Both the position numbers and the translations under genes were made by a program. A model generated the notes under the pieces. The model did not search any database. It had not been told where the DNA came from and worked only from the letters and a program-made list of their open reading frames with translations. A DNA stretch of 64,000 nt, taken from positions 62,001-126,000 of the forward strand of contig NZ_BOOP01000034.1 of the NCBI RefSeq assembly GCF_016863295.1. The letters run 5' to 3'. Origin of the DNA: Planotetraspora phitsanulokensis (GTDB lineage: Bacteria; Actinomycetota; Actinomycetes; Streptosporangiales; Streptosporangiaceae). Shown here in pieces: positions 1-64,000 of this stretch (its first letter is position 1; every line of letters begins with the position of its first letter).

Positions 1-357
1 TCCCGCCGGCTACTGCGCTACTACGAGGAGCAGGGGCTGATCACAGCCAGCCGCGCCCCCAACGGTTACCGTGAGTACCAAGAGTCACACGTGGACGTCG
101 TGCTGCAGATCAAGGGACTGCTCGACGCCGGACTGCCGACCCGAATCATTGAGCAGCTCCTGCCGTGCCTGGACAAGCCGCAGACCATCTACGTCCCCGA
201 CGTGACACCCGAAATGATCACCACACTGCAATGCGAACAAACTCGGCTGTCCGAACGCATCGAGTGCCTGACCCGTAACAGAGACAGAATCGCCGAGTAC
301 CTCGACGCGGTTCTCAGAGTCAAGTCAGCGAAAACCGAGAGCAGGGCCTCGTCATGA
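1..357 (+). CDS. MerR-family transcriptional regulator, 5' end cut off by the window
   Basis: The frame is open from base 1, so the true start lies upstream; 118 residues are visible. The visible part begins inside the winged helix-turn-helix with LLRYYEEQGLI and NGYREY, the hallmark second half of a MerR DNA-binding domain. A regulatory helix (LLDAGLPTRIIEQLLPCL) and a C-terminal dimerisation coiled coil ending near EYLDAVLR follow. Family members bend promoter DNA in response to a ligand or metal. The tail carries no obvious metal-binding cysteine cluster, so the effector cannot be named. The stop is the TGA at 355-357. The likely target is divergent or upstream, outside the window. Confidence 0.9.
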   Translation, partial: SRRLLRYYEEQGLITASRAPNGYREYQESHVDVVLQIKGLLDAGLPTRIIEQLLPCLDKPQTIYVPDVTPEMITTLQCEQTRLSERIECLTRNRDRIAEYLDAVLRVKSAKTESRASS

Positions 358-646
358 TCTGACGAGCCTCTCGCAGACGGTGGGTCACGCGGCGTCGATC
401 TCGACGGGGAAGGCGGCCAGGCGCCATTAGAGCCGCGTCTGCCGATGCCGTCTACGGCGCGGCGGTGACGTCCCTCTTCGACCAGCTGTGCATGTTCGTG
501 ATCACCCGGATGAAGGTGCTGCCGATCCCGATCAGCGATGCACTTTATGCCGTTTTATATCGATTTCCTTCGGTACGAGTTTTCCACGATATCCGCGCTT
601 TCGGCCCGCGCCCATCATCGGGAGGTCTCAGAGAGGGAGATCAGCC
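358..646. other. Intergenic region before the giant LamG gene
   Basis: No gene is supported in these 289 bases. The last 20 bases carry the purine-rich GAGAGGGAGA (631-640) that serves as ribosome binding site for the ATG at 647. An AT-richer stretch around 540-600 may hold the promoter, but no clear -35/-10 pair can be defended. Confidence 0.5.
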
Positions 647-3600
647 ATGCTCGACATGTTCGTGAGGACCTACCGCGATCGGACGTACCGGTTTCCCACC
701 ATGTTGCGCCACAACGGGATGGTCGTAGCCTTCGCGATGGACGAACGGCGCCGTATCCATTACACGGTGCTCGACCTGACGACGGGGTCCTCCGACGTGG
801 CGGCGTGGTCGGCGAATCCGCGTGAGCTGGCGTTCCCCTCCGAGTTGGCGCGGGTAGGGTACGGCGTCGCCGAGCAGGTCCAGATGCCGGGCCGGATGCC
901 GGGCAGCGGCGCGGACACGTTCATGTCGTCGACCGCGCGGCTGACCGCGGCGGTCCCATTCCAGGTGCTGTCCGACGGCCGGTACCTGTACGTGCTTCGG
1001 CAGGCGGTCGTCGAGCCGTCGCCCGAGGCGCTCCTCGCATCCCACACCATGCTTGCCGACCCGGCAGCGGACCCCGCCGCCGTGGCCGCGGCGCGGGAGG
1101 TGGTCGTGGACCACGAGAACATGGTCTACGCCGCCAATGCCGCCGATGGCCCGGTGCCGGTGGTCGACGGGAGACTGCTCATCGACCGGTTCCTGCTCGT
1201 GGGGGCCGAGTTAAGGCCCAAGCGGGAGGTCCGTTTCAAACGCAGCCGCAGCAGGACCCGGCCGCAGAGCGGCAAGGACAGCCTCGGCGCCGAGGACCTG
1301 GAGCGGCGGCCGTTCATCGAGCCCACTCAGGAACTGCGTTTCGTGTCCCCGCTGAACGGCGGTCGGTTCGCCGCGGTGCTGACCCCGACCAGTGTCGCCG
1401 AGGCCCTGCGATGGCAGATCTTCACCCACGACCGGACGGCGGGCCTGCTCTGGTCGTACAGCGTGGAACGCTCCTCCGACGGCCTGTTCGACACCCGGGG
1501 CTCGCATGCCTACACCTGTCTCGAACACGACGACGTCTACACGCTGACGCCCGGCACCTGCCCGCACCCGCTCTCTAAGGAAGAGCCCGGGAAAGTCTGC
1601 GGCGAGGATCTGGTGCCGAAGGTCGGCACATCCGGCTCGGCCGGCTCGGCCCTGTCGTTCACCGGAGACAGTGACCAGGTCCGCCTCTCCGGCGTGCCGG
1701 CGCTCGGGCACGAGTTCACGATCGAGGCGTGGATCCGGCCACAGGGGATCGGCAAGGAACAGGCCCTCGTAGGCGGCATCACGAAGACGCCGGCGAAGGC
1801 GGCTCCGTCGGTTTGGCTCATCGACGGGTCGCGGCTGCGGATCGGCTTCGGCGACGGGACGGCCTGGCACGAGGTGGTCACCGGCGACATCGTCACGCAG
1901 GGTGAGTGGAACCACGTCGCCGTGACCTTCGATCCGGCCACCTCGCTCCAGGTGTACGTCGGCGGTGGGCTGAGGCACATCACCTCTGATCTGCGCGGTC
2001 TGGCCCCGGCGCTCGCGCCGGTCAGGTCCGTCGGCGCCGGGTTCGCCGGGCTGATCGACGAGGTGCGGTTCTGGTCGTACGCCCGATCGGGCACCGATGT
2101 ACGGGCGGACCTTCGGCACCGCCTGTCGGGCGCAGAGCCGGGGCTTGCGGGTTACTGGCGCTTCGACGAGGGGACGGGCGGCACCGTCTGGGACCAGACG
2201 GGCAGTGGCGCGAGCGGGAGCATAGTGGGCGCAACAGCCTGGGTGACGTCGGACGCGCCGATCGGGATCGGGAGCGAGCTGACCCGCTCGGCGCTGCGCG
2301 TGGACGGCCGTACGGTGGACGGGGGCCTCGCGGCCGCTCTCTACTACCAGCAGGAGCCGGTCTCCGGTGGCTACGACCCCGCGACCGCCAAGCCGTCCAA
2401 GCAGGCCGCGCGGGTGATGCTCGCGGCTGTCACCTCGGCCGATTCCGGCGGCTCCGGACAGGAGGTGGCCGTGCTGGACTTCGGGGTGGGAGGGGACGGC
2501 CGGCTGGCGGAGGTACCGACCGTGGTCCGTCTCGTCGAGTTGGCCGCCGAGGGCGCCCAGGGCGAGCCGACGACGGAGCTGCTCGACCAGATCGCGGAGG
2601 ACGAGAGGGTCCTGGCCGGGCTGGACGCTCAGATCGCCGAGCAGACCGTCCTCATCGAGGCCGACCAGGCCCGTGCCGATGGCCTGCGGACATTTCTCGA
2701 CGAGGGAGGCGCGCCGTCGACGAATGCGCTGGATGTGTACTGGGGCCTGCTGGGCCTCATCGACGCCCGGGACGCGGTCGCCCGCCTCGAAAGGGCCCCA
2801 GGGATCGATCCGACGTTCCTCGCCCAGGCCAGGGCCAACGTGGACCGGCTGACCACCGAACTGCGCGCATGGCAGCGGCAACTGGCCCAGACGCTCCCCG
2901 GCCACCGCGCCCTGCTCGCGTCGTACCGGGAAGCCTGGACGGCGAAGACGGCTGAGGTCGCCGACAAGCGGGCGCGCCTGACGGGGGACAGGCCGCTGGT
3001 GATGCCGCTCGTCCAGCTCGACCGGCGGGGACTCGGGGTGACGGGCGCCGTACTCGGCTTCGCGCGGACCGGCGAGGCGCCGGTGCTGTTCGACAGCGCC
3101 CTCGGCCGGCTCTCCCTGTATTTCCGGGGGCCTGCCGGTGAGTTCTCCGCCGCCTCCTACTACGCGCTCACCGCACGGGCCAGGCTGACGCTGCCGACCG
3201 GGGGAGACATCCCCGGCGAGCTCGTCTTCGTCGCCAGGGGCGCCGAACCCGATTATGACGGGCTGACCATCGTGACCACGAAGGATGCCGACCCGGACCT
3301 CTGCACTCTCACCATTACCCTGCCGCGTGACGGCGGCGCGATCACCGAGACATGGGGACGGATGCCGCGCGATCCGGCGGTGCTCGCGGCGATCCTCAAC
3401 GGGACGGCGGCCACGTCGTTCGCCGGGCAGGCGGACCCGGTCGACGGCAAGACGGGGACGTTGTCGTTCCTCGACGGGCTGCGGGTGCCGCTGGCGGCAG
3501 GGGACCTGCTGCGGGTCGGCACCGGGCTCGTCGTGGTCGCCGACGCTGTGCGGGCAGGGGCCGTGAGCGTGCCGATCGAGCCGTCGGAGCTCGACCTACG

Positions 3601-6600
3601 CGCAGGCGGGCCGGTGACCCGCCTCCCCTACGATCCCGCCGCGGCGTCCACCACCCAGCCGGGCGCGGATCTGTCGGCCGGATCCCTGCTGGTCGTGGTG
3701 GACGCGAGCCGGGCGGCGGGGGCGGTGACGGTGGAGGCATCCGACACCGCGGCGGCGACGCGATCGTGCGGGTGGTCGGCGGTCACGCCCGGAACGACCC
3801 TGAACTTCGACGGCCAGAACACCCTGGCGGGCGTCATCCACGAGACCGCGCTGCAGTTCTACATCAACGTACAGAACCCGGCTGACCACCAGGCGGTGGT
3901 GATCCCCGCCGTCGGCGACCTCAACGTGGTGGGCGACATCACCATCGAAGCGTGGGTCCGTCCCGACGTGATCACGGGCTCGCACACGATCGTGGGACGC
4001 GGCTACACCCTTGACCCGCCGGCCGAGGTGGTGCTGCGGATCTTCGACGGCATGTACCAGGTCGGATCCTGGGACGGGACCGACCATATGGTCAGCGTCC
4101 CGGTCGATCCGCAGGACCTCGGCACCTGGGTGCATCTCGCCGGGGTCTACGACGGCGCCACCCAGACCTGGCACCTCTATCGCAACGGCGTGCGGGTGGG
4201 TTCGCTGGCCGCCGCCGTGGGTGCCATCGAGGTCCCCGCGGGCTGGTCGATCGGAGCCTCGGCCGATGGCGAGGACCGCTTCTTCGTCGGAGGCATCGAC
4301 GAGATCCGCCTGTGGAAGCACGCCCGTACGGCGCTGGAGATCGCCGAGGGCGTGCGGACGCGGCTGACCGGCGCCGAGCCCGGCCTGGCGGGTTACTGGT
4401 ACGGCGACAACGGCGTGCTGCGCGACCACACGCCGGCCGGAAACCACGGCAGCACCAAGGGCAGGCCCTGGGCCCTGGAATCCCCGCCCGCCCTCACCGG
4501 CACGGAGACTTTCTCGGCGCCCGGCGATCTGAGCATCGAGACCTGGGTCAAGGCAGACCAGCCGGGGGACCTCGGCTGGCTGGTCCAGCACCGCTCGGTC
4601 ACCGAAGAAGGGGAGGACTACGCCCTCGCGTTGCGGCAGGAACGTCCGGTGGCGTTCGACGGGACCACCGGATACGTCGAGATCCCCCTGCCCGACACGC
4701 TCAGGAACCTCACGACCATCACCATGGAGGCGTGGGTCCGCGCCGATCACACGGACGGCGTCCGCACGGTCGTCTCGCACGGGCCTCAGCGCGGCCCCGG
4801 CCAGAACGCCCAGGTGGCGCTGCGCATCGCCGGCGGCACCTACCAGGCGGGGTGCTGGAACGGCACGGACAACTGGGCGATCGCCGCGATTCCCTCCGGA
4901 GAGGGTGGCCACTGGGTTCACCTCGCCGGGGTCTACGACGGCACGGCGTGGCACCTTTACCGCAACGGGGAGCTGCTGGCGTCGAAGCAGACGACCGTCG
5001 GCCCGCTGGAGGTCAACGGCCCCTGGGCCATCGGCGCCGCCGTCACGCCCCAAGGGGGGATCGAGGCGCCCTTCGACGGCGACGTCGACGAGGTGCGCAT
5101 CTGGAAGCGTGCCCGCGGACCGGTCGAGATCGCCGCGGACATGCGACGGCGGCTCGGCGGCCGCGTGGCCGATCTGGCCGGCTGCTGGCGCGGTCCCCTC
5201 CAGTTCGGCCAGATGCCGAATGTGAGCGGGCCCGACCACGGTTACATCCACGGCGGGGTCACCCCCGCGCCGCTCAGCACCGAGGCCGCACCCCTGGCCG
5301 GCTATCGCGTGTACGCCTACGCGGGCGGCACGCAGGCCGAGACCTCCGAGCCGTTCCCCGCCAGCACCTGGACCCATCTGGCGCTGGCCGTCAACCGATC
5401 CCGGGCGTTGAAACTCGGCGGCGGCGCGTACCTGGACGCGGGCAGCGCCGCGAGTCTCAACCTGACCCGTGACCTCACCATCGAGGTGACGGCGAAACTG
5501 GACGACGCCAAGGCACATGGCCTGGTCAGCCGGGGAGCGGTGGGCTCCGGCACGGGCGGCACCGGCGACGCCGTGCCGTACTCGCTCGTCATCGACGCCA
5601 AGGGCCGGCTGGTTTTCACCTTCGAGGACAACACGCGTGCCGTCCATACCTACACCTCCTCGCCGAAGGAGCTGTTGCCCGGCGGCGTCCACCGGTTCGC
5701 GGTGACCCGCAAGCGCACCCTCGGTGCCGACACCTCCCAGGGCTCCTGGGACGAGATCGTCTTCTCGATCGACGGCGAGCGCGTCGGCACGGCGACCTAC
5801 CGCGGGCCCGAGGTGGGCTCGAACACCGATCCCCTGACGATCGGCCTCGTACGGCGCGCCGGGGCGGCCGACGTGACGCTGCGGGGCACCCTCACCGAGA
5901 TACGGCTGTGGAACACGGCTCGGGACGTCGCGCTCATCGGAGGTCCGATCACCGGCGAGGAACTGGGCCTGGTCGGCTGGTGGCGGCTGGAGGAGCAGGA
6001 GGGCAACGTCGCCTTCGACGTCAAGGGCGGCAACGACGCACTCCTGCACGGTCCGGCCACGTGGGTACGGAGCCCGGATCCGTCCGCGTCCCGGCTCGTC
6101 ATCTACCGAGACGGCCTCCCCGCCGCGCTGATCCCCTCGCCCGGCTTCCTGGCCGGCCTCGGGTTCGTCGACGGGTTCTCGCTGGGCGGGTCCTCGACCG
6201 GGCCGGGCGGGCTGCGTGGGCAGCTGGACGAACTGCGCGTCTGGCGAACGGAGCGCACCGCCGAGCAGATACGGGACAACATGTTCCGCCGCCTGGCCGG
6301 CGAGCGGGAGGACCTCATCGCCTACTACACCTTCGACGCGCAGGCGAACCGGCGGCTGGCGGACGAGGGCCCACGAGGCAACGACCTCACCGTGCGCGCC
6401 GGGTCGTACACGCTGTCCACGGCGCCTATCGGTGATGACGTGCCCCAGGCCCGCGACGCCATCGCGAGCACGGCGACGCCGTTCAACACGACGATCGACA
6501 GTCCGCCCGCGGTCGCGGAATACGCCATGCTTGAGACCGGCACCGACGGCACGTCGGCCGGTGTCTTCAAGCGGTGCCACGCCTATATCGAGGACGGCGC

Positions 6601-8251
6601 GTGGCGGCTCGTCACCGGCTTCAAGATCGGCGACGTGGTCACCGAGTGGGTGGGCCAGGCGCAGTTCGACCCGCAGCTCATCGGCTTCATCGAGGGTGCG
6701 CCGCCGGTCCCGAGCGAGAACCTCACCGGGGACGACGACTACGCCGGGGCGAGCTCGGTCGCGCTGACCGAGGCGACCACGACGACCTACACTTACGCGA
6801 GCTCACGCGACGCCGGTGTCGACGCCTCGCTGGAGGTGTCCGCGTCCACCGGAGACAACTCGGAGATCCTGGCCGGGCTGATGGAGATCGAGGCGCCGCT
6901 GGGAGTCGGCATCGGCCAGGTCGAAATGATGCCCGTGGAGCAGGCCAAGGTCAGCGTCGGCGTGTCGGCGAGTGTCGAGACGTCGGCGAGCTGGCTGCAC
7001 GACACGCAGACCGGGCAGGGAATCAAGGCCACCCGCGTGAGCGGCCTCGAACTGGCTGGCGGCAAGGAGAGCGTCCCGCTGTTCGCCGACCTCGGCAGCA
7101 GGTACGTGCCCGACAACGCCGGCATGGCGCTCGTGCAGTCTCAAACCGCGGACGTCTTCGCACTGCGCCTCGCCCACACCGGCGCCCTCATCGCCTACCA
7201 GATGCGTCCCAACCCGGACATCCCCGAGGACTGGAACATCATCACGTTCCCGATCAATCCGCAGTACACCAAGCAGGGCACCCTCGACGGCAAGGTGGGG
7301 CGCGACGCCGACCCCGATTATCCCAATGCGCTGACATACCGGCCCGACTCCAGCTATTTCAAACCGATCGAGGCGTACCAGCTCAAGACCCGGATCGAGC
7401 GCGAGCAGCAGGAGATGGCGACGCTGTTCGACCAGTACGACGCCGGACCGGCCGCGGCGGGGACCATGCCACCGCTGGTACGGCGCAACCTGGTCAACAC
7501 CTATGTCTGGACGGCCGACGGAGGCCGCTACGCCGAGACGCAGGAGACACTCGACACCTACTCCGAGACCGTCGGCGGGTCGTACAGCCTCACCGCCTCC
7601 GCCGGCGGAGAGGTCAGTACCGACGTCTCGGTCTTCACGGTCGCCGTCACCGTCGATGTCAAGGCCAGCCTGGGAGGGCACCTGGAACTCAACGTCTCCA
7701 AGACCCGCGACTCCGAGACTTCCTTCGGGCTGGAGGTGAACCTGCCGCCCGGCCAGGACATCACGGCGGTCGACGGGCTGGGACAGCGGACGCGGGTGCC
7801 GGGCAAGGTCGACGCCTACCGGTTCATGACCTTCTACCTCGCCCCGGCGACCGATCACCACGACCTGTTCTTCAACCAGGTGGTCGACCCGATCTGGCTC
7901 GACCAGTCCGGCGAACCGTCCGCCGTCGCGCTACGCCAGGCCAGGCAGGACGGCAAGCGGCCGCCGTGCTGGCGGATCCTGCACCGCGTCACCTACGTCA
8001 GCCGGGTGCTCCCGCGGCTCCAGGACAACCCCGCACCGATCGACCGAGCCCTGCAGGAACTCGACATCGACAGCAACTACGAGCTCATCAAGCTGATCGG
8101 CCCGTTCGTCCGCGACAAGACCTCGCGATACGGCGACTTCCGGGCGGCCGTCGACACCGCGATCAACCGCTACCTGCCCGCCCTGTCGCCCCACCGAAAG
8201 GAGATCCTGGAGTTCCTGGCTTTGTACTACGGCGTCGTCGGCGCCTCATAG
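647..8251 (+). CDS. Giant 2534-residue multi-LamG protein with nested LamG domains, unknown function
   Basis: The frame stays open further upstream to 488, but ATG 647 has a strong ribosome binding site 7 bases away. There is no signal peptide or membrane segment. Order of parts: a unique beta-rich N-terminus (1-330); LamG1 (about 334-541, with FTIEAWIRP and DEVRFWSYAR); a charged helical, probably coiled-coil segment (about 643-782); a beta-rich linker; LamG2 (about 1055-1282). Then comes a LamG that seems split into three pieces (about 1283-1333, 1550-1587, 1816-1923) by LamG3 (1333-1549) and LamG4 (1588-1815). The C-terminal 600 residues hold an IEGAPPVPSEN motif and two long alternating Ser/Thr/Val beta-type stretches (about 2045-2130 and 2305-2365). 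LamG domains usually bind sugars or proteins. The protein is either cytosolic or released by a non-Sec route. Its stop overlaps the convergent regulator by 6 bases. Function is unknown. Confidence 0.9.
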   Translation: MLDMFVRTYRDRTYRFPTMLRHNGMVVAFAMDERRRIHYTVLDLTTGSSDVAAWSANPRELAFPSELARVGYGVAEQVQMPGRMPGSGADTFMSSTARLTAAVPFQVLSDGRYLYVLRQAVVEPSPEALLASHTMLADPAADPAAVAAAREVVVDHENMVYAANAADGPVPVVDGRLLIDRFLLVGAELRPKREVRFKRSRSRTRPQSGKDSLGAEDLERRPFIEPTQELRFVSPLNGGRFAAVLTPTSVAEALRWQIFTHDRTAGLLWSYSVERSSDGLFDTRGSHAYTCLEHDDVYTLTPGTCPHPLSKEEPGKVCGEDLVPKVGTSGSAGSALSFTGDSDQVRLSGVPALGHEFTIEAWIRPQGIGKEQALVGGITKTPAKAAPSVWLIDGSRLRIGFGDGTAWHEVVTGDIVTQGEWNHVAVTFDPATSLQVYVGGGLRHITSDLRGLAPALAPVRSVGAGFAGLIDEVRFWSYARSGTDVRADLRHRLSGAEPGLAGYWRFDEGTGGTVWDQTGSGASGSIVGATAWVTSDAPIGIGSELTRSALRVDGRTVDGGLAAALYYQQEPVSGGYDPATAKPSKQAARVMLAAVTSADSGGSGQEVAVLDFGVGGDGRLAEVPTVVRLVELAAEGAQGEPTTELLDQIAEDERVLAGLDAQIAEQTVLIEADQARADGLRTFLDEGGAPSTNALDVYWGLLGLIDARDAVARLERAPGIDPTFLAQARANVDRLTTELRAWQRQLAQTLPGHRALLASYREAWTAKTAEVADKRARLTGDRPLVMPLVQLDRRGLGVTGAVLGFARTGEAPVLFDSALGRLSLYFRGPAGEFSAASYYALTARARLTLPTGGDIPGELVFVARGAEPDYDGLTIVTTKDADPDLCTLTITLPRDGGAITETWGRMPRDPAVLAAILNGTAATSFAGQADPVDGKTGTLSFLDGLRVPLAAGDLLRVGTGLVVVADAVRAGAVSVPIEPSELDLRAGGPVTRLPYDPAAASTTQPGADLSAGSLLVVVDASRAAGAVTVEASDTAAATRSCGWSAVTPGTTLNFDGQNTLAGVIHETALQFYINVQNPADHQAVVIPAVGDLNVVGDITIEAWVRPDVITGSHTIVGRGYTLDPPAEVVLRIFDGMYQVGSWDGTDHMVSVPVDPQDLGTWVHLAGVYDGATQTWHLYRNGVRVGSLAAAVGAIEVPAGWSIGASADGEDRFFVGGIDEIRLWKHARTALEIAEGVRTRLTGAEPGLAGYWYGDNGVLRDHTPAGNHGSTKGRPWALESPPALTGTETFSAPGDLSIETWVKADQPGDLGWLVQHRSVTEEGEDYALALRQERPVAFDGTTGYVEIPLPDTLRNLTTITMEAWVRADHTDGVRTVVSHGPQRGPGQNAQVALRIAGGTYQAGCWNGTDNWAIAAIPSGEGGHWVHLAGVYDGTAWHLYRNGELLASKQTTVGPLEVNGPWAIGAAVTPQGGIEAPFDGDVDEVRIWKRARGPVEIAADMRRRLGGRVADLAGCWRGPLQFGQMPNVSGPDHGYIHGGVTPAPLSTEAAPLAGYRVYAYAGGTQAETSEPFPASTWTHLALAVNRSRALKLGGGAYLDAGSAASLNLTRDLTIEVTAKLDDAKAHGLVSRGAVGSGTGGTGDAVPYSLVIDAKGRLVFTFEDNTRAVHTYTSSPKELLPGGVHRFAVTRKRTLGADTSQGSWDEIVFSIDGERVGTATYRGPEVGSNTDPLTIGLVRRAGAADVTLRGTLTEIRLWNTARDVALIGGPITGEELGLVGWWRLEEQEGNVAFDVKGGNDALLHGPATWVRSPDPSASRLVIYRDGLPAALIPSPGFLAGLGFVDGFSLGGSSTGPGGLRGQLDELRVWRTERTAEQIRDNMFRRLAGEREDLIAYYTFDAQANRRLADEGPRGNDLTVRAGSYTLSTAPIGDDVPQARDAIASTATPFNTTIDSPPAVAEYAMLETGTDGTSAGVFKRCHAYIEDGAWRLVTGFKIGDVVTEWVGQAQFDPQLIGFIEGAPPVPSENLTGDDDYAGASSVALTEATTTTYTYASSRDAGVDASLEVSASTGDNSEILAGLMEIEAPLGVGIGQVEMMPVEQAKVSVGVSASVETSASWLHDTQTGQGIKATRVSGLELAGGKESVPLFADLGSRYVPDNAGMALVQSQTADVFALRLAHTGALIAYQMRPNPDIPEDWNIITFPINPQYTKQGTLDGKVGRDADPDYPNALTYRPDSSYFKPIEAYQLKTRIEREQQEMATLFDQYDAGPAAAGTMPPLVRRNLVNTYVWTADGGRYAETQETLDTYSETVGGSYSLTASAGGEVSTDVSVFTVAVTVDVKASLGGHLELNVSKTRDSETSFGLEVNLPPGQDITAVDGLGQRTRVPGKVDAYRFMTFYLAPATDHHDLFFNQVVDPIWLDQSGEPSAVALRQARQDGKRPPCWRILHRVTYVSRVLPRLQDNPAPIDRALQELDIDSNYELIKLIGPFVRDKTSRYGDFRAAVDTAINRYLPALSPHRKEILEFLALYYGVVGAS

Positions 8252-9181
8252 GCCCGGCCAGGTCCTGGCCCGCGGCGAGGGCGGCGCCGCAGGATGGGGC
8301 GATCCTCCGGTCAGGTGACTTCGAGGCGCGGTTCGATCTGTCGTGTGGGGAGGGCGAAGAGTGGATTCCTCCGGCAGCGAGCCCAGCAAGGTGAGGGCGT
8401 CGGCGCTCGGCGAGCCCGGTTCGGCGCGGTAGACGACGAGCAGTTGCCCGTCGGCGCCGGTGACGGCGAACTTCTCGTAGTGCAGTTCGAGGTCGCCGAC
8501 GATCGGGTGGCGCAGGTGGTGCACGCCGCCTCCTGGATGCGGCTTGGCATCGTGGCGTGACCAGAGTCGGCGGAACAGGTCGCTCTTCACCGACAGTTCG
8601 CCGACCAGGTCGGTCAAGCGCGGGTCGTTGACGTCCGGGCCGACCATCGCCCGCAGGGCTGCGACCAGACTGCTGACCCGGTTCTGCCAGCCGGGCAGCA
8701 ACTCCTGCGCGGCGGGGTCGAGCAGCACCGAGCGAAGAATGTTGTTGCCCGGGCTGAAGATCGGTGACAACGCCGCGGCGAGACGGTTGGCCGCCAGGAC
8801 GTCCTGGAACGGCCCTTGGATGTACGCGGGGGTGTTGTGCCAGGCGTCGAGAAGTGGTTGCACGCCTTGTCGGACCCGCTCGGGGCGCCGCCGCCGAGGC
8901 TCTTCCGGGGTGCCGAGCGCGTGCAGGTGCGCGGTGGCGTCCTCGTCGAGGCCGAGCGCGCGGGCGATCGCGTCGAGCACCTGGGGTGAGGGGCGCCGGT
9001 CACGGCCCTGCTCGAGCCGCGTGTAGTACTCGGTGCTGATCCCGGCGAGCATGGCCAGTTCGTCTCGCCGCAGTCCCGGCACCCGCCGATGGCCGTTGCC
9101 GGGCAGCCCGACATCCTCGGGCCGGATCAGCTCGCGCCGGGCCCGCAGGTATTCGCCGATCAGGTTCACGTTCCCGACCAT
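8246..9181 (-). CDS. MmyB-type XRE-family transcriptional regulator
   Basis: The protein has 311 residues. An N-terminal helix-turn-helix shows YLRARRELIRPEDVGLP, RRVPGLRRDELAMLAGIS and YYTRLEQGRDRRPS, the signature opening of this actinobacterial family. It is followed by the MmyB-like ligand-binding domain, a PAS-like fold, with the typical phrases NILRSVLLDPAAQELLPGW, LVGELSVKSDLFRRLW, and a C-terminal YRAEPGSPSADALTLL. The ATG at 9181 was preferred because family members start just before the YLRARREL helix. A GTG four codons later is a close alternative, and the frame is open further upstream to 9229. It is divergent from an SDR gene 92 bases away, the usual arrangement in which such a regulator controls the neighbouring dehydrogenase. 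Confidence 0.92.
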   Translation of the reverse strand: MVGNVNLIGEYLRARRELIRPEDVGLPGNGHRRVPGLRRDELAMLAGISTEYYTRLEQGRDRRPSPQVLDAIARALGLDEDATAHLHALGTPEEPRRRRPERVRQGVQPLLDAWHNTPAYIQGPFQDVLAANRLAAALSPIFSPGNNILRSVLLDPAAQELLPGWQNRVSSLVAALRAMVGPDVNDPRLTDLVGELSVKSDLFRRLWSRHDAKPHPGGGVHHLRHPIVGDLELHYEKFAVTGADGQLLVVYRAEPGSPSADALTLLGSLPEESTLRPPHTTDRTAPRSHLTGGSPHPAAPPSPRARTWPGL

Positions 9182-9273
9182 ATGCCGGTTCGGGTCCCCT
9201 CTGGGTAGCCCTGGCGGCACCCCTCTCACCAGGGGAATAGCTGATTTGCCAGGATTCGACGCAGGCTACGGGC

Positions 9274-10149
9274 ATGACTTCACGAACCTGGCTCATCACC
9301 GGCGCCAACAGCGGTTTCGGCCGGCACCTCAGCGAGCAACTCCTGTCCCGCGGCGACCGCGTCGTCGGCACCTTCCGCGCTCTCGGCAGCGTCGACGATC
9401 TGTCGGCCCGCTGGCCGGACGCCTTCCGCGCGGCCCACCTCGACGTCACCGACCCGGCCGAGATCACCGCGGTGGTCAATGAGGCATGGGCCGCGCTGGG
9501 CCGGATCGACGTCGTGGTCAGCAATGCCGGGTACGGCCTGATGGGCGCGGCCGAGGAGTTGACCGACGAGCAGGTAGTGCACCAGATCGCGACCAACCTG
9601 ACCGGCTCGATCCGGTTGATCCGGGCCGCGCTGCCGCACCTGCGCCGGCAGGGCGGCGGCCGGATCCTGCAACTCTCCTCGGTCGGCGGCCAGGCGGCAT
9701 GGCCGGGCGGGTCCCTCTACCACGCCACGAAGTGGGGCGTGGAAGGTTTCGCGGATGCGCTGGCGGGCGAGGTGGCCCCGTTCGGCATCGGCGTCACCAT
9801 CGTCGAACCGGGCGGCGCCCGCACCAACTTCCGCTACGGCAGTTCGGTGCTGGCCGACCGCATCGAGGCCTACGACGGCACGCCCGCGGCGGGAGTCCGC
9901 CGCATTCTCACCGAACGCACGACCGAAGGCATAGGCGACCCGGCCCTGATGGCCACCGCGATGATCGCCAGTGTCGACCAGGACCCGGCACCCCGCCGCT
10001 TGGTCCTGGGGAGCGATGCCTACCAGGCCATCGAAAACGCCCTGAACGCCCGGCTGGCCGACGTCCGGACCCAGCGCGAGTCGGCGGAGGCGACGGACGC
10101 CCCGCTGGAGGTCGTGACCACAGGCGGCCCGGCTGACCTGGACACTTAG
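9274..10149 (+). CDS. Short-chain dehydrogenase/reductase (classical SDR)
   Basis: The protein has 291 residues and is cytosolic. The Rossmann coenzyme motif TGANSGFG lies at the N-terminus. The structural motif appears as SNAGYG. The catalytic Tyr149 and Lys153 lie in YHATKWG, with the serine in the preceding LSSVGG. An acidic LDVTD after strand 3 and the R after strand 2 are compatible with NADP use, but this is not decisive. Length and motifs match the classical SDR subgroup that acts on ketones or alcohols. The substrate cannot be named. It is divergent from the MmyB-type regulator, which probably controls it. Confidence 0.93.
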   Translation: MTSRTWLITGANSGFGRHLSEQLLSRGDRVVGTFRALGSVDDLSARWPDAFRAAHLDVTDPAEITAVVNEAWAALGRIDVVVSNAGYGLMGAAEELTDEQVVHQIATNLTGSIRLIRAALPHLRRQGGGRILQLSSVGGQAAWPGGSLYHATKWGVEGFADALAGEVAPFGIGVTIVEPGGARTNFRYGSSVLADRIEAYDGTPAAGVRRILTERTTEGIGDPALMATAMIASVDQDPAPRRLVLGSDAYQAIENALNARLADVRTQRESAEATDAPLEVVTTGGPADLDT

Positions 10150-10346
10150 AAGTACAGCCGGTCATGTGCCTCCTTGATCACGTGATCCGGCCCCAGGGCG
10201 GCGTTGAACTGCGCGACCAGTCAAGGACGGCCCAGGCGCCCCTGAGCCTGCGATTTCGGTCAAGGGTTCGGGGGACGCGGCGCATTGGGGCCGATCGGGA
10301 CGACGGCCGCCGTCCCTGCTCATCGCCACGTGAGCGATCGGCCCCT
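10150..10346. other. Intergenic region with a 12-bp palindrome
   Basis: This gap lies between the convergent SDR and catalase genes. It contains the perfect palindrome GATCACGTGATC at 10176-10187, with no T-tract after it. No gene is supported. Confidence 0.4.
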
Positions 10347-11819
10347 CTACCGCGCCACTGCCGCCAGACCCAACTCGTGGGCGATGCGGGCGCCGAGGTC
10401 GGAGTCGACCTTGGCCCAGTAGTCCTTGACCGCGCGCTCCTGGATGAAGTGCTCCACCCCCTGGCTCAGGTGCCAGACGATGTTGCCGATCAGATGGTCC
10501 CGATCGGTCGGCGTCATCACCTGGCGGTAGAGCGTGCCGGGCTGGATGAAGTCGTCGTCATCCCTGTGCGCCGCGTAGGCCGTACGCATGATCTCGGCGG
10601 GCTCGACGAACCAGCTCGGATCGCGGTAGCGCTGCGGATCGGCCTTCGGCCCGCCGTAGCTGTTCGGCGCGTAGACCGGCTGGCTGCCACTGTGGAAGTA
10701 GCGCATCGGGGCGTCCTTGTTGTAGTTGTGCACCTCGCTGATCGGCTGGTTGACCGGTAACTGCGCGTAGTTCGGGCCGATGCGATAGCGCGCCGAGTCG
10801 GCGTAGGCGAACATCCGCCCCAGCACCATCCGGTCCGGGCTGGGTCCGATGCCCGGGACGAAGTTCGCCACGTCGAACGTGGCCTGCACGATCTGGGCGA
10901 AGAAGTTCTCCGGGTTACGGTCGAGCACCATCCGGCCGATCGGGATCGTCGGGTAGTCCTTGTGCGGCCAGACCTTGGTGATGTCGAAGGGGTTGAAGCG
11001 GTAGCCGGCCGCGTCCTCGTACGGCATGATCTGCATCTCCAGGCGCCAGGACGGGTAGTCCTCGCGGTCGATCGCCTCCCGCAGGTCACGCCGGTGATAG
11101 TCGAGGTCCTGGCCGAACATGGCCTTGGCCTCGGCATCGGTCATGTTCTGGATGCCCTGCTCGGTCTTGAAGTGGTACTTCACCCAGAACTTCTCGCCCG
11201 CGGCGTTCTCCCACATGTACGTGTCGCTGCTGTAGCCGTTCATGTTGCGCCACGTACGCGGCGTCCCCCGGTCGCTCATCAGGATCGTGACCTGGTGCGC
11301 TGACTCCGGCGAGAGCGTCCAGAAGTCCCACTGCATGTTGTTGCTGCGCAGGCCGCTGTCGGGCATGCGCTTCTGGGAATGGATGAAGTCGGGGAACTTC
11401 ATGGGATCGCGCACGAAGAAGACCGGCGTGTTGTTGCCGACGAGGTCGTAGTTTCCCTCTTCGGTGTAGAACTTGAGAGCGAAGCCGCGCACGTCGCGGT
11501 CGGTGTCCGCGTAGCCCTCCTCCCCGGCCACCGACGAGAAGCGCACGAGCAGCGGCGTGCGCTTGCCCACTGGATTGAGGAAGGCGGCCTTGGTCCACTG
11601 GCTGACATCGGCGGTCACCTCGAAGTAGCCGAAGGCACCGCCGCCCTTGACGTGGTAGACCCGATCAGGCACGGGCTCGCGGACGAAGTGGGCCAGCTTC
11701 TCGATCAGGTAGGCGTCCTGCAACAGATTGGGACCGCTGGGGCCGGCCGTAAGCGAATGCTCATCACTGGACACAGGAATACCGGCGTCCGTGGTCGTAT
11801 TCGCCGCATGGTTTCTCAT
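10347..11819 (-). CDS. katA: Monofunctional haem catalase (clade with small subunits)
   Basis: The enzyme dismutates hydrogen peroxide to water and oxygen in the cytosol. From the ATG at 11819 it has 490 residues, the normal small-subunit length. The distal haem His56 lies in DRVYHVKGGGAFGYFEVT. The proximal haem tyrosine is in RMFAYADSARYRIG, and the characteristic FVRDPMKFPDFIHSQKR and NNMQWDFWTL are present. A GTG three codons upstream (11828) is the alternative start. The ATG is favoured because AGGTGAGAAGA lies just before it. Small departures from the textbook signatures (Asp for Glu/Gln before the RxxH, Ala after the YxDS) do not touch catalytic residues. No adjacent OxyR or Fur gene is visible, so control is unknown. 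The gene symbol is by family only. Confidence 0.95.
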   Translation of the reverse strand: MRNHAANTTTDAGIPVSSDEHSLTAGPSGPNLLQDAYLIEKLAHFVREPVPDRVYHVKGGGAFGYFEVTADVSQWTKAAFLNPVGKRTPLLVRFSSVAGEEGYADTDRDVRGFALKFYTEEGNYDLVGNNTPVFFVRDPMKFPDFIHSQKRMPDSGLRSNNMQWDFWTLSPESAHQVTILMSDRGTPRTWRNMNGYSSDTYMWENAAGEKFWVKYHFKTEQGIQNMTDAEAKAMFGQDLDYHRRDLREAIDREDYPSWRLEMQIMPYEDAAGYRFNPFDITKVWPHKDYPTIPIGRMVLDRNPENFFAQIVQATFDVANFVPGIGPSPDRMVLGRMFAYADSARYRIGPNYAQLPVNQPISEVHNYNKDAPMRYFHSGSQPVYAPNSYGGPKADPQRYRDPSWFVEPAEIMRTAYAAHRDDDDFIQPGTLYRQVMTPTDRDHLIGNIVWHLSQGVEHFIQERAVKDYWAKVDSDLGARIAHELGLAAVAR

Positions 11820-11828
11820 TCTTCTCAC

Positions 11829-12160
11829 CTGCCGGCTATTGAAGATTGGGTCTATCCGCTTCGGCGAGAAATGAACCGTTTATGCGATTCATCCGAGCGG
11901 CACTCCGGGGTGGACGGTGCACCACCGGGTCCCCTCGCACTGAAGCGCGGGTTCCGGACCCATGGTGAAGACCTCATCGACGTCCTCGAATGACCAAGGA
12001 CACTCGCCGGCGCCACTGCCCGGCTCATGGCGGCTTTGTCCCGCCGATCCTCACCACAACCCTACGAAGGACCAGGTCACGCCTGGGTCATAGCCCGGCA
12101 ACTTCCGTCAGGCCATCGACGTCAGCCTGCTCGGTGAAGTGGGGGAGAGGGGGCCGGCGG
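11829..12160. other. Gap between catalase and DHA2 exporter genes
   Basis: These 332 bases hold no supportable gene; a short frame from 11990 has atypical composition and no recognisable product. An imperfect inverted repeat (CCAGG/CCTGG around 12072-12086) could help end transcription. The catalase promoter must lie just above 11820, but no confident promoter elements are seen. Confidence 0.4.
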
Positions 12161-13591
12161 TCAGTTCTGCGTGCGGCCGTGCCGGGCGCGTAGGAAGACG
12201 GCGGCGATGAGGACGCCGAGGAGGACGAGGGCGGCGTTGGCGGCTATGGCGACGGTGACGCCGTGCAGGATCGCACCGGCGGACACGGCGCCCATGGTGG
12301 CCGCGGTGACGATCGCGGACATGACGGGAGTCCCCATAGCGATGCCGATCTGCTGGGACATGGACGCCAGCCCGGTGGCCAGGCCCTGCTCGTGGTCCGG
12401 CAGGCCGGTGGTGGCGGTGACCATGAAGCCGACGATGACCAGCATGTTGCCGACCCCGCCCAGGAAGGTCGCCGGCAGCATCAGCGCCATCGAGGCCGAG
12501 GTGCCGCCCAGGAAGAGCAGGACGCCGGTGAAGGCCGCCTGCAACAGCCCGCCCCCGACCAGGACGGTCAGGGTGGAGGTCCGGGAGATCAGCTTCGGCG
12601 CGAGCATGCCCCCGGCCACGGTTCCGAGCCCCAGGATGCCGAAGGAGAGCCCGGCGGTCAGGGCCGAGAAGCCGAGCGTCTTCTGCATGTACAGCGTGAG
12701 CAGATACACCAGGGAGGTCTCGGTGACGAAGGCGAGCAGTCCCAGCACGTTGCCCCAGGCCACGGTGCGCTTCTTCAGGACGTGCAGCGGAACCAGGGGC
12801 TGGGCGGCCCTGCGCTCGACGAAGTAGAAGGCGGCCAGCAGGGCCGCGCCGGCCAGTAGTCCCACCAGGGCGACGGGGTGGGTCCAGCCGTGCTCGCCGG
12901 CCTGGGTCAGGCCGTAGACGATGCCGAGCAGTCCGAGGGTGACGGTCAGGGCGCCGGGCAGGTCGACCTTGGGCCGGGTGGCGGGCCGGGACTCGGTGAT
13001 GACGCCGGGGGCGACGAGGAGCACGATGAGGGCGACGGGGACGTTGATGAAGAAGGCCCAGCGCCACGAGAGCAGGTCGGTCAGGACGCCGCCGAGAATG
13101 GCGCCGGCGGTGAACCCGGCGGACATGAGCGCGCCGTTGAGGCCGAGTGCCTTCTGCCGCAGGTGGCCGTCGGGGAAGGAAGTGGTGAGCAGGGCGAGCC
13201 CCGCCGGGGTGGCGGCGGCGGTGGCGAGCCCCTGGGCGATGCGGGCGATGATGAGGATCTCGGGGTTCGGGGCGAGCCCGCCGGCGAGTGAGGCCAGGCC
13301 GAGGAGGGCCAGGCTGCCGAGGAAGATGCGCTTGCGGCCGATCAGATCGCCGATGCGGCCGAAGAAGAGGGTGAACCCGGCCGCGCCCAGGGCGAAGGAG
13401 GTGGCGATCCACTGCAGGTCGGCCAGGGAGAAGCCGAGGGTGTCGCCGATCTCGGGCAGGGCCACGTTCAGGATCGAGAAGTCGACGGCCAGCATGAATT
13501 GGGCGACCAGCAGCACCGCGAGGACGGCTTTCATGCGGCCGGTCAGCCGCTGCGGGACCGGAGGTCTGGACACGGGCTTTGTCATGGTCAT
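12161..13591 (-). CDS. DHA2-family (14-TM) major facilitator drug exporter
   Basis: This 476-residue inner-membrane protein is rich in hydrophobic helices. The first helix holds the DHA2 signature LAVDFSILNVALPEIG. Motif A appears as GRIGDLIGRKR between helices 2 and 3, and motif C-like glycine-rich helix 5 features follow. The family exports drugs or metabolites in exchange for protons. The ATG at 13591 has AGGAAG nine bases upstream. A TetR-family regulator is divergent, with inverted repeats between the genes, so repression relieved by a substrate drug is the likely control. The real substrate is unknown. Confidence 0.93.
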   Translation of the reverse strand: MTMTKPVSRPPVPQRLTGRMKAVLAVLLVAQFMLAVDFSILNVALPEIGDTLGFSLADLQWIATSFALGAAGFTLFFGRIGDLIGRKRIFLGSLALLGLASLAGGLAPNPEILIIARIAQGLATAAATPAGLALLTTSFPDGHLRQKALGLNGALMSAGFTAGAILGGVLTDLLSWRWAFFINVPVALIVLLVAPGVITESRPATRPKVDLPGALTVTLGLLGIVYGLTQAGEHGWTHPVALVGLLAGAALLAAFYFVERRAAQPLVPLHVLKKRTVAWGNVLGLLAFVTETSLVYLLTLYMQKTLGFSALTAGLSFGILGLGTVAGGMLAPKLISRTSTLTVLVGGGLLQAAFTGVLLFLGGTSASMALMLPATFLGGVGNMLVIVGFMVTATTGLPDHEQGLATGLASMSQQIGIAMGTPVMSAIVTAATMGAVSAGAILHGVTVAIAANAALVLLGVLIAAVFLRARHGRTQN

Positions 13592-13615
13592 GACAGGGAA
13601 CTTCCTTATGAGCGC

Positions 13616-13640
13616 TTAAACGGTTCTATGGTTCCGTTAA
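13616..13640. promoter_or_regulatory. Candidate TetR-family operator
   Basis: An imperfect inverted repeat with arms TTAAACGG and CCGTTAA around a 10-base centre lies between the exporter and the TetR gene. A second weaker repeat, GGGAAC/GGTCCC, is at 13675-13689. Position and symmetry fit an operator controlling both genes; binding is inferred. Confidence 0.5.
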
Positions 13641-13719
13641 GATGCGAGGAACGATAACACTGTTGCCGCTCTAAGGGAACTGGGGTCCCGATAAGGGCGT
13701 CTCTTGGGAGAGGGTCCAT

Positions 13720-14334
13720 ATGGCCGCCGTACCGCAGCAGAGCGCCGCACCGGGCGCCGTCCGGCCCGGTGGGCGCACCGCCCGCGTCCGCGAAGCCGTT
13801 CTTCAGGCCGCAGGAGACGTCCTGGCCGAGAAGGGGTTCGACGCCCTCGACCTGGCCGAGATCGCCCGGGTCGCCGGGGTCGGGAAGACCACCGTCTACC
13901 GTCGCTGGGGCACGCCCGGCGCTCTCGCCGCCGACCTGCTCGACGACATGGCTCAGGGATCGTTGCCCCGCTCTCATACCGGCAGCGTCGAGGAGGATCT
14001 GCGGGACAACGCCCGGCTGGTCGTCAAGACCCTCACCGACCCCCGGCAGGGACGCCTGTTCAAGGCACTGATCGCCGCCTCGCTCTGCGACGACGAGGCG
14101 GCCCGGGCGCTGCACCGCTTCTACGCCGTACGCATCGACGAATGGGCCGGCTGCGTCGGCGACGCCGTCGAGCGAGGAGAGCTACCCGCCGGGACCGATC
14201 CGCGCCGGGTGATCGCAGCCGTCTCCGCGCCCCTGTACTACGCGCTGCTCAACACGGGGGAACCGCTCGACGACGACGCCGCCGAACGCGCCGCGGCAGG
14301 AGCGCTGGCGGCGGCGCGCGCCGGCGTCGCGTGA
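13720..14334 (+). CDS. TetR-family transcriptional regulator
   Basis: The protein has 204 residues. The N-terminal helix-turn-helix reads AVLQAAGDVLAEKGFDALDLAEIARVAGVGKTTVYRRWG, split here by family convention into helix 1 and the recognition helix GVGKTTVYRRW. The C-terminal part is a helical ligand-binding domain of the TetR_C type (LVVKTLTDPRQGRLFKAL, then FYAVRIDEW). The ATG at 13720 has GGGAGAGGG upstream. It is divergent from a DHA2 exporter, its probable target. Confidence 0.93.
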   Translation: MAAVPQQSAAPGAVRPGGRTARVREAVLQAAGDVLAEKGFDALDLAEIARVAGVGKTTVYRRWGTPGALAADLLDDMAQGSLPRSHTGSVEEDLRDNARLVVKTLTDPRQGRLFKALIAASLCDDEAARALHRFYAVRIDEWAGCVGDAVERGELPAGTDPRRVIAAVSAPLYYALLNTGEPLDDDAAERAAAGALAAARAGVA

Positions 14335-14368
14335 CGGGAGCCGTGTGATCGCCCGCCATTCGTTTGCG

Positions 14369-15739
14369 CTACGGCGCGACCGTTACCAGCTTGCGGTTGA
14401 GGAATTCGCCGATGCCCAGTTCCGACAGTTCACGTCCGAATCCGGAGTTCTTGACCCCTCCGAAGGGCAGGCTCGGCGAGTCGGCGAAGCAGGAATTGAT
14501 GTACACCATGCCGGCCTCGATACGGGTCGCCACCTGTTGGGCATGCTCGACGTCAGCATCGAAGACGTAGCCGCCCAGGCCGAACCTGGTGGCATTGGCC
14601 AACTCAATCGCTTCTTCCTCGGTGTTCACGACGTAGAAGGACAGCACTGGTCCGAAGGCTTCTTCCTGGTAGAGCGGGTTGCTCTCGCTGATGTCCGTGA
14701 TGATCGTCGGTTCGAGATAGAACCCGGGGCGGTCGACGCGGTCGCCGCCGTGAACGATTCGCGCTCCCGCAGCCTTGGCGTCCTCGATCAGCCGAAGCAG
14801 TCCCTCCACGGCGCGTTCGCTGGAGAGGGGGCCGACCAGAGTAGCCTCGTCCTTCGGGTCACCCACCTTGATCGCGGCAAAGCGCTCCTTCAGGGCGGCA
14901 AGCATCTGCTCGCCCCGTGCCCTGCCGACCACGATCACGCGCTTGATGTTGACGCAGCCCTGCCCCGAGTTGTAGGTGCGTCCCATCACCACTTGCTCGA
15001 CCGCATGTTCCAACGGCGCGCCTTCCAGGATCAGAGCAGGGTCGCTGCCGCCCAGTTCCAGGATCGCCTTCTTGAGGTTGCGGCCGGCGCGTTCCCCAAC
15101 CGAAGTCCCCGCCTTCTCGCTACCGGTCAAAGTGACGCCGCGCACGCGGAAGTCGTCGACCAGCATGGCGATCTGCTCGATGCTGCAGAAGAGATTCGTG
15201 TAAGCCCCTTCCGGAGCTCCCGCCTCCTCGAACAGTCGAGCGAAGGCCAGAGCGCACTGCGGCACGCTCTCGGCGTGCTTCATCATGACCACGTTGCCCG
15301 CTACCAACTGGGACGCGGCCACACGGGCCGGCTGATAGTAGGGGAAGTTCCACGGCTCGATCGCCAGGATGACGCCAATGGGTTCGGCGATCAGCTTTGC
15401 GCCGGGCCGGCCCGGCAGCGACTGCTCCGCGAGGAATTCCTCCCCGCGTTCGGCGTAGTAGTCGAGAATATCGGCGACGAGATCGACTTCAAAGTAGCCG
15501 AAGCGGGTGACCTTCCCCATCTCCAGGGTCAGGTATTCCACGTACTCATCTCGCTTCTCGCGCAGGATCTGGGCGGCACGACCGACGATTCGAGCCCGTT
15601 CCGCAACCGGCCTGAACTTCCAGTCTTCGCGGTAGAGCTTGTCCGCGGTTTCCAGTGCCGCAAATACTTCGGCATCCGACTGCAACGGGAACTCTTTCAC
15701 GAATTCGCCGGTGGCCGGGTTGATCGTACGAAAGCTCAT
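14369..15739 (-). CDS. NAD(P)-dependent aldehyde dehydrogenase, succinate-semialdehyde type
   Basis: The protein has 456 residues. It oxidises an aldehyde to the acid with NAD or NADP; the closest named family members act on succinate semialdehyde (4-aminobutyrate catabolism). The sequence opens with the SSADH-like TINPATGE. It has the cofactor strand PWNFPYYQPAR, the catalytic Glu in LELGGSDP, and the catalytic Cys in YNSGQGCVNIKR. PFGGVKNSGFGREL is at the C-terminus. The ATG at 15739 has GAGGAG six bases upstream. No GABA transaminase is adjacent, so the substrate stays uncertain. A GFA protein is encoded just upstream on the same strand, which fits aldehyde detoxification. Confidence 0.92.
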   Translation of the reverse strand: MSFRTINPATGEFVKEFPLQSDAEVFAALETADKLYREDWKFRPVAERARIVGRAAQILREKRDEYVEYLTLEMGKVTRFGYFEVDLVADILDYYAERGEEFLAEQSLPGRPGAKLIAEPIGVILAIEPWNFPYYQPARVAASQLVAGNVVMMKHAESVPQCALAFARLFEEAGAPEGAYTNLFCSIEQIAMLVDDFRVRGVTLTGSEKAGTSVGERAGRNLKKAILELGGSDPALILEGAPLEHAVEQVVMGRTYNSGQGCVNIKRVIVVGRARGEQMLAALKERFAAIKVGDPKDEATLVGPLSSERAVEGLLRLIEDAKAAGARIVHGGDRVDRPGFYLEPTIITDISESNPLYQEEAFGPVLSFYVVNTEEEAIELANATRFGLGGYVFDADVEHAQQVATRIEAGMVYINSCFADSPSLPFGGVKNSGFGRELSELGIGEFLNRKLVTVAP

Positions 15740-15820
15740 GGTCCACTCCTCATTCTGGCGTTTCGAATCGATGCTGGGTGAGATCGGTTCCTCAGCGCCG
15801 CGATGTCCTCGACGGGCGCG

Positions 15821-16258
15821 TTACTTCGCATCGCCGTCGAACCTCGCTCGGTTCGGGTTCGGTTCGATCCAGTCCTGGGCTCGACGCCACCACACCTCGG
15901 CGGACGGCTTCAGTCCCGTGGGGTCATCGAGGGTTCCGGCCTTGACGATCACGAGATCGGGCCGTTCGTGAAGGATCGTGAAGATCGGAGTACCGCAATC
16001 GCCGCAGAAAAGCCTGTCCCGCAGGTTGCCGTTTTCGGCTCCGACTGTTTGGTAGGACTTGGGCGTTCCCTTGGTCTCCAGGGAATCGCGCGCCACCAGA
16101 ACGTTCACTGAGAACGCCCCACCGCTGTTTCGCTGGCAATGAGCGCAGTGGCAAAGGACGACGGTCTCGGGCTCTGCGTCGAATCGGTAGCTGATCGAGC
16201 CGCACAGGCAGTGTCCGGTTCGGACGATGGAGCCGGGCGCTGGATCGATGTCGCTCAT
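15821..16258 (-). CDS. GFA-family zinc protein (glutathione-dependent formaldehyde-activating-like)
   Basis: The protein has 145 residues from the ATG at 16258, chosen because GGGAG precedes it; the frame is open to 16324. The zinc-ligand cysteines sit in CLCGSI, CHCAHC and CGDCG, the pattern of the GFA (CENP-V/GFA) fold. Named members were thought to join formaldehyde to glutathione, but most family members have no proven reaction, and actinomycetes use mycothiol. Same-strand location before the aldehyde dehydrogenase (81-base gap) suggests a shared role with aldehydes, by inference only. Confidence 0.88.
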   Translation of the reverse strand: MSDIDPAPGSIVRTGHCLCGSISYRFDAEPETVVLCHCAHCQRNSGGAFSVNVLVARDSLETKGTPKSYQTVGAENGNLRDRLFCGDCGTPIFTILHERPDLVIVKAGTLDDPTGLKPSAEVWWRRAQDWIEPNPNRARFDGDAK

Positions 16259-16347
16259 TTGAGGGTCTCCCTTATTTCGGTCCGCTGGGCTATCCCCCAG
16301 GGATGGGTCTTTCGCGCGCGGCACTGTGGCTGTGATTTGTCACCGCA

Positions 16348-17553
16348 TCAGGCCTTCTTGGGGAAGGCGTGCTTTGTGCCGCCGATGACTGTTGCGGCTG
16401 CGGCGATCAGGAGGATCAGCGATGCCCAGGTGATCGAGGCGGTGCTCAGGCCGGCGAGCAGGAGGCCGCCGATGAAACCGCCGACCGCGATGGAGGCGGA
16501 GAAGACCGTGATGGTGATCGACTGGGCCACGTCGGCGGCTTCACCTGTGGTGTTGATCACGGCACCGATGAACAGGCTGGGGGAGCTGCCGAACGCGAAG
16601 CCCCACGCTGCGACGGCGACGTAGACCAGCACCGGCGCATTCGCGAAAAAGGCCAGCACGAGCACGCAGGCCGCGAACACCACGGTGCTGCTCACCACGA
16701 GCTTGCGCAGGTGACGGTCGATGTGCGTACCGACGACGAGAACGCTGAGCACGGAGGTGGCTCCGAAGGCGAACAGCACCCAGCCTGTCTGGCCTGCCAT
16801 CCCCGCGTAGGACAGGAGGTCGGTGATGTACGTGTAGAGGATGTTGTGCGCGATCATGTATGTGGCCAGCGCGAACAGGATGGGACGCAGCCCGGGGATG
16901 GCCAGCACCTGCGAGATCTTGAAGCGTGTCTCGACCGGCTGTCCCGGCAGGTTCGGAAGTGCCACCAGAACCCATGCCATGGTCACGACGCTCACGGCGG
17001 CCGAGGCGTGGAAGGCGAACTGCCAGCCGCCGAGGCTGCTGAGCCAGGTCCCCAGCGGGATACCCAGGGCCAGCCCGATAGGGGTTCCGGCCAGGGCGAT
17101 GGCGATGGCGCGGCCCTGCCGTCCCTCTGGCGCCAGGCGGGCGGCGTACCCGCCGAGGAGAGGCCAGATGAGTCCGGTTCCCAGACCGGCGACGAAGCGG
17201 AGCACCAGCGTCAGTGTGTAGTCGCTGGACAGTGCGGTGAGTGCGTTGGCGGCGGCGACCACGGCCAGGGCGAGCTGCAGGACGTGCTTACGCGGCCATG
17301 TGGCCGTCGCCCGTGCAAGGGGGATGGCGCCCAGCGCGGTGGCGAGCGCGTAGAGCGTAACGGTCTGACCGGTCAGCGAGACGCTCGTGTCGAGCGTGTG
17401 GCTCATTTCCGGCAGCAGACCGGCCGGGAGGCATTCGGTGAGGATGCTGATGAAGCCGGCCAGGAAGAGGCCGAGCAAAGCCTTGCCCGGGAGGCGGTCC
17501 TGCCGGGCGGTCACCGGGGTCGGGCCTGTGGATTTGGTGACGGTGTCGGTCAT
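16348..17553 (-). CDS. DHA1-family (12-TM) major facilitator exporter, AraJ/chloramphenicol-efflux-like
   Basis: The protein has 401 residues and about twelve hydrophobic segments. Helix 1 carries FISILTECLPAGLLPEM, the family pattern around TE..PAGLL. Helix 4-5 shows FVAGLGTGLIWPLLGG and the antiporter motif region AGTPIGLALGIPLGTWL. Members export drugs, sugars or metabolites by proton antiport. An MmyB-type regulator is divergent across 261 bases that contain strong inverted repeats, which suggests regulated efflux. The substrate is unknown. Confidence 0.92.
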   Translation of the reverse strand: MTDTVTKSTGPTPVTARQDRLPGKALLGLFLAGFISILTECLPAGLLPEMSHTLDTSVSLTGQTVTLYALATALGAIPLARATATWPRKHVLQLALAVVAAANALTALSSDYTLTLVLRFVAGLGTGLIWPLLGGYAARLAPEGRQGRAIAIALAGTPIGLALGIPLGTWLSSLGGWQFAFHASAAVSVVTMAWVLVALPNLPGQPVETRFKISQVLAIPGLRPILFALATYMIAHNILYTYITDLLSYAGMAGQTGWVLFAFGATSVLSVLVVGTHIDRHLRKLVVSSTVVFAACVLVLAFFANAPVLVYVAVAAWGFAFGSSPSLFIGAVINTTGEAADVAQSITITVFSASIAVGGFIGGLLLAGLSTASITWASLILLIAAAATVIGGTKHAFPKKA

Positions 17554-17579
17554 GGTGATGTTCCAGGAGCTGCGTGTGG

Positions 17580-17602
17580 CCCGTCAGGGGGGCCCTGACG
17601 GG
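17580..17602. promoter_or_regulatory. 10-bp perfect inverted repeat in the exporter leader
   Basis: CCCGTCAGGG and CCCTGACGGG are separated by three bases, 27 bases before the exporter start. Further away CACCGGTG (17632-17639) and ACCGGTG (17642-17648) form a tandem palindromic pair. Both are candidate binding sites for the divergent regulator; the first could also fold as an RNA hairpin in the exporter leader. Confidence 0.4.
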
Positions 17603-17814
17603 AGGGACGGTGAAGGTAAGCCGGGCCGTTGCACCGGTGTTACCGGTGATGTGGAGGGCCGGGGCCGGGCCAGGGGCCCGCAAGCCGTTGCCCGGGACAC
17701 ATCGAGCGTGCTTCGGGCGCGCGGTCTTAACCAGACACCCGCTTCGTCTACGTCTCGTGTGGCTATCACTGGCAGGGACAGGCTGGGCTGCGGACTCCGA
17801 GCGATACTCGAACC

Positions 17815-18762
17815 ATGGCAACCCACCGCGCCGCCCGCACCGGACCCTCAGCGGCTCCGGAATCGGCTCCGGAACCGGCTTTGCGGGAGGGACTCGACCC
17901 GCGCGCAGAGCTGAGCGAGTTCCTGCGCACCCGCAGGGCCCGCCTCAAACCGGCCGATGTAGGGCTCGCCGACCACAGCGGACGGCGCCGCGTGCCGGGC
18001 CTGCGCCGCGAGGAGCTGGCGCAGCTCGCCGGGGTCTCTGTGGCGTATTACACGCGCTTCGAGCAGAGCAACGCCCGCAACGTCTCACGCGAAGTGCTGG
18101 ACGCGATCTCCCGCGTACTCAAGCTCTCCGACGCCGAGCACGCCCACCTGCTACGCCTGGCCCAGCCCAAGCGGCATCAGCGGCATCCCGAGCCGCCGCG
18201 CCAACAGGTCAGGCCCGCGGTACTGGAGCTGCTGACGGCGATGGAAGGCGTGCCGGCATACGTATGGGGCCGCCGCGCTGATGTGCTTGCGTGGAACCAG
18301 ACTGCCTCCGCCCTCTTCGGAGACTGGGCCGCCCGTGCCCCACAGGAGCGGAACTGGGCCAGGATCACCTTCCTCGACCCTGCGTCCCGGAAGCTGTTCA
18401 CGGACTGGGAGTCCAAGGCGTACGACGTGGTGGGACAACTACGGTTCGGGGCCGGCCTGCACGCGGACGACTCTCTGCTCGCGTCGCTGATCGGTGAACT
18501 CTCCCTGAAGAGCGAGGACTTCCGCAGGCTGTGGGCCGCCCACGACGTCAAGAAGAAGACGCACGGCACCATGCGCCTGTCACATCCGCTGGTGGGGAAA
18601 CTGACGCTGCGCTACGAGACCCTCGCGCTCCCCGGCGATCAGGAGCAGTCGCTGACGACCTACCACGCCGAGCCCGGCTCACCCTCGGAAGAGGCGCTGC
18701 GCCTGCTGGCCAGTTGGGGAGCGGACGCCACGAAGGAGCGGCCCGCCGGCACACCACAGTGA
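17815..18762 (+). CDS. MmyB-type XRE-family transcriptional regulator
   Basis: The protein has 315 residues. After a low-complexity 30-residue leader it shows the family opening EFLRTRRARLKPADVGL, RRVPGLRREELAQLAGVS and YYTRFEQSNARNVS. The MmyB ligand-binding domain then follows (ARITFLDPASRKLFTDWE, LIGELSLKSEDFRRLWAAHDV, YHAEPGSPSEEALRLL). It is a second paralogue of the regulator at 8246-9181. No good Shine-Dalgarno precedes the ATG, so the start is less certain. It is divergent from the DHA1 exporter, its likely target. Confidence 0.9.
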   Translation: MATHRAARTGPSAAPESAPEPALREGLDPRAELSEFLRTRRARLKPADVGLADHSGRRRVPGLRREELAQLAGVSVAYYTRFEQSNARNVSREVLDAISRVLKLSDAEHAHLLRLAQPKRHQRHPEPPRQQVRPAVLELLTAMEGVPAYVWGRRADVLAWNQTASALFGDWAARAPQERNWARITFLDPASRKLFTDWESKAYDVVGQLRFGAGLHADDSLLASLIGELSLKSEDFRRLWAAHDVKKKTHGTMRLSHPLVGKLTLRYETLALPGDQEQSLTTYHAEPGSPSEEALRLLASWGADATKERPAGTPQ

Positions 18763-19068
18763 ACGGGCCTCGGCCTGCGCGGTGCCGGTTTGGATGGGGC
18801 GGGGGAGTACCGTGCGTCGGCGATTGCACTGCGTCGGGTGTTCCCGATTGGGCCCATCAGCCTGCCCCTGCTGATGGTGGTCACATGGGACGTAGGCAGA
18901 GCGGGGGCCTGGGTAACTCCGCACAGCCGGCGTAAACCTGAACATGTCCCCGAAGAAACGCCCCGGGGTCACCCGCCCAGCGCAGCACCGGCCGCGACCC
19001 ATGGACCGCGCACGCCCGCGCGCTGGCATGCCGAACACGCGGCATTTCGACGTCCAAGGGAAGATCAC
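18763..19068. other. Intergenic region before epoxide hydrolase
   Basis: These 306 bases hold no supported gene although the downstream frame is open back to 18790. An inverted repeat CCATCAGC/GCTGATGG (18854-18877) with an 8-base loop is the only clear structure; it may act as a terminator for the regulator gene or as an operator. Confidence 0.4.
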
Positions 19069-20229
19069 ATGGCACAGCTACGTCCGTTCCGCAGCGAAAC
19101 CCGTCCCGAGCAGCTCACCGACCTGAGGGAGCGGCTGGCCAGAACGCGGCTCGCGCCGGCACTGTCCGGACAGGACTGGACGCACGGCACCCCACCCGGC
19201 TACCTCGCCGAGCTGCTGGAGTACTGGCGCACCGAGTTCGACTGGGGCGCGGCTGAGGAGCGACTCAACGCGCTCCCTCAGTTCCTCGCCGAGGTCGGCG
19301 GCAACACCATGCACTTCGTGCACGCCAAGGGAGTGGGACCGCGCCCGTTCCCCCTGCTGTTCTCGCACGGCTGGCCGGGTTCGTTCTGGGAGGTGCACAA
19401 GATCATCGGGCCGTTGGCCGACCCGGCAGCACACGGCGGGGACCCGGCCGACGCGTTCGACGTGGTCGCGCCGAGCCTGCCCGGCTACGGTTTCTCCCCG
19501 CATCCCGTCACGCCCGGGATGACCCCGACCGCCATGGCGACCCTGTTCAACCAGCTCATGACCGAGGTGCTCGGCTATTCGCGCTACGGCGCGCAGGGCG
19601 GCGACTGGGGCGCGCAGATCACCAGCCGCCTCGGCCGTGACCACGGCGACACCGTGGCTGGCATCCACCTGAACCTGATCGGGGCAACGCCGGTGCTGGA
19701 CGAGAACTCGGCCCCGCTCTCGCCCGCCGAAGAGGCATTCGTGGCCAAGACCGAGGAGTTCTTCTCCGAGGAGGGCGGTTACGCCCAAATCCAGGGCACC
19801 CGGCCGTCCACGCTCGCCGCGGGACTGTCCGACTCCCCTGCAGGCCTGGCCGCGTGGATCGTGGAGAAGTTCCGGGCGTGGAGCGACTGCGGCGGCGACG
19901 TCGAGTCGGTGTTCAGCAAGGACGAGCTGCTCACCGACATCACTCTCTACTGGCTGACCAACTCCATCGCCACCTCCACCGGCCTGTACTACGAGACCAT
20001 GCACACCGAGGGCATGCTCGGCAGGTTTGTGCCCGGTTATGTCGACGTGCCGACCGGGTTCGCCTCCTTCGCCAAGGACAACTTCACGCCGCCAGAGGAA
20101 TGGGTACGGCGCTGCTACCGCCTGACCCGGTTCACCGAGTTCGACCGAGGCGGCCACTTCGCGGCATTGGAGCGGCCGGAAGAGCTGGTCACCGAGATCC
20201 GTGAGTTATTCCGCCCGCTACGCGCCTGA
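19069..20229 (+). CDS. Epoxide hydrolase (alpha/beta hydrolase with EHN domain)
   Basis: The enzyme hydrolyses epoxides to diols through an Asp-ester intermediate. From the ATG at 19069 (AAGGGA upstream) it has 386 residues, the usual microsomal-type length. The N-terminal EHN domain begins PFRSETRPEQLTDLRERLA. The oxyanion motif HGWPGS is at about 99-104, the nucleophile Asp179 in GGDWG, and the catalytic His363 in GGHFAALERPE. A lid tyrosine candidate is in the segment around LYYETMH. There is no signal peptide, so it is cytosolic. The frame is open 279 bases further upstream, but that part has no ribosome binding site and non-family sequence. A hairpin followed by a T-run ends the unit about 100 bases after the stop. 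Confidence 0.92.
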   Translation: MAQLRPFRSETRPEQLTDLRERLARTRLAPALSGQDWTHGTPPGYLAELLEYWRTEFDWGAAEERLNALPQFLAEVGGNTMHFVHAKGVGPRPFPLLFSHGWPGSFWEVHKIIGPLADPAAHGGDPADAFDVVAPSLPGYGFSPHPVTPGMTPTAMATLFNQLMTEVLGYSRYGAQGGDWGAQITSRLGRDHGDTVAGIHLNLIGATPVLDENSAPLSPAEEAFVAKTEEFFSEEGGYAQIQGTRPSTLAAGLSDSPAGLAAWIVEKFRAWSDCGGDVESVFSKDELLTDITLYWLTNSIATSTGLYYETMHTEGMLGRFVPGYVDVPTGFASFAKDNFTPPEEWVRRCYRLTRFTEFDRGGHFAALERPEELVTEIRELFRPLRA

Positions 20230-20328
20230 CCAGGCTAAACAGGGCGGCCGGATGGTCGGCCCAGTGCCGGACGACGGGCAACAGCGGTTCGACGCGTGCC
20301 GACGACTCGTCGAAAGCTGATGGCCGCG

Positions 20329-20353
20329 ATTGGACTTGCAGGTCCAATTTTTT
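20329..20353 (+). terminator. Intrinsic terminator after epoxide hydrolase
   Basis: ATTGGAC and GTCCAAT form a perfect 7-bp stem with a 6-base loop followed directly by five T residues and TTCTTC. This hairpin with T-run is striking in such a GC-rich genome and lies about 100 bases after the stop codon. Confidence 0.65.
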
Positions 20354-20435
20354 CTTCGCACTCTGGCAGTGCCGCGCGGGTGACCGGAACAGGTTCCAGA
20401 GCGGGCATAGGCAAACGAGCGTGAGGGGACGCGTG

Positions 20436-21200
20436 ATGAGCGGACGGTTGCAGGGCAAGCGGGTGTTGGTGACCGGATCGACGAGCAACATCGGCCGGGC
20501 GATCGCAGAGGCGTTCTCCGCCGAGGGTGCGCACGTGATCGTATCCGGCCGCAGCGCCGAGCGGGGCGGAGAGGTCGTCGACGGTATCCGCGCGCGTGGT
20601 GGCCGCGCCGACTTCGTGAAGGCGGATCTGGACGGAAGCGCCGAGGCCTCGCACGCCCTGGCGCGGGAGGCGGTGTCCGTTCTTGGCGGGGGCATCGACA
20701 TCCTGGTCAACAACGCCGGGATCTACCCCGGTGACAGCACGGTCGACACCGATGAGAAGACCTTCGACCAGGTCTACGCCGTCAACGTGAAGGCGCCGTT
20801 CTTCCTGACCGCCGCGATTGCTCCGGCCATGGTCGAGGTCGGCGGCGGGGCGATCATCAACCTGGGCTCGTGGATCGCACGCTTGGGCATTCCCGTGGGC
20901 GCGCTCTACAGTTCCACCAAGGGCGCGGTGGAGACCCTCACGCGAGCTTGGGCCGCCGAATTCGGTCCTCATGGCGTGCGCGTGAACGCGATCTCTCCCG
21001 GCGTGATTCAGGAGCCCATGCCGGGGGAGGCGCACCCGGGCGAGGTCATGATGAACGGCACTCCGGCTGGGGGAATGGGCAAGCCGCAGGCCGTCGCTCA
21101 GGCCGCGGTCTACCTCGCCAGCGAGGAGGCCGCGTTCGTCCACGGCATCGTGCTGGACGTGGACGGCGGCCGTACCACGACGGCCGTCATCGCCGGATGA
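20436..21200 (+). CDS. Short-chain dehydrogenase/reductase (FabG-like SDR)
   Basis: The protein has 254 residues from the ATG at 20436, which has GAGGGG eight bases upstream; a GTG at 20421 is the alternative. The coenzyme loop reads TGSTSNIG. LVNNAG is the NNAG structural motif, and the active site has Tyr158 and Lys162 in YSSTKGA. The C-terminus has the family phrase LDVDGG. The subgroup reduces or oxidises ketone/alcohol pairs with NAD(P). The substrate is unknown. The gene stands alone between the epoxide hydrolase terminator and convergent surface-protein genes. Confidence 0.92.
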   Translation: MSGRLQGKRVLVTGSTSNIGRAIAEAFSAEGAHVIVSGRSAERGGEVVDGIRARGGRADFVKADLDGSAEASHALAREAVSVLGGGIDILVNNAGIYPGDSTVDTDEKTFDQVYAVNVKAPFFLTAAIAPAMVEVGGGAIINLGSWIARLGIPVGALYSSTKGAVETLTRAWAAEFGPHGVRVNAISPGVIQEPMPGEAHPGEVMMNGTPAGGMGKPQAVAQAAVYLASEEAAFVHGIVLDVDGGRTTTAVIAG

Positions 21201-21230
21201 CACGGCGCACGCACTGCCGCCGGCTGGGCA

Positions 21231-22277
21231 CTAAACCTGGGCGTTCCGTGAGGACTTCTGGGCCTCTGCGCGGCCTTCGTCGCGGGCGCGGGCGAGCAGG
21301 TCCGCCAGATGCCGGCGGCGGCGCCGGGTGATGGCCCGGTAGGAGAAGAAGAGGATCACGAGAAGCGCGGCCAGGGCCAATTGGGGCCAGGGCACGGTCC
21401 AGACCGTCATGTCGGTGGCGGCGTCCTTGACCACGGCACCGGCGGGGATGCCACCCTGGACGGACGGGGACACGGTGACGCTCGTGGAGAGCGGGCCGAG
21501 GGCCCAGACTCCCGCGATGCGGGTCTCCACCGTACGGCTGTCGCCCGGGAAGATCTCCTCGACATCGATCTTGGCGTCCCGTTCGGCCAGACCGGACAGG
21601 TCGCTGACCGTCACCTCGCCGGCTCCGCTCACCGCGACGTTCCCCTTGTTCGTCGCCGTGTACTTGACCCGGATGACACCAGAGGAGAAGGGGTTCCACG
21701 ACTGCTCGTACGTGGCGGAGAGGCCGCTGACCGCCACCGCCGCCGTGATCGTGCCGGTGGCGCGCATCATGACCCGGAACCCCACCCGGCTCTCCACGGA
21801 GACCGTGTCGCCGGCGCTGGTGACCGTCGCGGCGATGCCGGCCGGATGGTCCCCCGGCGCGGCGTCACGCGGCACGGTGATCGTGAACGGCACCACCTTC
21901 GTCTCGTTGGCCCCGACGGTGACCTTGTTCTGGACCTTGATCCAGGTGCCGCCGTCCTTGGACGCCTGGTCGGACTGGAGCATGTTGAAGCGGCCCTTGT
22001 CGGTGAGGTAGCCGTCGGCGGCCTTCAGGGCGAAGTCGGCGGCGGCGTCGCTGAAGTTCCGCACGGCCAGGTGCTCGGTCACGGTCTGACCCGGGTCGAG
22101 GGTGAGCTCTACCCGTCGGCGGCCGTCCGGGCCCTGCTGGTTGGCCGGCTGGACCGACCAGGTGAGGGTCGGAGCCGGTTCGGCCAGTGCGTCGACGGGC
22201 GCGAGAGGCACGGTGAGGAGCGCCGCCGTGAGCACGGCGAGGAGCCGCGGCAGCGTCTGCGACAGGGTTCGGATCAC
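21231..22277 (-). CDS. DUF916-like (WxL-interacting) membrane-anchored surface protein
   Basis: The protein has 348 residues with a GTG start (GGAGGA seven bases upstream). An N-terminal Sec signal peptide ends near LAEPA. The next domain opens LTWSVQPANQQGPDGRRRVE and has VRNFSDAAADFALKAADG, the look of the DUF916 peptidoglycan-binding domain of WxL-interacting proteins. A second Ig-like beta domain follows. The C-terminus has one membrane helix (LALAALLVILFFSYRAI) and a basic cytosolic tail RRRRRH. In Firmicutes such proteins bind cell wall and WxL proteins. Here it follows a WxL-like secreted protein by 70 bases, so the pair probably forms a surface complex. The family call rests on pattern only. 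Confidence 0.75.
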   Translation of the reverse strand: MIRTLSQTLPRLLAVLTAALLTVPLAPVDALAEPAPTLTWSVQPANQQGPDGRRRVELTLDPGQTVTEHLAVRNFSDAAADFALKAADGYLTDKGRFNMLQSDQASKDGGTWIKVQNKVTVGANETKVVPFTITVPRDAAPGDHPAGIAATVTSAGDTVSVESRVGFRVMMRATGTITAAVAVSGLSATYEQSWNPFSSGVIRVKYTATNKGNVAVSGAGEVTVSDLSGLAERDAKIDVEEIFPGDSRTVETRIAGVWALGPLSTSVTVSPSVQGGIPAGAVVKDAATDMTVWTVPWPQLALAALLVILFFSYRAITRRRRRHLADLLARARDEGRAEAQKSSRNAQV

Positions 22278-22347
22278 GGCGGGGTCCTCCGGCGAAAGGG
22301 GGTGGTGGGGGCCGCGACGCTGCGGCCCCCATCCGTCGGCTATTCGG

Positions 22348-22968
22348 TTATTCGAAGAGGGACAGGGTCAGCGTCGAGGCGTACGAACCCGCGGCGACGT
22401 CCGCGGGGGTGCGCAGGAACAGGTCGGCGTTGACGGTGTACGAGCCTTCAGAGACCTCGCCGGAGTCGAAGGTCGAGACAAGGAGCTCCTGGTCGACCAG
22501 ACCGACGTTGTTGCCGGGCTGGGTCGGCTCGTCGAGGACGGTCGCGACCTCCTCGCCTTCGGCGACCAGGCCGGTGTCGCCGCCGTCGATCAGGTGCGGC
22601 TTCCAGCCGAGGTGGCCGGCGCTGATGGGCGCCTGACCGGCGTCGCCGAGGAAGTCGGACGCGTTGCCGAGCACGGCCCACGCGGCGCCCTCGGGGATCT
22701 CATCCCCGGTGCGGGTGTCGGTGACCGTCACCTTCGGCAGGGTGCCGGTGAACTGGCGGGTCTCCAGGGTCGAGCCGTCCTCGCTCAGCGCGACGGAGTC
22801 GGCGGCGATCGACATGGCGAGCACGCCAGGCTCCTTGATCGGTGCGATGTCGACCGTCACCTCGACGTCGGTGCTGTCGCCGGGGTCGGCCACCGCAGGC
22901 CCCTGCAGCGCAACGGAAGCGGTCAGCGCGACGGCCGCCGCGAGCAGCCATTTGGGTTGAATTTTCAT
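22348..22968 (-). CDS. Secreted WxL-like surface protein
   Basis: The protein has 206 residues from the ATG at 22968 (GGAG six bases upstream). The Sec signal peptide is cleaved near GPAVADP. The mature part is acidic and beta-rich. SDFLGDAGQ..ISAGHLGWKP and the ending GSYASTLTLSLFE resemble the WxL-type C-terminal domain, in which a conserved Trp region and a terminal beta strand mediate cell-wall attachment. There is no sorting motif or membrane helix. It is encoded directly upstream of the DUF916-like protein and downstream of two secreted glycosidases on the same strand. It may hold those enzymes or their products at the cell surface; that role is inferred. Confidence 0.75.
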   Translation of the reverse strand: MKIQPKWLLAAAVALTASVALQGPAVADPGDSTDVEVTVDIAPIKEPGVLAMSIAADSVALSEDGSTLETRQFTGTLPKVTVTDTRTGDEIPEGAAWAVLGNASDFLGDAGQAPISAGHLGWKPHLIDGGDTGLVAEGEEVATVLDEPTQPGNNVGLVDQELLVSTFDSGEVSEGSYTVNADLFLRTPADVAAGSYASTLTLSLFE

Positions 22969-23035
22969 GCAATGCTCCACATGGGGGGTTTCTGGATTAT
23001 GCGGGGACTTCTGGTGCTGGAGATAGCGCTGGGAT

Positions 23036-26000
23036 TCAGGTGCAGGTGAGGGCGGGGTAATCCGCGGTGTATTGGGAGGTCGCCTCCTCGCCGTCCACGG
23101 TCCCGGTGGCGCTGACGGTGACCGAACCCGCCGCGATCGAGGCCGTACGGGTGGCGAACGACTGGTAGGCGCTCGCGCCCGGCGCGACATTCGGGAACGA
23201 TCGCTCGCCGTACGCGCTCTGCAGGGTGATGCTCGCCGCCGCGTCATGGTCGTTGCGCGCCTGCACGGCCACGTACGCCTTGCCGGCCAGGCAGCGCGGC
23301 GTGACCTTGATCGTGACGGGGATCTCGGCGGGCTCCTCGGGAGCCGGTTCCTGGGCGAAGACCCGCCATTCCGTGATCGCCACCGCGGAGTAGGTGGTGC
23401 CGTTGCCGTTGGCCCGGACCGTGGCCCGCACCCGGGACGTGGTGATCGGGTCGAAGGCGACGTTGTTGAACGCGGTCGTGCTCGTGCCGTACGTGGACGC
23501 GCCGGGCACGTCACGCCAGGCCGAGGTGGCCTCGTCCCAGTACTGGAGCACCCAGCCGTCGGGCTGGGCGACGCCGTCGCCGGTGCCCTGGCCCGAGTCC
23601 CGCCAGAACTTCAGCTCGGTGCTGATGATCCGTACGGGGCGTGACCAGTCGTACTGGACCCACTGGGTCGCCGGGCGGGTGCCGGACCAGGTGCCCCAGA
23701 TCTGCGCCTGGCTCGGGTTGGCCGGGTCGGCGTTGTCGTTGAGGGCGGTGACGCTGTTCCAGCCCGCCGTGTAGGAGGCGGTCGGGGTCGCGATGGGGGC
23801 GATGTTGCCGTTGAGCGGCGCGGACAGGTCCGCCGGGATGACGACCGTCTTGGCGGTCTCCAGGTTTCCCGCCTTGTCGATCGCCCGGTACGACACGGTG
23901 TGCCGGTTGGCGTCGGGCGCCGTGATGACGCCGTCGGCGGTGGGGGTCCACGGGCCGGTGCCGATGGCGTACTCGATGCCGGCGACGCCGGAGGTGGCGT
24001 CGGTCGCGAGGACACTGACCGACCGGGTGGTGGTGTCCAGCGTGCCGACGCTGACCGGTGCCGTGGCGTCGATGCGTACCGTGAGGTTCTCGGGTGTGGA
24101 GACGTTGCCCGCGCGATCGGTCGCCTTCGCGGTGACGGTGTGCTCGCCGTCCCCGGAGACGTTGGCGTCGGCCTGCCGGGTGTCGGTGGTGACGACCGGC
24201 TGGCCGTCGTCCACCTTCGTCTCAATGGTCATCCGGCCGCCGCGGTCGTCGACGCCGTTGACGCGCACCCGTACCGCCGAGCGGTACCAGCCGGCGTTGC
24301 CCGCGCTGCCGCTGGGGGTGAGGGTCAGCGTCGGCGCGGTCTCGTCGCCTTCGGTGTCGTCCGGCGAGAGGACCGTGACCTGCGCGGAGATGCGGCCGGC
24401 GGCGTAACCGAGCACGGTTCCCCGGATGGTGACCGTGCCGGGCTGGGCGACCTGCTCGGGGGTCAGCGGGTCCCAGAAGACCGGGATCCGCAGCGTCTCG
24501 CCGCCGAAGGCGACGCCGACGGTGCCGGGCAGCTCCGTTTCGCCGACTTCGACGGTGATGGCCGGCGGATTGACGGTCTCCGGCTGCGTGGCCAGGATCT
24601 TCCACTCCTCGACCGCGACCGCCGAGTAGGTGCTGCCGTTGGTGGAGGCGTCGAAGGTCGCGCGTACCTGCGTGGTGGTGACCGGGTCGAAGTCGGTGTT
24701 CTGGAGGCCCTGCGTGCCGGTCGGGTAGCCGGTCGCGTTGGGCACGTCGGCCCACTGGCCGGTGGCGAGGTTCCAGTACTGGATCTTCCAGCGGGCGGGG
24801 GCCGCGACGCCCACGCCGCTGCCCTGCGGGTTGTCGTTCCAGAAGTCGATCTGCGAACCGGAGATCCGCATCGGCTGGTCCCACGTGTACTGCACCCACT
24901 GCTGCGGCGGGTTGTTGCCGGTCCAGGTGCCCCACATGTCCGGCGGCAGCGGGTTGGACCGGACGAGTTCGTCGTTGAGCGCCTTCACCCAGTACTGGGT
25001 GGGCACGGGCTCGTTGGAGACGGTGACCTTCGCCTCCTGCGCGACGTTCGGGCGAGGCGTGAGGTCACGTCCCTTGACCGGCGTCGGCGTGACGAGCTTC
25101 ATCCGCGGCGGGGTCTGCGTGTCGTCCCACTCCACCCGGTCGATCGCGACCGAACGGCGGAAGTGCCCGCCGCCGACCGCGTCGGCCGTGTGGTAGGCGA
25201 TGTACCACTTGCCGTTGAACTCCAGGATGCCCGGGTGGCTGGTGGTCGAGGAGACCGGCCGGAGCACGGTGCCCCGGTAGGTCCACGGCCCGGTCGGCGA
25301 GGAGGCCGTCGCGTACGCGATGCAGGCGTGGTAGTTGGCCGGGGTGCACTGCGAGGTCGGACCGGCGTTGTTCCCGGCGTACGCCATGTAGTACGTGCCG
25401 TTCCGCTTGAAGACCCAGGGCGCCTCGAAGAAGCCGGTCAGGCCGGTGACGGAGCGCTGGGTGCCGATCGGCGTCTTCATGTCCTGCTGGTACTCGAGCA
25501 TCCGCAGGTTCCCGAAGGTGCCCCACCAGACGTAGACCCGCTGGTTGGGGGCCTCGCCGTCGATCAGGATCGTCGGGTCGATGTTCTGGATGTTGTTGGC
25601 CGAGGGCACCCGCTGGGAGATCAGCGGCCCGCCCACATAGTCGCTCCACGGGCCGGTCGGCGACGTCGCGACGGCCAGGCCGATGGCGAACCTGTCGGAC
25701 GCCGTGCTCTCCCGCTCGCTGACCGGGACGTACCAGTAGTAGCGCCCGTCCACGCCCTGGATCATCTGGCCCGCGTACGCGCGCCCCGGCGTCGCCCAGG
25801 AGAAGACCGTTTCCGGGCGCATCAGTGACGGGTAGTGGGTCCACTGGCCGCCTTCGACGTCACCGGTCTTGAACGCGCCCCACTCGTTCATGATGAAGTC
25901 GTTCTGGGTCGGCCCGGCCTGGTCGTGGCCGGTGTAGATGTAGAGCTCGTCGTGGCCGCTGGTGTTGCCCGGCGCTCCGGCCGGGACGACGACCGGCGCC

Positions 26001-26212
26001 GGGTCGGCGGAGTAGTAGCTGCCGTCGCCGAGGATCGGGTTGCGTGTGTTGGTGAAGGTGGTGGAGTCGGCGGCGTGGGCCGGAACGGGAACCCCGATCA
26101 GGCACAGGGCCGCGAGCTGGGCGACCACCGCCGCGGCGGTCCTGCGGAACCGGCGCCTCGGCCGGGAGCGGGAGGGTGATGAGGCTGCGGGCCGCCTCAT
26201 GGCGATCTTCAA
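23036..26212 (-). CDS. Secreted GH43-like glycosidase with discoidin and Ig-like modules
   Basis: The protein has 1058 residues with a TTG start (GGAAG upstream) or an ATG at 26200. It has a basic leader plus signal peptide ending near AHAAD. The catalytic five-bladed propeller (about 50-375) carries candidate acidic residues in YYSADPAPVV, QNIDPTILIDG and FFEAPWVFK, the Asp/Asp/Glu triad pattern of GH43, whose members are arabinofuranosidases, arabinanases or xylosidases. Two homologous discoidin-like modules, both containing WGTW.G..P..QWVQY, flank bacterial Ig-like and OmpL47-like repeats. The last 95 residues form a module with paired Cys shared with the next protein. It lies 78 bases downstream of the 1578-residue glycosidase, so they are probably co-transcribed. 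The exact substrate is unknown. Confidence 0.85.
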   Translation of the reverse strand: MKIAMRRPAASSPSRSRPRRRFRRTAAAVVAQLAALCLIGVPVPAHAADSTTFTNTRNPILGDGSYYSADPAPVVVPAGAPGNTSGHDELYIYTGHDQAGPTQNDFIMNEWGAFKTGDVEGGQWTHYPSLMRPETVFSWATPGRAYAGQMIQGVDGRYYWYVPVSERESTASDRFAIGLAVATSPTGPWSDYVGGPLISQRVPSANNIQNIDPTILIDGEAPNQRVYVWWGTFGNLRMLEYQQDMKTPIGTQRSVTGLTGFFEAPWVFKRNGTYYMAYAGNNAGPTSQCTPANYHACIAYATASSPTGPWTYRGTVLRPVSSTTSHPGILEFNGKWYIAYHTADAVGGGHFRRSVAIDRVEWDDTQTPPRMKLVTPTPVKGRDLTPRPNVAQEAKVTVSNEPVPTQYWVKALNDELVRSNPLPPDMWGTWTGNNPPQQWVQYTWDQPMRISGSQIDFWNDNPQGSGVGVAAPARWKIQYWNLATGQWADVPNATGYPTGTQGLQNTDFDPVTTTQVRATFDASTNGSTYSAVAVEEWKILATQPETVNPPAITVEVGETELPGTVGVAFGGETLRIPVFWDPLTPEQVAQPGTVTIRGTVLGYAAGRISAQVTVLSPDDTEGDETAPTLTLTPSGSAGNAGWYRSAVRVRVNGVDDRGGRMTIETKVDDGQPVVTTDTRQADANVSGDGEHTVTAKATDRAGNVSTPENLTVRIDATAPVSVGTLDTTTRSVSVLATDATSGVAGIEYAIGTGPWTPTADGVITAPDANRHTVSYRAIDKAGNLETAKTVVIPADLSAPLNGNIAPIATPTASYTAGWNSVTALNDNADPANPSQAQIWGTWSGTRPATQWVQYDWSRPVRIISTELKFWRDSGQGTGDGVAQPDGWVLQYWDEATSAWRDVPGASTYGTSTTAFNNVAFDPITTSRVRATVRANGNGTTYSAVAITEWRVFAQEPAPEEPAEIPVTIKVTPRCLAGKAYVAVQARNDHDAAASITLQSAYGERSFPNVAPGASAYQSFATRTASIAAGSVTVSATGTVDGEEATSQYTADYPALTCT

Positions 26213-26252
26213 GGTGGTGCTTCCTTACTGTCAGCGAGACTCACAGCGGGGG

Positions 26253-26283
26253 GGTGGCGGCGCCCCGCCGGGACGCCGCCACC
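26253..26283 (-). terminator. Hairpin between the two large glycosidase genes
   Basis: GGTGGCGGCG and CGCCGCCACC form a perfect 10-bp stem with an 11-base loop in the gap between the two minus-strand glycosidase genes. With no T-tract it may attenuate rather than end transcription. Confidence 0.45.
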
Positions 26284-26290
26284 GGGAGCG

Positions 26291-29200
26291 CTAGCCGCAG
26301 TTGAGCGCGCCGTACGGCACCTGCGCCGGCATGGTGACCGGCACGCCGTCGACGGTTCCGGTGACCTTCACGGTCGCCGTTCCGGCCGGGATCGACTTGG
26401 CGCGGGAGTTGAACGCCTGGTAGGCGAACTTCCCGGGCGCCACGTTGGCCACGGTCCGCGACCCGTACGGCGTGATCAGCTCGATCGTGAGAGGCACGTC
26501 GTCGTCGTTGCGGACGTTGAGGGTGACGTAGGCGTTCGTGCCGGTGCACTGGCTGCGCGCCTGCGCGTCCGTCGCCCAGACCGGGCCGCCTTCACCCACC
26601 GTGAGCGTCAGTGTGGTCCGGATGGTGCCGGCCTCGCTGACGTACGGCGGCAGGACCAGATCGCCGATGACGGTGTAGGTGCCGTCGGTGTTGACGATGT
26701 CGGGGTTGAACCGCCAGTTCACGCCGATGGCCTGGTTGTCCCTGGATCCGTCGTTGTAGGAGACCTCCACCTTGGTGGGCAGGTAGGGCAGCTCGCCGAC
26801 CTCGACGTGCTGCTGGAAGGATTCGGCGCCCTGGATCGAGATGCCGTCCTCCGACATCTCGGGACGCACGTAGACCCGGGCTTCGGCGATCAGACCGTAG
26901 GCGTCGTTGGTGCCGTAGATCACGAACGGGTCGACGTTGGCTTCCGCGACCATGTCCGGGGTGATCGGCTGCCACTTGAACGCCACGGTGCCCCGGGCGC
27001 CGCTGGTGTAGACCGCCTCCAGCGTCGCCGGCGGGGTGGGCACCATGCCCACGCCGGTCCGGATGAGCACCGGCGAGCGCACCGAGTCGACGGTCTCGCC
27101 GTTGGCGCGCCAGCGCAGCACGCCGGTGCCGGCGCCGCCGGACATGAGGCCCCAGATCCGGATACGGATCCGGCTCGTGGTCACCGGTTCGAAGTTGAAG
27201 CGGTTGTAGGCGTTGGTGGCCAGACCGTTGGCGTACGAGGAACCCCCGGTGAGTGTCACCGGCGTCCAGGTGGTGCCGTCCGTCGAGGTCTCGACGGCGT
27301 AGGTCGTGGCCGTGGGGCGGCGGGTGCCGCCGTTGTCGTCGTACCAGTAGATGTCGGTCGAGGAGAGCCGCACCGGTGAGGTCCACTGGTACTGGATCCA
27401 CGCCTCGTTGGCGGGGCTGGTGCCGTTGCGCGGCTGGCCCCAGTTGCCCCAGCCGGCGCCGGCGCCGGGGTTGGAACTGCTCGGCGTGGTGGCCTCGTTG
27501 ACCCGCGAGTGGTTCTCCCAGGACGCGGTGCCACTGGTGGTGATCGACGCCGTGGAGCCGAACTCCGCGACGACGTCCTTCTTGGCGAGGGTCACCGACA
27601 CGGTCGCCGTCGACCGCCTTTCGCCGTCGTCGGCGAAGAACCGGAAGACGTAGTCACCGGCGACGGTGCCGGTCACTCGGGTGGCCGGCGCCTTGGGGTC
27701 GGTGAAGATGACGCCCGCGCCCTGCGGCGCCGAGACGGTCTCCCAGCCGAAGGTCAGCTCGTCGTCGTACGGCACGCCGTCGTCGGAGGCCGTGCCGACC
27801 AGCCGGGTGGACAGGTTGCCGTCCGCCGAGCCGTCGCGCGTGGCGGTGACGGTCGGCGCCTGGTTGGTGACGTCCGGCACGTCGCGGCCCGAGTTGAACA
27901 CCTGGATCTCGGAGATCGCGGTGAAGTAGGTCGGGTTATCGGTGAAGACGATGCGCACCTTGTCCGCGGACACGGTGTCGAACAGCGCCTCGTTGAACTT
28001 CGCCGACGGGACGGCCGGGTTCTTGAACTGGCCCGGCACCTCCTTCCAGCCGCCGCTGCCGTCGGGCACCTGGATCCACCAGCGGGCGGGCTCGTGGTAA
28101 CCACCGGCCTGGCGGTCGCTGACGAAGTACACCTTGATGTTGTCGAAGGACTTGGCCGAGCCCAGGTCCAGCTCGACATAGCCGTTCTTGTCGGTCGTGC
28201 CGTAGTTGCCCCAGTAGGGCTCGTTGGCGGTGACACCGTCGGTCACGGCCGCCAGCGACACGGGCTGCTCGGTCTCCTTGATGGCGCCGGGCGTGTAGTT
28301 CATCGAGGTGGTGCTGTAGCCGGGCGTGTGGAACTGCCGCCACGGAGTCGGCCGGGTGCCCTGCTGGGTGTACGACGAGGCGAGGGTGGCGCCCTTCGCC
28401 AGGTTCGCCGAGTCCTCGGTCAGGTCGATGCCGGCCGTCTTGAGGTACGAGACGACGCGGTCGTCCTCGATGGGGGTGTTCACCGCGGCCGGGAAGTCGT
28501 CTCCGTCGTCGGCGCGGAAGGTGACGGTGAGGCCGTTCTCGGCCTGGACCTGGTTGGTCTTGGGGTCGTAGGTGACCTTGCCGAGCTGGTCGGTGCTGAC
28601 CTTGCGCTCGCCGTTCAGGAACAGGCTGTAGCCCGCGCCCAGGCCGTAGTTGGTGCCGTCCGGGTCCCAGACGATGGTGACGTCCTGGCCGTGGTACTTC
28701 AGGTTGTTGACCATGAAGTGCTCGTAGCCGAACTTGATCGGCCAGAGTTCGATCTTGTCGTCGGACCGCGGCTGGATGCCGCCCATGTCCTCGACATAGA
28801 TGTAGTTCATGTTCCCGAGCATCACGTGGTTCGGGTTGTTGCGGTTGTAGGTCTTGGTGGTCGGGTTCCAGTTGGAGTAGTACTCCGACTGGTTCGGGAC
28901 GCGCAGGTCGGCGTTCGGGTAGATGCTCCAGGCCATCCAGTCGAGCAGCCGCTTGGCGTAGGCCGGGGTGACGTACTTCCCTTCCGGGTCGTAGTGCCGC
29001 AACGCCGACCGTACGGCGCGGTACTGCACGGTGAAGTTGATGTTGGAGAAGTTGTTGGACCCGCCGATCCCGTAGGCCGTCCGGTCGTACTGGTTGGCCG
29101 TGTAGAAGGGGAAGATCGGGAAGTTGTCGCCGTACGTCAGGAAGCGGTAGCCGTCGACGTACTTCTGCCACTCGTCGAACGGGATGAGGTTCTCGGAGTA

Positions 29201-31027
29201 GACGTCGTAGAGGTTCGACTCCTTGGCCGGGATCGACCCGCGGGCCGCCACGGGCAGCGGGTTGGCGCGGCCGTTGGAGCTGGCCCCGCTGGTGGCGCCA
29301 TGCGACGTGGCGGCCAGGAACATCCGCGTGTCCGGGCTCCACAGCTTGTTGAGGATCGCGTCCCGGATGCCGTTGGCGCCGGCCGCCATCTCGTCGACCT
29401 TGGCCTGGTCCGCGCCGGCGATCTGGTAAAGCTGCCGGGCGGCGTCGAAGGCGCCCCACACGTACGCCGACTCCGGACGCTCGATCGTTCGCGCGCCGGG
29501 CGCGCCGGCGTTGGCCTTCGGGAATCCGAAGGAGATGGCGTCCGCGTCGTTGCCAGGCATGTAGTTGGTGTCGTACGCGATGAGCTTGTCGTCGTTGCCG
29601 TCGTAGTGTTCGAGCTGGCCCTTGCCGTCGCCCTCGAAGAAGTGAGCGAACTTCTCGGCGATCTCCTTGCCGCCACCGTGCACTTCGTAGGCCTCAAGGC
29701 CGGCCGTGCCGATGTACTGCGAGTAGTGGTTGTTCCAGCTGGTGTGACCCGGGCTGTCCAGGAAGGCCGAGGAGCCGGACAGCTCGCCGATGTTGAGGAT
29801 CTGGCCGTACGGCAGGTACGGCGTGCGCAGCCACTTGGTGTCCTGCAGGTGCATCGGCTGGGTCAGCGCCACGGCGTTCTGGTAGAGGTTCACTCCCTCG
29901 ATCGTCGTGGGGTACTGGTAGACGTAGCCGGTCGCGTTGGCGTCGAGGGAGTTGTAACGCTCCCCCCACCAGCGGTAGACGATGGCCTTCTCCAGCGCGG
30001 GATCGGGGACGTCGATGTAGGGCACGTCCTGCGCCCAGCGGCGGTTGAACGCCGTGATGCCGGTGCGGACCGCCTCGGCGGGGGTCAGCTCGGCGTAGTC
30101 GTGGTAGGCCTCCACCGTCTGCGGCAGCGAGGTCGAGGAGACCGCGCCGACCACGGAGAGCGAGACCGTGCCACCGGCGGGAACGGTGATCTCGCGGTCC
30201 AGGTTGGCGCCGGTGCGGGTGAAGCCGGCTCCGGTGAGGTCGATCTTGACGGTGTTCCACGGGGTGTCGATGAGCCCGTTGTTGGAACCGCTGGTGATGA
30301 CCCGGGTGCCGGTCAGCTCGGCCGCGGCGGCTCCCGCCTGGGTGGCAAGCGGTGAGGCCGCCCGGACCGTGAAGGTCGCCGCCGACCCGCCGGGGTTGGT
30401 GAAGGTGATGGCGCTGACCGCGACGTTGTCGTAGGTGATGAACTTTGTAAGATCGGCGGTGACGCCGGTGGTGCCGATCGTGTACTGGCTCTTGGCGTGG
30501 CTGGGCGCGTTGAACCGGTTCGTGTTCACCTCGGTCACCGTCTGCCCGGGCACGGTGACCGTGTACAGGTTGCCGAGGTTGTTGGGGCCTCCGACGAAGG
30601 TGCTGCCGGCGAAGCCCATGACGGTGAAGTTATTGTTGCTCGCACCGCGCATGTAGAGCGAGCGGCCCCGGGTCATCAGCACGGCCGACCCGATCGCGCC
30701 GCGAACACCGAGCACGCGGTCGAGGTAGTAGTCCGTGCCGCCGGCGGCCAGGTCCTTCTCGAAGATCGACTGGTGCATGCTCGACGCGGTGAACGGAACG
30801 CCGGGCCTCAGCTGGTTGGCGACGTCGCCGACGGTGCTGTAGACCGGGTCCCCGATGTCCATGACATGGCTCTCACCGTTGGTGTAGACACCCACGTCGC
30901 CTTCGTTGCCGGGGAGAACCGGGCCGGCGGCGTGCGCTGTGGTGGGCGGCAGGCTGACCAGGCTCGCCAGGGTGAGCGCGGCGAGAGCGGCCCAGGTGGG
31001 CGCTCTGCCTATGCGTCTGACAATCAT
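26291..31027 (-). CDS. Large secreted (alpha/alpha)6-type glycoside hydrolase with discoidin and Ig-like modules
   Basis: The protein has 1578 residues. The ATG at 31027 has AGGAGGAAG seven bases upstream, and the Sec signal peptide ends near TAHAAG. The layout is a beta-sandwich (about 40-320), then a helical catalytic barrel (about 330-830) with VYRWWGERYNS, MHLQDTKWLRTPYLPYG and YVWGAFDAARQLYQIAG. A C-terminal lid, a discoidin module (about 870-1065), Ig/PKD-like repeats, another discoidin-like module, two Big_4-like domains (DPFVIYGTNDAYG) and a Cys-paired tail follow. The barrel resembles MGH1-like/GH63-like clans, which also include GH121 and GH142 L-arabinose enzymes. The family cannot be fixed by eye. 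It is the first gene of a minus-strand set with the GH43-like enzyme and the WxL-like pair. Confidence 0.8.
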   Translation of the reverse strand: MIVRRIGRAPTWAALAALTLASLVSLPPTTAHAAGPVLPGNEGDVGVYTNGESHVMDIGDPVYSTVGDVANQLRPGVPFTASSMHQSIFEKDLAAGGTDYYLDRVLGVRGAIGSAVLMTRGRSLYMRGASNNNFTVMGFAGSTFVGGPNNLGNLYTVTVPGQTVTEVNTNRFNAPSHAKSQYTIGTTGVTADLTKFITYDNVAVSAITFTNPGGSAATFTVRAASPLATQAGAAAAELTGTRVITSGSNNGLIDTPWNTVKIDLTGAGFTRTGANLDREITVPAGGTVSLSVVGAVSSTSLPQTVEAYHDYAELTPAEAVRTGITAFNRRWAQDVPYIDVPDPALEKAIVYRWWGERYNSLDANATGYVYQYPTTIEGVNLYQNAVALTQPMHLQDTKWLRTPYLPYGQILNIGELSGSSAFLDSPGHTSWNNHYSQYIGTAGLEAYEVHGGGKEIAEKFAHFFEGDGKGQLEHYDGNDDKLIAYDTNYMPGNDADAISFGFPKANAGAPGARTIERPESAYVWGAFDAARQLYQIAGADQAKVDEMAAGANGIRDAILNKLWSPDTRMFLAATSHGATSGASSNGRANPLPVAARGSIPAKESNLYDVYSENLIPFDEWQKYVDGYRFLTYGDNFPIFPFYTANQYDRTAYGIGGSNNFSNINFTVQYRAVRSALRHYDPEGKYVTPAYAKRLLDWMAWSIYPNADLRVPNQSEYYSNWNPTTKTYNRNNPNHVMLGNMNYIYVEDMGGIQPRSDDKIELWPIKFGYEHFMVNNLKYHGQDVTIVWDPDGTNYGLGAGYSLFLNGERKVSTDQLGKVTYDPKTNQVQAENGLTVTFRADDGDDFPAAVNTPIEDDRVVSYLKTAGIDLTEDSANLAKGATLASSYTQQGTRPTPWRQFHTPGYSTTSMNYTPGAIKETEQPVSLAAVTDGVTANEPYWGNYGTTDKNGYVELDLGSAKSFDNIKVYFVSDRQAGGYHEPARWWIQVPDGSGGWKEVPGQFKNPAVPSAKFNEALFDTVSADKVRIVFTDNPTYFTAISEIQVFNSGRDVPDVTNQAPTVTATRDGSADGNLSTRLVGTASDDGVPYDDELTFGWETVSAPQGAGVIFTDPKAPATRVTGTVAGDYVFRFFADDGERRSTATVSVTLAKKDVVAEFGSTASITTSGTASWENHSRVNEATTPSSSNPGAGAGWGNWGQPRNGTSPANEAWIQYQWTSPVRLSSTDIYWYDDNGGTRRPTATTYAVETSTDGTTWTPVTLTGGSSYANGLATNAYNRFNFEPVTTSRIRIRIWGLMSGGAGTGVLRWRANGETVDSVRSPVLIRTGVGMVPTPPATLEAVYTSGARGTVAFKWQPITPDMVAEANVDPFVIYGTNDAYGLIAEARVYVRPEMSEDGISIQGAESFQQHVEVGELPYLPTKVEVSYNDGSRDNQAIGVNWRFNPDIVNTDGTYTVIGDLVLPPYVSEAGTIRTTLTLTVGEGGPVWATDAQARSQCTGTNAYVTLNVRNDDDVPLTIELITPYGSRTVANVAPGKFAYQAFNSRAKSIPAGTATVKVTGTVDGVPVTMPAQVPYGALNCG

Positions 31028-31213
31028 TAGACTTCCTCCTGGTACCGGGATTGCTTGCCGGCGTCGCGGCTTGTCAGAGCACGGACGCCGTCGTGAGGGG
31101 TGAATCTCGGCCGAGTCGCCGGGACGGCGTGGACGCGCCGCCCGGCGACATGAATGGGGTCAGGGAGAGTCGCGCACTCGATCCGGCACCGTTCCATCTC
31201 ATGCGCGACCGTC

Positions 31214-31678
31214 TCAGACGCGTACTAACCGGACCGCGTTCCCCCGGAGAACGCGGGATCGGTCACGAGGGGCAGCCAGACCCGCATGGTGGCGGGACCG
31301 CGGTTGCCCCGGCGGTGGTACGGCCGGCGGGAGCATGCCGTAGTCGATGGCGCCAAACATGTTCTGCGTCATGCTGACCACGGCGACTGGCAGCGTGGTG
31401 CTCGCGCCGTCATCGAGCAGGATCAGCGGCGCGAAGAAGTCGTTCCAGGAGGCCAGGAAGGCGAACGGGCCGACGATGATCAGCGCGGGCCGGCTGTAAG
31501 CCTCGACCAGCCGCTCACTCTGGGCCTGGGTGGCCGCGCGAGTCCACATGGTGACCGTGACGGCTCCGGCCTCGGCGGCGGGCTGCTGCTGTCGCTCCTC
31601 GCCACCCGAACCTCCGCACGCCGGTGTTAACGATAACAACATGCCCAATGCGGCACTGACCCGCAGACATGGCTTTAT
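31214..31678 (-). pseudogene. Remnant of a sugar ABC transporter: binding-protein head fused to permease tail
   Basis: Reading from 31678, a good ribosome binding site (AAGGAG) is followed six bases later by ATA where ATG is expected. Then come KPCLRVSAALGMLLSLTPACGG, a complete lipoprotein signal peptide with its lipobox Cys, and the binding-protein start VTVTMWTRAATQAQSERLVEAY. The frame then jumps into the C-terminal part of a MalG-type permease (SRPALIIVGPF, FLASWNDFFAPLILL, TLPVAV, DYGML) and decays into unrelated Pro/Arg-rich sequence. A deletion therefore removed most of the binding protein, the first permease and half of the second. The intact unit would have imported a sugar for the neighbouring glycosidases. 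It is not functional. Confidence 0.8.
31625..31638. promoter_or_regulatory. LacI-type operator-like site inside the transporter remnant
   Basis: TGTTAACGATAACA differs at two positions from the perfect palindrome found upstream of the arabinofuranosidase gene and shares its CG centre. It lies at the start of the dead binding-protein gene. Confidence 0.45.
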
Positions 31679-31733
31679 GGCCTGCTCCTTCCGGTACCCC
31701 CAACTCAGGAAATCACCTAAAAGGTTTTCGTAA

Positions 31734-31750
31734 CGTAGAAGAAATCTACG
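31734..31750. promoter_or_regulatory. Inverted repeat between transporter and LacI remnants
   Basis: CGTAGA and TCTACG are separated by five bases in the AT-richer divergent gap between the two remnants. It may be the old divergent promoter/operator. Confidence 0.3.
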
Positions 31751-31774
31751 AAGGTGTCAACGGATTAGGCGGGT

Positions 31775-32146
31775 ATGACGCTGCCTGAACGGCCAGTGAC
31801 CTGCGAAAAGGCTTTCGGTCATCACGGCAGGCGTGCGACCATAACTGGCATGGCCGCGGTGGCGCGCGTCTCCGTCGCCACCGCCTCAAAGGCGCTCAAC
31901 GGCCGCTTCGATGTCCGGGAAACGACCAGGCGACTGGTTCTGGACGCCTCCGCCCAGCTCACTCTCCAGCCGACGCGCCGGCGCAGGGCCTGCTGTCCGG
32001 GCAGACCCGCACCGTCGGCCCACACCGGCGACTTGGTCGGCAGGTTCGGCATAACCGTGCTACTCGGCGAAGAAAGCGCTTTCGGGTCAGGCGAGATGGC
32101 GGTGCTGCTCGCCGTTCGCCACCTGATCGCCACCGGACGAGAGTGA
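31775..32146 (+). pseudogene. LacI-family repressor remnant with frameshifts and internal deletion
   Basis: The helix-turn-helix is clear (ATITGMAAVARVSVATASKALNGRFDV, split around the recognition helix). After QPT the frame becomes Arg/Cys/Pro-rich, while the next frame over reads AQGLLSGQTRTVG, exactly what a LacI protein has here. The original frame then resumes with TGDLVGRFGITVLL and FGSGEMAVLLA. It then jumps to AVRHLIATGRE, a motif normally about 90 residues later, and stops. Thus there are two frameshifts and one deletion; about 123 codons remain of the usual 340. It is divergent from the transporter remnant, the classic order for a sugar-uptake repressor. Confidence 0.8.
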
Positions 32147-32545
32147 CAATCAAGGCCGCGACCTGGCGGGATGGTTTATATGCACCCCTCACTGCCGGCC
32201 GCCGCCGTCCTGCCCGGACTGGTCGTGAACGCCGGCCGCAGGGCGGGAGCCGTACGGGATCGAGACCTCGGTACGGCCTCCGCCGCCGTGTGGCCACTTT
32301 CGCCACGCACCTCTTGACGAGCGAGTAAAGATCGTTAACACTCCGGAAACATGAGTCCCAAGCAGGATGACACCGCGGGCGGACAGATGGACGCGGGTCG
32401 TGCGGTGTCATCGGTCGCAGGGACAAGGGAGCAGAAGCTTTCATCGTTCTTCGCCTTTTCGTCGCCGACTTGCTGGCGGACGGTCAGGCACAACACCTAG
32501 TCGGCAGCGAGCGCGCACTCGCCCAGGGGGCATGAGGAGGTCATA
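32147..32545. other. Non-coding stretch upstream of the arabinofuranosidase gene
   Basis: No gene is supported. A degenerate operator with a perfect right half (CGTTAACA) sits at 32327-32340. The rest has no recognisable coding or repeat structure and probably includes decayed sequence plus the promoter of the next gene. Confidence 0.45.
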
Positions 32546-32559
32546 TGTTAGCGCTAACA
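32546..32559. promoter_or_regulatory. LacI-family operator 1 (perfect 14-bp palindrome)
   Basis: TGTTAGCGCTAACA is a perfect palindrome with central CG, the standard look of an actinobacterial LacI operator. It lies 82-95 bases before the ATG of the arabinofuranosidase gene and probably overlaps its promoter. Confidence 0.75.
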
Positions 32560-32564
32560 CGCCA

Positions 32565-32578
32565 TGTGAGCGCTAACG
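32565..32578. promoter_or_regulatory. LacI-family operator 2
   Basis: TGTGAGCGCTAACG is an imperfect copy of operator 1, offset by 19 bases. Two sites about two helical turns apart suggest cooperative binding of two repressor dimers. Confidence 0.6.
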
Positions 32579-32640
32579 CGACCCGCACTGACCACGAGGG
32601 ACCTCAGACCGAACGCAGAGTCACAACCGAGGAGAGGGAA

Positions 32641-35487
32641 ATGACAAAGAGGATCCCCAGACGCGATGTGCTGCGCCTGGCCGCCCTGACAGCCGCCACT
32701 CCGCCCGCACTCGCGTTGCTTTCGCTCGCCGGAACCGGCCCGGCCCAGGCCGCGTCGGCTACGCCGACGGCCTGGGCCCCACGCACCGACATCCCGACGC
32801 CCGCCGGCTGGGTCGTGAAGCCCTTCGCCAACGATCAGGTCAGTCTGCTGGACGGCAGTCTGTTCACCGCCAACCGCGACCGGATCCTCAACTTCCTGCG
32901 CGCCTACCCGGCCGACCGGATGCTGGCCAACTTCCGGGCCACCGCCGGTCTGGACACCCGCGGGGCCCAGCCACCCGGCGGCTGGGACGACGCGACCGGC
33001 AACCTGCGGGGGCACTACTCCGGACACTTCCTGAGCGCGCTGGCGCTGGCCTACGCGGGCACCGGCGACGGCGCTTTCAAGGACAAGGCCGACTACATGG
33101 TCACCGCGTTGGGGGAGTGCCAGGACGCTCTCGCCGCCACTGTGGGGCAGCCGGCCCCGCCTCCCACGCCCGTCGCCCGGGTGGCCGGGAAGTCCGGCAC
33201 GGCGGTGAAGCTGAGCGGGCCCCAGTATGTGGCGCTGCCGTCCGGCATCGTGAGCGGGCTGCGCGACTTCACGATCGCCGTCTGGGTGAACCCGACGGTG
33301 ATCAGCACCTGGTCGAGGATCTTCGACTTCGGCACCGGCACGACACGCAACATGTTCCTGGCCGTGAGCGCCGGTTCCGCGCCGAGATTCGCGATCACCA
33401 CCAGCGGCGGCGGCGGCGAGCAGCGGATCAACGGCACGGGCCAGCTGCCCGCCAATCAGTGGACGCACGTCGCGGTCACCCTGTCGGGAGGCACCGGAAC
33501 GCTCTACGTGAACGGCGCGCCGGTCGGCACCAACACCGCCATGACGTTCACGCCGTCCAGCCTCGGCTCGACCGGTAACAACTGGATCGGCAAGTCGCAG
33601 TACGGTGACGCGTACCTCAGCGCCGCCGTCGACGAGTTCCGGATCTACGACCACGCGCTGAGCGCGGTGGAGGTCCAGGCCATGAACTCCGGCGGGGACG
33701 GGGGCGGCGGCACCGTGGCCTGGTACCGCTTCGACGAGGACGGCGGCGACAAGGCCGTCGACTCTTCGGGCAATGGACGGGACGCCCGCCTGGTCTCCGA
33801 GGCGAGCGGCCATCCCGGCCCGAGCCATCCCGGATTCCTGGCCGCGTATCCGGAGACGCAGTTCATCCAACTAGAGCAGTTCGCGACGTACCCCACGATC
33901 TGGGCGCCCTATTACACCTGCCATATGATCATGAGGGGCCTGCTCGACGCCTACCAGCACGCAGGCAACGAGCAGGCGCTGGAGATCGTCATGAAGATGG
34001 GCGACTGGGTCTACAGCAGGCTCGGCCACCTTCCGCGGGCGCAGCTCGACCGTATGTGGAGCATCTACATCGCCGGCGAGTACAACGCCATGAACGCGGT
34101 GATGGCCGACCTCCATGCGTTGAGCGGCAAGGAGGAGTACCTCGTCGCCGCCAGGTGCTTCGACAACAGCGCGCTCTTCACCGCGACGGTGAACGACCAG
34201 GACACGCTGGACAGGAGGCATGCCAACCAGCACATCCCGCAGTTCATCGGGTACCTCTCGGTCTTCGAGCAGTCGGGGGAGCGTGATTACTTCACGGCCG
34301 CCGTCAACTTCTGGGACATGGTCGTCCCTCACCGCACCTTCACCGACGGTGGTCTGGCCGGCCCGCTCGACAACGGCGAGCTGTTCGGAGCGCGCGACGT
34401 CATCGCCGGGACAATCGGGACCAACAATGCCGAGACGTGCGCCAGCTACAACATGCTCAAGCTGAGCAGGGGCCTGTTCTTCCACACGGCGGACGCGAAG
34501 TACATGCAGTACTACGAGCGCGCCCTGTACGGTCAGATTCTCGCGTCGCGGAGAAACACCGACAGCACGACCGACCCGCTGCTGACCTACTTCATCCCGA
34601 TGCGGCCGGGCGTCACGCGCAGTTATGGCAACCTCGGCACCTGCTGCGGCGGGACCGGGCTGGAGAGCCACGCCAAGTTCCAGGATTCGATCTACTTCCG
34701 GTCGGCCGACGACTCGACTCTCTATGTGAACCTCTACATGGCCTCGGTTCTGAACTGGCCAGAGAAGGGGTTCACGATCCGGCAGTCGACGAACTACCCG
34801 ACCGATCCCGCTGGAACGACGACGCTCACGGTGGACGGCTCGGGTCCCCTCGATGTCAAGCTCCGCGTGCCGTACTGGGTCGAGAAGGGCTACGCGGTGC
34901 GGGTCAACGGGGTCGATCAGAAGATCGACGCCGTTCCCGGAACCTACGTCACCGTGAGCCGGGCCTGGGCCAAGGGCGACAAGATCCAGATATCGATGCC
35001 GTTCACCCTACGCGTCGAGAAGGCCTTGGACATCCCGACCACCCAAAGCATCGCCTATGGCCCCGTTCCTCTGGTCGCTCAGAGTGACGAGAACACCTAC
35101 CGAGAATTCTCCTTCTACAAGAACTTCACCTTGGACGGAGACCTCATCCACGCGATCACGCCCACCACCCCGATGAACTTCACGACGCATGGTCTGTCGC
35201 TGGTCCCCTTCTACATCAACGACACCAAGCGCTACCACGCCTACTTCCATCGCGTCGAGCCGGAGATCTTCTTCGGTCAAGTGGACTCCGGCGTGCCCAA
35301 CTACGACCGAGGCGACAATGTGACGTTCCTCGACGCCGTCTGGGCCAAGGCGCCCTTCGCCAACCGCGGACGGTTCCAGAGCACAGTGGCCAAGACCGCC
35401 GAGGAGTGGGTCGGCGCCGGACTGCTCACCTCCGAAGAGAAGGACAAAGTCGTTTCCGCTGCCGCCCGGGCGAGGCTGGACAGTTAG
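32641..35487 (+). CDS. Tat-exported GH127/GH146-type beta-L-arabinofuranosidase with LamG insertion
   Basis: The protein has 948 residues. The ATG at 32641 has GAGGAGAGGGA upstream; the frame is open to 32545, but that part contains operators. A twin-arginine leader reads PRRDVLRLAAL with cleavage near PAQAAS, so it is exported folded. The (alpha/alpha)6 domain carries the zinc/cysteine active site: Glu580 (NGELFG, candidate acid/base), Glu598 and Cys600 (AETCASYN), Cys668-Cys669 (GTCCGGTG). These match the nucleophile and zinc ligands known in HypBA1. A LamG domain (about 166-396) interrupts the catalytic domain between ECQDALAA and PGFLAAYPE. The enzyme releases terminal beta-L-arabinofuranose from plant glycans. 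It is likely controlled by a LacI-type repressor through the two upstream operators. Confidence 0.9.
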   Translation: MTKRIPRRDVLRLAALTAATPPALALLSLAGTGPAQAASATPTAWAPRTDIPTPAGWVVKPFANDQVSLLDGSLFTANRDRILNFLRAYPADRMLANFRATAGLDTRGAQPPGGWDDATGNLRGHYSGHFLSALALAYAGTGDGAFKDKADYMVTALGECQDALAATVGQPAPPPTPVARVAGKSGTAVKLSGPQYVALPSGIVSGLRDFTIAVWVNPTVISTWSRIFDFGTGTTRNMFLAVSAGSAPRFAITTSGGGGEQRINGTGQLPANQWTHVAVTLSGGTGTLYVNGAPVGTNTAMTFTPSSLGSTGNNWIGKSQYGDAYLSAAVDEFRIYDHALSAVEVQAMNSGGDGGGGTVAWYRFDEDGGDKAVDSSGNGRDARLVSEASGHPGPSHPGFLAAYPETQFIQLEQFATYPTIWAPYYTCHMIMRGLLDAYQHAGNEQALEIVMKMGDWVYSRLGHLPRAQLDRMWSIYIAGEYNAMNAVMADLHALSGKEEYLVAARCFDNSALFTATVNDQDTLDRRHANQHIPQFIGYLSVFEQSGERDYFTAAVNFWDMVVPHRTFTDGGLAGPLDNGELFGARDVIAGTIGTNNAETCASYNMLKLSRGLFFHTADAKYMQYYERALYGQILASRRNTDSTTDPLLTYFIPMRPGVTRSYGNLGTCCGGTGLESHAKFQDSIYFRSADDSTLYVNLYMASVLNWPEKGFTIRQSTNYPTDPAGTTTLTVDGSGPLDVKLRVPYWVEKGYAVRVNGVDQKIDAVPGTYVTVSRAWAKGDKIQISMPFTLRVEKALDIPTTQSIAYGPVPLVAQSDENTYREFSFYKNFTLDGDLIHAITPTTPMNFTTHGLSLVPFYINDTKRYHAYFHRVEPEIFFGQVDSGVPNYDRGDNVTFLDAVWAKAPFANRGRFQSTVAKTAEEWVGAGLLTSEEKDKVVSAAARARLDS

Positions 35488-35608
35488 ATCGGACGGGCGC
35501 TGTCGCGCAGCCTCATGGTGACGTTCATCGGTTGGCGGATGAGGTTGCGTGCGCAGCATGTCATCATGCCCGCCCACCTCACCGAACAACGAGCGTGCAA
35601 CGTCCGAC

Positions 35609-35650
35609 GCCGGGGACGTGAGCGGCCGGCGGGCCGCTCACGTCCCCGGC
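35609..35650. terminator. Bidirectional hairpin terminator, perfect 19-bp stem
   Basis: GCCGGGGACGTGAGCGGCC and its exact complement are separated by four bases, between the convergent arabinofuranosidase and chitinase genes. There is no T-tract on either side, as is common in actinomycetes. Confidence 0.75.
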
Positions 35651-35708
35651 GGAGGGGTTGTCGAACCTAGATCATCAGGGTCAGTACCGCAGTGTCACGA
35701 TCTGGTCC

Positions 35709-37346
35709 TCACCGTTGAGGTGCACAACGCAGATGTCGGTCGGCCCATTGCGCGGATTTCTCATTCGGGGCGGGCAGCAGGTGACCCTTGGCGTGATCGT
35801 TTGCTGGACCGGAGCAGGCGATCGCATTGACCATCCGGCTGTTGATGGGGTCGGGGTCAACAGTGGCGACCGTCAGTGTGTAGTCGCCGGGTTCGGCATA
35901 GGTGTGGGTACCGGTGATCGAGAAGGTCCCGTGACCCAGCGCCCGAACCACCGCGGCGCTGTGCGTGTTGTCTCCCCAGTTGATCTCGGCGGTCAACGAG
36001 GCCGCCGAACTTCTGGTCACTCGCGCGACCTCGCCGGTGAAGGTCGTACCCTTCACGGGCCTGATCAAGGCGCCCCGCACGGTCGGTGCCGGTGCCGCGA
36101 CGACCTTCTCCGGCTCGAACGGCAGCGCGATGGCGCGCAGCTGACTGTTCTGCGCGTCGCCGGTCAGCTCCCACGTGAACATGCCGTTGAGACGGTGATC
36201 CTTCGCGTACTTCGCTCGGATGCCGAGCGACTGTGCGTCTTCGAAGCTGCACAGGCGCAGTGCGGCGGGGTCCCAGAGGTAGGGCGAGTAGACGTACGGG
36301 TCCCAGTTGATCAGGACCGTGGAGTTCGGCTTGAGTGCGTTGGCCATCGTCGACTGGCCACAGCCGGTCGCCGTCCAGGGCCGGTAGAGGCCGTTGTTCT
36401 GGCCGTCGGTCACCAGGAACCCGCGCTTAAGGGTGAACTCGGCACCGAGGGTGATTTTGTTCGCCGGTACGCCCTGCGACTTGTACAGCTTGACCGCCGC
36501 ATCGATGCTGTTGTACTGGTCGCCGCTGGTGTCCAGCGGGTGGTTGTAGAGCGGCTGGTTGAACATGGAGATCGGCGAGTACCCCGTGCCCATGTCGTAG
36601 GTCATCAGGTTGATGGTGTCGAGCGTCCGGCCGAGCGTCGCCAGGTCGAAGCTCTTCAGTACGTCGTACGGCGCGCCGTGCACATTGTCGCCGGAATCCT
36701 GCCACCGGCCGGCCGGCAGAGCCGCGGTGACCAGGAAGTCACGGTGGCTCCTGCCGTGGGCGTCGGCGTAGGCGTTCAGTTGGGCGCGGAACTCGTTGAC
36801 CAGGAGGTTGACATTCTCGCGGTCATCCGGGCTGTAGCCGATGTAGTTCAGGCCCCCACTGACCGGGAACTCCCAGTCGATGTCGAATCCGTCAACCGCG
36901 CCGTTGTCCACGAAGGCCGAGATACACGAAGCGACGAAAGCCTTCCGCTTGGCGTCGGTCGAGGCCGCGTCGGAGAAGCCCCCGGCTCCCCAACCGCCGA
37001 TGGAGCGGATGACCTTGAGGTTCGGCGTTTTCTGGCGCTGCGCAAGGACGGCGTTGATTCCGGCCTGACTCGCGGTGGTGCATTTTCCGTTGCTGATCGT
37101 GGAAAACGCCCAGTAGAAATGGGTGACCAGGTCCATCTGGATGGTGCTGAAGTTGGGCGTCCCCTGCAACAGGTAGCCGCCCACCATGGGACTCGACGGT
37201 GCCGGTACCGTTTCACCGACCTCCGCAGGACCTGAGGCGAGGGCCGACGGCGCCCCTGCGAAAACCGTGCCGGCGGTCAGCACAGCGACGAGTGCGGCCG
37301 TTGCGAACCTGGGGATCCTCAGTTTTCGGAGAATCGATTCCTTCAT
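35709..37346 (-). CDS. Secreted GH18 chitinase with C-terminal PKD-like domain
   Basis: The protein has 545 residues. The ATG at 37346 is preceded by AGGGA, and the signal peptide ends near SALASGP. The GH18 barrel shows the SIGGWG strand and the catalytic motif DGFDIDWE at 152-159, where Glu159 is the acid and Asp157 assists; YDMG and FTWEL mark later strands. The C-terminal 120 residues form a PKD-like beta domain (INWGDNTHS, YTLTVATVD). It cleaves beta-1,4-GlcNAc polymers outside the cell. It is convergent to the arabinofuranosidase gene. Three DasR-like boxes lie 450-600 bases upstream, far for direct control. Confidence 0.93.
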   Translation of the reverse strand: MKESILRKLRIPRFATAALVAVLTAGTVFAGAPSALASGPAEVGETVPAPSSPMVGGYLLQGTPNFSTIQMDLVTHFYWAFSTISNGKCTTASQAGINAVLAQRQKTPNLKVIRSIGGWGAGGFSDAASTDAKRKAFVASCISAFVDNGAVDGFDIDWEFPVSGGLNYIGYSPDDRENVNLLVNEFRAQLNAYADAHGRSHRDFLVTAALPAGRWQDSGDNVHGAPYDVLKSFDLATLGRTLDTINLMTYDMGTGYSPISMFNQPLYNHPLDTSGDQYNSIDAAVKLYKSQGVPANKITLGAEFTLKRGFLVTDGQNNGLYRPWTATGCGQSTMANALKPNSTVLINWDPYVYSPYLWDPAALRLCSFEDAQSLGIRAKYAKDHRLNGMFTWELTGDAQNSQLRAIALPFEPEKVVAAPAPTVRGALIRPVKGTTFTGEVARVTRSSAASLTAEINWGDNTHSAAVVRALGHGTFSITGTHTYAEPGDYTLTVATVDPDPINSRMVNAIACSGPANDHAKGHLLPAPNEKSAQWADRHLRCAPQR

Positions 37347-37799
37347 AGCGTTCCCTTCTGGGATCGAGTGATCGATACCACCGGCAGTCCCCGGCCAAGG
37401 GACTGGACGGGCGCGACTTGCCGCTGGGGCTGTGAGGGACTTGCGTCAGCCTTGACGGGGCATGGAGCGTGGACCATGCCGCGTTTGGAGAGTCGCGGAC
37501 GTAGGAATTCGCCGTGCCCAGGCAAGGTGTGCAGGTACGGCAGACGGCCCGGCAGTTGTTCGGTCGCGGCTCGCGGCAAGGAACGAGATCTTCACGTCAC
37601 TCCTTAAATCGGGTACCGCATACCTCCAGCACGGGCCGCGTTCGGGCATTGATTGGACATGTCCGGCGACTCGTTGGGCGCTGCAAGCGTCCGTGCAGCT
37701 TCCTGATGTGGTGGTGGGGGAGTTCACGCGGCCAGGAGACCGACCGTCCCGGCGATCTTCTTGCTCATCTCGATTACCGCCTTGCTATTGGGGGGTGGC

Positions 37800-37811
37800 T
37801 GGTCTATACCG
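37800..37811. promoter_or_regulatory. DasR-like box 1
   Basis: TGGTCTATACCG resembles the DasR response element (consensus near TGGTCTAGACCA). DasR is the GntR-family regulator of chitin and N-acetylglucosamine genes in streptomycetes. It is the nearest of three boxes to the chitinase gene (about 450 bases upstream of its start). Confidence 0.4.
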
Positions 37812-37887
37812 GTTGGCGGCCTTGGGTGGCGGATAGATCCCTTATGTAGGGATCTCAGGCTGTTAGGGTAAACAGAAGTTAAAGTTT

Positions 37888-37899
37888 TGGTCTATACCG
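37888..37899. promoter_or_regulatory. DasR-like box 2
   Basis: TGGTCTATACCG, identical to box 1, starts 88 bases further from the chitinase gene. Confidence 0.4.
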
Positions 37900-37939
37900 C
37901 CATGTATCGGATTCGCAACAACGGTGACTGTTGCCACAG

Positions 37940-37953
37940 CCGGTCTATACCGG
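37940..37953. promoter_or_regulatory. DasR-like box 3
   Basis: CCGGTCTATACCGG has the same core and the most symmetrical flanks (5-bp arms), 53 bases beyond box 2. Confidence 0.4.
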
Positions 37954-38172
37954 GGGCGACGTCGACGGCATCTCAGGAGTGAGTCGGAACTCGATGGGCG
38001 GGGGCCGTCGACCGGGAGATCAGACGCGGCAAACCCGCTGGACACCATCGGTTCAGGTCGGTCCGGACAAGGAGAACGGCCGCCTTGCCGACCTCCGCCG
38101 GTTTCCCTGAGTGGCCGCCTGCTGTGATGGCCGCGCGAGATCGCGCCACGAAGCGATCACTCGGTCGCTCGT

Positions 38173-38400
38173 TCACTTGCTGTAGTGGGCCCGCCTGAGG
38201 ACACGCCTTGGAAGCGGACAGAGCGGTGCGGTCCGGTGCGGTCGGTGTTCGTTGTAGAAGATCTCGAACTCGCGCAGGGCATGCAATGGATGGGGCTGAT
38301 TCCAGATCAGGGTGCGGTCCAACACCTCGCGTCGGCAGGCCTGAATCGAGCGCGCCATGATCGCTTCGGCGCGCCGGCTCATATGATCCACAGCGTGGCC
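38173..38400 (-). pseudogene. Transposase fragment (DDE integrase core C-terminus, IS3/IS481-like)
   Basis: Only about 75 codons remain. RRAEAIMARSIQACRREVLDR, TLIWNQPH, LREFEIFYNEHRPHRTAP and PLPRR match the end of an integrase-core transposase, with the catalytic Glu in CRRE and the HRPH box. The upstream two thirds and both terminal repeats are missing, and a membrane-protein gene begins just beyond. It is an inactive scrap showing past insertion activity. Confidence 0.75.
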
Positions 38401-38430
38401 GGCCCCCGTCACTGGCGCTGAGGAACCGTT

Positions 38431-38766
38431 GTGAAGAGCAGTCGAATCAAGACGGCCTTCCAGATCGAGGCCGTCGTAACGCTTGCGGTGTTGTGTGTCT
38501 GGATACTGCTAAGCCTTGCCTATGACGATCAGATCGGGGCCTTTTTCCTGGACGGCCCCGCGCTGCCCCTTGCTGCCGGCACGCTGATCGTCGGATCCAT
38601 CGTCGTCACCTGGTCGCTTCGGAAGCGTGACTCCTTGGAACTGCGCATCCTCAGTTACACAGCCACGTCCGCTCGATTCGTGATCGTCGTAGCGATATGC
38701 CTGCTGGTGACATGGGAACTGTCCGAGCTGTCCGGCCTAGTCTCGACAGCCCCAGTTCCGTCCTAG
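38431..38766 (+). CDS. Small three-helix membrane protein of unknown function
   Basis: The protein has 111 residues with a GTG start and GAGGAA six bases upstream. Three hydrophobic segments are visible (about 12-30, 43-60, 80-98), separated by short polar loops with KRDSLELR between the second and third. No family is recognised. Codon use is normal for the region, supporting a real gene. A strong hairpin follows 52 bases after the stop. It is not obviously linked to either neighbour. Confidence 0.65.
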   Translation: MKSSRIKTAFQIEAVVTLAVLCVWILLSLAYDDQIGAFFLDGPALPLAAGTLIVGSIVVTWSLRKRDSLELRILSYTATSARFVIVVAICLLVTWELSELSGLVSTAPVPS

Positions 38767-38817
38767 TGCCGCCCGAGCTTCACTGGATTTTTCGGCCGCG
38801 TGGGCCGTTGTGTTGGT

Positions 38818-38854
38818 CGCCTGCCAGGGCGGTTTTCTCCCGCCCTGGCAGGCG
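38818..38854. terminator. Hairpin terminator, perfect 15-bp stem
   Basis: CGCCTGCCAGGGCGG and CCGCCCTGGCAGGCG enclose the loop TTTTCTC. It lies between the small membrane protein and the convergent VWA-partner gene and probably serves both. Confidence 0.7.
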
Positions 38855-39017
38855 TTGTGCGAGTCAGAGGGCCAACACGGCGACCGGCGGCTGCATGTTT
38901 CGGAGCCGCCGGTACCGGTTGCGGGAATGCGTGACTTCACCGGTCGAGCACCGGCGCCAACCCCTCTTCGACTCGCGGTCGAACGGGCGGCCCTCGGGGC
39001 AGGCCGTCTTGTGTGCG

Positions 39018-39911
39018 TTACCCGCGCAGAACCCGGTCCCGCGGACCATGTTCTCCCTGTGCGTCACCGGATGGACGGTAGAAGCCGTCGGGCTCCGGGA
39101 TGCGCCGACGCGGATGCCGGGTGAGGCGGTAGCCGGCGACGCCGGTGACCGCCGCGATGGCACCGCCGATGGCGGTCCAGGCCCAGCGGGTCGACAGGTC
39201 GGGGAGCCAGTCCCAGCTCCAACCGGTGTCCTTCTCCTCCTCGGCCGCGACCGGCGGCGCCGAGGTCATTACCGTGCCGGCGGCGACCGGCTGGGTCAGC
39301 GAGGCCTTGAGCTCGCCGCCCTCCGGCTGGATGTCGTCGCTGTCATGAGCGGTGATCTGCATCGCCACCTGCATCGGCAGGCCCAGATCCTGCTCAGGCA
39401 GTGTGGTGACGGCTAGGCGGACGTAGTAGGTACCGGGCAGCGGGTCGCCGGACCACGGCTCGGCCCAGGCGCGGACCTGCCGCAGGGTGCAGCCCAGGGT
39501 GACCGATGCGGCGCCGGCCGCGGCGGTCGGAGTCTGGGCGCCCGCCGTACAGGCCTGGCGGCGGCGGAGCCCGTCGAAGACGTCCACCGCCCAGCTGGAT
39601 GCGCCGTGCCGGGAGGCAGCGGGCGGCAGGGTGACGGTGATCGCGATCTTGTCGGTCTGCCCGGCCTCGGCGGTGAACGACCAGTAGAGGTAGTCGCCGG
39701 TGGACCCGGCCAGCTGCACCGGCTGTCCGGGCTGGACGGCGGTCGCGGTGAGGAAGGAGGAGCCGGCCGTGGTCACCGGCGCCAGGCTTTCCGACGGGGA
39801 CGGCGACGGCGTGGCGGTGTCGGCGGCGGCCGGACCGGCGGAGAGCAGCAGTGCGGCCGCGGCGGCGGACAGCGCCCCGGCGCAGCGGCGGACGGAAGTT
39901 GTCAGCATCAT
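39018..39911 (-). CDS. Membrane-anchored secreted protein, partner of the VWA protein
   Basis: The protein has 297 residues. Its ATG overlaps the stop of the VWA gene (TGATG), implying translational coupling. A Sec signal peptide is cleaved near GPAAADT, followed by a Pro/Ser-rich stretch and a beta-sandwich (about 50-200) with one Cys pair (RRRQACTAG and LGCTLRQ). After a Trp-rich WSWDWLPDLSTRWAW there is one membrane helix (AIGGAIAAVTGVAGY) and a basic, Pro-rich cytosolic tail. No named family is recognised. The operon suggests a two-part cell-surface complex with the VWA protein. Confidence 0.8.
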   Translation of the reverse strand: MMLTTSVRRCAGALSAAAAALLLSAGPAAADTATPSPSPSESLAPVTTAGSSFLTATAVQPGQPVQLAGSTGDYLYWSFTAEAGQTDKIAITVTLPPAASRHGASSWAVDVFDGLRRRQACTAGAQTPTAAAGAASVTLGCTLRQVRAWAEPWSGDPLPGTYYVRLAVTTLPEQDLGLPMQVAMQITAHDSDDIQPEGGELKASLTQPVAAGTVMTSAPPVAAEEEKDTGWSWDWLPDLSTRWAWTAIGGAIAAVTGVAGYRLTRHPRRRIPEPDGFYRPSGDAQGEHGPRDRVLRG

Positions 39912-41155
39912 CAGTTCGCCCTCCAGATCGCGACCCGCCAGCGCGCCAGCCAGCCGAAGAGCAGACCACCCACCAGACCGGCGAGGGCCAGCAGGCCGAG
40001 CAGCCCCCAGCCGCGGCCCAGGTCCGGGCCGTTCGGGGCGGGGGAGGAGTCGACGACGCCGACGGTCAGCTCCAGCGGCATACCGGGTGTTGCGGCCGTG
40101 GTGGCGGTGGGCGAGGAGAAGGAGTTGCTGACCACCAGGCAGACGGTCTGGTCGGGAGCGTTCTGCTCGGCGGACCAGCGCAGGCCGGTGGAGAGCACAT
40201 CGGTCCGGCCGCTGCCCGCGTCGGTGCCGCGAACCAACTCCCGGCCGTCCTGGGAGACGGCCCGCAGCAGCACGCCGTAGTCGCGGTTGAGCGCGCGGTC
40301 CAAGGAGACGCTGACGGAGGCCCGCAGCTCCTGCCCGTCGCGGACCGGGACCTGGTACCAGCGGTGTTCCTGGAACTGCTCCCGGTCGGTGTAGGCGCCT
40401 GGGCTGAGCATCGGGGCGCCCTTGCAGTTGTCGGTGCCGTCCACCTGAGCCGGGGTCTGGGTGTAGGTGGTCGCGGCGCGGTCCACCAGCTGGTTGATCC
40501 GGTTCGTCAGCTGGGTCTTGCTGGTGACGGCGGTGTAGGTGCCGCCGGTGGCGGAGGCGATGCAGGTCAGCTGCCTGCGCACCTTGTCGTTGAGGGTCAG
40601 GCCGAGGGTGTCCACCACCAGGTGGGTGCCCTGCGCGGCGAGTTCCCGGGCGACCTCGCACGGGTCGGGCGGGGCGCAGGTGTCCTCGCCGTCGGTGATC
40701 AGGACGATCCTGCGGGTGGTCTCGCCGGTTCCCAGGTCCTGGGCGGCGGCGCGCAGGGCCAGGCCCACCGGGGTGAAGCCGGTGGGGCGCAGGGTGGCGA
40801 CGGCGGTCTTGGCCTCCAGCTTGTCGATCGGGCCGATCGGCACCAGCTGCTGGGTGTCCTTGCAGCCCACGGCCTTGACGTTGCCGGGGTAGGTGGCGCC
40901 GAGGACGCGGATGCCGACCTGGGCCTCGGCGGGCATCGCGTCCAGCACATCGTTGAAGGACTGCTGGAGCACCGAGATCCGGCTGTGGCCCTCGATGTCG
41001 CGCGCCCGCATCGAGCCGCTGATGTCGAGGACCAGCTCGACCTTGGGCGGTTCCTTCGGGGTGGTCTCGTCGGCGTGCGCGGGGGGCGCGCCGAACAGGG
41101 AGAGGGCGGCCAGCATCCCAAGCAGGGCTGCGGCCGGGCGTCGTCTGATGATCAC
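39911..41155 (-). CDS. Secreted, membrane-anchored von Willebrand factor A domain protein
   Basis: The protein has 414 residues with a GTG start (AGGA seven bases upstream). The signal peptide ends near PAHADE. The VWA domain (about 36-215) has the metal-ion site DISGS (Asp44, Ser46, Ser48), the Thr in PTGFTPVG and the Asp in LITDGEDTC, so Mg-dependent ligand binding should be possible. A jelly-roll-like beta domain (about 240-375) follows, then one C-terminal helix (LLGLLALAGLVGGLLFGWL) with a short basic tail. VWA domains mediate protein-protein adhesion. It is co-transcribed with the 297-residue partner. The ligand is unknown. Confidence 0.88.
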   Translation of the reverse strand: MIIRRRPAAALLGMLAALSLFGAPPAHADETTPKEPPKVELVLDISGSMRARDIEGHSRISVLQQSFNDVLDAMPAEAQVGIRVLGATYPGNVKAVGCKDTQQLVPIGPIDKLEAKTAVATLRPTGFTPVGLALRAAAQDLGTGETTRRIVLITDGEDTCAPPDPCEVARELAAQGTHLVVDTLGLTLNDKVRRQLTCIASATGGTYTAVTSKTQLTNRINQLVDRAATTYTQTPAQVDGTDNCKGAPMLSPGAYTDREQFQEHRWYQVPVRDGQELRASVSVSLDRALNRDYGVLLRAVSQDGRELVRGTDAGSGRTDVLSTGLRWSAEQNAPDQTVCLVVSNSFSSPTATTAATPGMPLELTVGVVDSSPAPNGPDLGRGWGLLGLLALAGLVGGLLFGWLARWRVAIWRAN

Positions 41156-41282
41156 TCGGAGATCCTAGTGATCATCAAGATTACCCGGATCACCGTCCTG
41201 CCCGGCCTTGTAGCCGTTCCGTCCGCTCAGCGCGCCGGGGTGGGCCGGCGCCCGCCGGGCCCGCTCGCGGAACCCGTCGCCA

Positions 41283-42542
41283 TCAGGTCTGCGGCACGGC
41301 GACCTGCGGCCCGTGCCCCGGCGCCACCGACCCCTGCAACACCAGCGCGGCCCCGCCGATCGCCGCCGAATCCCGGGGATTGCTCGACAGGTCGACCTGC
41401 ACCGCATGGATCCGCCGCGAGAACGCACGCTCGGCGAGCCGCCGCCGGATCTCGCTCACGTACAACGATCCCGCGACCGCGAATCCTGGCCCGGCGAGCA
41501 CCAGCGTGTCCAGATCCCACAGGTTCGCCAGGGTGAGCGCCCCGTCGGCCAGTAGCGCCGCCGACTCCTCCACAAGGCCCCGCGCCTGATCGTCGCCGTA
41601 GATCGCCGCGCGGGCGAGCACGTCGAAGGCCCGAGCGTCCGGGTCGTCGGGGCGGATCCCCAGACGGTGGGCGAGACCGGCGATCGTGCGGGCGCGCGAC
41701 ACCAGCGCGGCCGGAGCCGCGTACAGCTCCAGGCAGCCGCGGCTTCCGCACCGGCACGGGTCGCCCTCGCGGACCACGGACACGTGCCCGATCTCGCCTG
41801 CGTTCGAGCTGGCCCCCCGCTGGAGCGCTCCGTCGAGGACGACCCCCGAGCCGATCCCGGAGTTCATGTAGAGGCACCCGAAGGTGCGGCCCCGGGAGAC
41901 CTGCCGTCCCCAGAACTCGCCCACGGCAGCGGCGGCGGCGTCGCCGTCGACGAGCACCGGGACCCCGAGCCGCGCGGACAGCGCCCGCCGCAGGTCCAGA
42001 TGCCCGAAACCGGGCAGCGCGAGGAAACGACCGTGCGCCACGTCGACCGGTCCCGGCGCGACGACGGCCAGGCCCGCCACGCTCTGCGGCGCCAGCCCGA
42101 GGCCGCAGGTCACGCGCAGGTAGAGGTCGCTGAGCTGGGTCACCACATCCTCGGCGGGCGAGACGGCGACGAGTTCGCGGCCGATGGTGCCGCCACGGGT
42201 GTCGGTCACCACGCACGTCAGCGTGTCGGCTCCGACGCGGATGCCGACGCCGTACGCCGAGCGGGAGTTGATCACGAGCAAGGTGCGCGGCTTGCCGCCG
42301 GTCGCCACCGTGTCGCCGGTCTCGCGGACGACGCCGTCGTCGAGCAGACGGCGGACGATGTTGGAGATCGTCGGCTGGGTCAGGCCGGTCGCCTTGACGA
42401 GCTCGACCCGGCTGATCGGGCCGGAGGACCGGATGAGGTCGACGACGAGCGCACGGCTCCCGGGCCCCGCAGCCGCGGATTCTCGCCTCGCCAACGCTGG
42501 ACCGCCTTTCGCCCCTGCCGCGGCATTACCGTTACGGGGCAC
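41283..42542 (-). CDS. ROK-family transcriptional repressor
   Basis: The protein has 419 residues from a GTG at 42542 that lacks a ribosome binding site. A TTG at 42494 (AAAGG upstream) would give 403 residues and more promoter space. The N-terminal winged helix reads SRVELVKATGLTQPTISNIVRRL. The ROK domain has the zinc motif GHVSV..GDPCRCGSRGCLE. The kinase motif ENDAN is replaced by DGDAA, as expected of a regulator rather than a sugar kinase. It probably represses the adjacent importer operon and releases DNA on binding the incoming sugar. It is divergent from a LacI-like protein that lacks a DNA-binding domain. Confidence 0.9.
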   Translation of the reverse strand: MPRNGNAAAGAKGGPALARRESAAAGPGSRALVVDLIRSSGPISRVELVKATGLTQPTISNIVRRLLDDGVVRETGDTVATGGKPRTLLVINSRSAYGVGIRVGADTLTCVVTDTRGGTIGRELVAVSPAEDVVTQLSDLYLRVTCGLGLAPQSVAGLAVVAPGPVDVAHGRFLALPGFGHLDLRRALSARLGVPVLVDGDAAAAAVGEFWGRQVSRGRTFGCLYMNSGIGSGVVLDGALQRGASSNAGEIGHVSVVREGDPCRCGSRGCLELYAAPAALVSRARTIAGLAHRLGIRPDDPDARAFDVLARAAIYGDDQARGLVEESAALLADGALTLANLWDLDTLVLAGPGFAVAGSLYVSEIRRRLAERAFSRRIHAVQVDLSSNPRDSAAIGGAALVLQGSVAPGHGPQVAVPQT

Positions 42543-42568
42543 GAGGTTAGTTCACGAGGAGGACATCG

Positions 42569-43420
42569 ATGGCCGCGGAATCGACGGGCCCGCGCGCGGG
42601 CACGCCCGTTGGGCTCGCTCTCGTACGTGACGCCGAGGTCCTCGGGGCCGAGCCGTTCTTCCACGAGTTCATCGCGGGCATGGAACGCGTCCTGGTGCCG
42701 CTCGGCGTTCCGGTGCTCCTCCAGGTCGTCGCGACCATCGCACAGGCCGCCGACCGCATGCGGGCCTGGGCCGAGGAGGACCAGGTGCAGGGAGTGATTC
42801 TCATCGACCTGCTGCCGGGCGACGAGCGGGTCGCGCTCGTACGCGAACTGGGCATGCCCGCAGTGGTCATCGGCGACCCGGTGACAGCCGGGGGGCTGCC
42901 GGCCGTGTGGACGCAGGACGAGGTCGCCATGCGCGGGGTCGTCGACAAGCTCGTCGCGGGCGGCCACGACCACCTCGGGCACGTGGCCGGGCCCGCCGAC
43001 ATGGCGCACACGATCATCCGCCGCCGCACCTTCGCCGACGTGGCGGCCGAGCACGGCGTGCGGACGACGACGTTCGACGGCGACTACTCCGAGGCGGCCG
43101 GGGTGTGCGCAGTCACGGCCCTTGCGAGCATCCGCGACCGGCCGACCGCGCTCGTCTTCGACAACGACGTCATGGCGCTGGGGGCGCTGCACGAGGCCGC
43201 GCGGCTCGGGTTCGCCGTGCCGGCCGACCTGTCGCTCGTCGCGTGGGACGACTCGGCGCTGTGCCAGCTGGCGGAGCCGCCGCTGTCGGCCGTCAGCCAC
43301 GATGTGCAGGCGCTGGGCGTGCTGGTGGGGGAGACGCTGGCCGAGGTCCTGTCGGGAGCCACCGCCCGGGTCATCACGGCCGCTCCGGCGACGCTCGTCG
43401 TTCGCGGTTCGAGTATTTAA
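42569..43420 (+). CDS. LacI-like ligand-binding protein without helix-turn-helix
   Basis: The protein has 283 residues. ATG 42569 has GAGGAGG upstream. It goes straight into the first strand of a periplasmic-binding-type sensor at residue 14 (VGLALVRDAEVLGAEPFFHEFIAGME). It then shows QGVILIDLLPGDE, VDKLVAGGHDHLGHVAGP, RRRTFADVA, PTALVFDNDVMALGAL and DLSLVAWDDSALCQLAEPPLSAV, which is the LacI/GalR sensor domain throughout. The usual 60-residue DNA-binding head is absent, and there is no room for it because the ROK gene begins just upstream. No signal peptide is present, so it is cytosolic. It may sense the sugar and act through the ROK protein, or be a decayed regulator. Confidence 0.85.
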   Translation: MAAESTGPRAGTPVGLALVRDAEVLGAEPFFHEFIAGMERVLVPLGVPVLLQVVATIAQAADRMRAWAEEDQVQGVILIDLLPGDERVALVRELGMPAVVIGDPVTAGGLPAVWTQDEVAMRGVVDKLVAGGHDHLGHVAGPADMAHTIIRRRTFADVAAEHGVRTTTFDGDYSEAAGVCAVTALASIRDRPTALVFDNDVMALGALHEAARLGFAVPADLSLVAWDDSALCQLAEPPLSAVSHDVQALGVLVGETLAEVLSGATARVITAAPATLVVRGSSI

Positions 43421-43421
43421 T

Positions 43422-43434
43422 AGATTACTAATCT
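43422..43434. promoter_or_regulatory. Candidate ROK operator in front of the importer operon
   Basis: AGATTACTAATCT is a perfect palindrome around one central base in an AT-rich island. It lies directly before a TTGACT -35-like hexamer (43441-43446), about 127 bases ahead of the binding-protein gene. ROK repressors favour AT-rich palindromes, so this is the likely operator. Confidence 0.55.
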
Positions 43435-43560
43435 TTGTTATTGACTCCGGGCTTCGTGTCCTGTTTGCTGTGGTTCAGCACACCCCAGCAATGCCCGTGC
43501 AACCCGTGAGTAACGTCCGGGACACACGACACCCCCTGAACATGAAGCAAAGGATGCCCC

Positions 43561-44868
43561 ATGCACCGCACCACGCCTCGAGCCGTACGCGGGGTGGCCG
43601 CGTTCGCCGTCGGAGCCCTCGTCCTCTCCCTCGCCGCGTGCGGCTCCGACGAACCGGCGGCGTCCGCGCAGGGGGGCGGCTCCCTCGACGTCGTCACCCG
43701 CTGGACGGCCGGCAACTCGGCGGCGGCGGCCCAGAAGCGCGTATTCGACGCCTACACCAAGGAGACCGGCACCACGATCAACCTCACCGAGGGCCTGGAG
43801 GAGATCGACGACCAGGTGGAGACCTCGATCGCGGCGGGCAAGTCGCCCGACCTGGTGATCGTCAACCTCTTCGACAAGACCGTCGGCTGGCTCGACGCGG
43901 GCGTCACCGTCCCCGTCGACCAGTACGTCAAGGACTGGGGGCTGGAAACCACGATGAAGCCGGAGGCCCTCGACGAGTGGCGGGTCGGCGGCGTCGCCGG
44001 CGGCGAGCTCCAGGGCCTGCCGTTCTCCGGGTTCAGCTGGCCGCTCTGGTACAACACCGATCTGCTCACCAAGGCCGGGGTGACGTCCGTGCCGAAGACC
44101 ACCGACGAGCTCATCGACGCGGCCCAGAAGCTGCGCGCGGCCGGGATCGGCCCGGTCGCCGTCGGAGGCAAGGACTGGACCGGTCAGAAGCTCTTCTACC
44201 AGATCGCCCAGTCGTTCACCGACGCCAAGACGATGCAGAAGGTCATGCAGGAGGGCGGCTACTGCGCGACGCCGACCGTGATGAACGGCATCACGCTGTT
44301 CACCCGATTGCGTGACGCCAAGGTGTTCGTCGACAACGCCGCCGGTCTGTCGTCCGACGACATGTACGCCACGTACTACTCCGGCAAGGCCGCGATCATG
44401 TCGGCCGGCTCGTGGGCGTACACCGAGTCGAAGGCCTCCGGCACGGGCATCGAGACGCGGACCACCCTCGGCGGGTTCCCCGTGCCGAGTGGCGCCGCCT
44501 ATGCCAAGCCGTCGGCCTACCAGGGCTTCACCGGCGTCGGCTTCATGATCACCAAGCAGGGCGCCTCGCCCGAGAAGATCGGCAAGATCAAGGCGCTCAT
44601 CACCAAGTTCTACGACCAGGCCACCGTCGGCGACTTCGTCAAGGACGCCGGCATTCTGCCCCCTGTCACCGGCGACTTCGCCTCGTACGCGACCGACCCG
44701 CTGACGGCCAAGTCGCTGGGCCTGGACACCGAGGTCGACCATGAGGTGCTGCCCGACGTCTGGATCGGCGCCGCGTCCGACCCGATCACCCAGGTCCTGA
44801 CCGGGGCCTACGGCAAGGCGACTCCGCAGGAGATCTGCGAGGGCCTCGACACGGCCACCAAAGGCTGA
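43561..44868 (+). CDS. Sugar ABC importer, substrate-binding lipoprotein
   Basis: The protein has 435 residues with AAAGGA before the ATG. A type II signal peptide ends in LSLAACGSD with lipobox Cys27. The mature protein starts LDVVTRWTAG, and family landmarks include EEIDDQVETSIAAGKSPDLV, LPFSGFSWPLWYNTDLL, YYSGKAAIMSAGSWAY and YQGFTGVGFMITKQ, all typical of cluster-B carbohydrate binding proteins. It delivers a mono- or oligosaccharide to the two permeases encoded next. It is first gene of the operon. A hairpin after it probably keeps its expression above that of the permeases. Confidence 0.93.
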   Translation: MHRTTPRAVRGVAAFAVGALVLSLAACGSDEPAASAQGGGSLDVVTRWTAGNSAAAAQKRVFDAYTKETGTTINLTEGLEEIDDQVETSIAAGKSPDLVIVNLFDKTVGWLDAGVTVPVDQYVKDWGLETTMKPEALDEWRVGGVAGGELQGLPFSGFSWPLWYNTDLLTKAGVTSVPKTTDELIDAAQKLRAAGIGPVAVGGKDWTGQKLFYQIAQSFTDAKTMQKVMQEGGYCATPTVMNGITLFTRLRDAKVFVDNAAGLSSDDMYATYYSGKAAIMSAGSWAYTESKASGTGIETRTTLGGFPVPSGAAYAKPSAYQGFTGVGFMITKQGASPEKIGKIKALITKFYDQATVGDFVKDAGILPPVTGDFASYATDPLTAKSLGLDTEVDHEVLPDVWIGAASDPITQVLTGAYGKATPQEICEGLDTATKG

Positions 44869-44886
44869 GAGACCACCTCCCAATAA

Positions 44887-44913
44887 GGGGTCGCCGGGCG
44901 CCGCGGCGGCCCC
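44887..44913 (+). terminator. Attenuating hairpin after the binding-protein gene
   Basis: GGGGTCGCCG and CGGCGGCCCC pair at nine of ten positions around a short loop, in the 72-base gap before the first permease. Such hairpins commonly protect or partly end the binding-protein transcript. Confidence 0.5.
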
Positions 44914-44940
44914 TCTCCTGCACGAAGGAAACACCCTCAC

Positions 44941-45807
44941 ATGACCAGATCCCCCCGGGTCCTCTGGCTGACCGTTCCATCCCTCGTCTGGTTCGCCGTC
45001 TTCTCCGTCGGCCCGCTCGTGGCGATGTTCGTCATCGCCACGCTGCGCTGGAAAGGGCTGCTGTACGAGCCCACGTACATCGGCCTGGACAACGTCACCA
45101 AGGTGTTCGCCGATCCGACCTTCCACGCGGCGGTGCGCAACAGCCTGATCCAGGTGGCCGTCGCGATCCCGGTGATGATCCCGCTGGCCTTCATGCTCGG
45201 ATACCACCTCAACACCAAGCCGCGGGCCTACCGGATCCTGTCGGTCCTCTACTTCTCGCCGGGGCTCATCTCGATCTCCATGACCGGGATGATCTTCTAC
45301 GGCGTGCTGTCGCCCAACGGCGGCGTCAACGGCCTGCTGCGCGGGCTCGGGCTCGACTCGCTGGCCAACGCGTGGCTGGCCGACCCGGCCACCGCGCTGC
45401 CGAGCCTCATCGCCATCGACCTGTGGCGCGGCATCGGCTGGACGGCGGTGCTGTTCGCGGCCCGCCTCGCCAGCGTGCCGGGTGAGGTGATCGAGGCGGC
45501 CCAGATCGACGGCGCCGGCAGGTTCCGCACGATGTGGCAGGTCGCCTTCCCGATGGTGAAGGACTACGTCCGCACGCTGACGATGCTCCAGTTCCTCTGG
45601 ACGCTCTTCACCTCGGCCGCGCTGATCCTGCTGCTCACCAAGGGCGGCCCCGGCACGTCCTCGACCACCCTGTCCTACCTCGTCTACGCCAAGGCCTTCT
45701 CGATGCGCGACCTCGGCTACAGCCAGGTCGTGGGCGTCGTGCTGCTCCTGTTCGGTATCGCCGGAATGGCGCTGATCCGGGCCCTGCTGCGGGGGGACAC
45801 CCGATGA
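44941..45807 (+). CDS. Sugar ABC importer permease (MalF-type)
   Basis: The protein has 288 residues and six predicted membrane helices, with AAGGAA before the ATG. The cytoplasmic EAA loop that contacts the ATPase reads [25 protein letters not shown]. Helix 1 starts [19 protein letters not shown]. It overlaps the next permease by ATGA, showing translational coupling. No ATPase gene is present in the operon. As in other actinomycetes, a shared MsiK-type ATPase encoded elsewhere is the probable energiser. Confidence 0.93.
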
Positions 45808-46619
45808 GGAAGCGTCCGCTCGCGACGGTCCTGAGCTGGTTGTACGCCCTGATCCTCGCGGCCCCGCTCTACTACCTCGCGGTCAGCGCCCTGAAGACCA
45901 ACATCGAGATCTTCACCCGGCCGTTCGCGCTGCCCGCGGCGTGGCTGTGGGAGAACTTCCACACCGCCTGGGAGACCGCCCGGCTCGGGCAGGCGCTGCT
46001 CAACTCGGTGCTCATCTCGCTGGTCGCGATCGTGCTGACGCTGGCGCTGGCCGTACCGGCGGCGTACGCGCTGGCCCGCACCGACAGCCGGGCGGCCCGG
46101 GTGATCACCGGCGCCTTCTCGGCCGGGTTCCTCATTCCGCCGTTCGCGGCGCTGATTCCCACGGTCGTGCTGGCGATCAACATGGGACTCTTCGGCACCC
46201 GCGAGTTCCAGATGCTCTTCCTGCCCGCGAGCGCGCTGCCGCTGTCGGTGCTGCTGCTGACGCAGTTCATGCGCACCGTGCCGGCGGCGCTGGTGGAGTC
46301 GGCCGCACTCGACGGGGCCGGTCACTGGAGGCTGCTGACCCGCGTCTTCGTGCCCATCGCGAGGCCGGGCGTGGTGAGCGTGACGATCCTCCAGCTGCTC
46401 ACCTTCTGGAACGAGTACCTGTTCGCCCTGACCATCACGGGCACCTCGCCGGACGTGCGCACCGTCCAGGTCGCCCTGCCGACGCTCATCTCCGACGCGA
46501 CCAACCTCGGCGTGCTCGCCGCCGGCACCGTGCTCACCGTGCTGCCGGTGTACGTCGCGTACTCACTCATGAATCGCCGGATGCAGGAAGCACTCACCGC
46601 GGGGGCGGTCAAGGAATGA
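45804..46619 (+). CDS. Sugar ABC importer permease (MalG-type)
   Basis: The protein has 271 residues from the ATG at 45804 that overlaps the previous stop; the frame is open upstream but that part is inside the first permease gene. Six helices are expected. The EAA loop reads [24 protein letters not shown], and [16 protein letters not shown] and the C-terminal end AGAVKE are typical of MalG-type partners. It again overlaps the following beta-mannosidase gene by ATGA, so transport and hydrolysis are tightly coupled. Confidence 0.93.
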
Positions 46620-49186
46620 CACAGACCACACAGGCCACTACCTCCATGAGCGCCACCCGCTTCGACCTCGGCGGCGAATGGGAGCTGACCTGGGCAGGAG
46701 GGCCGGACGACGCGCCGGAGGCCGTCCGCACGGCGGCGATCCCGGCGCGGGTGCCCGGCGAGGTGCACACCGCCCTCATGGCGGCCGGGCTCATCGCCGA
46801 CCCCGACGTGGGGTGGGGCGAGCTGGCGCAGCGGTGGGTCGGCCACTCCCAGTGGGTCTACAAGCGCACGGTGCACTGGTCGCCGGTTTCCGGGGCGCGG
46901 ACCGACCTGGTGGCCGACGGCCTCGACACGATCGCCGAGGTGTACGTGAACGGCAGCCTCGTCGGCGCCGCGCGCGACCAGCACCTCGCCTACCGCTGGC
47001 CGGTCGACGACGTGCTGGTGCCGGGCGAAAACCACGTCGAGGTGCGGTTCGCCTCGGCGTGGGAGGCCGCCCATCAGCACGAACACGCCCACGGCCCGCT
47101 GCCCAGCCCGTACGACGAGCCCTACGCGCACGTACGCAAGGCCGCCGCCAACTTCGGCTGGGACTGGGGCCCTCACTACGTCACCGCCGGGATCTGGCGG
47201 GGCATCCGGCTGGAGACCTACACGGGCAGGATCGACAACGTCCGCCCGCTTGTCCGCCTCGACCTCGGCCACACCACCGCCCACGTCACGGTGCACGTAC
47301 GCGTGGACGCGCCGGACGGGTCCGAGGTGTGCGTGGAACTGGCCGACCCGACCGGTCGGCCGGTCGGATCGGCCACGGGCACGGTCGTCGGAAGTGACGA
47401 GGTCGTCGTCGCCCTGCGGGTGGACGACCCCGACCTCTGGTGGCCCGTCGGCCTCGGCGGGCAGCCGCTGTACCGCCTGCGCGTGGAGCTCGGCCACGCC
47501 GGGGTCGTGCTGGACTCCGCGTCCGTACGGGTGGGACTGCGCAGCGTCGCGGTCGACGAGACCCCCGACGCGCTCGGCACCCGCTGGGCGCTCGTCGTCA
47601 ACGGCAGGCCGGTACGGGTCCGGGGGTACAACTGGATCCCCGACGACACGTTCGCGAGCCGGGCCACGCCGGAGCGGGTGGCGTACCGGATCGACCAGGC
47701 GGTCGCCGGGAACGCCAACCTGCTGCGCGTCTGGGGCGGCGGGCACTTCGCCACCGAGGAGTTCCTCGATGCGTGCGACGAACGCGGCGTCCTGGTGTGG
47801 CACGACTTCCTCTTCGCGTGCGCCGCGTACTGCGAGGACGAGGAGATGACCGCGCTGGTGACCGCCGAGGCGGAGCAGGCGGTCGCCCGGATGGCGGCGC
47901 ACCCGAGCCTGGTGATCTGGTGCGGCGGCAACGAGACCGTGCTCGGCTGGCACCACTGGGGCTGGGCCGACCAGATCGGCACGCGCGGCTGGGGCGCGCG
48001 GTACTACCTCGACGTGCTGCCCGCGGTGCTGGAACGGCTCGACCCGACGCGGCCCTACGTGCCCAACTCGCCCTGGTCGGGCGCGCTCGACCGGGACCCG
48101 GCGGCCGACACCCACGGCCTCAGCCACCTGTGGGACGCCTGGAACGAGCGCGACTACGCCCATTACCGCTACCACGACCCGTCGTTCGTGGCCGAGATGG
48201 GCTGGTGCGGCCCGCCCGCGTGGACGACGCTCGACCGCGTCGTCCCGGGTGAGTCTCCCGGGCCGGACTCGCCGCAGACGCGTCACCACCTGCGCGCCAT
48301 CGACGGCATGCACAAGCTCACCCGGGGGTTGCAGCCCCATGTGCCGACGCCCCGGACCGACGCCGACTGGCACTTCGCGACGCAGGTCGTGCAGGCCCGC
48401 GCGGTCGCGGCGGGCGTCGAGTGGCTGCGGTCGCGCGAACGGTGCGCGGGCGCGGTGGTCTGGCAGCTCAACGACTGCTGGCCGGTGATCAGCTGGTCCG
48501 CCGTCGACGGCGCGGGCATCGAGAAACCGCTCTGGCACGCGCTGCGTCGCTCCTTCGCCCCCCGCCTGGCGAGCGTCCAGCCGGTCACCCCGGGACCGAC
48601 CCACGACCCGACCGGCCCCGACGGCCTGGTGGTCGCGCTGGTCAACGACTCGGCCACGGCCTGGACCGCCGACGTGCTGGTCCGAAGGGTGGCGCTCGAC
48701 GGCCGGGAGCTCGCCCGGACCACCCTCAGCGCCGGCTGCCCGGCAGGCGGCCTGGTACGGCTGCCCGTCGACCCGGCCGTCGCGAACCCCGGCGACCCGA
48801 ACGCCGAGATGCTCGTCGTCGAGGCCGGCGGGACACGTACCACCTGGATCTACCGCCCCGAGCGCGAGCTGACCGCACCGCGCCCGGAACGGCGGGTCGC
48901 CGTCGAGATCGCCGACGGAGTCCTGCGCGTCACGGTCACCGCCGTGACCACCCTGCGCGAGGTGTGTGTGGCCGCCGACCGGCTGGCCGCGCCACTCGGC
49001 CTCGAACCGTCCGCGCTCGTTGTGGACGACGCCCTCGTCACGCTCCTGCCGGGCGAGAGCCGTACCTTCCGCATCACCCGACGGGACGGCCGTGCGATCG
49101 GCCCGGCCGAGCTCCCCACCACCCTCCTCAGCGCAACGGTCCGGTCCTTCGGCGAGGTCACCGGCCCCAGTGGGAATTCGCTCTGA
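46616..49186 (+). CDS. GH2 beta-mannosidase, cytosolic
   Basis: The protein has 856 residues from the ATG at 46616, which overlaps the permease stop; a second ATG follows ten codons later. There is no signal peptide, so it hydrolyses imported oligosaccharides. The N-terminal sugar-binding sandwich carries WVYKRTVHW and [21 protein letters not shown], hallmarks of GH2 beta-mannosidases. In the TIM barrel, [13 protein letters not shown] and [12 protein letters not shown] lead to the acid/base Glu440 in WCGGNET and the probable nucleophile Glu527 in FVAEMGW. It removes terminal beta-linked mannose. Related GH2 enzymes act on glucosamine, so specificity needs testing. Confidence 0.9.
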
Positions 49187-49201
49187 CCAAAGGAACCCCC
49201 C

Positions 49202-52200
49202 ATGAAACTCCGAAGGACACTCAGCGCGTTAGCCGGCGCCGCCATGGTCGTCGTGACCCTGGCGGTGCCGTCGCAGGCGGCGGCCGCACGCCAGATCCAC
49301 GTGGCCAAGACCGGGAACGACGCGAACGCGGGCACGTCGGCCGCGCCGTACCTGACCATCGACAAGGCCGCCCAGGAGGCGCAGCCGGGCGACACGGTCG
49401 TCGTCCACGCCGGGCTCTACCGCGAGTGGGTCAGGCCCGCCCGCGGCGGAACCGGCGAGGACGCCCGCATCACCTACACCAGCGCCGGCGACGGCGAGGT
49501 CGTCATCAAGGGCTCGGAGGAGATCGACACCTGGACGCGGTACAGCGGCGACGTCTGGAAGGTCACCCTCCCCGACTCCTACTTCGGCGACTTCAACCCG
49601 TACAGCACGGGCCAGCCGCAGGGGGGCGAGGGCGGCACCTTCCCCGGCTACACCGCCGGTGACGTCTACCTCAACGAGCAGGCCTACTACGAGAAGCCGT
49701 CGCTGAGCGCCGTCCAGTCGGCCGCGGACACCTGGTTCGCCGAGGTCGGCGGCGTCGACACGACCATCTACGCCAACTTCGACGGCAACGACCCGAACGC
49801 CAAGCTGGCCGAGATCAACGTACGCCGCCAGGTGTTCGCGCCGGAGGCGTGGGGCCTCGGCTACATCACCGTCCACGGCTTCACGGTCAAGGACGCCGCG
49901 GGCACGTACTCGGACTTCCCGAGCAGCCCCTCGCGGCGGCAGGCGGGCGCGATCAGCGTCAACGGCGGCCTGAAGTGGATCATCGAGCAGAACACCGTCG
50001 TCAACGCCCGCACCATCGCCATCGACATCGGTCTCGGGTGCGACGAGTGGGCCGGGAACCGCCCCGGCCAGACCCGGACGGACTTCCACGACACCGCCAA
50101 GTACGGCTCGCACATCGTCCGCAACAACTACATCGCCAAGGCCGGCCAGTCCGGCATCGCCGGCGTGTTCTCCTGGAACTCCGACATTCTGTACAACCGC
50201 ATCGAGGACACGAACTACCGCGGCGAGTTCAGCGGCGCGGAGACGGCCCCGATCAAGGTCCACTACATGAACGAGGGCCTCATCAAGGGCAACTTCCTCA
50301 AGAACTCCAAGGGCGGCAACTCCGCGGGGATCTGGACCGACTGGGGCAACCAGAACCTCCGCGTGACCGGCAACATCGTGATGAACGCCCCGTGGGGTTA
50401 CTACGCGGAGGCCGTCCACGGGCCGATCCTCGTCGACAACAACGTGTTCATCGGCAACTCCGACATCCGCATGCTCGACGCGACCGGCGTCGTCTACGCC
50501 GACAACCTGTTCGTCGACAACGGCCGCATCGCGGTCGACGGCGGCGGCCGGGACGCGTACTACTTCCAGCCGGGCACGATGAACGAGAGCACCGCGCTCA
50601 CCAGCCCGCAGAAGTTCTTCTGGTACAACAACCTCGTCAACGGCTCGACCCTCCCGGCGGACGCCACGGACAAGACACACGTCAAGGAGGGCAACGCCAC
50701 CGGCGTCCTATCGAACGTCAAGGTCAACGCATCGGCCACCGAGGTGAAACTCGACTTCGACCTCGACGCCTCCGGCATCGGCGGCCTCACGCCGGTGACG
50801 AAGGCACGGGTCGGGGTCATCCCGCGGGCCGGCGAGTCGATCGCCGCCGACGTCACGACCGACTTCTTCGGCAAGCCCTTCAGCGGAATGCCCGGCCCGT
50901 TCGCCGAGGCGAAGACCGGCGCCAACTCCTTCACCCTGTGGCCCCCGGCGGGCCAGACGGTGCCGACGCCGCCCGCGCCGCCCGCGGACGTCCCGGTCAA
51001 CCTGTCGCTCAACCCGGACGCGAAGGTCGTCGCCTCGTACGAGGACGGCAACCTCGTCGCGACGAACGCCATCGACGGCAACGGCTCCTCGCGCTGGTCG
51101 AGCGACCACAGCAACGACCCCAACGCGTGGATCTACGTCGACCTCGGTCGCGAGTACGACGTCTCCAAGGCTGTCCTGCAGTGGGAGGCGGCCTACGGGA
51201 AGTCGTACAAGATACAGATCTCCGGCGACGCCCAGCACTGGGAGGACGTCTACTCGACCACGACCGGCGCGGGCGGTGTGGAGACGATCACGATCCGCAG
51301 GGACACCCGCTACGTCCGCATGCAGGGCGTGCAGCCGCAGACGCAGTACGGCTACTCGCTCTACGAGTTCGAGATCTACGGCACTCCGGTGCAGCCGGAC
51401 GTCCCGGTCAACATCGCGCTGAACCTGGCGCCATCGGCCTACACCGCGTCGTCGCAGTCGAACGACGGCAGCGGCCCGGTCAACAGCCAGCCGCAGAACG
51501 ACAGGTCGGCGTTCCGCGCGTTTGACGGCAACACCGCCACCCGCTGGGGCTCCGACGGCGGCGACACCCAGTGGATCCAGGTCGACACCGGCAAGACGCA
51601 CGTCATCGACAAGGTCGTGCTGAAGTGGGAGGCGGCGTACGCGTCCCAGTACAAGATCCAGACCTCGGCCGACGGCACGCAGTGGACCGACGTGCACACG
51701 CACGACGATGCCGCCCCCACGGGCGACCACGTCGACGAGATCACCCTGAATCCTCCGGTCTCGGGCCGTTACGTGCGGGTGCAGGGCGTCAAGGCCGCCA
51801 CCCAGTGGGGCCTGTCGCTCTGGGAGTTCGAGGTGTACGGCACGGCCGAGCCCGCCGACACCGTCCCGCAGTGGCCGACGACCGCCCAGCTCCAGCTGAG
51901 CGCGGTGACCGGCACCTCGGCGAACGTCGCCTGGCCGGCCGCGACCGACAACCAGGGCGTGACCGGCTACAAGGTGTATCTCGGCCAGACGCTGAAGGGC
52001 ACCCTGGGCGCCGACGCCCGTGACTTCGCCCTGACGGGCCTGGCCGCGGGCCGGACGTACACCGTGAAGATCACCGCACTCGACGCGGGCGGCGAGAGCC
52101 AGGGCCTCACGAAGACCTTCACGACCTCCGGCAACTCCGCGACGCGCGCGCTGTCCACCACCTACCCGCGCACGTACGCCGACTGGGAGGAGGGCCTTCT

Positions 52201-55200
52201 CGCCGGCGACGGCAAGCAGGGCATCATCGTCTTCGGCAACCCCCGCGACGAGACGGTCGTGTTCGACGACCGCGACTTCTTCATGGCGCGTACGGAGGCC
52301 CGGCCGCACCGGACCTTCAACACGGTCAGCCAGGACGACATCAAGAGGATCCGCGATCTGCTGATCGCCGGAAAGTACCAGGAGGCCAACCAGCTCGCGG
52401 CCGACGTGCAGGGCTACCAGGGCGGCGGCGAGGGCAGCAAGCACCCCGGCTTCAAGATGACCCTCCAGATGCCCGCCACCGGCGAGGTCACCAACTACGT
52501 CCGCTCGACCGACTACTCGGCAGGCGTCGTCTCGGTGAACTGGACCGACGACAAGGGCGACTGGCGGCGCGACGCGTTCGTGTCGCAGACCGACGGCGTG
52601 GCCGTGCAGTACCTCCCGGCCCCCGCCGGGCAGAAGCTCGACGTCAAGCTCGGCCTGTCGATCGACCCCGGGATGAACCTGCTCAACAAGGGCCTCACGG
52701 CGGTCAACGCCTCGACCACCGACTTCCTCAACCTGCGGGTGAAGTACCCCAGCGGCAGCTACGACGCCGGTTACGAGGGTGTCACCCGGATCGTGACCGA
52801 CGGCACGAAGACGATGGCCGGCACCGACGTGCAGGTGACGAACGCGTCGTACATCATGCTGCTGTCGCTGACCCAGCGCTACGACGGCACGTACGAGGGC
52901 GGCGTGCCCGCCGAGCAGGAATGGAACAAGAAGCCGCTGCAGGCCAAGCTCACTGCGCTGCCGAGTGACTACACGACGCTGCGCGACCGCCACGTGGCCA
53001 AGCACAGCCAGATGTTCGACCGCGTCAAGGTCGACTTCGGTGCGTCCGAGTCGGACCGCTCGAAGTCCAACGAGGAACTGCTCGCCGAGCAGAAGACCGC
53101 GACGACGCCCAACCTGGCGCTGTTCGAGCGGATGTTCAACTCGGGCCGCTACCACCTGATCGGGTCGAGCAGTCCGACCGCCCCGCCCGACCTGCTCGGC
53201 AACTGGACCGGCGACAGCAACGTCGGCTGGGACGGCTACTACCACCTCGACGCCAACCTCAACCTGCAGATCTCCGGCGGCAACATCGGCAACCTGCCGG
53301 AGGTGATGGCGGGCTACTGGTGGATCAACAAGAGCTGGCAGAAGGACTTCCGCGTCAACGCCCAGAAGCTGCTGGGCACCCGCGGCATGCTGACGGGCGG
53401 CAACACGCCCAACGGCGAGGGCCTGATCTCCAACATCAACTTCGACTATCCGTACCAGTACGTCACGGGCGGCGAGTCGTGGCTGCTCTACCCGTTCTGG
53501 GAGTACTACCAGATCACCGGCGACCGGAAGTTCCTGGAGGAGCAGTACTACCCGCTGATCCGTGACATGGGCGACTTCTACGAGGACTTCCTCGTCCAGA
53601 AGGACGCGAACGGCAAGTACATCTTCGCTGGGTCCATCTCCCCGGAGAACCGCCCGGCGGGCGGCGTGCCGCTCGCGGTGAACTCGGTGTACGACATCTC
53701 CGGCGCCCGCTTCGCCCTGTCCACCTTGATCCAGACCAGCAAGACGCTGGGGAAGGACGCCGACAAGATCGCCGTCTGGCAGGAGAAACTCGACAACCTG
53801 CCGCCGTACATCGTCAACGACGACGGCGCCCTGGCCGAGTGGGCCTGGCCCGACCTGGCGAACAAGAACGCCTACCAGCACCGCCACTCCAGCGGCCTGA
53901 TGCCCGTCTGGCCCTACCGTGAGGTGACGCCGGAGAAGAACAAGGCGCTGTACGACGCCGCGAAGGTCTTCCTCAAGAAGAAGGACGCCGGCAACTACGA
54001 GAACGCCGGCCACGGTCTCCTGCACGGGGCGCTGATCGCCGCCGACCTCAACGACGCCGACAGCGTCAACGCCAAGCTGATGCGCTTCGCGAAGGACGAC
54101 TACTACTACAGCAGCCTCGCGACGTCGCACTACAACAACAAGGGCGTGTTCGCGACCGACGTCGTGAACTCCGTCCCGACGATCATGATGGAGATGCTGG
54201 CCACGACCGACACCGGCACGCTGGAACTGCTGCCCGCGCTGCCCAAGGGCCTGAAGCACGGCTCGATCTCCGGCATGAAGGGCAAGAGCCGGTTCACCAT
54301 CGACGACCTCGACTGGGACATGGACACCCACAAGGTGAAGGTGACGCTCACCTCCGACATCGACCAGAACCTCACCCTGATCCAGCGGTCCGGCATCGAG
54401 CAGGTCACCGGCGCGCCGGTGCAGAACTCCCCGCTGGGCGGCATCGCCCGGGTCGTCCCCCTGAAGGCCGGCCAGCCGGTGACGCTGGAGCTGACCCTGC
54501 GAGACACGTCGCGGGTGAACCTGGCCCTGAACAAGCCGGCCACGGCGTCGTCGCAGTCGAACACCGACCAGGGTCCGGCCAAGGCGTTCGACGGCGATCC
54601 GGCCTCCCGCTGGGCCGCGAGCCAGGACCCCGCCAGTTGGATCCAGGTCGACCTGGGCGGCATCTACTCCCTGTCGGAGGTGGACCTGGCCTGGGAGGCG
54701 TCCTACGCCAAGAGGTACAGGCTCCAGGTGTCGATGGACGGCCAGAGCTGGAAGGACGTGTTCGCGAAGAACGACTCCACCGGAGGAACGGAGAGGATCC
54801 CGGTCAGCGCGCTGGGCAGGTTCGTTCGGATGCAGGGCGTGGAGAGATCCGGCCAGTGGGGCTACTCGCTCTACGAGATGGAGGTGTACGGCGCCGAGGC
54901 GCCCAACATCGCCCTCGGCAAGACGGCCACCGCGTCGTCGGCGTCCAACGCCTCCCAAGGGGCGGCGGCCGCCTTCGACGGTGACCGCACGACGCGCTGG
55001 AGCGCGAGCCAGGCGCCGGACAACTGGCTGCAGGTCGACCTCGGGGACACGTACACGGTCAACCGCGTGGCCATCGACTGGGAGGATTCGTACGCCAAGG
55101 GCTACAAGCTCCAGACCTCGCCCGACGGCCGTACGTGGACGGACCGTTTCACCGAGACGAACGGCAACGGCGGAACCGACCTGATCGACCTGAACGCCGA

Positions 55201-55819
55201 CGCCCGCTTCGTCAGGATGCAGGGCACGCAGTTGTCGGGCCAGTGGGGCTACTCGATCTACGAGATGAAGGTGTACGGCTCCCTGCCCGACACCGCGACG
55301 ACCATCGCCGTCTCCGGCGTCACGCAGGGGGAGTCCTACGACGACAGCGAGAACCTGACGATCGGCTGGGAGGTCGCGGGTTCGGGCGTCACGTCCGTGA
55401 CCGGAACCCTGGACGGCGAGCCGTTCACCTCCGGCTCGGTCGCCGAGTTGTACCGGCTGCCGCTCGGGGAGCACACGCTGACGGTCACCGTCGAGAACCG
55501 GTCCGGTGGGCGGGTCGACCAGTCGGTGACATTCTCGACCGTGACCTCGACCGACGCGATCTCCGTTCTGATCGAGCGGTTCAGGACCGCTGGTGAATTG
55601 AGCGCCTCGGGGGCGGCCAAGCTCGACGACAGGATCTCGAAGGTCATGGTGTCGGAGGACAAGGGGCGCGAACGCGACAAGAAGAAGATCGTGAAGAAGC
55701 TCGAACGCTTCGTCGACACGGTCAACGATCCCAAGATCGTGCTGAACCCACTGGTGAAGACGACGTTCCTTCGTGACGCCAACCACCTGATCACGGCCAA
55801 CGACGGCGAACCCGTCTGA
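49202..55819 (+). CDS. Secreted 2205-residue fusion: GH141-like beta-helix, GH95-like domain, four discoidin modules
   Basis: AAAGGA precedes the ATG; the signal peptide ends near SQAAAAR. Parts in order: a right-handed beta-helix (about 30-590; HVAKTGNDANAGTSAAPY, DVYLNEQAYYEK, TTIYANFDGNDP) resembling GH141; discoidin/CBM32-like modules (about 600-725 and 737-882); FN3 (890-975); a GH95-like (alpha/alpha)6 domain (about 985-1767) with RYHLIGSSSPTAPPDLLGNW, SISPEN and HRHSSGLMPVWPY; two more discoidin modules (1772-1898, 1900-2027); an Ig-like domain; and a charged helical FIMAH-like tail (2118-2205). GH141 and GH95 both contain alpha-L-fucosidases; GH95 also has alpha-L-galactosidases. An expected active-site Asn appears as Asp (YHLDANL). 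It is last gene of the importer operon, ended by a strong hairpin. Confidence 0.85.
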   Translation: MKLRRTLSALAGAAMVVVTLAVPSQAAAARQIHVAKTGNDANAGTSAAPYLTIDKAAQEAQPGDTVVVHAGLYREWVRPARGGTGEDARITYTSAGDGEVVIKGSEEIDTWTRYSGDVWKVTLPDSYFGDFNPYSTGQPQGGEGGTFPGYTAGDVYLNEQAYYEKPSLSAVQSAADTWFAEVGGVDTTIYANFDGNDPNAKLAEINVRRQVFAPEAWGLGYITVHGFTVKDAAGTYSDFPSSPSRRQAGAISVNGGLKWIIEQNTVVNARTIAIDIGLGCDEWAGNRPGQTRTDFHDTAKYGSHIVRNNYIAKAGQSGIAGVFSWNSDILYNRIEDTNYRGEFSGAETAPIKVHYMNEGLIKGNFLKNSKGGNSAGIWTDWGNQNLRVTGNIVMNAPWGYYAEAVHGPILVDNNVFIGNSDIRMLDATGVVYADNLFVDNGRIAVDGGGRDAYYFQPGTMNESTALTSPQKFFWYNNLVNGSTLPADATDKTHVKEGNATGVLSNVKVNASATEVKLDFDLDASGIGGLTPVTKARVGVIPRAGESIAADVTTDFFGKPFSGMPGPFAEAKTGANSFTLWPPAGQTVPTPPAPPADVPVNLSLNPDAKVVASYEDGNLVATNAIDGNGSSRWSSDHSNDPNAWIYVDLGREYDVSKAVLQWEAAYGKSYKIQISGDAQHWEDVYSTTTGAGGVETITIRRDTRYVRMQGVQPQTQYGYSLYEFEIYGTPVQPDVPVNIALNLAPSAYTASSQSNDGSGPVNSQPQNDRSAFRAFDGNTATRWGSDGGDTQWIQVDTGKTHVIDKVVLKWEAAYASQYKIQTSADGTQWTDVHTHDDAAPTGDHVDEITLNPPVSGRYVRVQGVKAATQWGLSLWEFEVYGTAEPADTVPQWPTTAQLQLSAVTGTSANVAWPAATDNQGVTGYKVYLGQTLKGTLGADARDFALTGLAAGRTYTVKITALDAGGESQGLTKTFTTSGNSATRALSTTYPRTYADWEEGLLAGDGKQGIIVFGNPRDETVVFDDRDFFMARTEARPHRTFNTVSQDDIKRIRDLLIAGKYQEANQLAADVQGYQGGGEGSKHPGFKMTLQMPATGEVTNYVRSTDYSAGVVSVNWTDDKGDWRRDAFVSQTDGVAVQYLPAPAGQKLDVKLGLSIDPGMNLLNKGLTAVNASTTDFLNLRVKYPSGSYDAGYEGVTRIVTDGTKTMAGTDVQVTNASYIMLLSLTQRYDGTYEGGVPAEQEWNKKPLQAKLTALPSDYTTLRDRHVAKHSQMFDRVKVDFGASESDRSKSNEELLAEQKTATTPNLALFERMFNSGRYHLIGSSSPTAPPDLLGNWTGDSNVGWDGYYHLDANLNLQISGGNIGNLPEVMAGYWWINKSWQKDFRVNAQKLLGTRGMLTGGNTPNGEGLISNINFDYPYQYVTGGESWLLYPFWEYYQITGDRKFLEEQYYPLIRDMGDFYEDFLVQKDANGKYIFAGSISPENRPAGGVPLAVNSVYDISGARFALSTLIQTSKTLGKDADKIAVWQEKLDNLPPYIVNDDGALAEWAWPDLANKNAYQHRHSSGLMPVWPYREVTPEKNKALYDAAKVFLKKKDAGNYENAGHGLLHGALIAADLNDADSVNAKLMRFAKDDYYYSSLATSHYNNKGVFATDVVNSVPTIMMEMLATTDTGTLELLPALPKGLKHGSISGMKGKSRFTIDDLDWDMDTHKVKVTLTSDIDQNLTLIQRSGIEQVTGAPVQNSPLGGIARVVPLKAGQPVTLELTLRDTSRVNLALNKPATASSQSNTDQGPAKAFDGDPASRWAASQDPASWIQVDLGGIYSLSEVDLAWEASYAKRYRLQVSMDGQSWKDVFAKNDSTGGTERIPVSALGRFVRMQGVERSGQWGYSLYEMEVYGAEAPNIALGKTATASSASNASQGAAAAFDGDRTTRWSASQAPDNWLQVDLGDTYTVNRVAIDWEDSYAKGYKLQTSPDGRTWTDRFTETNGNGGTDLIDLNADARFVRMQGTQLSGQWGYSIYEMKVYGSLPDTATTIAVSGVTQGESYDDSENLTIGWEVAGSGVTSVTGTLDGEPFTSGSVAELYRLPLGEHTLTVTVENRSGGRVDQSVTFSTVTSTDAISVLIERFRTAGELSASGAAKLDDRISKVMVSEDKGRERDKKKIVKKLERFVDTVNDPKIVLNPLVKTTFLRDANHLITANDGEPV

Positions 55820-55824
55820 CCCCC

Positions 55825-55863
55825 GTCCGGTACGGCGCCGCACGCCTCGGCGCCGTACCGGAC
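55825..55863 (+). terminator. Operon terminator, perfect 16-bp stem
   Basis: GTCCGGTACGGCGCCG and CGGCGCCGTACCGGAC enclose a 7-base loop just six bases after the stop codon of the 2205-residue glycosidase. Confidence 0.8.
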
Positions 55864-55953
55864 GCTTCGGCCGCCCATACCACGCCACCCCCAGCAGCAG
55901 TCGGCCAAGGTGGCCATGAAGTAGAGGCATATCGAGTACTTGGTCTTCGGGGT

Positions 55954-55990
55954 GAGCCCGGCGCCATCCACGCACCGCGGCGCCGGGCTC
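55954..55990. terminator. Hairpin terminator facing the methyltransferase gene
   Basis: GAGCCCGGCGCC and GGCGCCGGGCTC form a perfect 12-bp stem with a 13-base loop followed by TTAT. It lies between two convergent genes; on the minus strand it would end the methyltransferase transcript. Confidence 0.6.
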
Positions 55991-56071
55991 TTATCGTGGC
56001 GGGAGGGCAGCGCCCCGCGTCTCGGCTGCGGGGAGCCGGCCGGCACGTGCCGCCGCGGTGCGGGGGCTGGT

Positions 56072-57106
56072 CTATTCCGGGGTGGCGGATGAGTCGACCT
56101 CAGAGTCCACGGGTCGGCGGGTCTGCATCGGCGCATCCTCGTCGACATCCCTTACCGGCACGGGAAGAGCCGCGGTGATCAGCCACGACCTCAGGGGGTC
56201 GGACCTCTCCGGGTCGAACAGGGCAGGCACAGGGCGTCCCAGGGCAGCCAACTCTTCGACGAGGTCACTCCGGCGCGCGACCCAGCCGTGTCGCGACAGC
56301 CACGCCTCAGGCTCGACCCCCGGACCGCCCCGGTCGGAACTGGTCAACAGTTCGGCGACCGCGCGGTCGCCCGAGTCGGAGATCGGCACGTCGTCCATTC
56401 GGGACCGCCGGTTCAGATACTCAGCGGCGAAGACGCTGCCCGGTGCCGATATCGAGGTGATCGCCGCCATCAGGGCGTCGGCCTGCGGTGCGGTCAGGTA
56501 CATCAGCAGACCTTCCACCAGCCAGACGGTGGGACGGCCGGAGTCGAAGCCTGCCTGCCGGAGCGCCCCGACCCAGTCCTCCCGCAGGTCGATCGCGACG
56601 AGCACCCTTTCGGCCGCGCTCGCCGGCTCATGCCCGGCCAGGACACCGGCCTTGAAATCCAGTACCGCCGGAGTATCGACCTCGTACACGGTGGTGCCCG
56701 TCGCCAGTGGCAGGCGGAACGCACGGGTGTCCAGGCCCGCGCCGAGCATGACGACCTGTCGCCGGCCGTTCCCGAGGGCCCGCTCAAGGTATCGGTCATA
56801 GAACGGAGTCCGGCCCGCAAGATAGGCGCAGAGGCTCGTCCACAGCGCCGACGACCCGTCGTCGCGGGCAGGGCCGAGCCGGGGGAGAGCATTGCCGGTC
56901 CCTGCGGCCGTACCCACGGCGGAGACGACGAACGACTCCGCCAACGGATCGACGAACAGCGCGTCGCGGCGGCGCGACTCCTGCGCGCGGGCGTACGCCG
57001 TGATGAGGGCGGTGATACCCACCCCCGTCGGCAACGCGGTCGCGCGAACGCCTTCTCGTGCCTGCCGGCTTCCGGCCGGAGATGCCGCCGCGGTGAGGTC
57101 GTTCAT
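56072..57106 (-). CDS. SAM-dependent methyltransferase, TIGR00027/leucine carboxyl-methyltransferase-like
   Basis: The protein has 344 residues from the ATG at 57106; the frame is open to 57340, and an ATG five codons earlier is possible. Family landmarks are GVGITALITAYARAQESRR, FVDPLAESFV, RTPFYDRYLERAL, the SAM loop QVVMLGAGLDTRAFRL, VYEVDTPAVLDFK, VAIDLREDW and WLVEGLLMYLTAPQADAL. These are typical of the large actinobacterial family annotated as putative methyltransferases in secondary metabolism. The substrate is unknown. It is divergent from a catalase-like gene. Confidence 0.9.
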   Translation of the reverse strand: MNDLTAAASPAGSRQAREGVRATALPTGVGITALITAYARAQESRRRDALFVDPLAESFVVSAVGTAAGTGNALPRLGPARDDGSSALWTSLCAYLAGRTPFYDRYLERALGNGRRQVVMLGAGLDTRAFRLPLATGTTVYEVDTPAVLDFKAGVLAGHEPASAAERVLVAIDLREDWVGALRQAGFDSGRPTVWLVEGLLMYLTAPQADALMAAITSISAPGSVFAAEYLNRRSRMDDVPISDSGDRAVAELLTSSDRGGPGVEPEAWLSRHGWVARRSDLVEELAALGRPVPALFDPERSDPLRSWLITAALPVPVRDVDEDAPMQTRRPVDSEVDSSATPE

Positions 57107-57425
57107 GGTTCTCGCATCCATTCGGGTCGGAGAGTCGAAGGCAGCCGCAGGGCGAGCCGCCGGGTCACTGGTTCGGGGCTGGTCGCCGGGCCAACGCTGT
57201 CCCACGAGGGTCGACGAGGCGTAGACATCCCGTCGACGCTCGATTCCGTTGTGGCCGTCGGAGCCGATTCCGCGTGGCGGCCACAACAGACGTCGAGGTG
57301 CGGGAGTCGCCGGTGCCGATGGGCTGGCGTCCGTGTCCACGGAACGTCTACGGGACGTCGACCCGGCGTGGCTACCGTTCGACTCCGCCGGCCAACAGAC
57401 CAGACATCACGCTTGGAGAAATGAC
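57107..57425. promoter_or_regulatory. Divergent regulatory region between methyltransferase and catalase-like genes
   Basis: These 319 bases hold no gene. A 9-bp perfect inverted repeat (TTGTGGCCG at 57249-57257 and CGGCCACAA at 57278-57286, 20-base spacer) is the most striking feature and could be an operator for both genes. Confidence 0.45.
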
Positions 57426-58361
57426 ATGTCGAGTGACACCGCTGTGCCGCCGACCGCCGTGCAGGTGGTCGACAGCATGGAACGCATGAGCGGTGGGACC
57501 TATCCCGGCCACCGCCGTTCCGGTGCACGGGGGGTGTGCTTCACGGGCACGTTCACGCCGACCGGAGACGCGGAGGGACTGACGACGGCTGCCCACCTGC
57601 AACGCCGAACGGTGCCCGTCACGGTGCGGTTCTCGAACTCGGAGGGCGATCCGCAGGCGCGTGACGGCGTGCCGGTGGCTCGTGGAATGGCGACCCGGTT
57701 CGCGCTGCCGGACGACGGCCACACCGACCTCATCGCGTTGAGCGTGCCGGTGTTCGTCGCCTCGACTCCGGAGGAGTTCTTCACGCTGACGAAGGCGCTG
57801 CGGCCGGACGCGGCCACCGGGCACCCCGACCCGGCCCGGGTGCAGGCTTTCGTCGCCGCTCACCCGCACCTCGCCGGGCCGATCATGCAGCAGCCCCCGG
57901 TGCCGGTCAGCTACGGCACCGCCGCCTACTGGGCGATCCACGCGTTCATCTGGGTCGACGCGGCCGGCAACCGGCAGCCGGTGCGGTACCGCTGGGAGCC
58001 CGAGGCCGGGCGGGTGGATCTCACTGCCGAAGAGGCGGCCACCCAGGCGGACCACTACCTGACTGCGGAGATCCACGAGCGCGTGAAGGGCGGCCCGGTG
58101 GCGTTCACGCTCCAGGTCCAGTTGGGCGAGGAGGACGATCCGACGCACGATCCCACCGTCGCCTGGCCGGATGGGCGCAAGGAGATCACCGCCGGGCGCC
58201 TGGAGCTGACCGGGCCGGTGCACGACCAGGAGCAGTGGGCCGAGCAGGGGTTCAACCCGACCGGGGTCACTGCCGGCATCGAGCTCTCCGACGACCCGGT
58301 GCTCGCCTTCCGCGCCGGCGCCTACCCCGAGTCCTTCCGGCGGCGTAACGAAAACCGTTGA
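57426..58361 (+). CDS. Small catalase-family haem protein lacking the distal histidine
   Basis: The protein has 311 residues from the ATG at 57426 (GGAG eight bases upstream). It follows the minimal-catalase plan: FTGTFTPTG, VPVTVRFSNSEGDP, ARGMATRFALPDDGHTDLIALSVPVF, TPEEFFTLTKAL, and a C-terminal DDPVLAFRAGAYPESFRRR containing the proximal haem tyrosine. Near the N-terminus, where related proteins have RRxHAKG with the catalytic distal His, this one has RRSGARG. It therefore probably binds haem, but catalase or peroxidase activity is doubtful. It has no signal peptide and is divergent from the methyltransferase. Confidence 0.85.
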   Translation: MSSDTAVPPTAVQVVDSMERMSGGTYPGHRRSGARGVCFTGTFTPTGDAEGLTTAAHLQRRTVPVTVRFSNSEGDPQARDGVPVARGMATRFALPDDGHTDLIALSVPVFVASTPEEFFTLTKALRPDAATGHPDPARVQAFVAAHPHLAGPIMQQPPVPVSYGTAAYWAIHAFIWVDAAGNRQPVRYRWEPEAGRVDLTAEEAATQADHYLTAEIHERVKGGPVAFTLQVQLGEEDDPTHDPTVAWPDGRKEITAGRLELTGPVHDQEQWAEQGFNPTGVTAGIELSDDPVLAFRAGAYPESFRRRNENR

Positions 58362-58398
58362 CGTCAGCGCGCCCTCGGAGTGCGGGGGCCGCGTGAGC

Positions 58399-60342
58399 TC
58401 AGACGACGTGTCCACGCACGAGGCCGGCGACGGTCCCCGCCGCGACGGCCTCATGCTCCGCCGGCTGGAGCGTGTCCAGGCCCGCCTCGGTGATCGTGTG
58501 GCCTAGCTGGAGCACCGCTTTGCGGCGGGCGAACCAGCGGATCAGGGAGTGATACCTGTAGCGCCGGTAGGCCACCGACTCCACGAGATGGACGTCCACG
58601 AGCTCTTCCATGAGGCGCTCGGCTTCCGGCAGCGGGAGCACGGCGAGCCCGGCCACCTCAGCTGCCGTGACGTCGGCGCCGTCGGCCAGGGAGGCGAGAC
58701 AGAACGCCAGCGCCGTCTGCGGGTCGAGATCGTTGTAGCGGCGTTCGAGAGGGGCCTCGACCAGGTCGCAGTCGGCGTGCAGCGCCACCGGTTGGCGGAT
58801 CTCCACTCGCAGCCGGTCTTCGATCTCGGCGACGCTCCACGTCGGGCGCGCCGACAGCCGCTCCGCCGCGACCCGCACCGCGAGCGGCACGTGTGAGCAC
58901 GACGTGGCTAACCGGCGGGCGGCGTCCGGCTCGGCGGCGATGCGCTGAGCACCGGCGACGCAGCGCAGCAGTTCGAGCGACTCGTCGGCGTCGAAGACCG
59001 GCACGGTGCGCCATACGACGCCGGCGAGTCCGGGCAGCCGCCGGTCGGCGGTGACCACGGTCGCGCATCGAGACCCGGCCGGGAGGAGGTGCCGCACCTG
59101 GGCGGCGCCGTGCGCATGATCGAGCACGACGAGGACGTGCCGGCCGTCCGTGATGCTGCGCCACAGCGCGGTCCGCTCGTGCAGATCATCGGGGATGGCT
59201 GCGGGCTCGACCGCGAACGCCCGCAGAAACCTGCCCAGGACGGCGACCGGGTCGACCGGTGTGCCGTGGTCGCCGCGCAGGTCCACGTACAGCTGCCCGT
59301 CGGGGAAGCGGTCGCGCAACCGGTGCGCCACGTGGATGGCGAGTGCGCTGGTACCGACGCCTGGAAGCCCGGTCAGGCCGATGGCCCGAGCCGATCCGGC
59401 GTCACGCCCGGAGCCGAGCGCATCCGTCAGCTCCATGAGAAGGGCCGCCCGGCCGGTGAAGTCGGTGATGTCCGCAGGCATCTGGGCCGGCGCCACCCGC
59501 GGTGCGGCCACGGTCGTGGATGCGGTCGTGGATGCGGTCGTGACCGGTGGTGTCGCCGCCGGCGCCGACGGCGTCAGGGCGGGCGGCGTCAGTGCAGGGT
59601 CGGCGACGAGCACCTGCTGGTACAGCTCCTGCAACGCCCCGCCAGGGTCGAGGCCCAGCTCGTCGGCGAGCAGCGTGCGGATCTCGTGATACTGCGCGAC
59701 CGCCGCCGCAGGCCGGCCGGCCTGGTAAAGCGCGACCATGAGCAGCCGCCGCAACCCCTCGTCGAACGGCTGCTCCTCGACGAGCGCGGTCAGCTCCGCC
59801 ATGGCCGCCGTATGCCGCCCGATCTCGATGTCGAGTGTGAGCCGCTCCACGGCGGCGAGGTGCCGTACACGTTCCAGATGGGCGCGTTGTGCGTCGGCGT
59901 AGGGCCCCGGTACGCCGTTGAGCGGCTCACCGTGCCACAGGCCGGCGGCTGCGTGGAGCCGCTCGGCGGCGGTGGCCGCGTCGCCCTGCTGCCTCGCCGC
60001 ACCGGCCTGCGCGACGAGGTCTGCGAAGGAAGCGATGTCGAGCGCGCCCGGTTCGACCCGTAGCCGGTAGAGGCCCGCCGCGGAGCCGAGCAGCGGCTCG
60101 CCGCCGGAGCCGAGCACCTGCCGCAGCCGTGACACGTACGTGCGGACCGTCGCCCGCGCCGACGGCGGCGGCTCCGCGCCCCACACCGCGTCGATGAGCT
60201 GGTCGGCCGTTGCCGCGCCGCCTTCACACAGCAACAGTGTCACCAGCACCGCACGCTGCTGCGGCGAGCCCAGCGGCAACTCGTCCTCACCGCGCCAGGC
60301 CCGGACCGGGCCGAGGACCGCGAAGCGGAGCCCCGGCATCAT
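58399..60342 (-). CDS. AfsR/SARP-family transcriptional regulator with NB-ARC-like domain
   Basis: The protein has 647 residues from an ATG at 60342 (GGAGG seven bases upstream); another in-frame ATG follows immediately and the frame is open to 60384. Domains: an OmpR-type winged helix (LRFAVLGPVRAWRGEDELPLG, PPPSARATVRTYVSRLRQVLG); the bacterial activation domain (about 95-255; YADAQRAHLERVRHLAAVERL, ELGLDPGGALQELYQ); a Thr/Ala/Pro linker; and an NTPase module whose P-loop reads GLPGVGTSAL, with Thr where Lys is normal. A Walker-B-like VLVVLDHAH and ARC helices follow. The C-terminal TPR repeats of AfsR are missing. Such proteins activate secondary-metabolite genes. Convergent to the catalase-like gene. 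Confidence 0.9.
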   Translation of the reverse strand: MMPGLRFAVLGPVRAWRGEDELPLGSPQQRAVLVTLLLCEGGAATADQLIDAVWGAEPPPSARATVRTYVSRLRQVLGSGGEPLLGSAAGLYRLRVEPGALDIASFADLVAQAGAARQQGDAATAAERLHAAAGLWHGEPLNGVPGPYADAQRAHLERVRHLAAVERLTLDIEIGRHTAAMAELTALVEEQPFDEGLRRLLMVALYQAGRPAAAVAQYHEIRTLLADELGLDPGGALQELYQQVLVADPALTPPALTPSAPAATPPVTTASTTASTTVAAPRVAPAQMPADITDFTGRAALLMELTDALGSGRDAGSARAIGLTGLPGVGTSALAIHVAHRLRDRFPDGQLYVDLRGDHGTPVDPVAVLGRFLRAFAVEPAAIPDDLHERTALWRSITDGRHVLVVLDHAHGAAQVRHLLPAGSRCATVVTADRRLPGLAGVVWRTVPVFDADESLELLRCVAGAQRIAAEPDAARRLATSCSHVPLAVRVAAERLSARPTWSVAEIEDRLRVEIRQPVALHADCDLVEAPLERRYNDLDPQTALAFCLASLADGADVTAAEVAGLAVLPLPEAERLMEELVDVHLVESVAYRRYRYHSLIRWFARRKAVLQLGHTITEAGLDTLQPAEHEAVAAGTVAGLVRGHVV

Positions 60343-60416
60343 CGCCATCCCTCCCCATCGGTGAAGTACGCACGTGACCCGCACCCTGATCAGGGGACGA
60401 GGCGTTTCCGCGGGAT

Positions 60417-61568
60417 TCAGGAGCCGTAGATGTGCACCAGTTCGGCGTCAGGGCTGTGCATGAGGGGGTTGTAGTGCTCGCCGAACAGCTTGGCCACCAG
60501 TTCGCCGCGACTGCTGACGTCCACCTTGGCGAAGATCGACTTGAGATGGTCGCGCACTGTGTGGGGAGACAGATGGAGCCGTTTGGCGATCTCCGTCGTG
60601 CTGTGCCCGCGAGCCACCCGCTCGGTCACCTCACGCTCGCGTGGCGTCAGCGAGTACGCCTCCACGATGATGGGGACGATCTGCCCCGAGGTCGCCGGCT
60701 CGATCACCACCGTGACCGGGCCCGGCTGCCGCCGCCGGTCGTACAACACCGAGGCGTGGATGCTGAACCAGCGTCCGCTGTCGCCGCGGAGCCGTACGAC
60801 GGCGGGACCGGACTCCCGTTCGGCGGCGACGGCCCGTGCGCGGGCCACCACCGAGTAGATGGCCGCCGTCCACAGCGAGTTCGAGGGCGCGGTCCAAGGG
60901 GAGCCGCACAGCTCGCCGAACCAGCGCTCCGCGTGCGCGTCGGCGAAGGTGACCCGGTCGTCGTCGTCGAACAAGGCGGTTCCCGGCGGCTCGGCGGCCT
61001 CGCCCGACTTTTCGCGGTCGTTGGTGACGGCGAGGCCGGCCAGGCTCATCGCGACCTCGGGGGCCAAGCGGGCGATGTGCCGTAGGTCGCGCTCGTCGAA
61101 GGGCGGGCGGTCGGCGAAGCGGAACAGGTCCACCACGCCCCAGGCGCCGCCGCCGATGCGGAAGGCCGCACGCATGTTGTCGGCGTAGCCCTGCGGACGC
61201 ATGAATTCCTGGTAGCGGACACTACGGCCGAGACTTCCGCCGGTGGCCTGGCGGAGCGTGCCCGCGGCGTGCGCGGAGCGCGCCACGTCGCGGAACGTGA
61301 GCACGTCCTCGGTGCGGTATTCACGATGCCAGTAGGACTCGCAGTGCACCGGCTCGATGTTCTCCGCCCGGATCGGCGTGGTCGGCAACACGGTCGCCGG
61401 ATCGGTGCCGAACCACGCCGCCGCGTCGTAGGGCACCAGTCGGCGCAGTCTGCGCGCGGCCGCCTCGAAAACCTCGACCCCCGTGCCCGCGGCCATGTAC
61501 CCAGGCGCGGACGTCCCCCCGATCCTGTCCACGCCTCCATGCTGCCAGGTGGTTCCCGTGCGGTGCAT
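60417..61568 (-). CDS. LuxR-type helix-turn-helix transcriptional regulator with GAF-like sensor
   Basis: The protein is at most 383 residues. The start is unsure: ATG 61568 has AGGG right against it, and GTG 61532 and ATG 61496 are alternatives. The N-terminal half (about 30-185) resembles a GAF sensor (FEAAARRLRRLVPYDAAAWF, FRIGGGAWGVVDLFR). The middle (about 200-310) is PAS-like (WFSIHASVLYD). The C-terminus is a clear LuxR helix-turn-helix: LTPREREVTERVARGHSTTEIAKRL and HLSPHTVRDHLKSIFAKVDV. It lies upstream of the AfsR-like gene on the same strand, and divergent to a flavin oxidase that it may control. Confidence 0.88.
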   Translation of the reverse strand: MHRTGTTWQHGGVDRIGGTSAPGYMAAGTGVEVFEAAARRLRRLVPYDAAAWFGTDPATVLPTTPIRAENIEPVHCESYWHREYRTEDVLTFRDVARSAHAAGTLRQATGGSLGRSVRYQEFMRPQGYADNMRAAFRIGGGAWGVVDLFRFADRPPFDERDLRHIARLAPEVAMSLAGLAVTNDREKSGEAAEPPGTALFDDDDRVTFADAHAERWFGELCGSPWTAPSNSLWTAAIYSVVARARAVAAERESGPAVVRLRGDSGRWFSIHASVLYDRRRQPGPVTVVIEPATSGQIVPIIVEAYSLTPREREVTERVARGHSTTEIAKRLHLSPHTVRDHLKSIFAKVDVSSRGELVAKLFGEHYNPLMHSPDAELVHIYGS

Positions 61569-61684
61569 CCCTCATTTGCGGGGGATGGCGAAGCGGACAA
61601 ACCCCTACGCGTGGGATGGGATCGGATCATGTCCTCCGGCACCGTCGATCGGGACGATTGACCCGATCTGGAAGGACTCTCACG

Positions 61685-63070
61685 GTGCCTGTCACCTCTC
61701 CCGACGACTTGGTGTACCTGACCTCGCTCTTGGACGGCGCGCTGATCCTGCCCGGCGATCCGGGCTGGGACGCGGCGCGGTCCGCCTGGCAGCTGGCCGT
61801 GGACCAACGCCCGGCCGCGGTGGTGCGGGCCAGGTCCAGCGCCGACGTGGCCGCCACGCTGGAGGCAGCCCAGGCGTACGGCCTGCGCGTCGCCCCACAG
61901 GGCACCGGGCACAACGCCGCCCCGCTCGGCCCGCTGAACGACACGATCCTGCTGCGCACGTCCGAGATGTCGACGGTGCACATCGACGCCGGCCGGCGGC
62001 GGGCGCGCGTGGGCGCCGGCGTGGTGTGGGCGGATGTCAACACGGCGGCCGCCAAGCACGGGTTGGCCGGCCTCAGCGGCACCGCGGCCGACGTCGGCGT
62101 GGTGGGCTACACCCTCGGCGGCGGCCTGTCGTGGTTCGCCCGCTCGCACGGGCTGGCCGCCAACCACGTCACCGCCGCCACAGTTGTGACCGCCGACGGC
62201 CGGATCCTGCACGTGGACGCCGAACACGAGCCCGAGCTGTTCTGGGCGATCCGCGGCGGCGGGGGCGGTTTCTGCGTGATCACCGAGCTCGAGTTCGACT
62301 TGTTCCCCATCACCGAGGTGCACGCCGGGGCGATGTACTGGCCCCTGGAACAGGCCTGGGCCGTGCTGACGCGCTGGCGCGACTGGACGGCGACCGTACC
62401 CGACACGGTCACCTCGCTTGGCCGGCTCCTCCGCTTCCCCCCGCTGGAGGAGATCCCGCAGCCGTTCCGCGGCCGCGACCTCGTGGCCGTCGAAGCCGTG
62501 GCGCAGCTCGACCGGCACGCCACCGACGAGCTGCTCGCACCGCTGCGCGAGCTCGCTCCGGAGATCGACACCTTCGCGCCGACCCCGGTCACCGACCTGC
62601 ACATGCTCCATCTCGACCCGCCCGGCCCGACCCCGGCGACCGGGGACGGGTTCCAGGTCACCGGACTGCCCGACGACGCCTTGGCCGCGCTGCTGGCGGT
62701 GGCCGGCCCCGGCAACGACGTCCCTCTGCTGACGGTCGAGGCGCGGCACCTCGGCGGCGCCCTCGCCCCGGAGGCGCGTCAGGGTGGTGCGGTGTCCTCG
62801 TTGAACGCCGCCTTCGGCCTGTTCTCGGGCGGCATCACGGTCGACGCCGGCTCCGCCGCCGCCGTCCACGCCGCTCTCGACGCCCTTTCCGCGGCCATGA
62901 CGCCTTGGCGGGCGTCCACCTCGTACCGCAACTTCACCGAACGGCGCGCCGACGGGCTCGCCTTCGAACCCGCGCACGTGCACCGCAGGCTGCAGGAGGT
63001 CAAGGAGACCTACGACCCGCTGGACGTCATCCGGGCCAATCACCCGGTCCTGCCCTCCCGCTCAGCGTGA
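61685..63070 (+). CDS. FAD-binding oxidoreductase, berberine-bridge-enzyme-like
   Basis: The protein has 461 residues from the GTG at 61685, which has GGAAGGA nine bases upstream; the frame is open to 61616. The PCMH-type FAD domain shows VVRARSSADVAATLEAA, PQGTGHNAAPLG (the His is the usual 8-alpha FAD attachment site), and VGYTLGGGLSWFARSHGLAANHV. The second cysteinyl attachment site of bicovalent enzymes is not evident, since GLSGTAADVGVV has no Cys. The C-terminus YDPLDVIRANHPV is the BBE end. Members oxidise alcohols, sugars or alkaloid-like compounds with oxygen. It is followed by a methyltransferase gene after 12 bases, probably one operon of small-molecule tailoring. Confidence 0.92.
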   Translation: MPVTSPDDLVYLTSLLDGALILPGDPGWDAARSAWQLAVDQRPAAVVRARSSADVAATLEAAQAYGLRVAPQGTGHNAAPLGPLNDTILLRTSEMSTVHIDAGRRRARVGAGVVWADVNTAAAKHGLAGLSGTAADVGVVGYTLGGGLSWFARSHGLAANHVTAATVVTADGRILHVDAEHEPELFWAIRGGGGGFCVITELEFDLFPITEVHAGAMYWPLEQAWAVLTRWRDWTATVPDTVTSLGRLLRFPPLEEIPQPFRGRDLVAVEAVAQLDRHATDELLAPLRELAPEIDTFAPTPVTDLHMLHLDPPGPTPATGDGFQVTGLPDDALAALLAVAGPGNDVPLLTVEARHLGGALAPEARQGGAVSSLNAAFGLFSGGITVDAGSAAAVHAALDALSAAMTPWRASTSYRNFTERRADGLAFEPAHVHRRLQEVKETYDPLDVIRANHPVLPSRSA

Positions 63071-63082
63071 AGCGGAGCGGGA

Positions 63083-63811
63083 ATGACGCATCATCAGGTG
63101 ACCCAGGAGGAATGGCTCGCCGGGCGCGAAGGCGACTGGACGGAGCAGAGGTCGAAGGTCACCTACCCGTCGAGGGCGCAGGTCCTCGAGCTCGCGGTCG
63201 CGCTGGCACGGCCGATCCCCGGCCACATCATCGAGTTCGGCACTTGGAAGGGCTACTCGACCAGGGTCATCAGGGATGAGCTCTACCGGTCGCGGTTATG
63301 GGATCCGTCTCAGTGGAAGAAGCGGATTTACGCCTGTGACTCATTCGAGGGACTGCCGGAGTCTTATGAGCACCTGTCGGCCGGTACATTCGCCACCCCG
63401 GTTCCCCGGCTCCGCGGTGTCCGGATCGTCAAGGGTTTCTTCGAGGACTCCCTCACGCCCGAGCTCGCCGCCGAAGTCGGCCGGGTCAGCTTCGCTCACC
63501 TCGACGCGGACCTGGAGTCGGCGACCACGTGCGCGCTCGACTGGCTGACGCCGCTGCTGGGCGGGGGCAGCCTGCTGTTGTTCGACGAGTTCTTCGGCGA
63601 GGACCCGGCCGAGTGCCGGGCCTTCGTCGACTGGACCAAGCGCACGGGCATCCGCACGACGCTTGTCGCGGTCTTCGGCAGGGAGCCGAGCGGCAAGGGG
63701 GAGACGACGGACCGGAGGGCCCTGTTCCAGGTGATCGGCGACGAGCGGCATTCCAAGGCGCTGCCGCTGCTCCCCGTCCGGCTCCGCCGCAAGCTCGCCT
63801 CGACCTGGTGA
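63083..63811 (+). CDS. TylF/MycF-like class I SAM-dependent methyltransferase
   Basis: The protein has 242 residues. ATG 63083 has GGAGCGGGA upstream and lies 12 bases after the oxidase stop, so the two are co-transcribed. IIEFGTWKGYSTRVI is the SAM motif I; KRIYACDSFEGLPES, RIVKGFFEDSL, FAHLDADLESATTCALDWL and SLLLFDEFFG match the TylF (macrocin O-methyltransferase) family, in which the Asp residues bind Mg. Members methylate sugar hydroxyls in macrolide and related pathways. The substrate is unknown. The gene ends before a strong intrinsic terminator. Confidence 0.92.
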   Translation: MTHHQVTQEEWLAGREGDWTEQRSKVTYPSRAQVLELAVALARPIPGHIIEFGTWKGYSTRVIRDELYRSRLWDPSQWKKRIYACDSFEGLPESYEHLSAGTFATPVPRLRGVRIVKGFFEDSLTPELAAEVGRVSFAHLDADLESATTCALDWLTPLLGGGSLLLFDEFFGEDPAECRAFVDWTKRTGIRTTLVAVFGREPSGKGETTDRRALFQVIGDERHSKALPLLPVRLRRKLASTW

Positions 63812-63840
63812 CGTACGGCTTCGCATCCCAGAAATGATCA

Positions 63841-63883
63841 ACGGTGCCTGACCAGCGGCTTCGCCGCGGTCAGGCACCGTTTC
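63841..63883 (+). terminator. Strong extended intrinsic terminator
   Basis: ACGGTGCCTGACC and GGTCAGGCACCGT form a perfect 13-bp stem. Inside it, after one unpaired A, GCGGC and GCCGC extend the helix to a TTC loop; TTTC follows. It ends the oxidase-methyltransferase unit 30 bases after the stop. Confidence 0.85.
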
Positions 63884-64000
63884 TCGAGGTCGAGCGGAGA
63901 TCGTGGGTGTGCCACGCCCTGCCACTTCCCTGACCGTTCTCTGGACGGTCATCAGGTCTACACCGTCCAAGCACGCGAGTCGGCCATGATCACCCGCGTT
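63884..64000. other. Window end, no gene seen
   Basis: The last 117 bases contain no supported gene. A lone GGTCTACACCG at 63955-63965 resembles the boxes near 37.8-37.95 kb with one change. Confidence 0.4.

Follow-up and report, generated by a model that had tools for sequence, protein, structure and literature searches.

The locus and the layout of the protein

The window, by which is meant the whole stretch of 64,000 nucleotides of Planotetraspora phitsanulokensis DNA that was analysed, carries a long gene for a protein with several LamG domains, translated without internal stop. The features of the gene and its product are listed below with their positions in the window. The host is the LamG domain that lies in pieces, and B, I1 and I2 are the whole LamG domains found between those pieces.

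647..8251, + strand: gene for the nested-LamG protein, 2534 amino acids from the ATG at 647
647..1636, + strand: N-terminal region, residues 1-330; conserved, 45-96% identity to six relatives compared
1676..2104, + strand: LamG domain A, uninterrupted, residues 344-486; LamG profile, 116 bits, 1.1e-37
2282..3766, + strand: middle region, residues 546-1040; coiled-coil-like stretch by eye only
3782..3838, + strand: host LamG piece 1 (first strand, PG....FDG motif), residues about 1046-1064; family alignment anchor
3845..4477, + strand: inserted LamG B with tail, residues about 1067-1277, core 1082-1233; 153 bits, profile 5-156
4478..4645, + strand: host LamG piece 2, residues about 1278-1333; profile 11-59, independent profile columns 5-38
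4646..5293, + strand: inserted LamG I1 with tail, residues about 1334-1549, core 1338-1496; 163 bits, profile 1-156
5294..5413, + strand: host LamG piece 3, residues about 1550-1589; profile 67-98, independent profile columns 57-83
5414..6088, + strand: inserted LamG I2 with tail, residues about 1590-1814, core 1591-1761; 115 bits, profile 2-152
6089..6436, + strand: host LamG piece 4 with tail, residues about 1815-1930; 43 bits, profile 88-156, independent profile columns 81-141
6437..8248, + strand: C-terminal domain, about 600 amino acids, conserved; no known family

The reading frame is open from a GTG at 488, upstream of the ATG at 647, and homologous open frames of similar length are present in other genomes. 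A search of the whole protein against Pfam at E up to 1 found Laminin_G_3 as the sole family, in five stretches, and the N-terminal region had no Pfam match at E up to 10. The later part of the middle region (residues 820-1040) is homologous to relatives as far as the host first strand. No signal peptide was seen by eye at the protein start, and the most hydrophobic 19-residue mean in the protein was 1.58, with no strongly hydrophobic segment. Antisense to the nested region runs an open frame of 994 codons (window 3596-6580, - strand), which is no evidence of a gene because the DNA is so GC-rich. The window encodes a second LamG protein at 32545-35487 on the + strand, a GH127 beta-L-arabinofuranosidase with one ordinary LamG.

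Sequence evidence for one LamG domain in four pieces

A preliminary description of this region had read three separate segments in order as one LamG domain, the gaps being filled by two complete LamG domains. The segments were placed correctly to within a few residues, and they are ordered along the LamG profile whether this is the family profile, grown from LamG copies of the window protein and its relatives, or an independent one. Both of the proposed inserts, I1 and I2, are real, but the count was too low, as B is also nested. Comparison with sequence profiles, and for piece 1 and B with relatives, confirmed that one LamG domain is cut into four pieces by three whole LamG domains.

With the family profile the matches along the window protein were residues 1285-1332 to profile positions 11-59 (8.6 bits), 1338-1496 (I1) to 1-156 (163 bits), 1559-1588 to 67-98 (6.4 bits), 1591-1761 (I2) to 2-152 (115 bits) and 1806-1876 to 88-156 (43 bits), with an extra chance-level match at 1039-1074 (-1.1 bits). 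This order is that of a broken LamG copy enclosing two complete ones. Since the family profile may itself contain host fragments, an independent profile was built from 29 LamG copies, all from other proteins, and the host pieces were compared with it singly, never joined. In these profile-profile comparisons piece 2 matched columns 5-38 (probability 74%, E 2.7e-5), piece 3 columns 57-83 (94%, E 1.1e-7) and piece 4 columns 81-141 (96%, E 1.7e-9), while the best probability among 40 control stretches, all drawn from the C-terminal domain, was 5%. Against Laminin_G_3 (PF13385) the host was covered by separate pieces in order, leaving columns 39-56 uncovered, whereas A, B, I1 and I2 matched at 48 to 101 bits (Pfam cut-off 27.6 bits), starting at profile positions 1-4 and ending at 148-151 of 151. 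B, I1 and I2 are thus each a complete domain of the same family, matched nearly end to end.

That B is also nested follows from the position of the host first strand (about 1046-1064), which lies upstream of the LamG preceding I1 (core 1082-1233). In relatives without B the PG....FDG motif, which marks the first LamG strand, is followed after a short interval by the next host strand. In the protein from Calothrix (L045) the anchor occupies 1295-1303 and the host match resumes 16 residues further on, at 1319; the window protein has the anchor at 1048-1056 and the next host piece near 1285, a gap of about 230 residues which holds B. Residues 820-1066 of the window protein, which include the last part of the middle region, align to 1066-1303 of the Calothrix protein at 5e-32. 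Continuity of the host at the B site was established by alignment for Calothrix L045 and by anchor-to-strand spacing for L014, L022, L104, L053, L048 and L112, and the same B arrangement as in the window protein was found in L009 (P. silvatica), L010 (Actinomadura nitritigenes) and L023 (a Modestobacter MAG). Piece 1 alone gave non-significant probabilities of 1.7% and 3.7% against the profile, with controls up to 3.0%; it is too short for such a test, and the nesting of B rests on the family alignment. MAFFT put the host TIEAW strand of two-insert members onto B, and B was therefore judged from the anchor alignment instead.

On the LamG fold B would sit after the host first strand, I1 in the turn before the strand YRVYAYAGG, and I2 in the turn between WTHLALAV and LVIYRDG, each inserted copy carrying its own C-terminal tail segment. 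In profile coordinates slot 1 lies near 56-66, between llviddg and rlefgf, and slot 2 near 95-100, between hlavtydgs and elrlyvnG. Both slots are read as beta turns on the strength of the sequence pattern and of what is generally known about this fold. The preliminary description had called such loops permissive, a claim that is only partly supported. Extra residues were counted in 136 LamG matches of the family, each spanning at least 100 profile positions; position 92, next to slot 2, led with 904 residues in 48 copies, and positions 56-57, beside slot 1, also took some. In 25 non-family LamG copies, however, extra residues were most numerous at positions 71, 67, 130 and 118, and slots 1 and 2 were not the top places. 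Sequence comparison shows directly how the pieces are ordered, how far the inserts extend and which relatives have them. We infer that the four host pieces share one beta-sheet and would fold together into one sandwich, from whose turns the inserts would hang by two linkers each. The result would be a compact branched cluster of four LamG domains as opposed to beads on a string.

Relatives, insert states and kinship of the inserts

Relatives were collected by means of the C-terminal domain. Searches with it found 16 loci in the genome collection and 9 plasmid records (35-49% identity), and no relative among phage records and viral contigs at the sensitivity used. It was found in 18 of 297 genomes of the window's own family and in 13 of 295 genomes of a second genus, one of which (G890) has the same protein as Streptomyces bambusae (L014), and in an even sample of 396 genomes across the phylum the window's own genome alone had it. 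The nearest named relative found for the gene was that of the actinomycete Planotetraspora silvatica (L009), with 97% identity in the C-terminal domain. Seven members (L045-L051) are on plasmids, namely S. clavuligerus pSCL3 and pSCL4 and plasmids of Streptomyces NBC_00690, Calothrix, Salipiger, Planktothrix and Nostoc, a location that fits the patchy spread across phyla. The member on the Calothrix brevissima plasmid (L045) has about 1000 extra C-terminal residues (2619-3686), in which there are two more LamG copies at 2899-3051 and 3520-3676. Shortened or interrupted frames were also seen (L021, L078, L080, L084, L087, L088 and L090-L093), for which assembly error is possible.

The family set comprised 44 proteins, each longer than 1500 amino acids and distinct in sequence, with the window protein included and three members (L023, L024 and L118) incomplete or short; it spans Actinomycetota, Cyanobacteriota and Pseudomonadota. 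Insert states were assigned by the authors from the patterns of LamG hits. Three inserts were assigned to 4/44 members (the window protein, L009, L010 and L023), B not being present in the other 40 as scored, and two inserts to 29/44, the assignment of L049 and L106 being the least sure because their pieces score weakly. I2 was the only insert in 9/44 (L048, L053 and L097-L103), and two members, L050 from Planktothrix and L051 from Nostoc, had no nesting and whole LamG copies in line.

A first automatic detector of split domains was too strict, in that L023, all nine one-insert members and several with two inserts scored 0; it was replaced by a loose and a stricter rule applied to single-sequence searches with the independent profile. 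Under the loose rule the split at slot 2 was detected in 38/44 members (all except L050, L051, L099, L114, L047 and L049), and under the stricter rule in 33/44 (missing L111, L096, L112, L114, L047, L053, L099, L049, L106, L050 and L051), which leaves out 9 of the 42 members called nested. Of the 33 members to which an I1 was assigned, 24 showed the split at slot 1; the misses were L017, L020, L111, L096, L113, L049, L106, L009 and the window protein itself. None of 880 decoys, in which only stretches outside full LamG copies were shuffled, passed any of these rules, for slot 1 or for slot 2.

Some relatives have a naturally empty slot. In the nine I2-only members the host is one run across slot 1, from profile positions 10-17 to 100-105, and this continuity was also seen with the independent profile; the junctions were inspected in seven of the nine. 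The same flanking strands that are joined directly in L053 are parted by a whole LamG in L105. At slot 2 only L050 and L051 are without I2, and they have an unbroken LamG at the corresponding place in the protein, which is a possible orthologue of the host.

These observations weigh heavily against the possibility of a tandem LamG array with decayed copies, in which the host pieces would be independent remnants between intact copies and not parts of one domain. Pieces 2 and 3 are indeed weak alone, as the bit scores given above show, and in-line LamG copies are ordinary, occurring in L050 and L051. Nevertheless, in many members the pieces cover a single profile one after another and hardly overlap, the host passes unbroken through slot 1 in the I2-only members, and piece 4 of the window protein is 44% identical to that of Calothrix and of a Marinobacterium MAG, from two other phyla, which indicates that this piece of the host is under constraint. 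The tandem explanation is largely refuted by the one-insert members and is considered very improbable. The nesting proposed in the preliminary description is upheld by the order along the profile, by the relatives without I1 or B and by the retention of the arrangement in most of the 44 members. That one LamG host holds whole LamG copies at three points of its chain is the best overall reading and is regarded as highly probable.

Phylogenetic analysis of the LamG copies revealed different histories for the slots. A careful tree was made from 75 copies, with host pieces, near-duplicates and the copies of L049, L106, L118 and others left out. I2 formed one clade (100/86, in 200/200 bootstrap trees, 19/19 rows), and in a larger quick tree 35/37 I2 rows were in one clade, the two outside being the long-branched I2 of L049 and L106. 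I1 was not one clade (0/200 bootstrap trees, 15 rows), and a single I1 clade was rejected (p-AU 3.8e-45); the I1 of L022 was unplaced. These patterns indicate that slot 2 is old and stable and that slot 1 holds copies of different kinship, which leaves room for separate gains there. The repeated internal duplication suggested by the preliminary description gained support in two cases. The I1 of the window's clade and B formed one clade (100/99; 47% identity in the window protein), and the I1 of Calothrix joined its own domain A (98/89; 45% identity), so that copying within the same gene is the likely source of B and of the Calothrix I1. For I2 such duplication was not demonstrated, a donor not being found among the copies compared.

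A tree of the C-terminal domain was made with 44 rows and in a 40-row version without L049, L106, L024 and L118, and was rooted on L050 and L051, an assumed root. Four changes suffice to explain the insert states on this tree, compared with a mean of 14 for shuffles. The three-insert members were one clade (99/94, 40 rows). The I2-only members fell in two groups, a single group being rejected (p-AU 3.1e-6): eight are a clade that, together with L104 and L105, makes up a group of ten (100/100), and L048 was weakly placed (81/61). As the I1 of L104 and L105 is of the main actinobacterial kind, the clade of eight has probably lost its I1, and L048 probably has too. Given the assumed root, the most parsimonious history gives the ancestor of the nested group two inserts and has B added later, and whether I1 was gained or lost depends on the rooting with L050 and L051. 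As read from the trees, I2 was inserted once and early, slot 1 held LamG copies of different kinship by lineage, through fresh insertion or exchange between copies, and B, a near copy of the I1 of the window's clade, arose once in the ancestor of that clade.

The mixed kinship of I1 could have arisen differently, if slot 1 of the nested host was filled only once and the LamG copies within a protein then underwent gene conversion, so that the present relationships would not be due to fresh insertions. I1 is in the same turn in the lineages inspected. The N-terminal LamG A of L109 and L110 is closest to their own I1 (that of L109 falls inside the I1 copies of the careful tree, 100/92), so that A was also copied or exchanged with the nested slot. 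Slot 1 can, on the other hand, be empty, as in 9/44 members, and there is no donor near enough for a recent event, I1 being at most 52.5% identical to A and 47% identical to B. Gene conversion is a serious possibility, to which somewhat less than an even chance is given. The window protein and L009 are identical (100%) over I1 and 92-97% identical in other regions; at the DNA level identity is 97.5-99% in the 200-base bins from 4600 to 5199 and 93-98.5% in the rest of the gene, and identity over I1 is hardly above that of the rest.

A source of the inserts outside the gene itself, in other genes or in other genomes, would suit the place of the window-clade I1 and B group in the tree, adjoining non-family copies (92/92), the failure of the trees to place the I2 donor and the finding of members on plasmids. 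It sits poorly with the fact that, among the copies compared, B and the window-clade I1 are mutually nearest and the Calothrix I1 is nearest its own A, and is thought unlikely. A bolder form of the nested reading makes the LamG host an acceptor with fixed slots, into which different donor copies of the same gene were inserted independently at the same place in several lineages and from which they can be cleanly released; this is given about an even chance. If it is true, the gene represents a naturally occurring series in which one fold holds 0, 1, 2 or 3 nested copies.

Known systems and possible function

The host and the other copies belong by profile to the same family as the LamG domains of bacterial multi-LamG proteins, the concanavalin A-like Laminin_G_3 (PF13385). 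The non-family LamG copies examined differ in being whole, as 0/20 non-family ORFs were split according to the first, weak detector, which also gave 0 for many nested members, and many of these ORFs were cut by short flanks. No description of a LamG nested in a LamG was found in the open literature at the level of titles and the beginnings of abstracts, among the matches listed.

A useful comparison is with Si3 of the cyanobacterial RNA polymerase beta-prime subunit, in which hybrid-motif insertions are nested to six levels (PMC13114784). The two systems are alike in that small domains were inserted repeatedly in one region and single hosts have several inserts (PMC13114784); the Si3 hosts are, in our reading, partly of the same class as their inserts (PMC13114784). 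They differ in that insertion in Si3 is recursive (PMC13114784), whereas the LamG host takes up to three whole copies side by side at separate turns, and in that some LamG relatives lack the copy in one slot or have one of different kinship there. The survey of domain insertions in the same source counted 48,551 events, of which 65.8% were between different homologous groups (PMC13114784). By subtraction about a third were within one homologous group, so that insertion within a superfamily is not rare (PMC13114784). The A1-B-A2 topology is common to the surveyed insertions and the LamG nesting, but inserts in the survey are usually smaller than their hosts (median 115 vs 199 residues; PMC13114784), while LamG host and insert are alike in size. 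The words concanavalin and jelly have 0 occurrences in the main text of PMC13114784. What sets the present case apart is that one host carries several whole copies, similar to it in size and side by side, and that relatives display gain, absence and exchange.

Domain insertion is usually known only as an end state. The LamG relatives offer steps: the host may lack I1 or B, the inserts number one, two or three, and the same slot can contain different copies. They provide a readable record of a fold nested inside itself, with copies present, absent or exchanged at fixed places, and allow tests of the tolerance of a fold to whole-domain insertion in its turns and of the movement of copies within a gene. 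A practical caveat for annotation is that such proteins are misread if LamG matches are counted as tandem domains, and a general multiple alignment misassigned to copy B strands that belong to the host in two-insert members.

LamG domains bind glycans and proteins, and theirs is a common binding-type fold. By analogy the LamG cluster is likely to serve multivalent recognition, in a fixed geometry, of a glycan or other surface ligand; the paired linkers of a four-LamG cluster would present the binding sites in such a geometry. The C-terminal domain, which is strongly conserved, would do the conserved job of the protein. It is common to Actinomycetota, Cyanobacteriota and Pseudomonadota, is 48-97% identical to those of 13 relatives aligned, and is the best conserved large region in comparison with six relatives (48-97%), with the N-terminal region close behind (45-96%). 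It had no Pfam match in 14 members and no match to PDB sequences at E up to 5, and, considered as a pore-former, it fell into no recognised pore-former family by either route. Alternating-polarity stretches near 2055-2119 and 2309-2375 could be membrane-inserting hairpins, but the signal is weak (z 1.9-2.9), and equally high values occur elsewhere in the domain.

Searches of the non-LamG parts against Pfam, PADLOC and PDB sequences gave no usable match, a sub-threshold Pfam match to At5g48480-like_C (E 0.027) being taken as chance, and there was no shared theme among the gene neighbours at the loci inspected. The whole protein had weak matches in the PDB that touch the LamG stretches, to pappalysin-1 and two others (E 0.0018-0.0048). 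Seven PHROGs matches overlapped or adjoined the LamG copies, five of them to families of unknown function and two to virion structural proteins.
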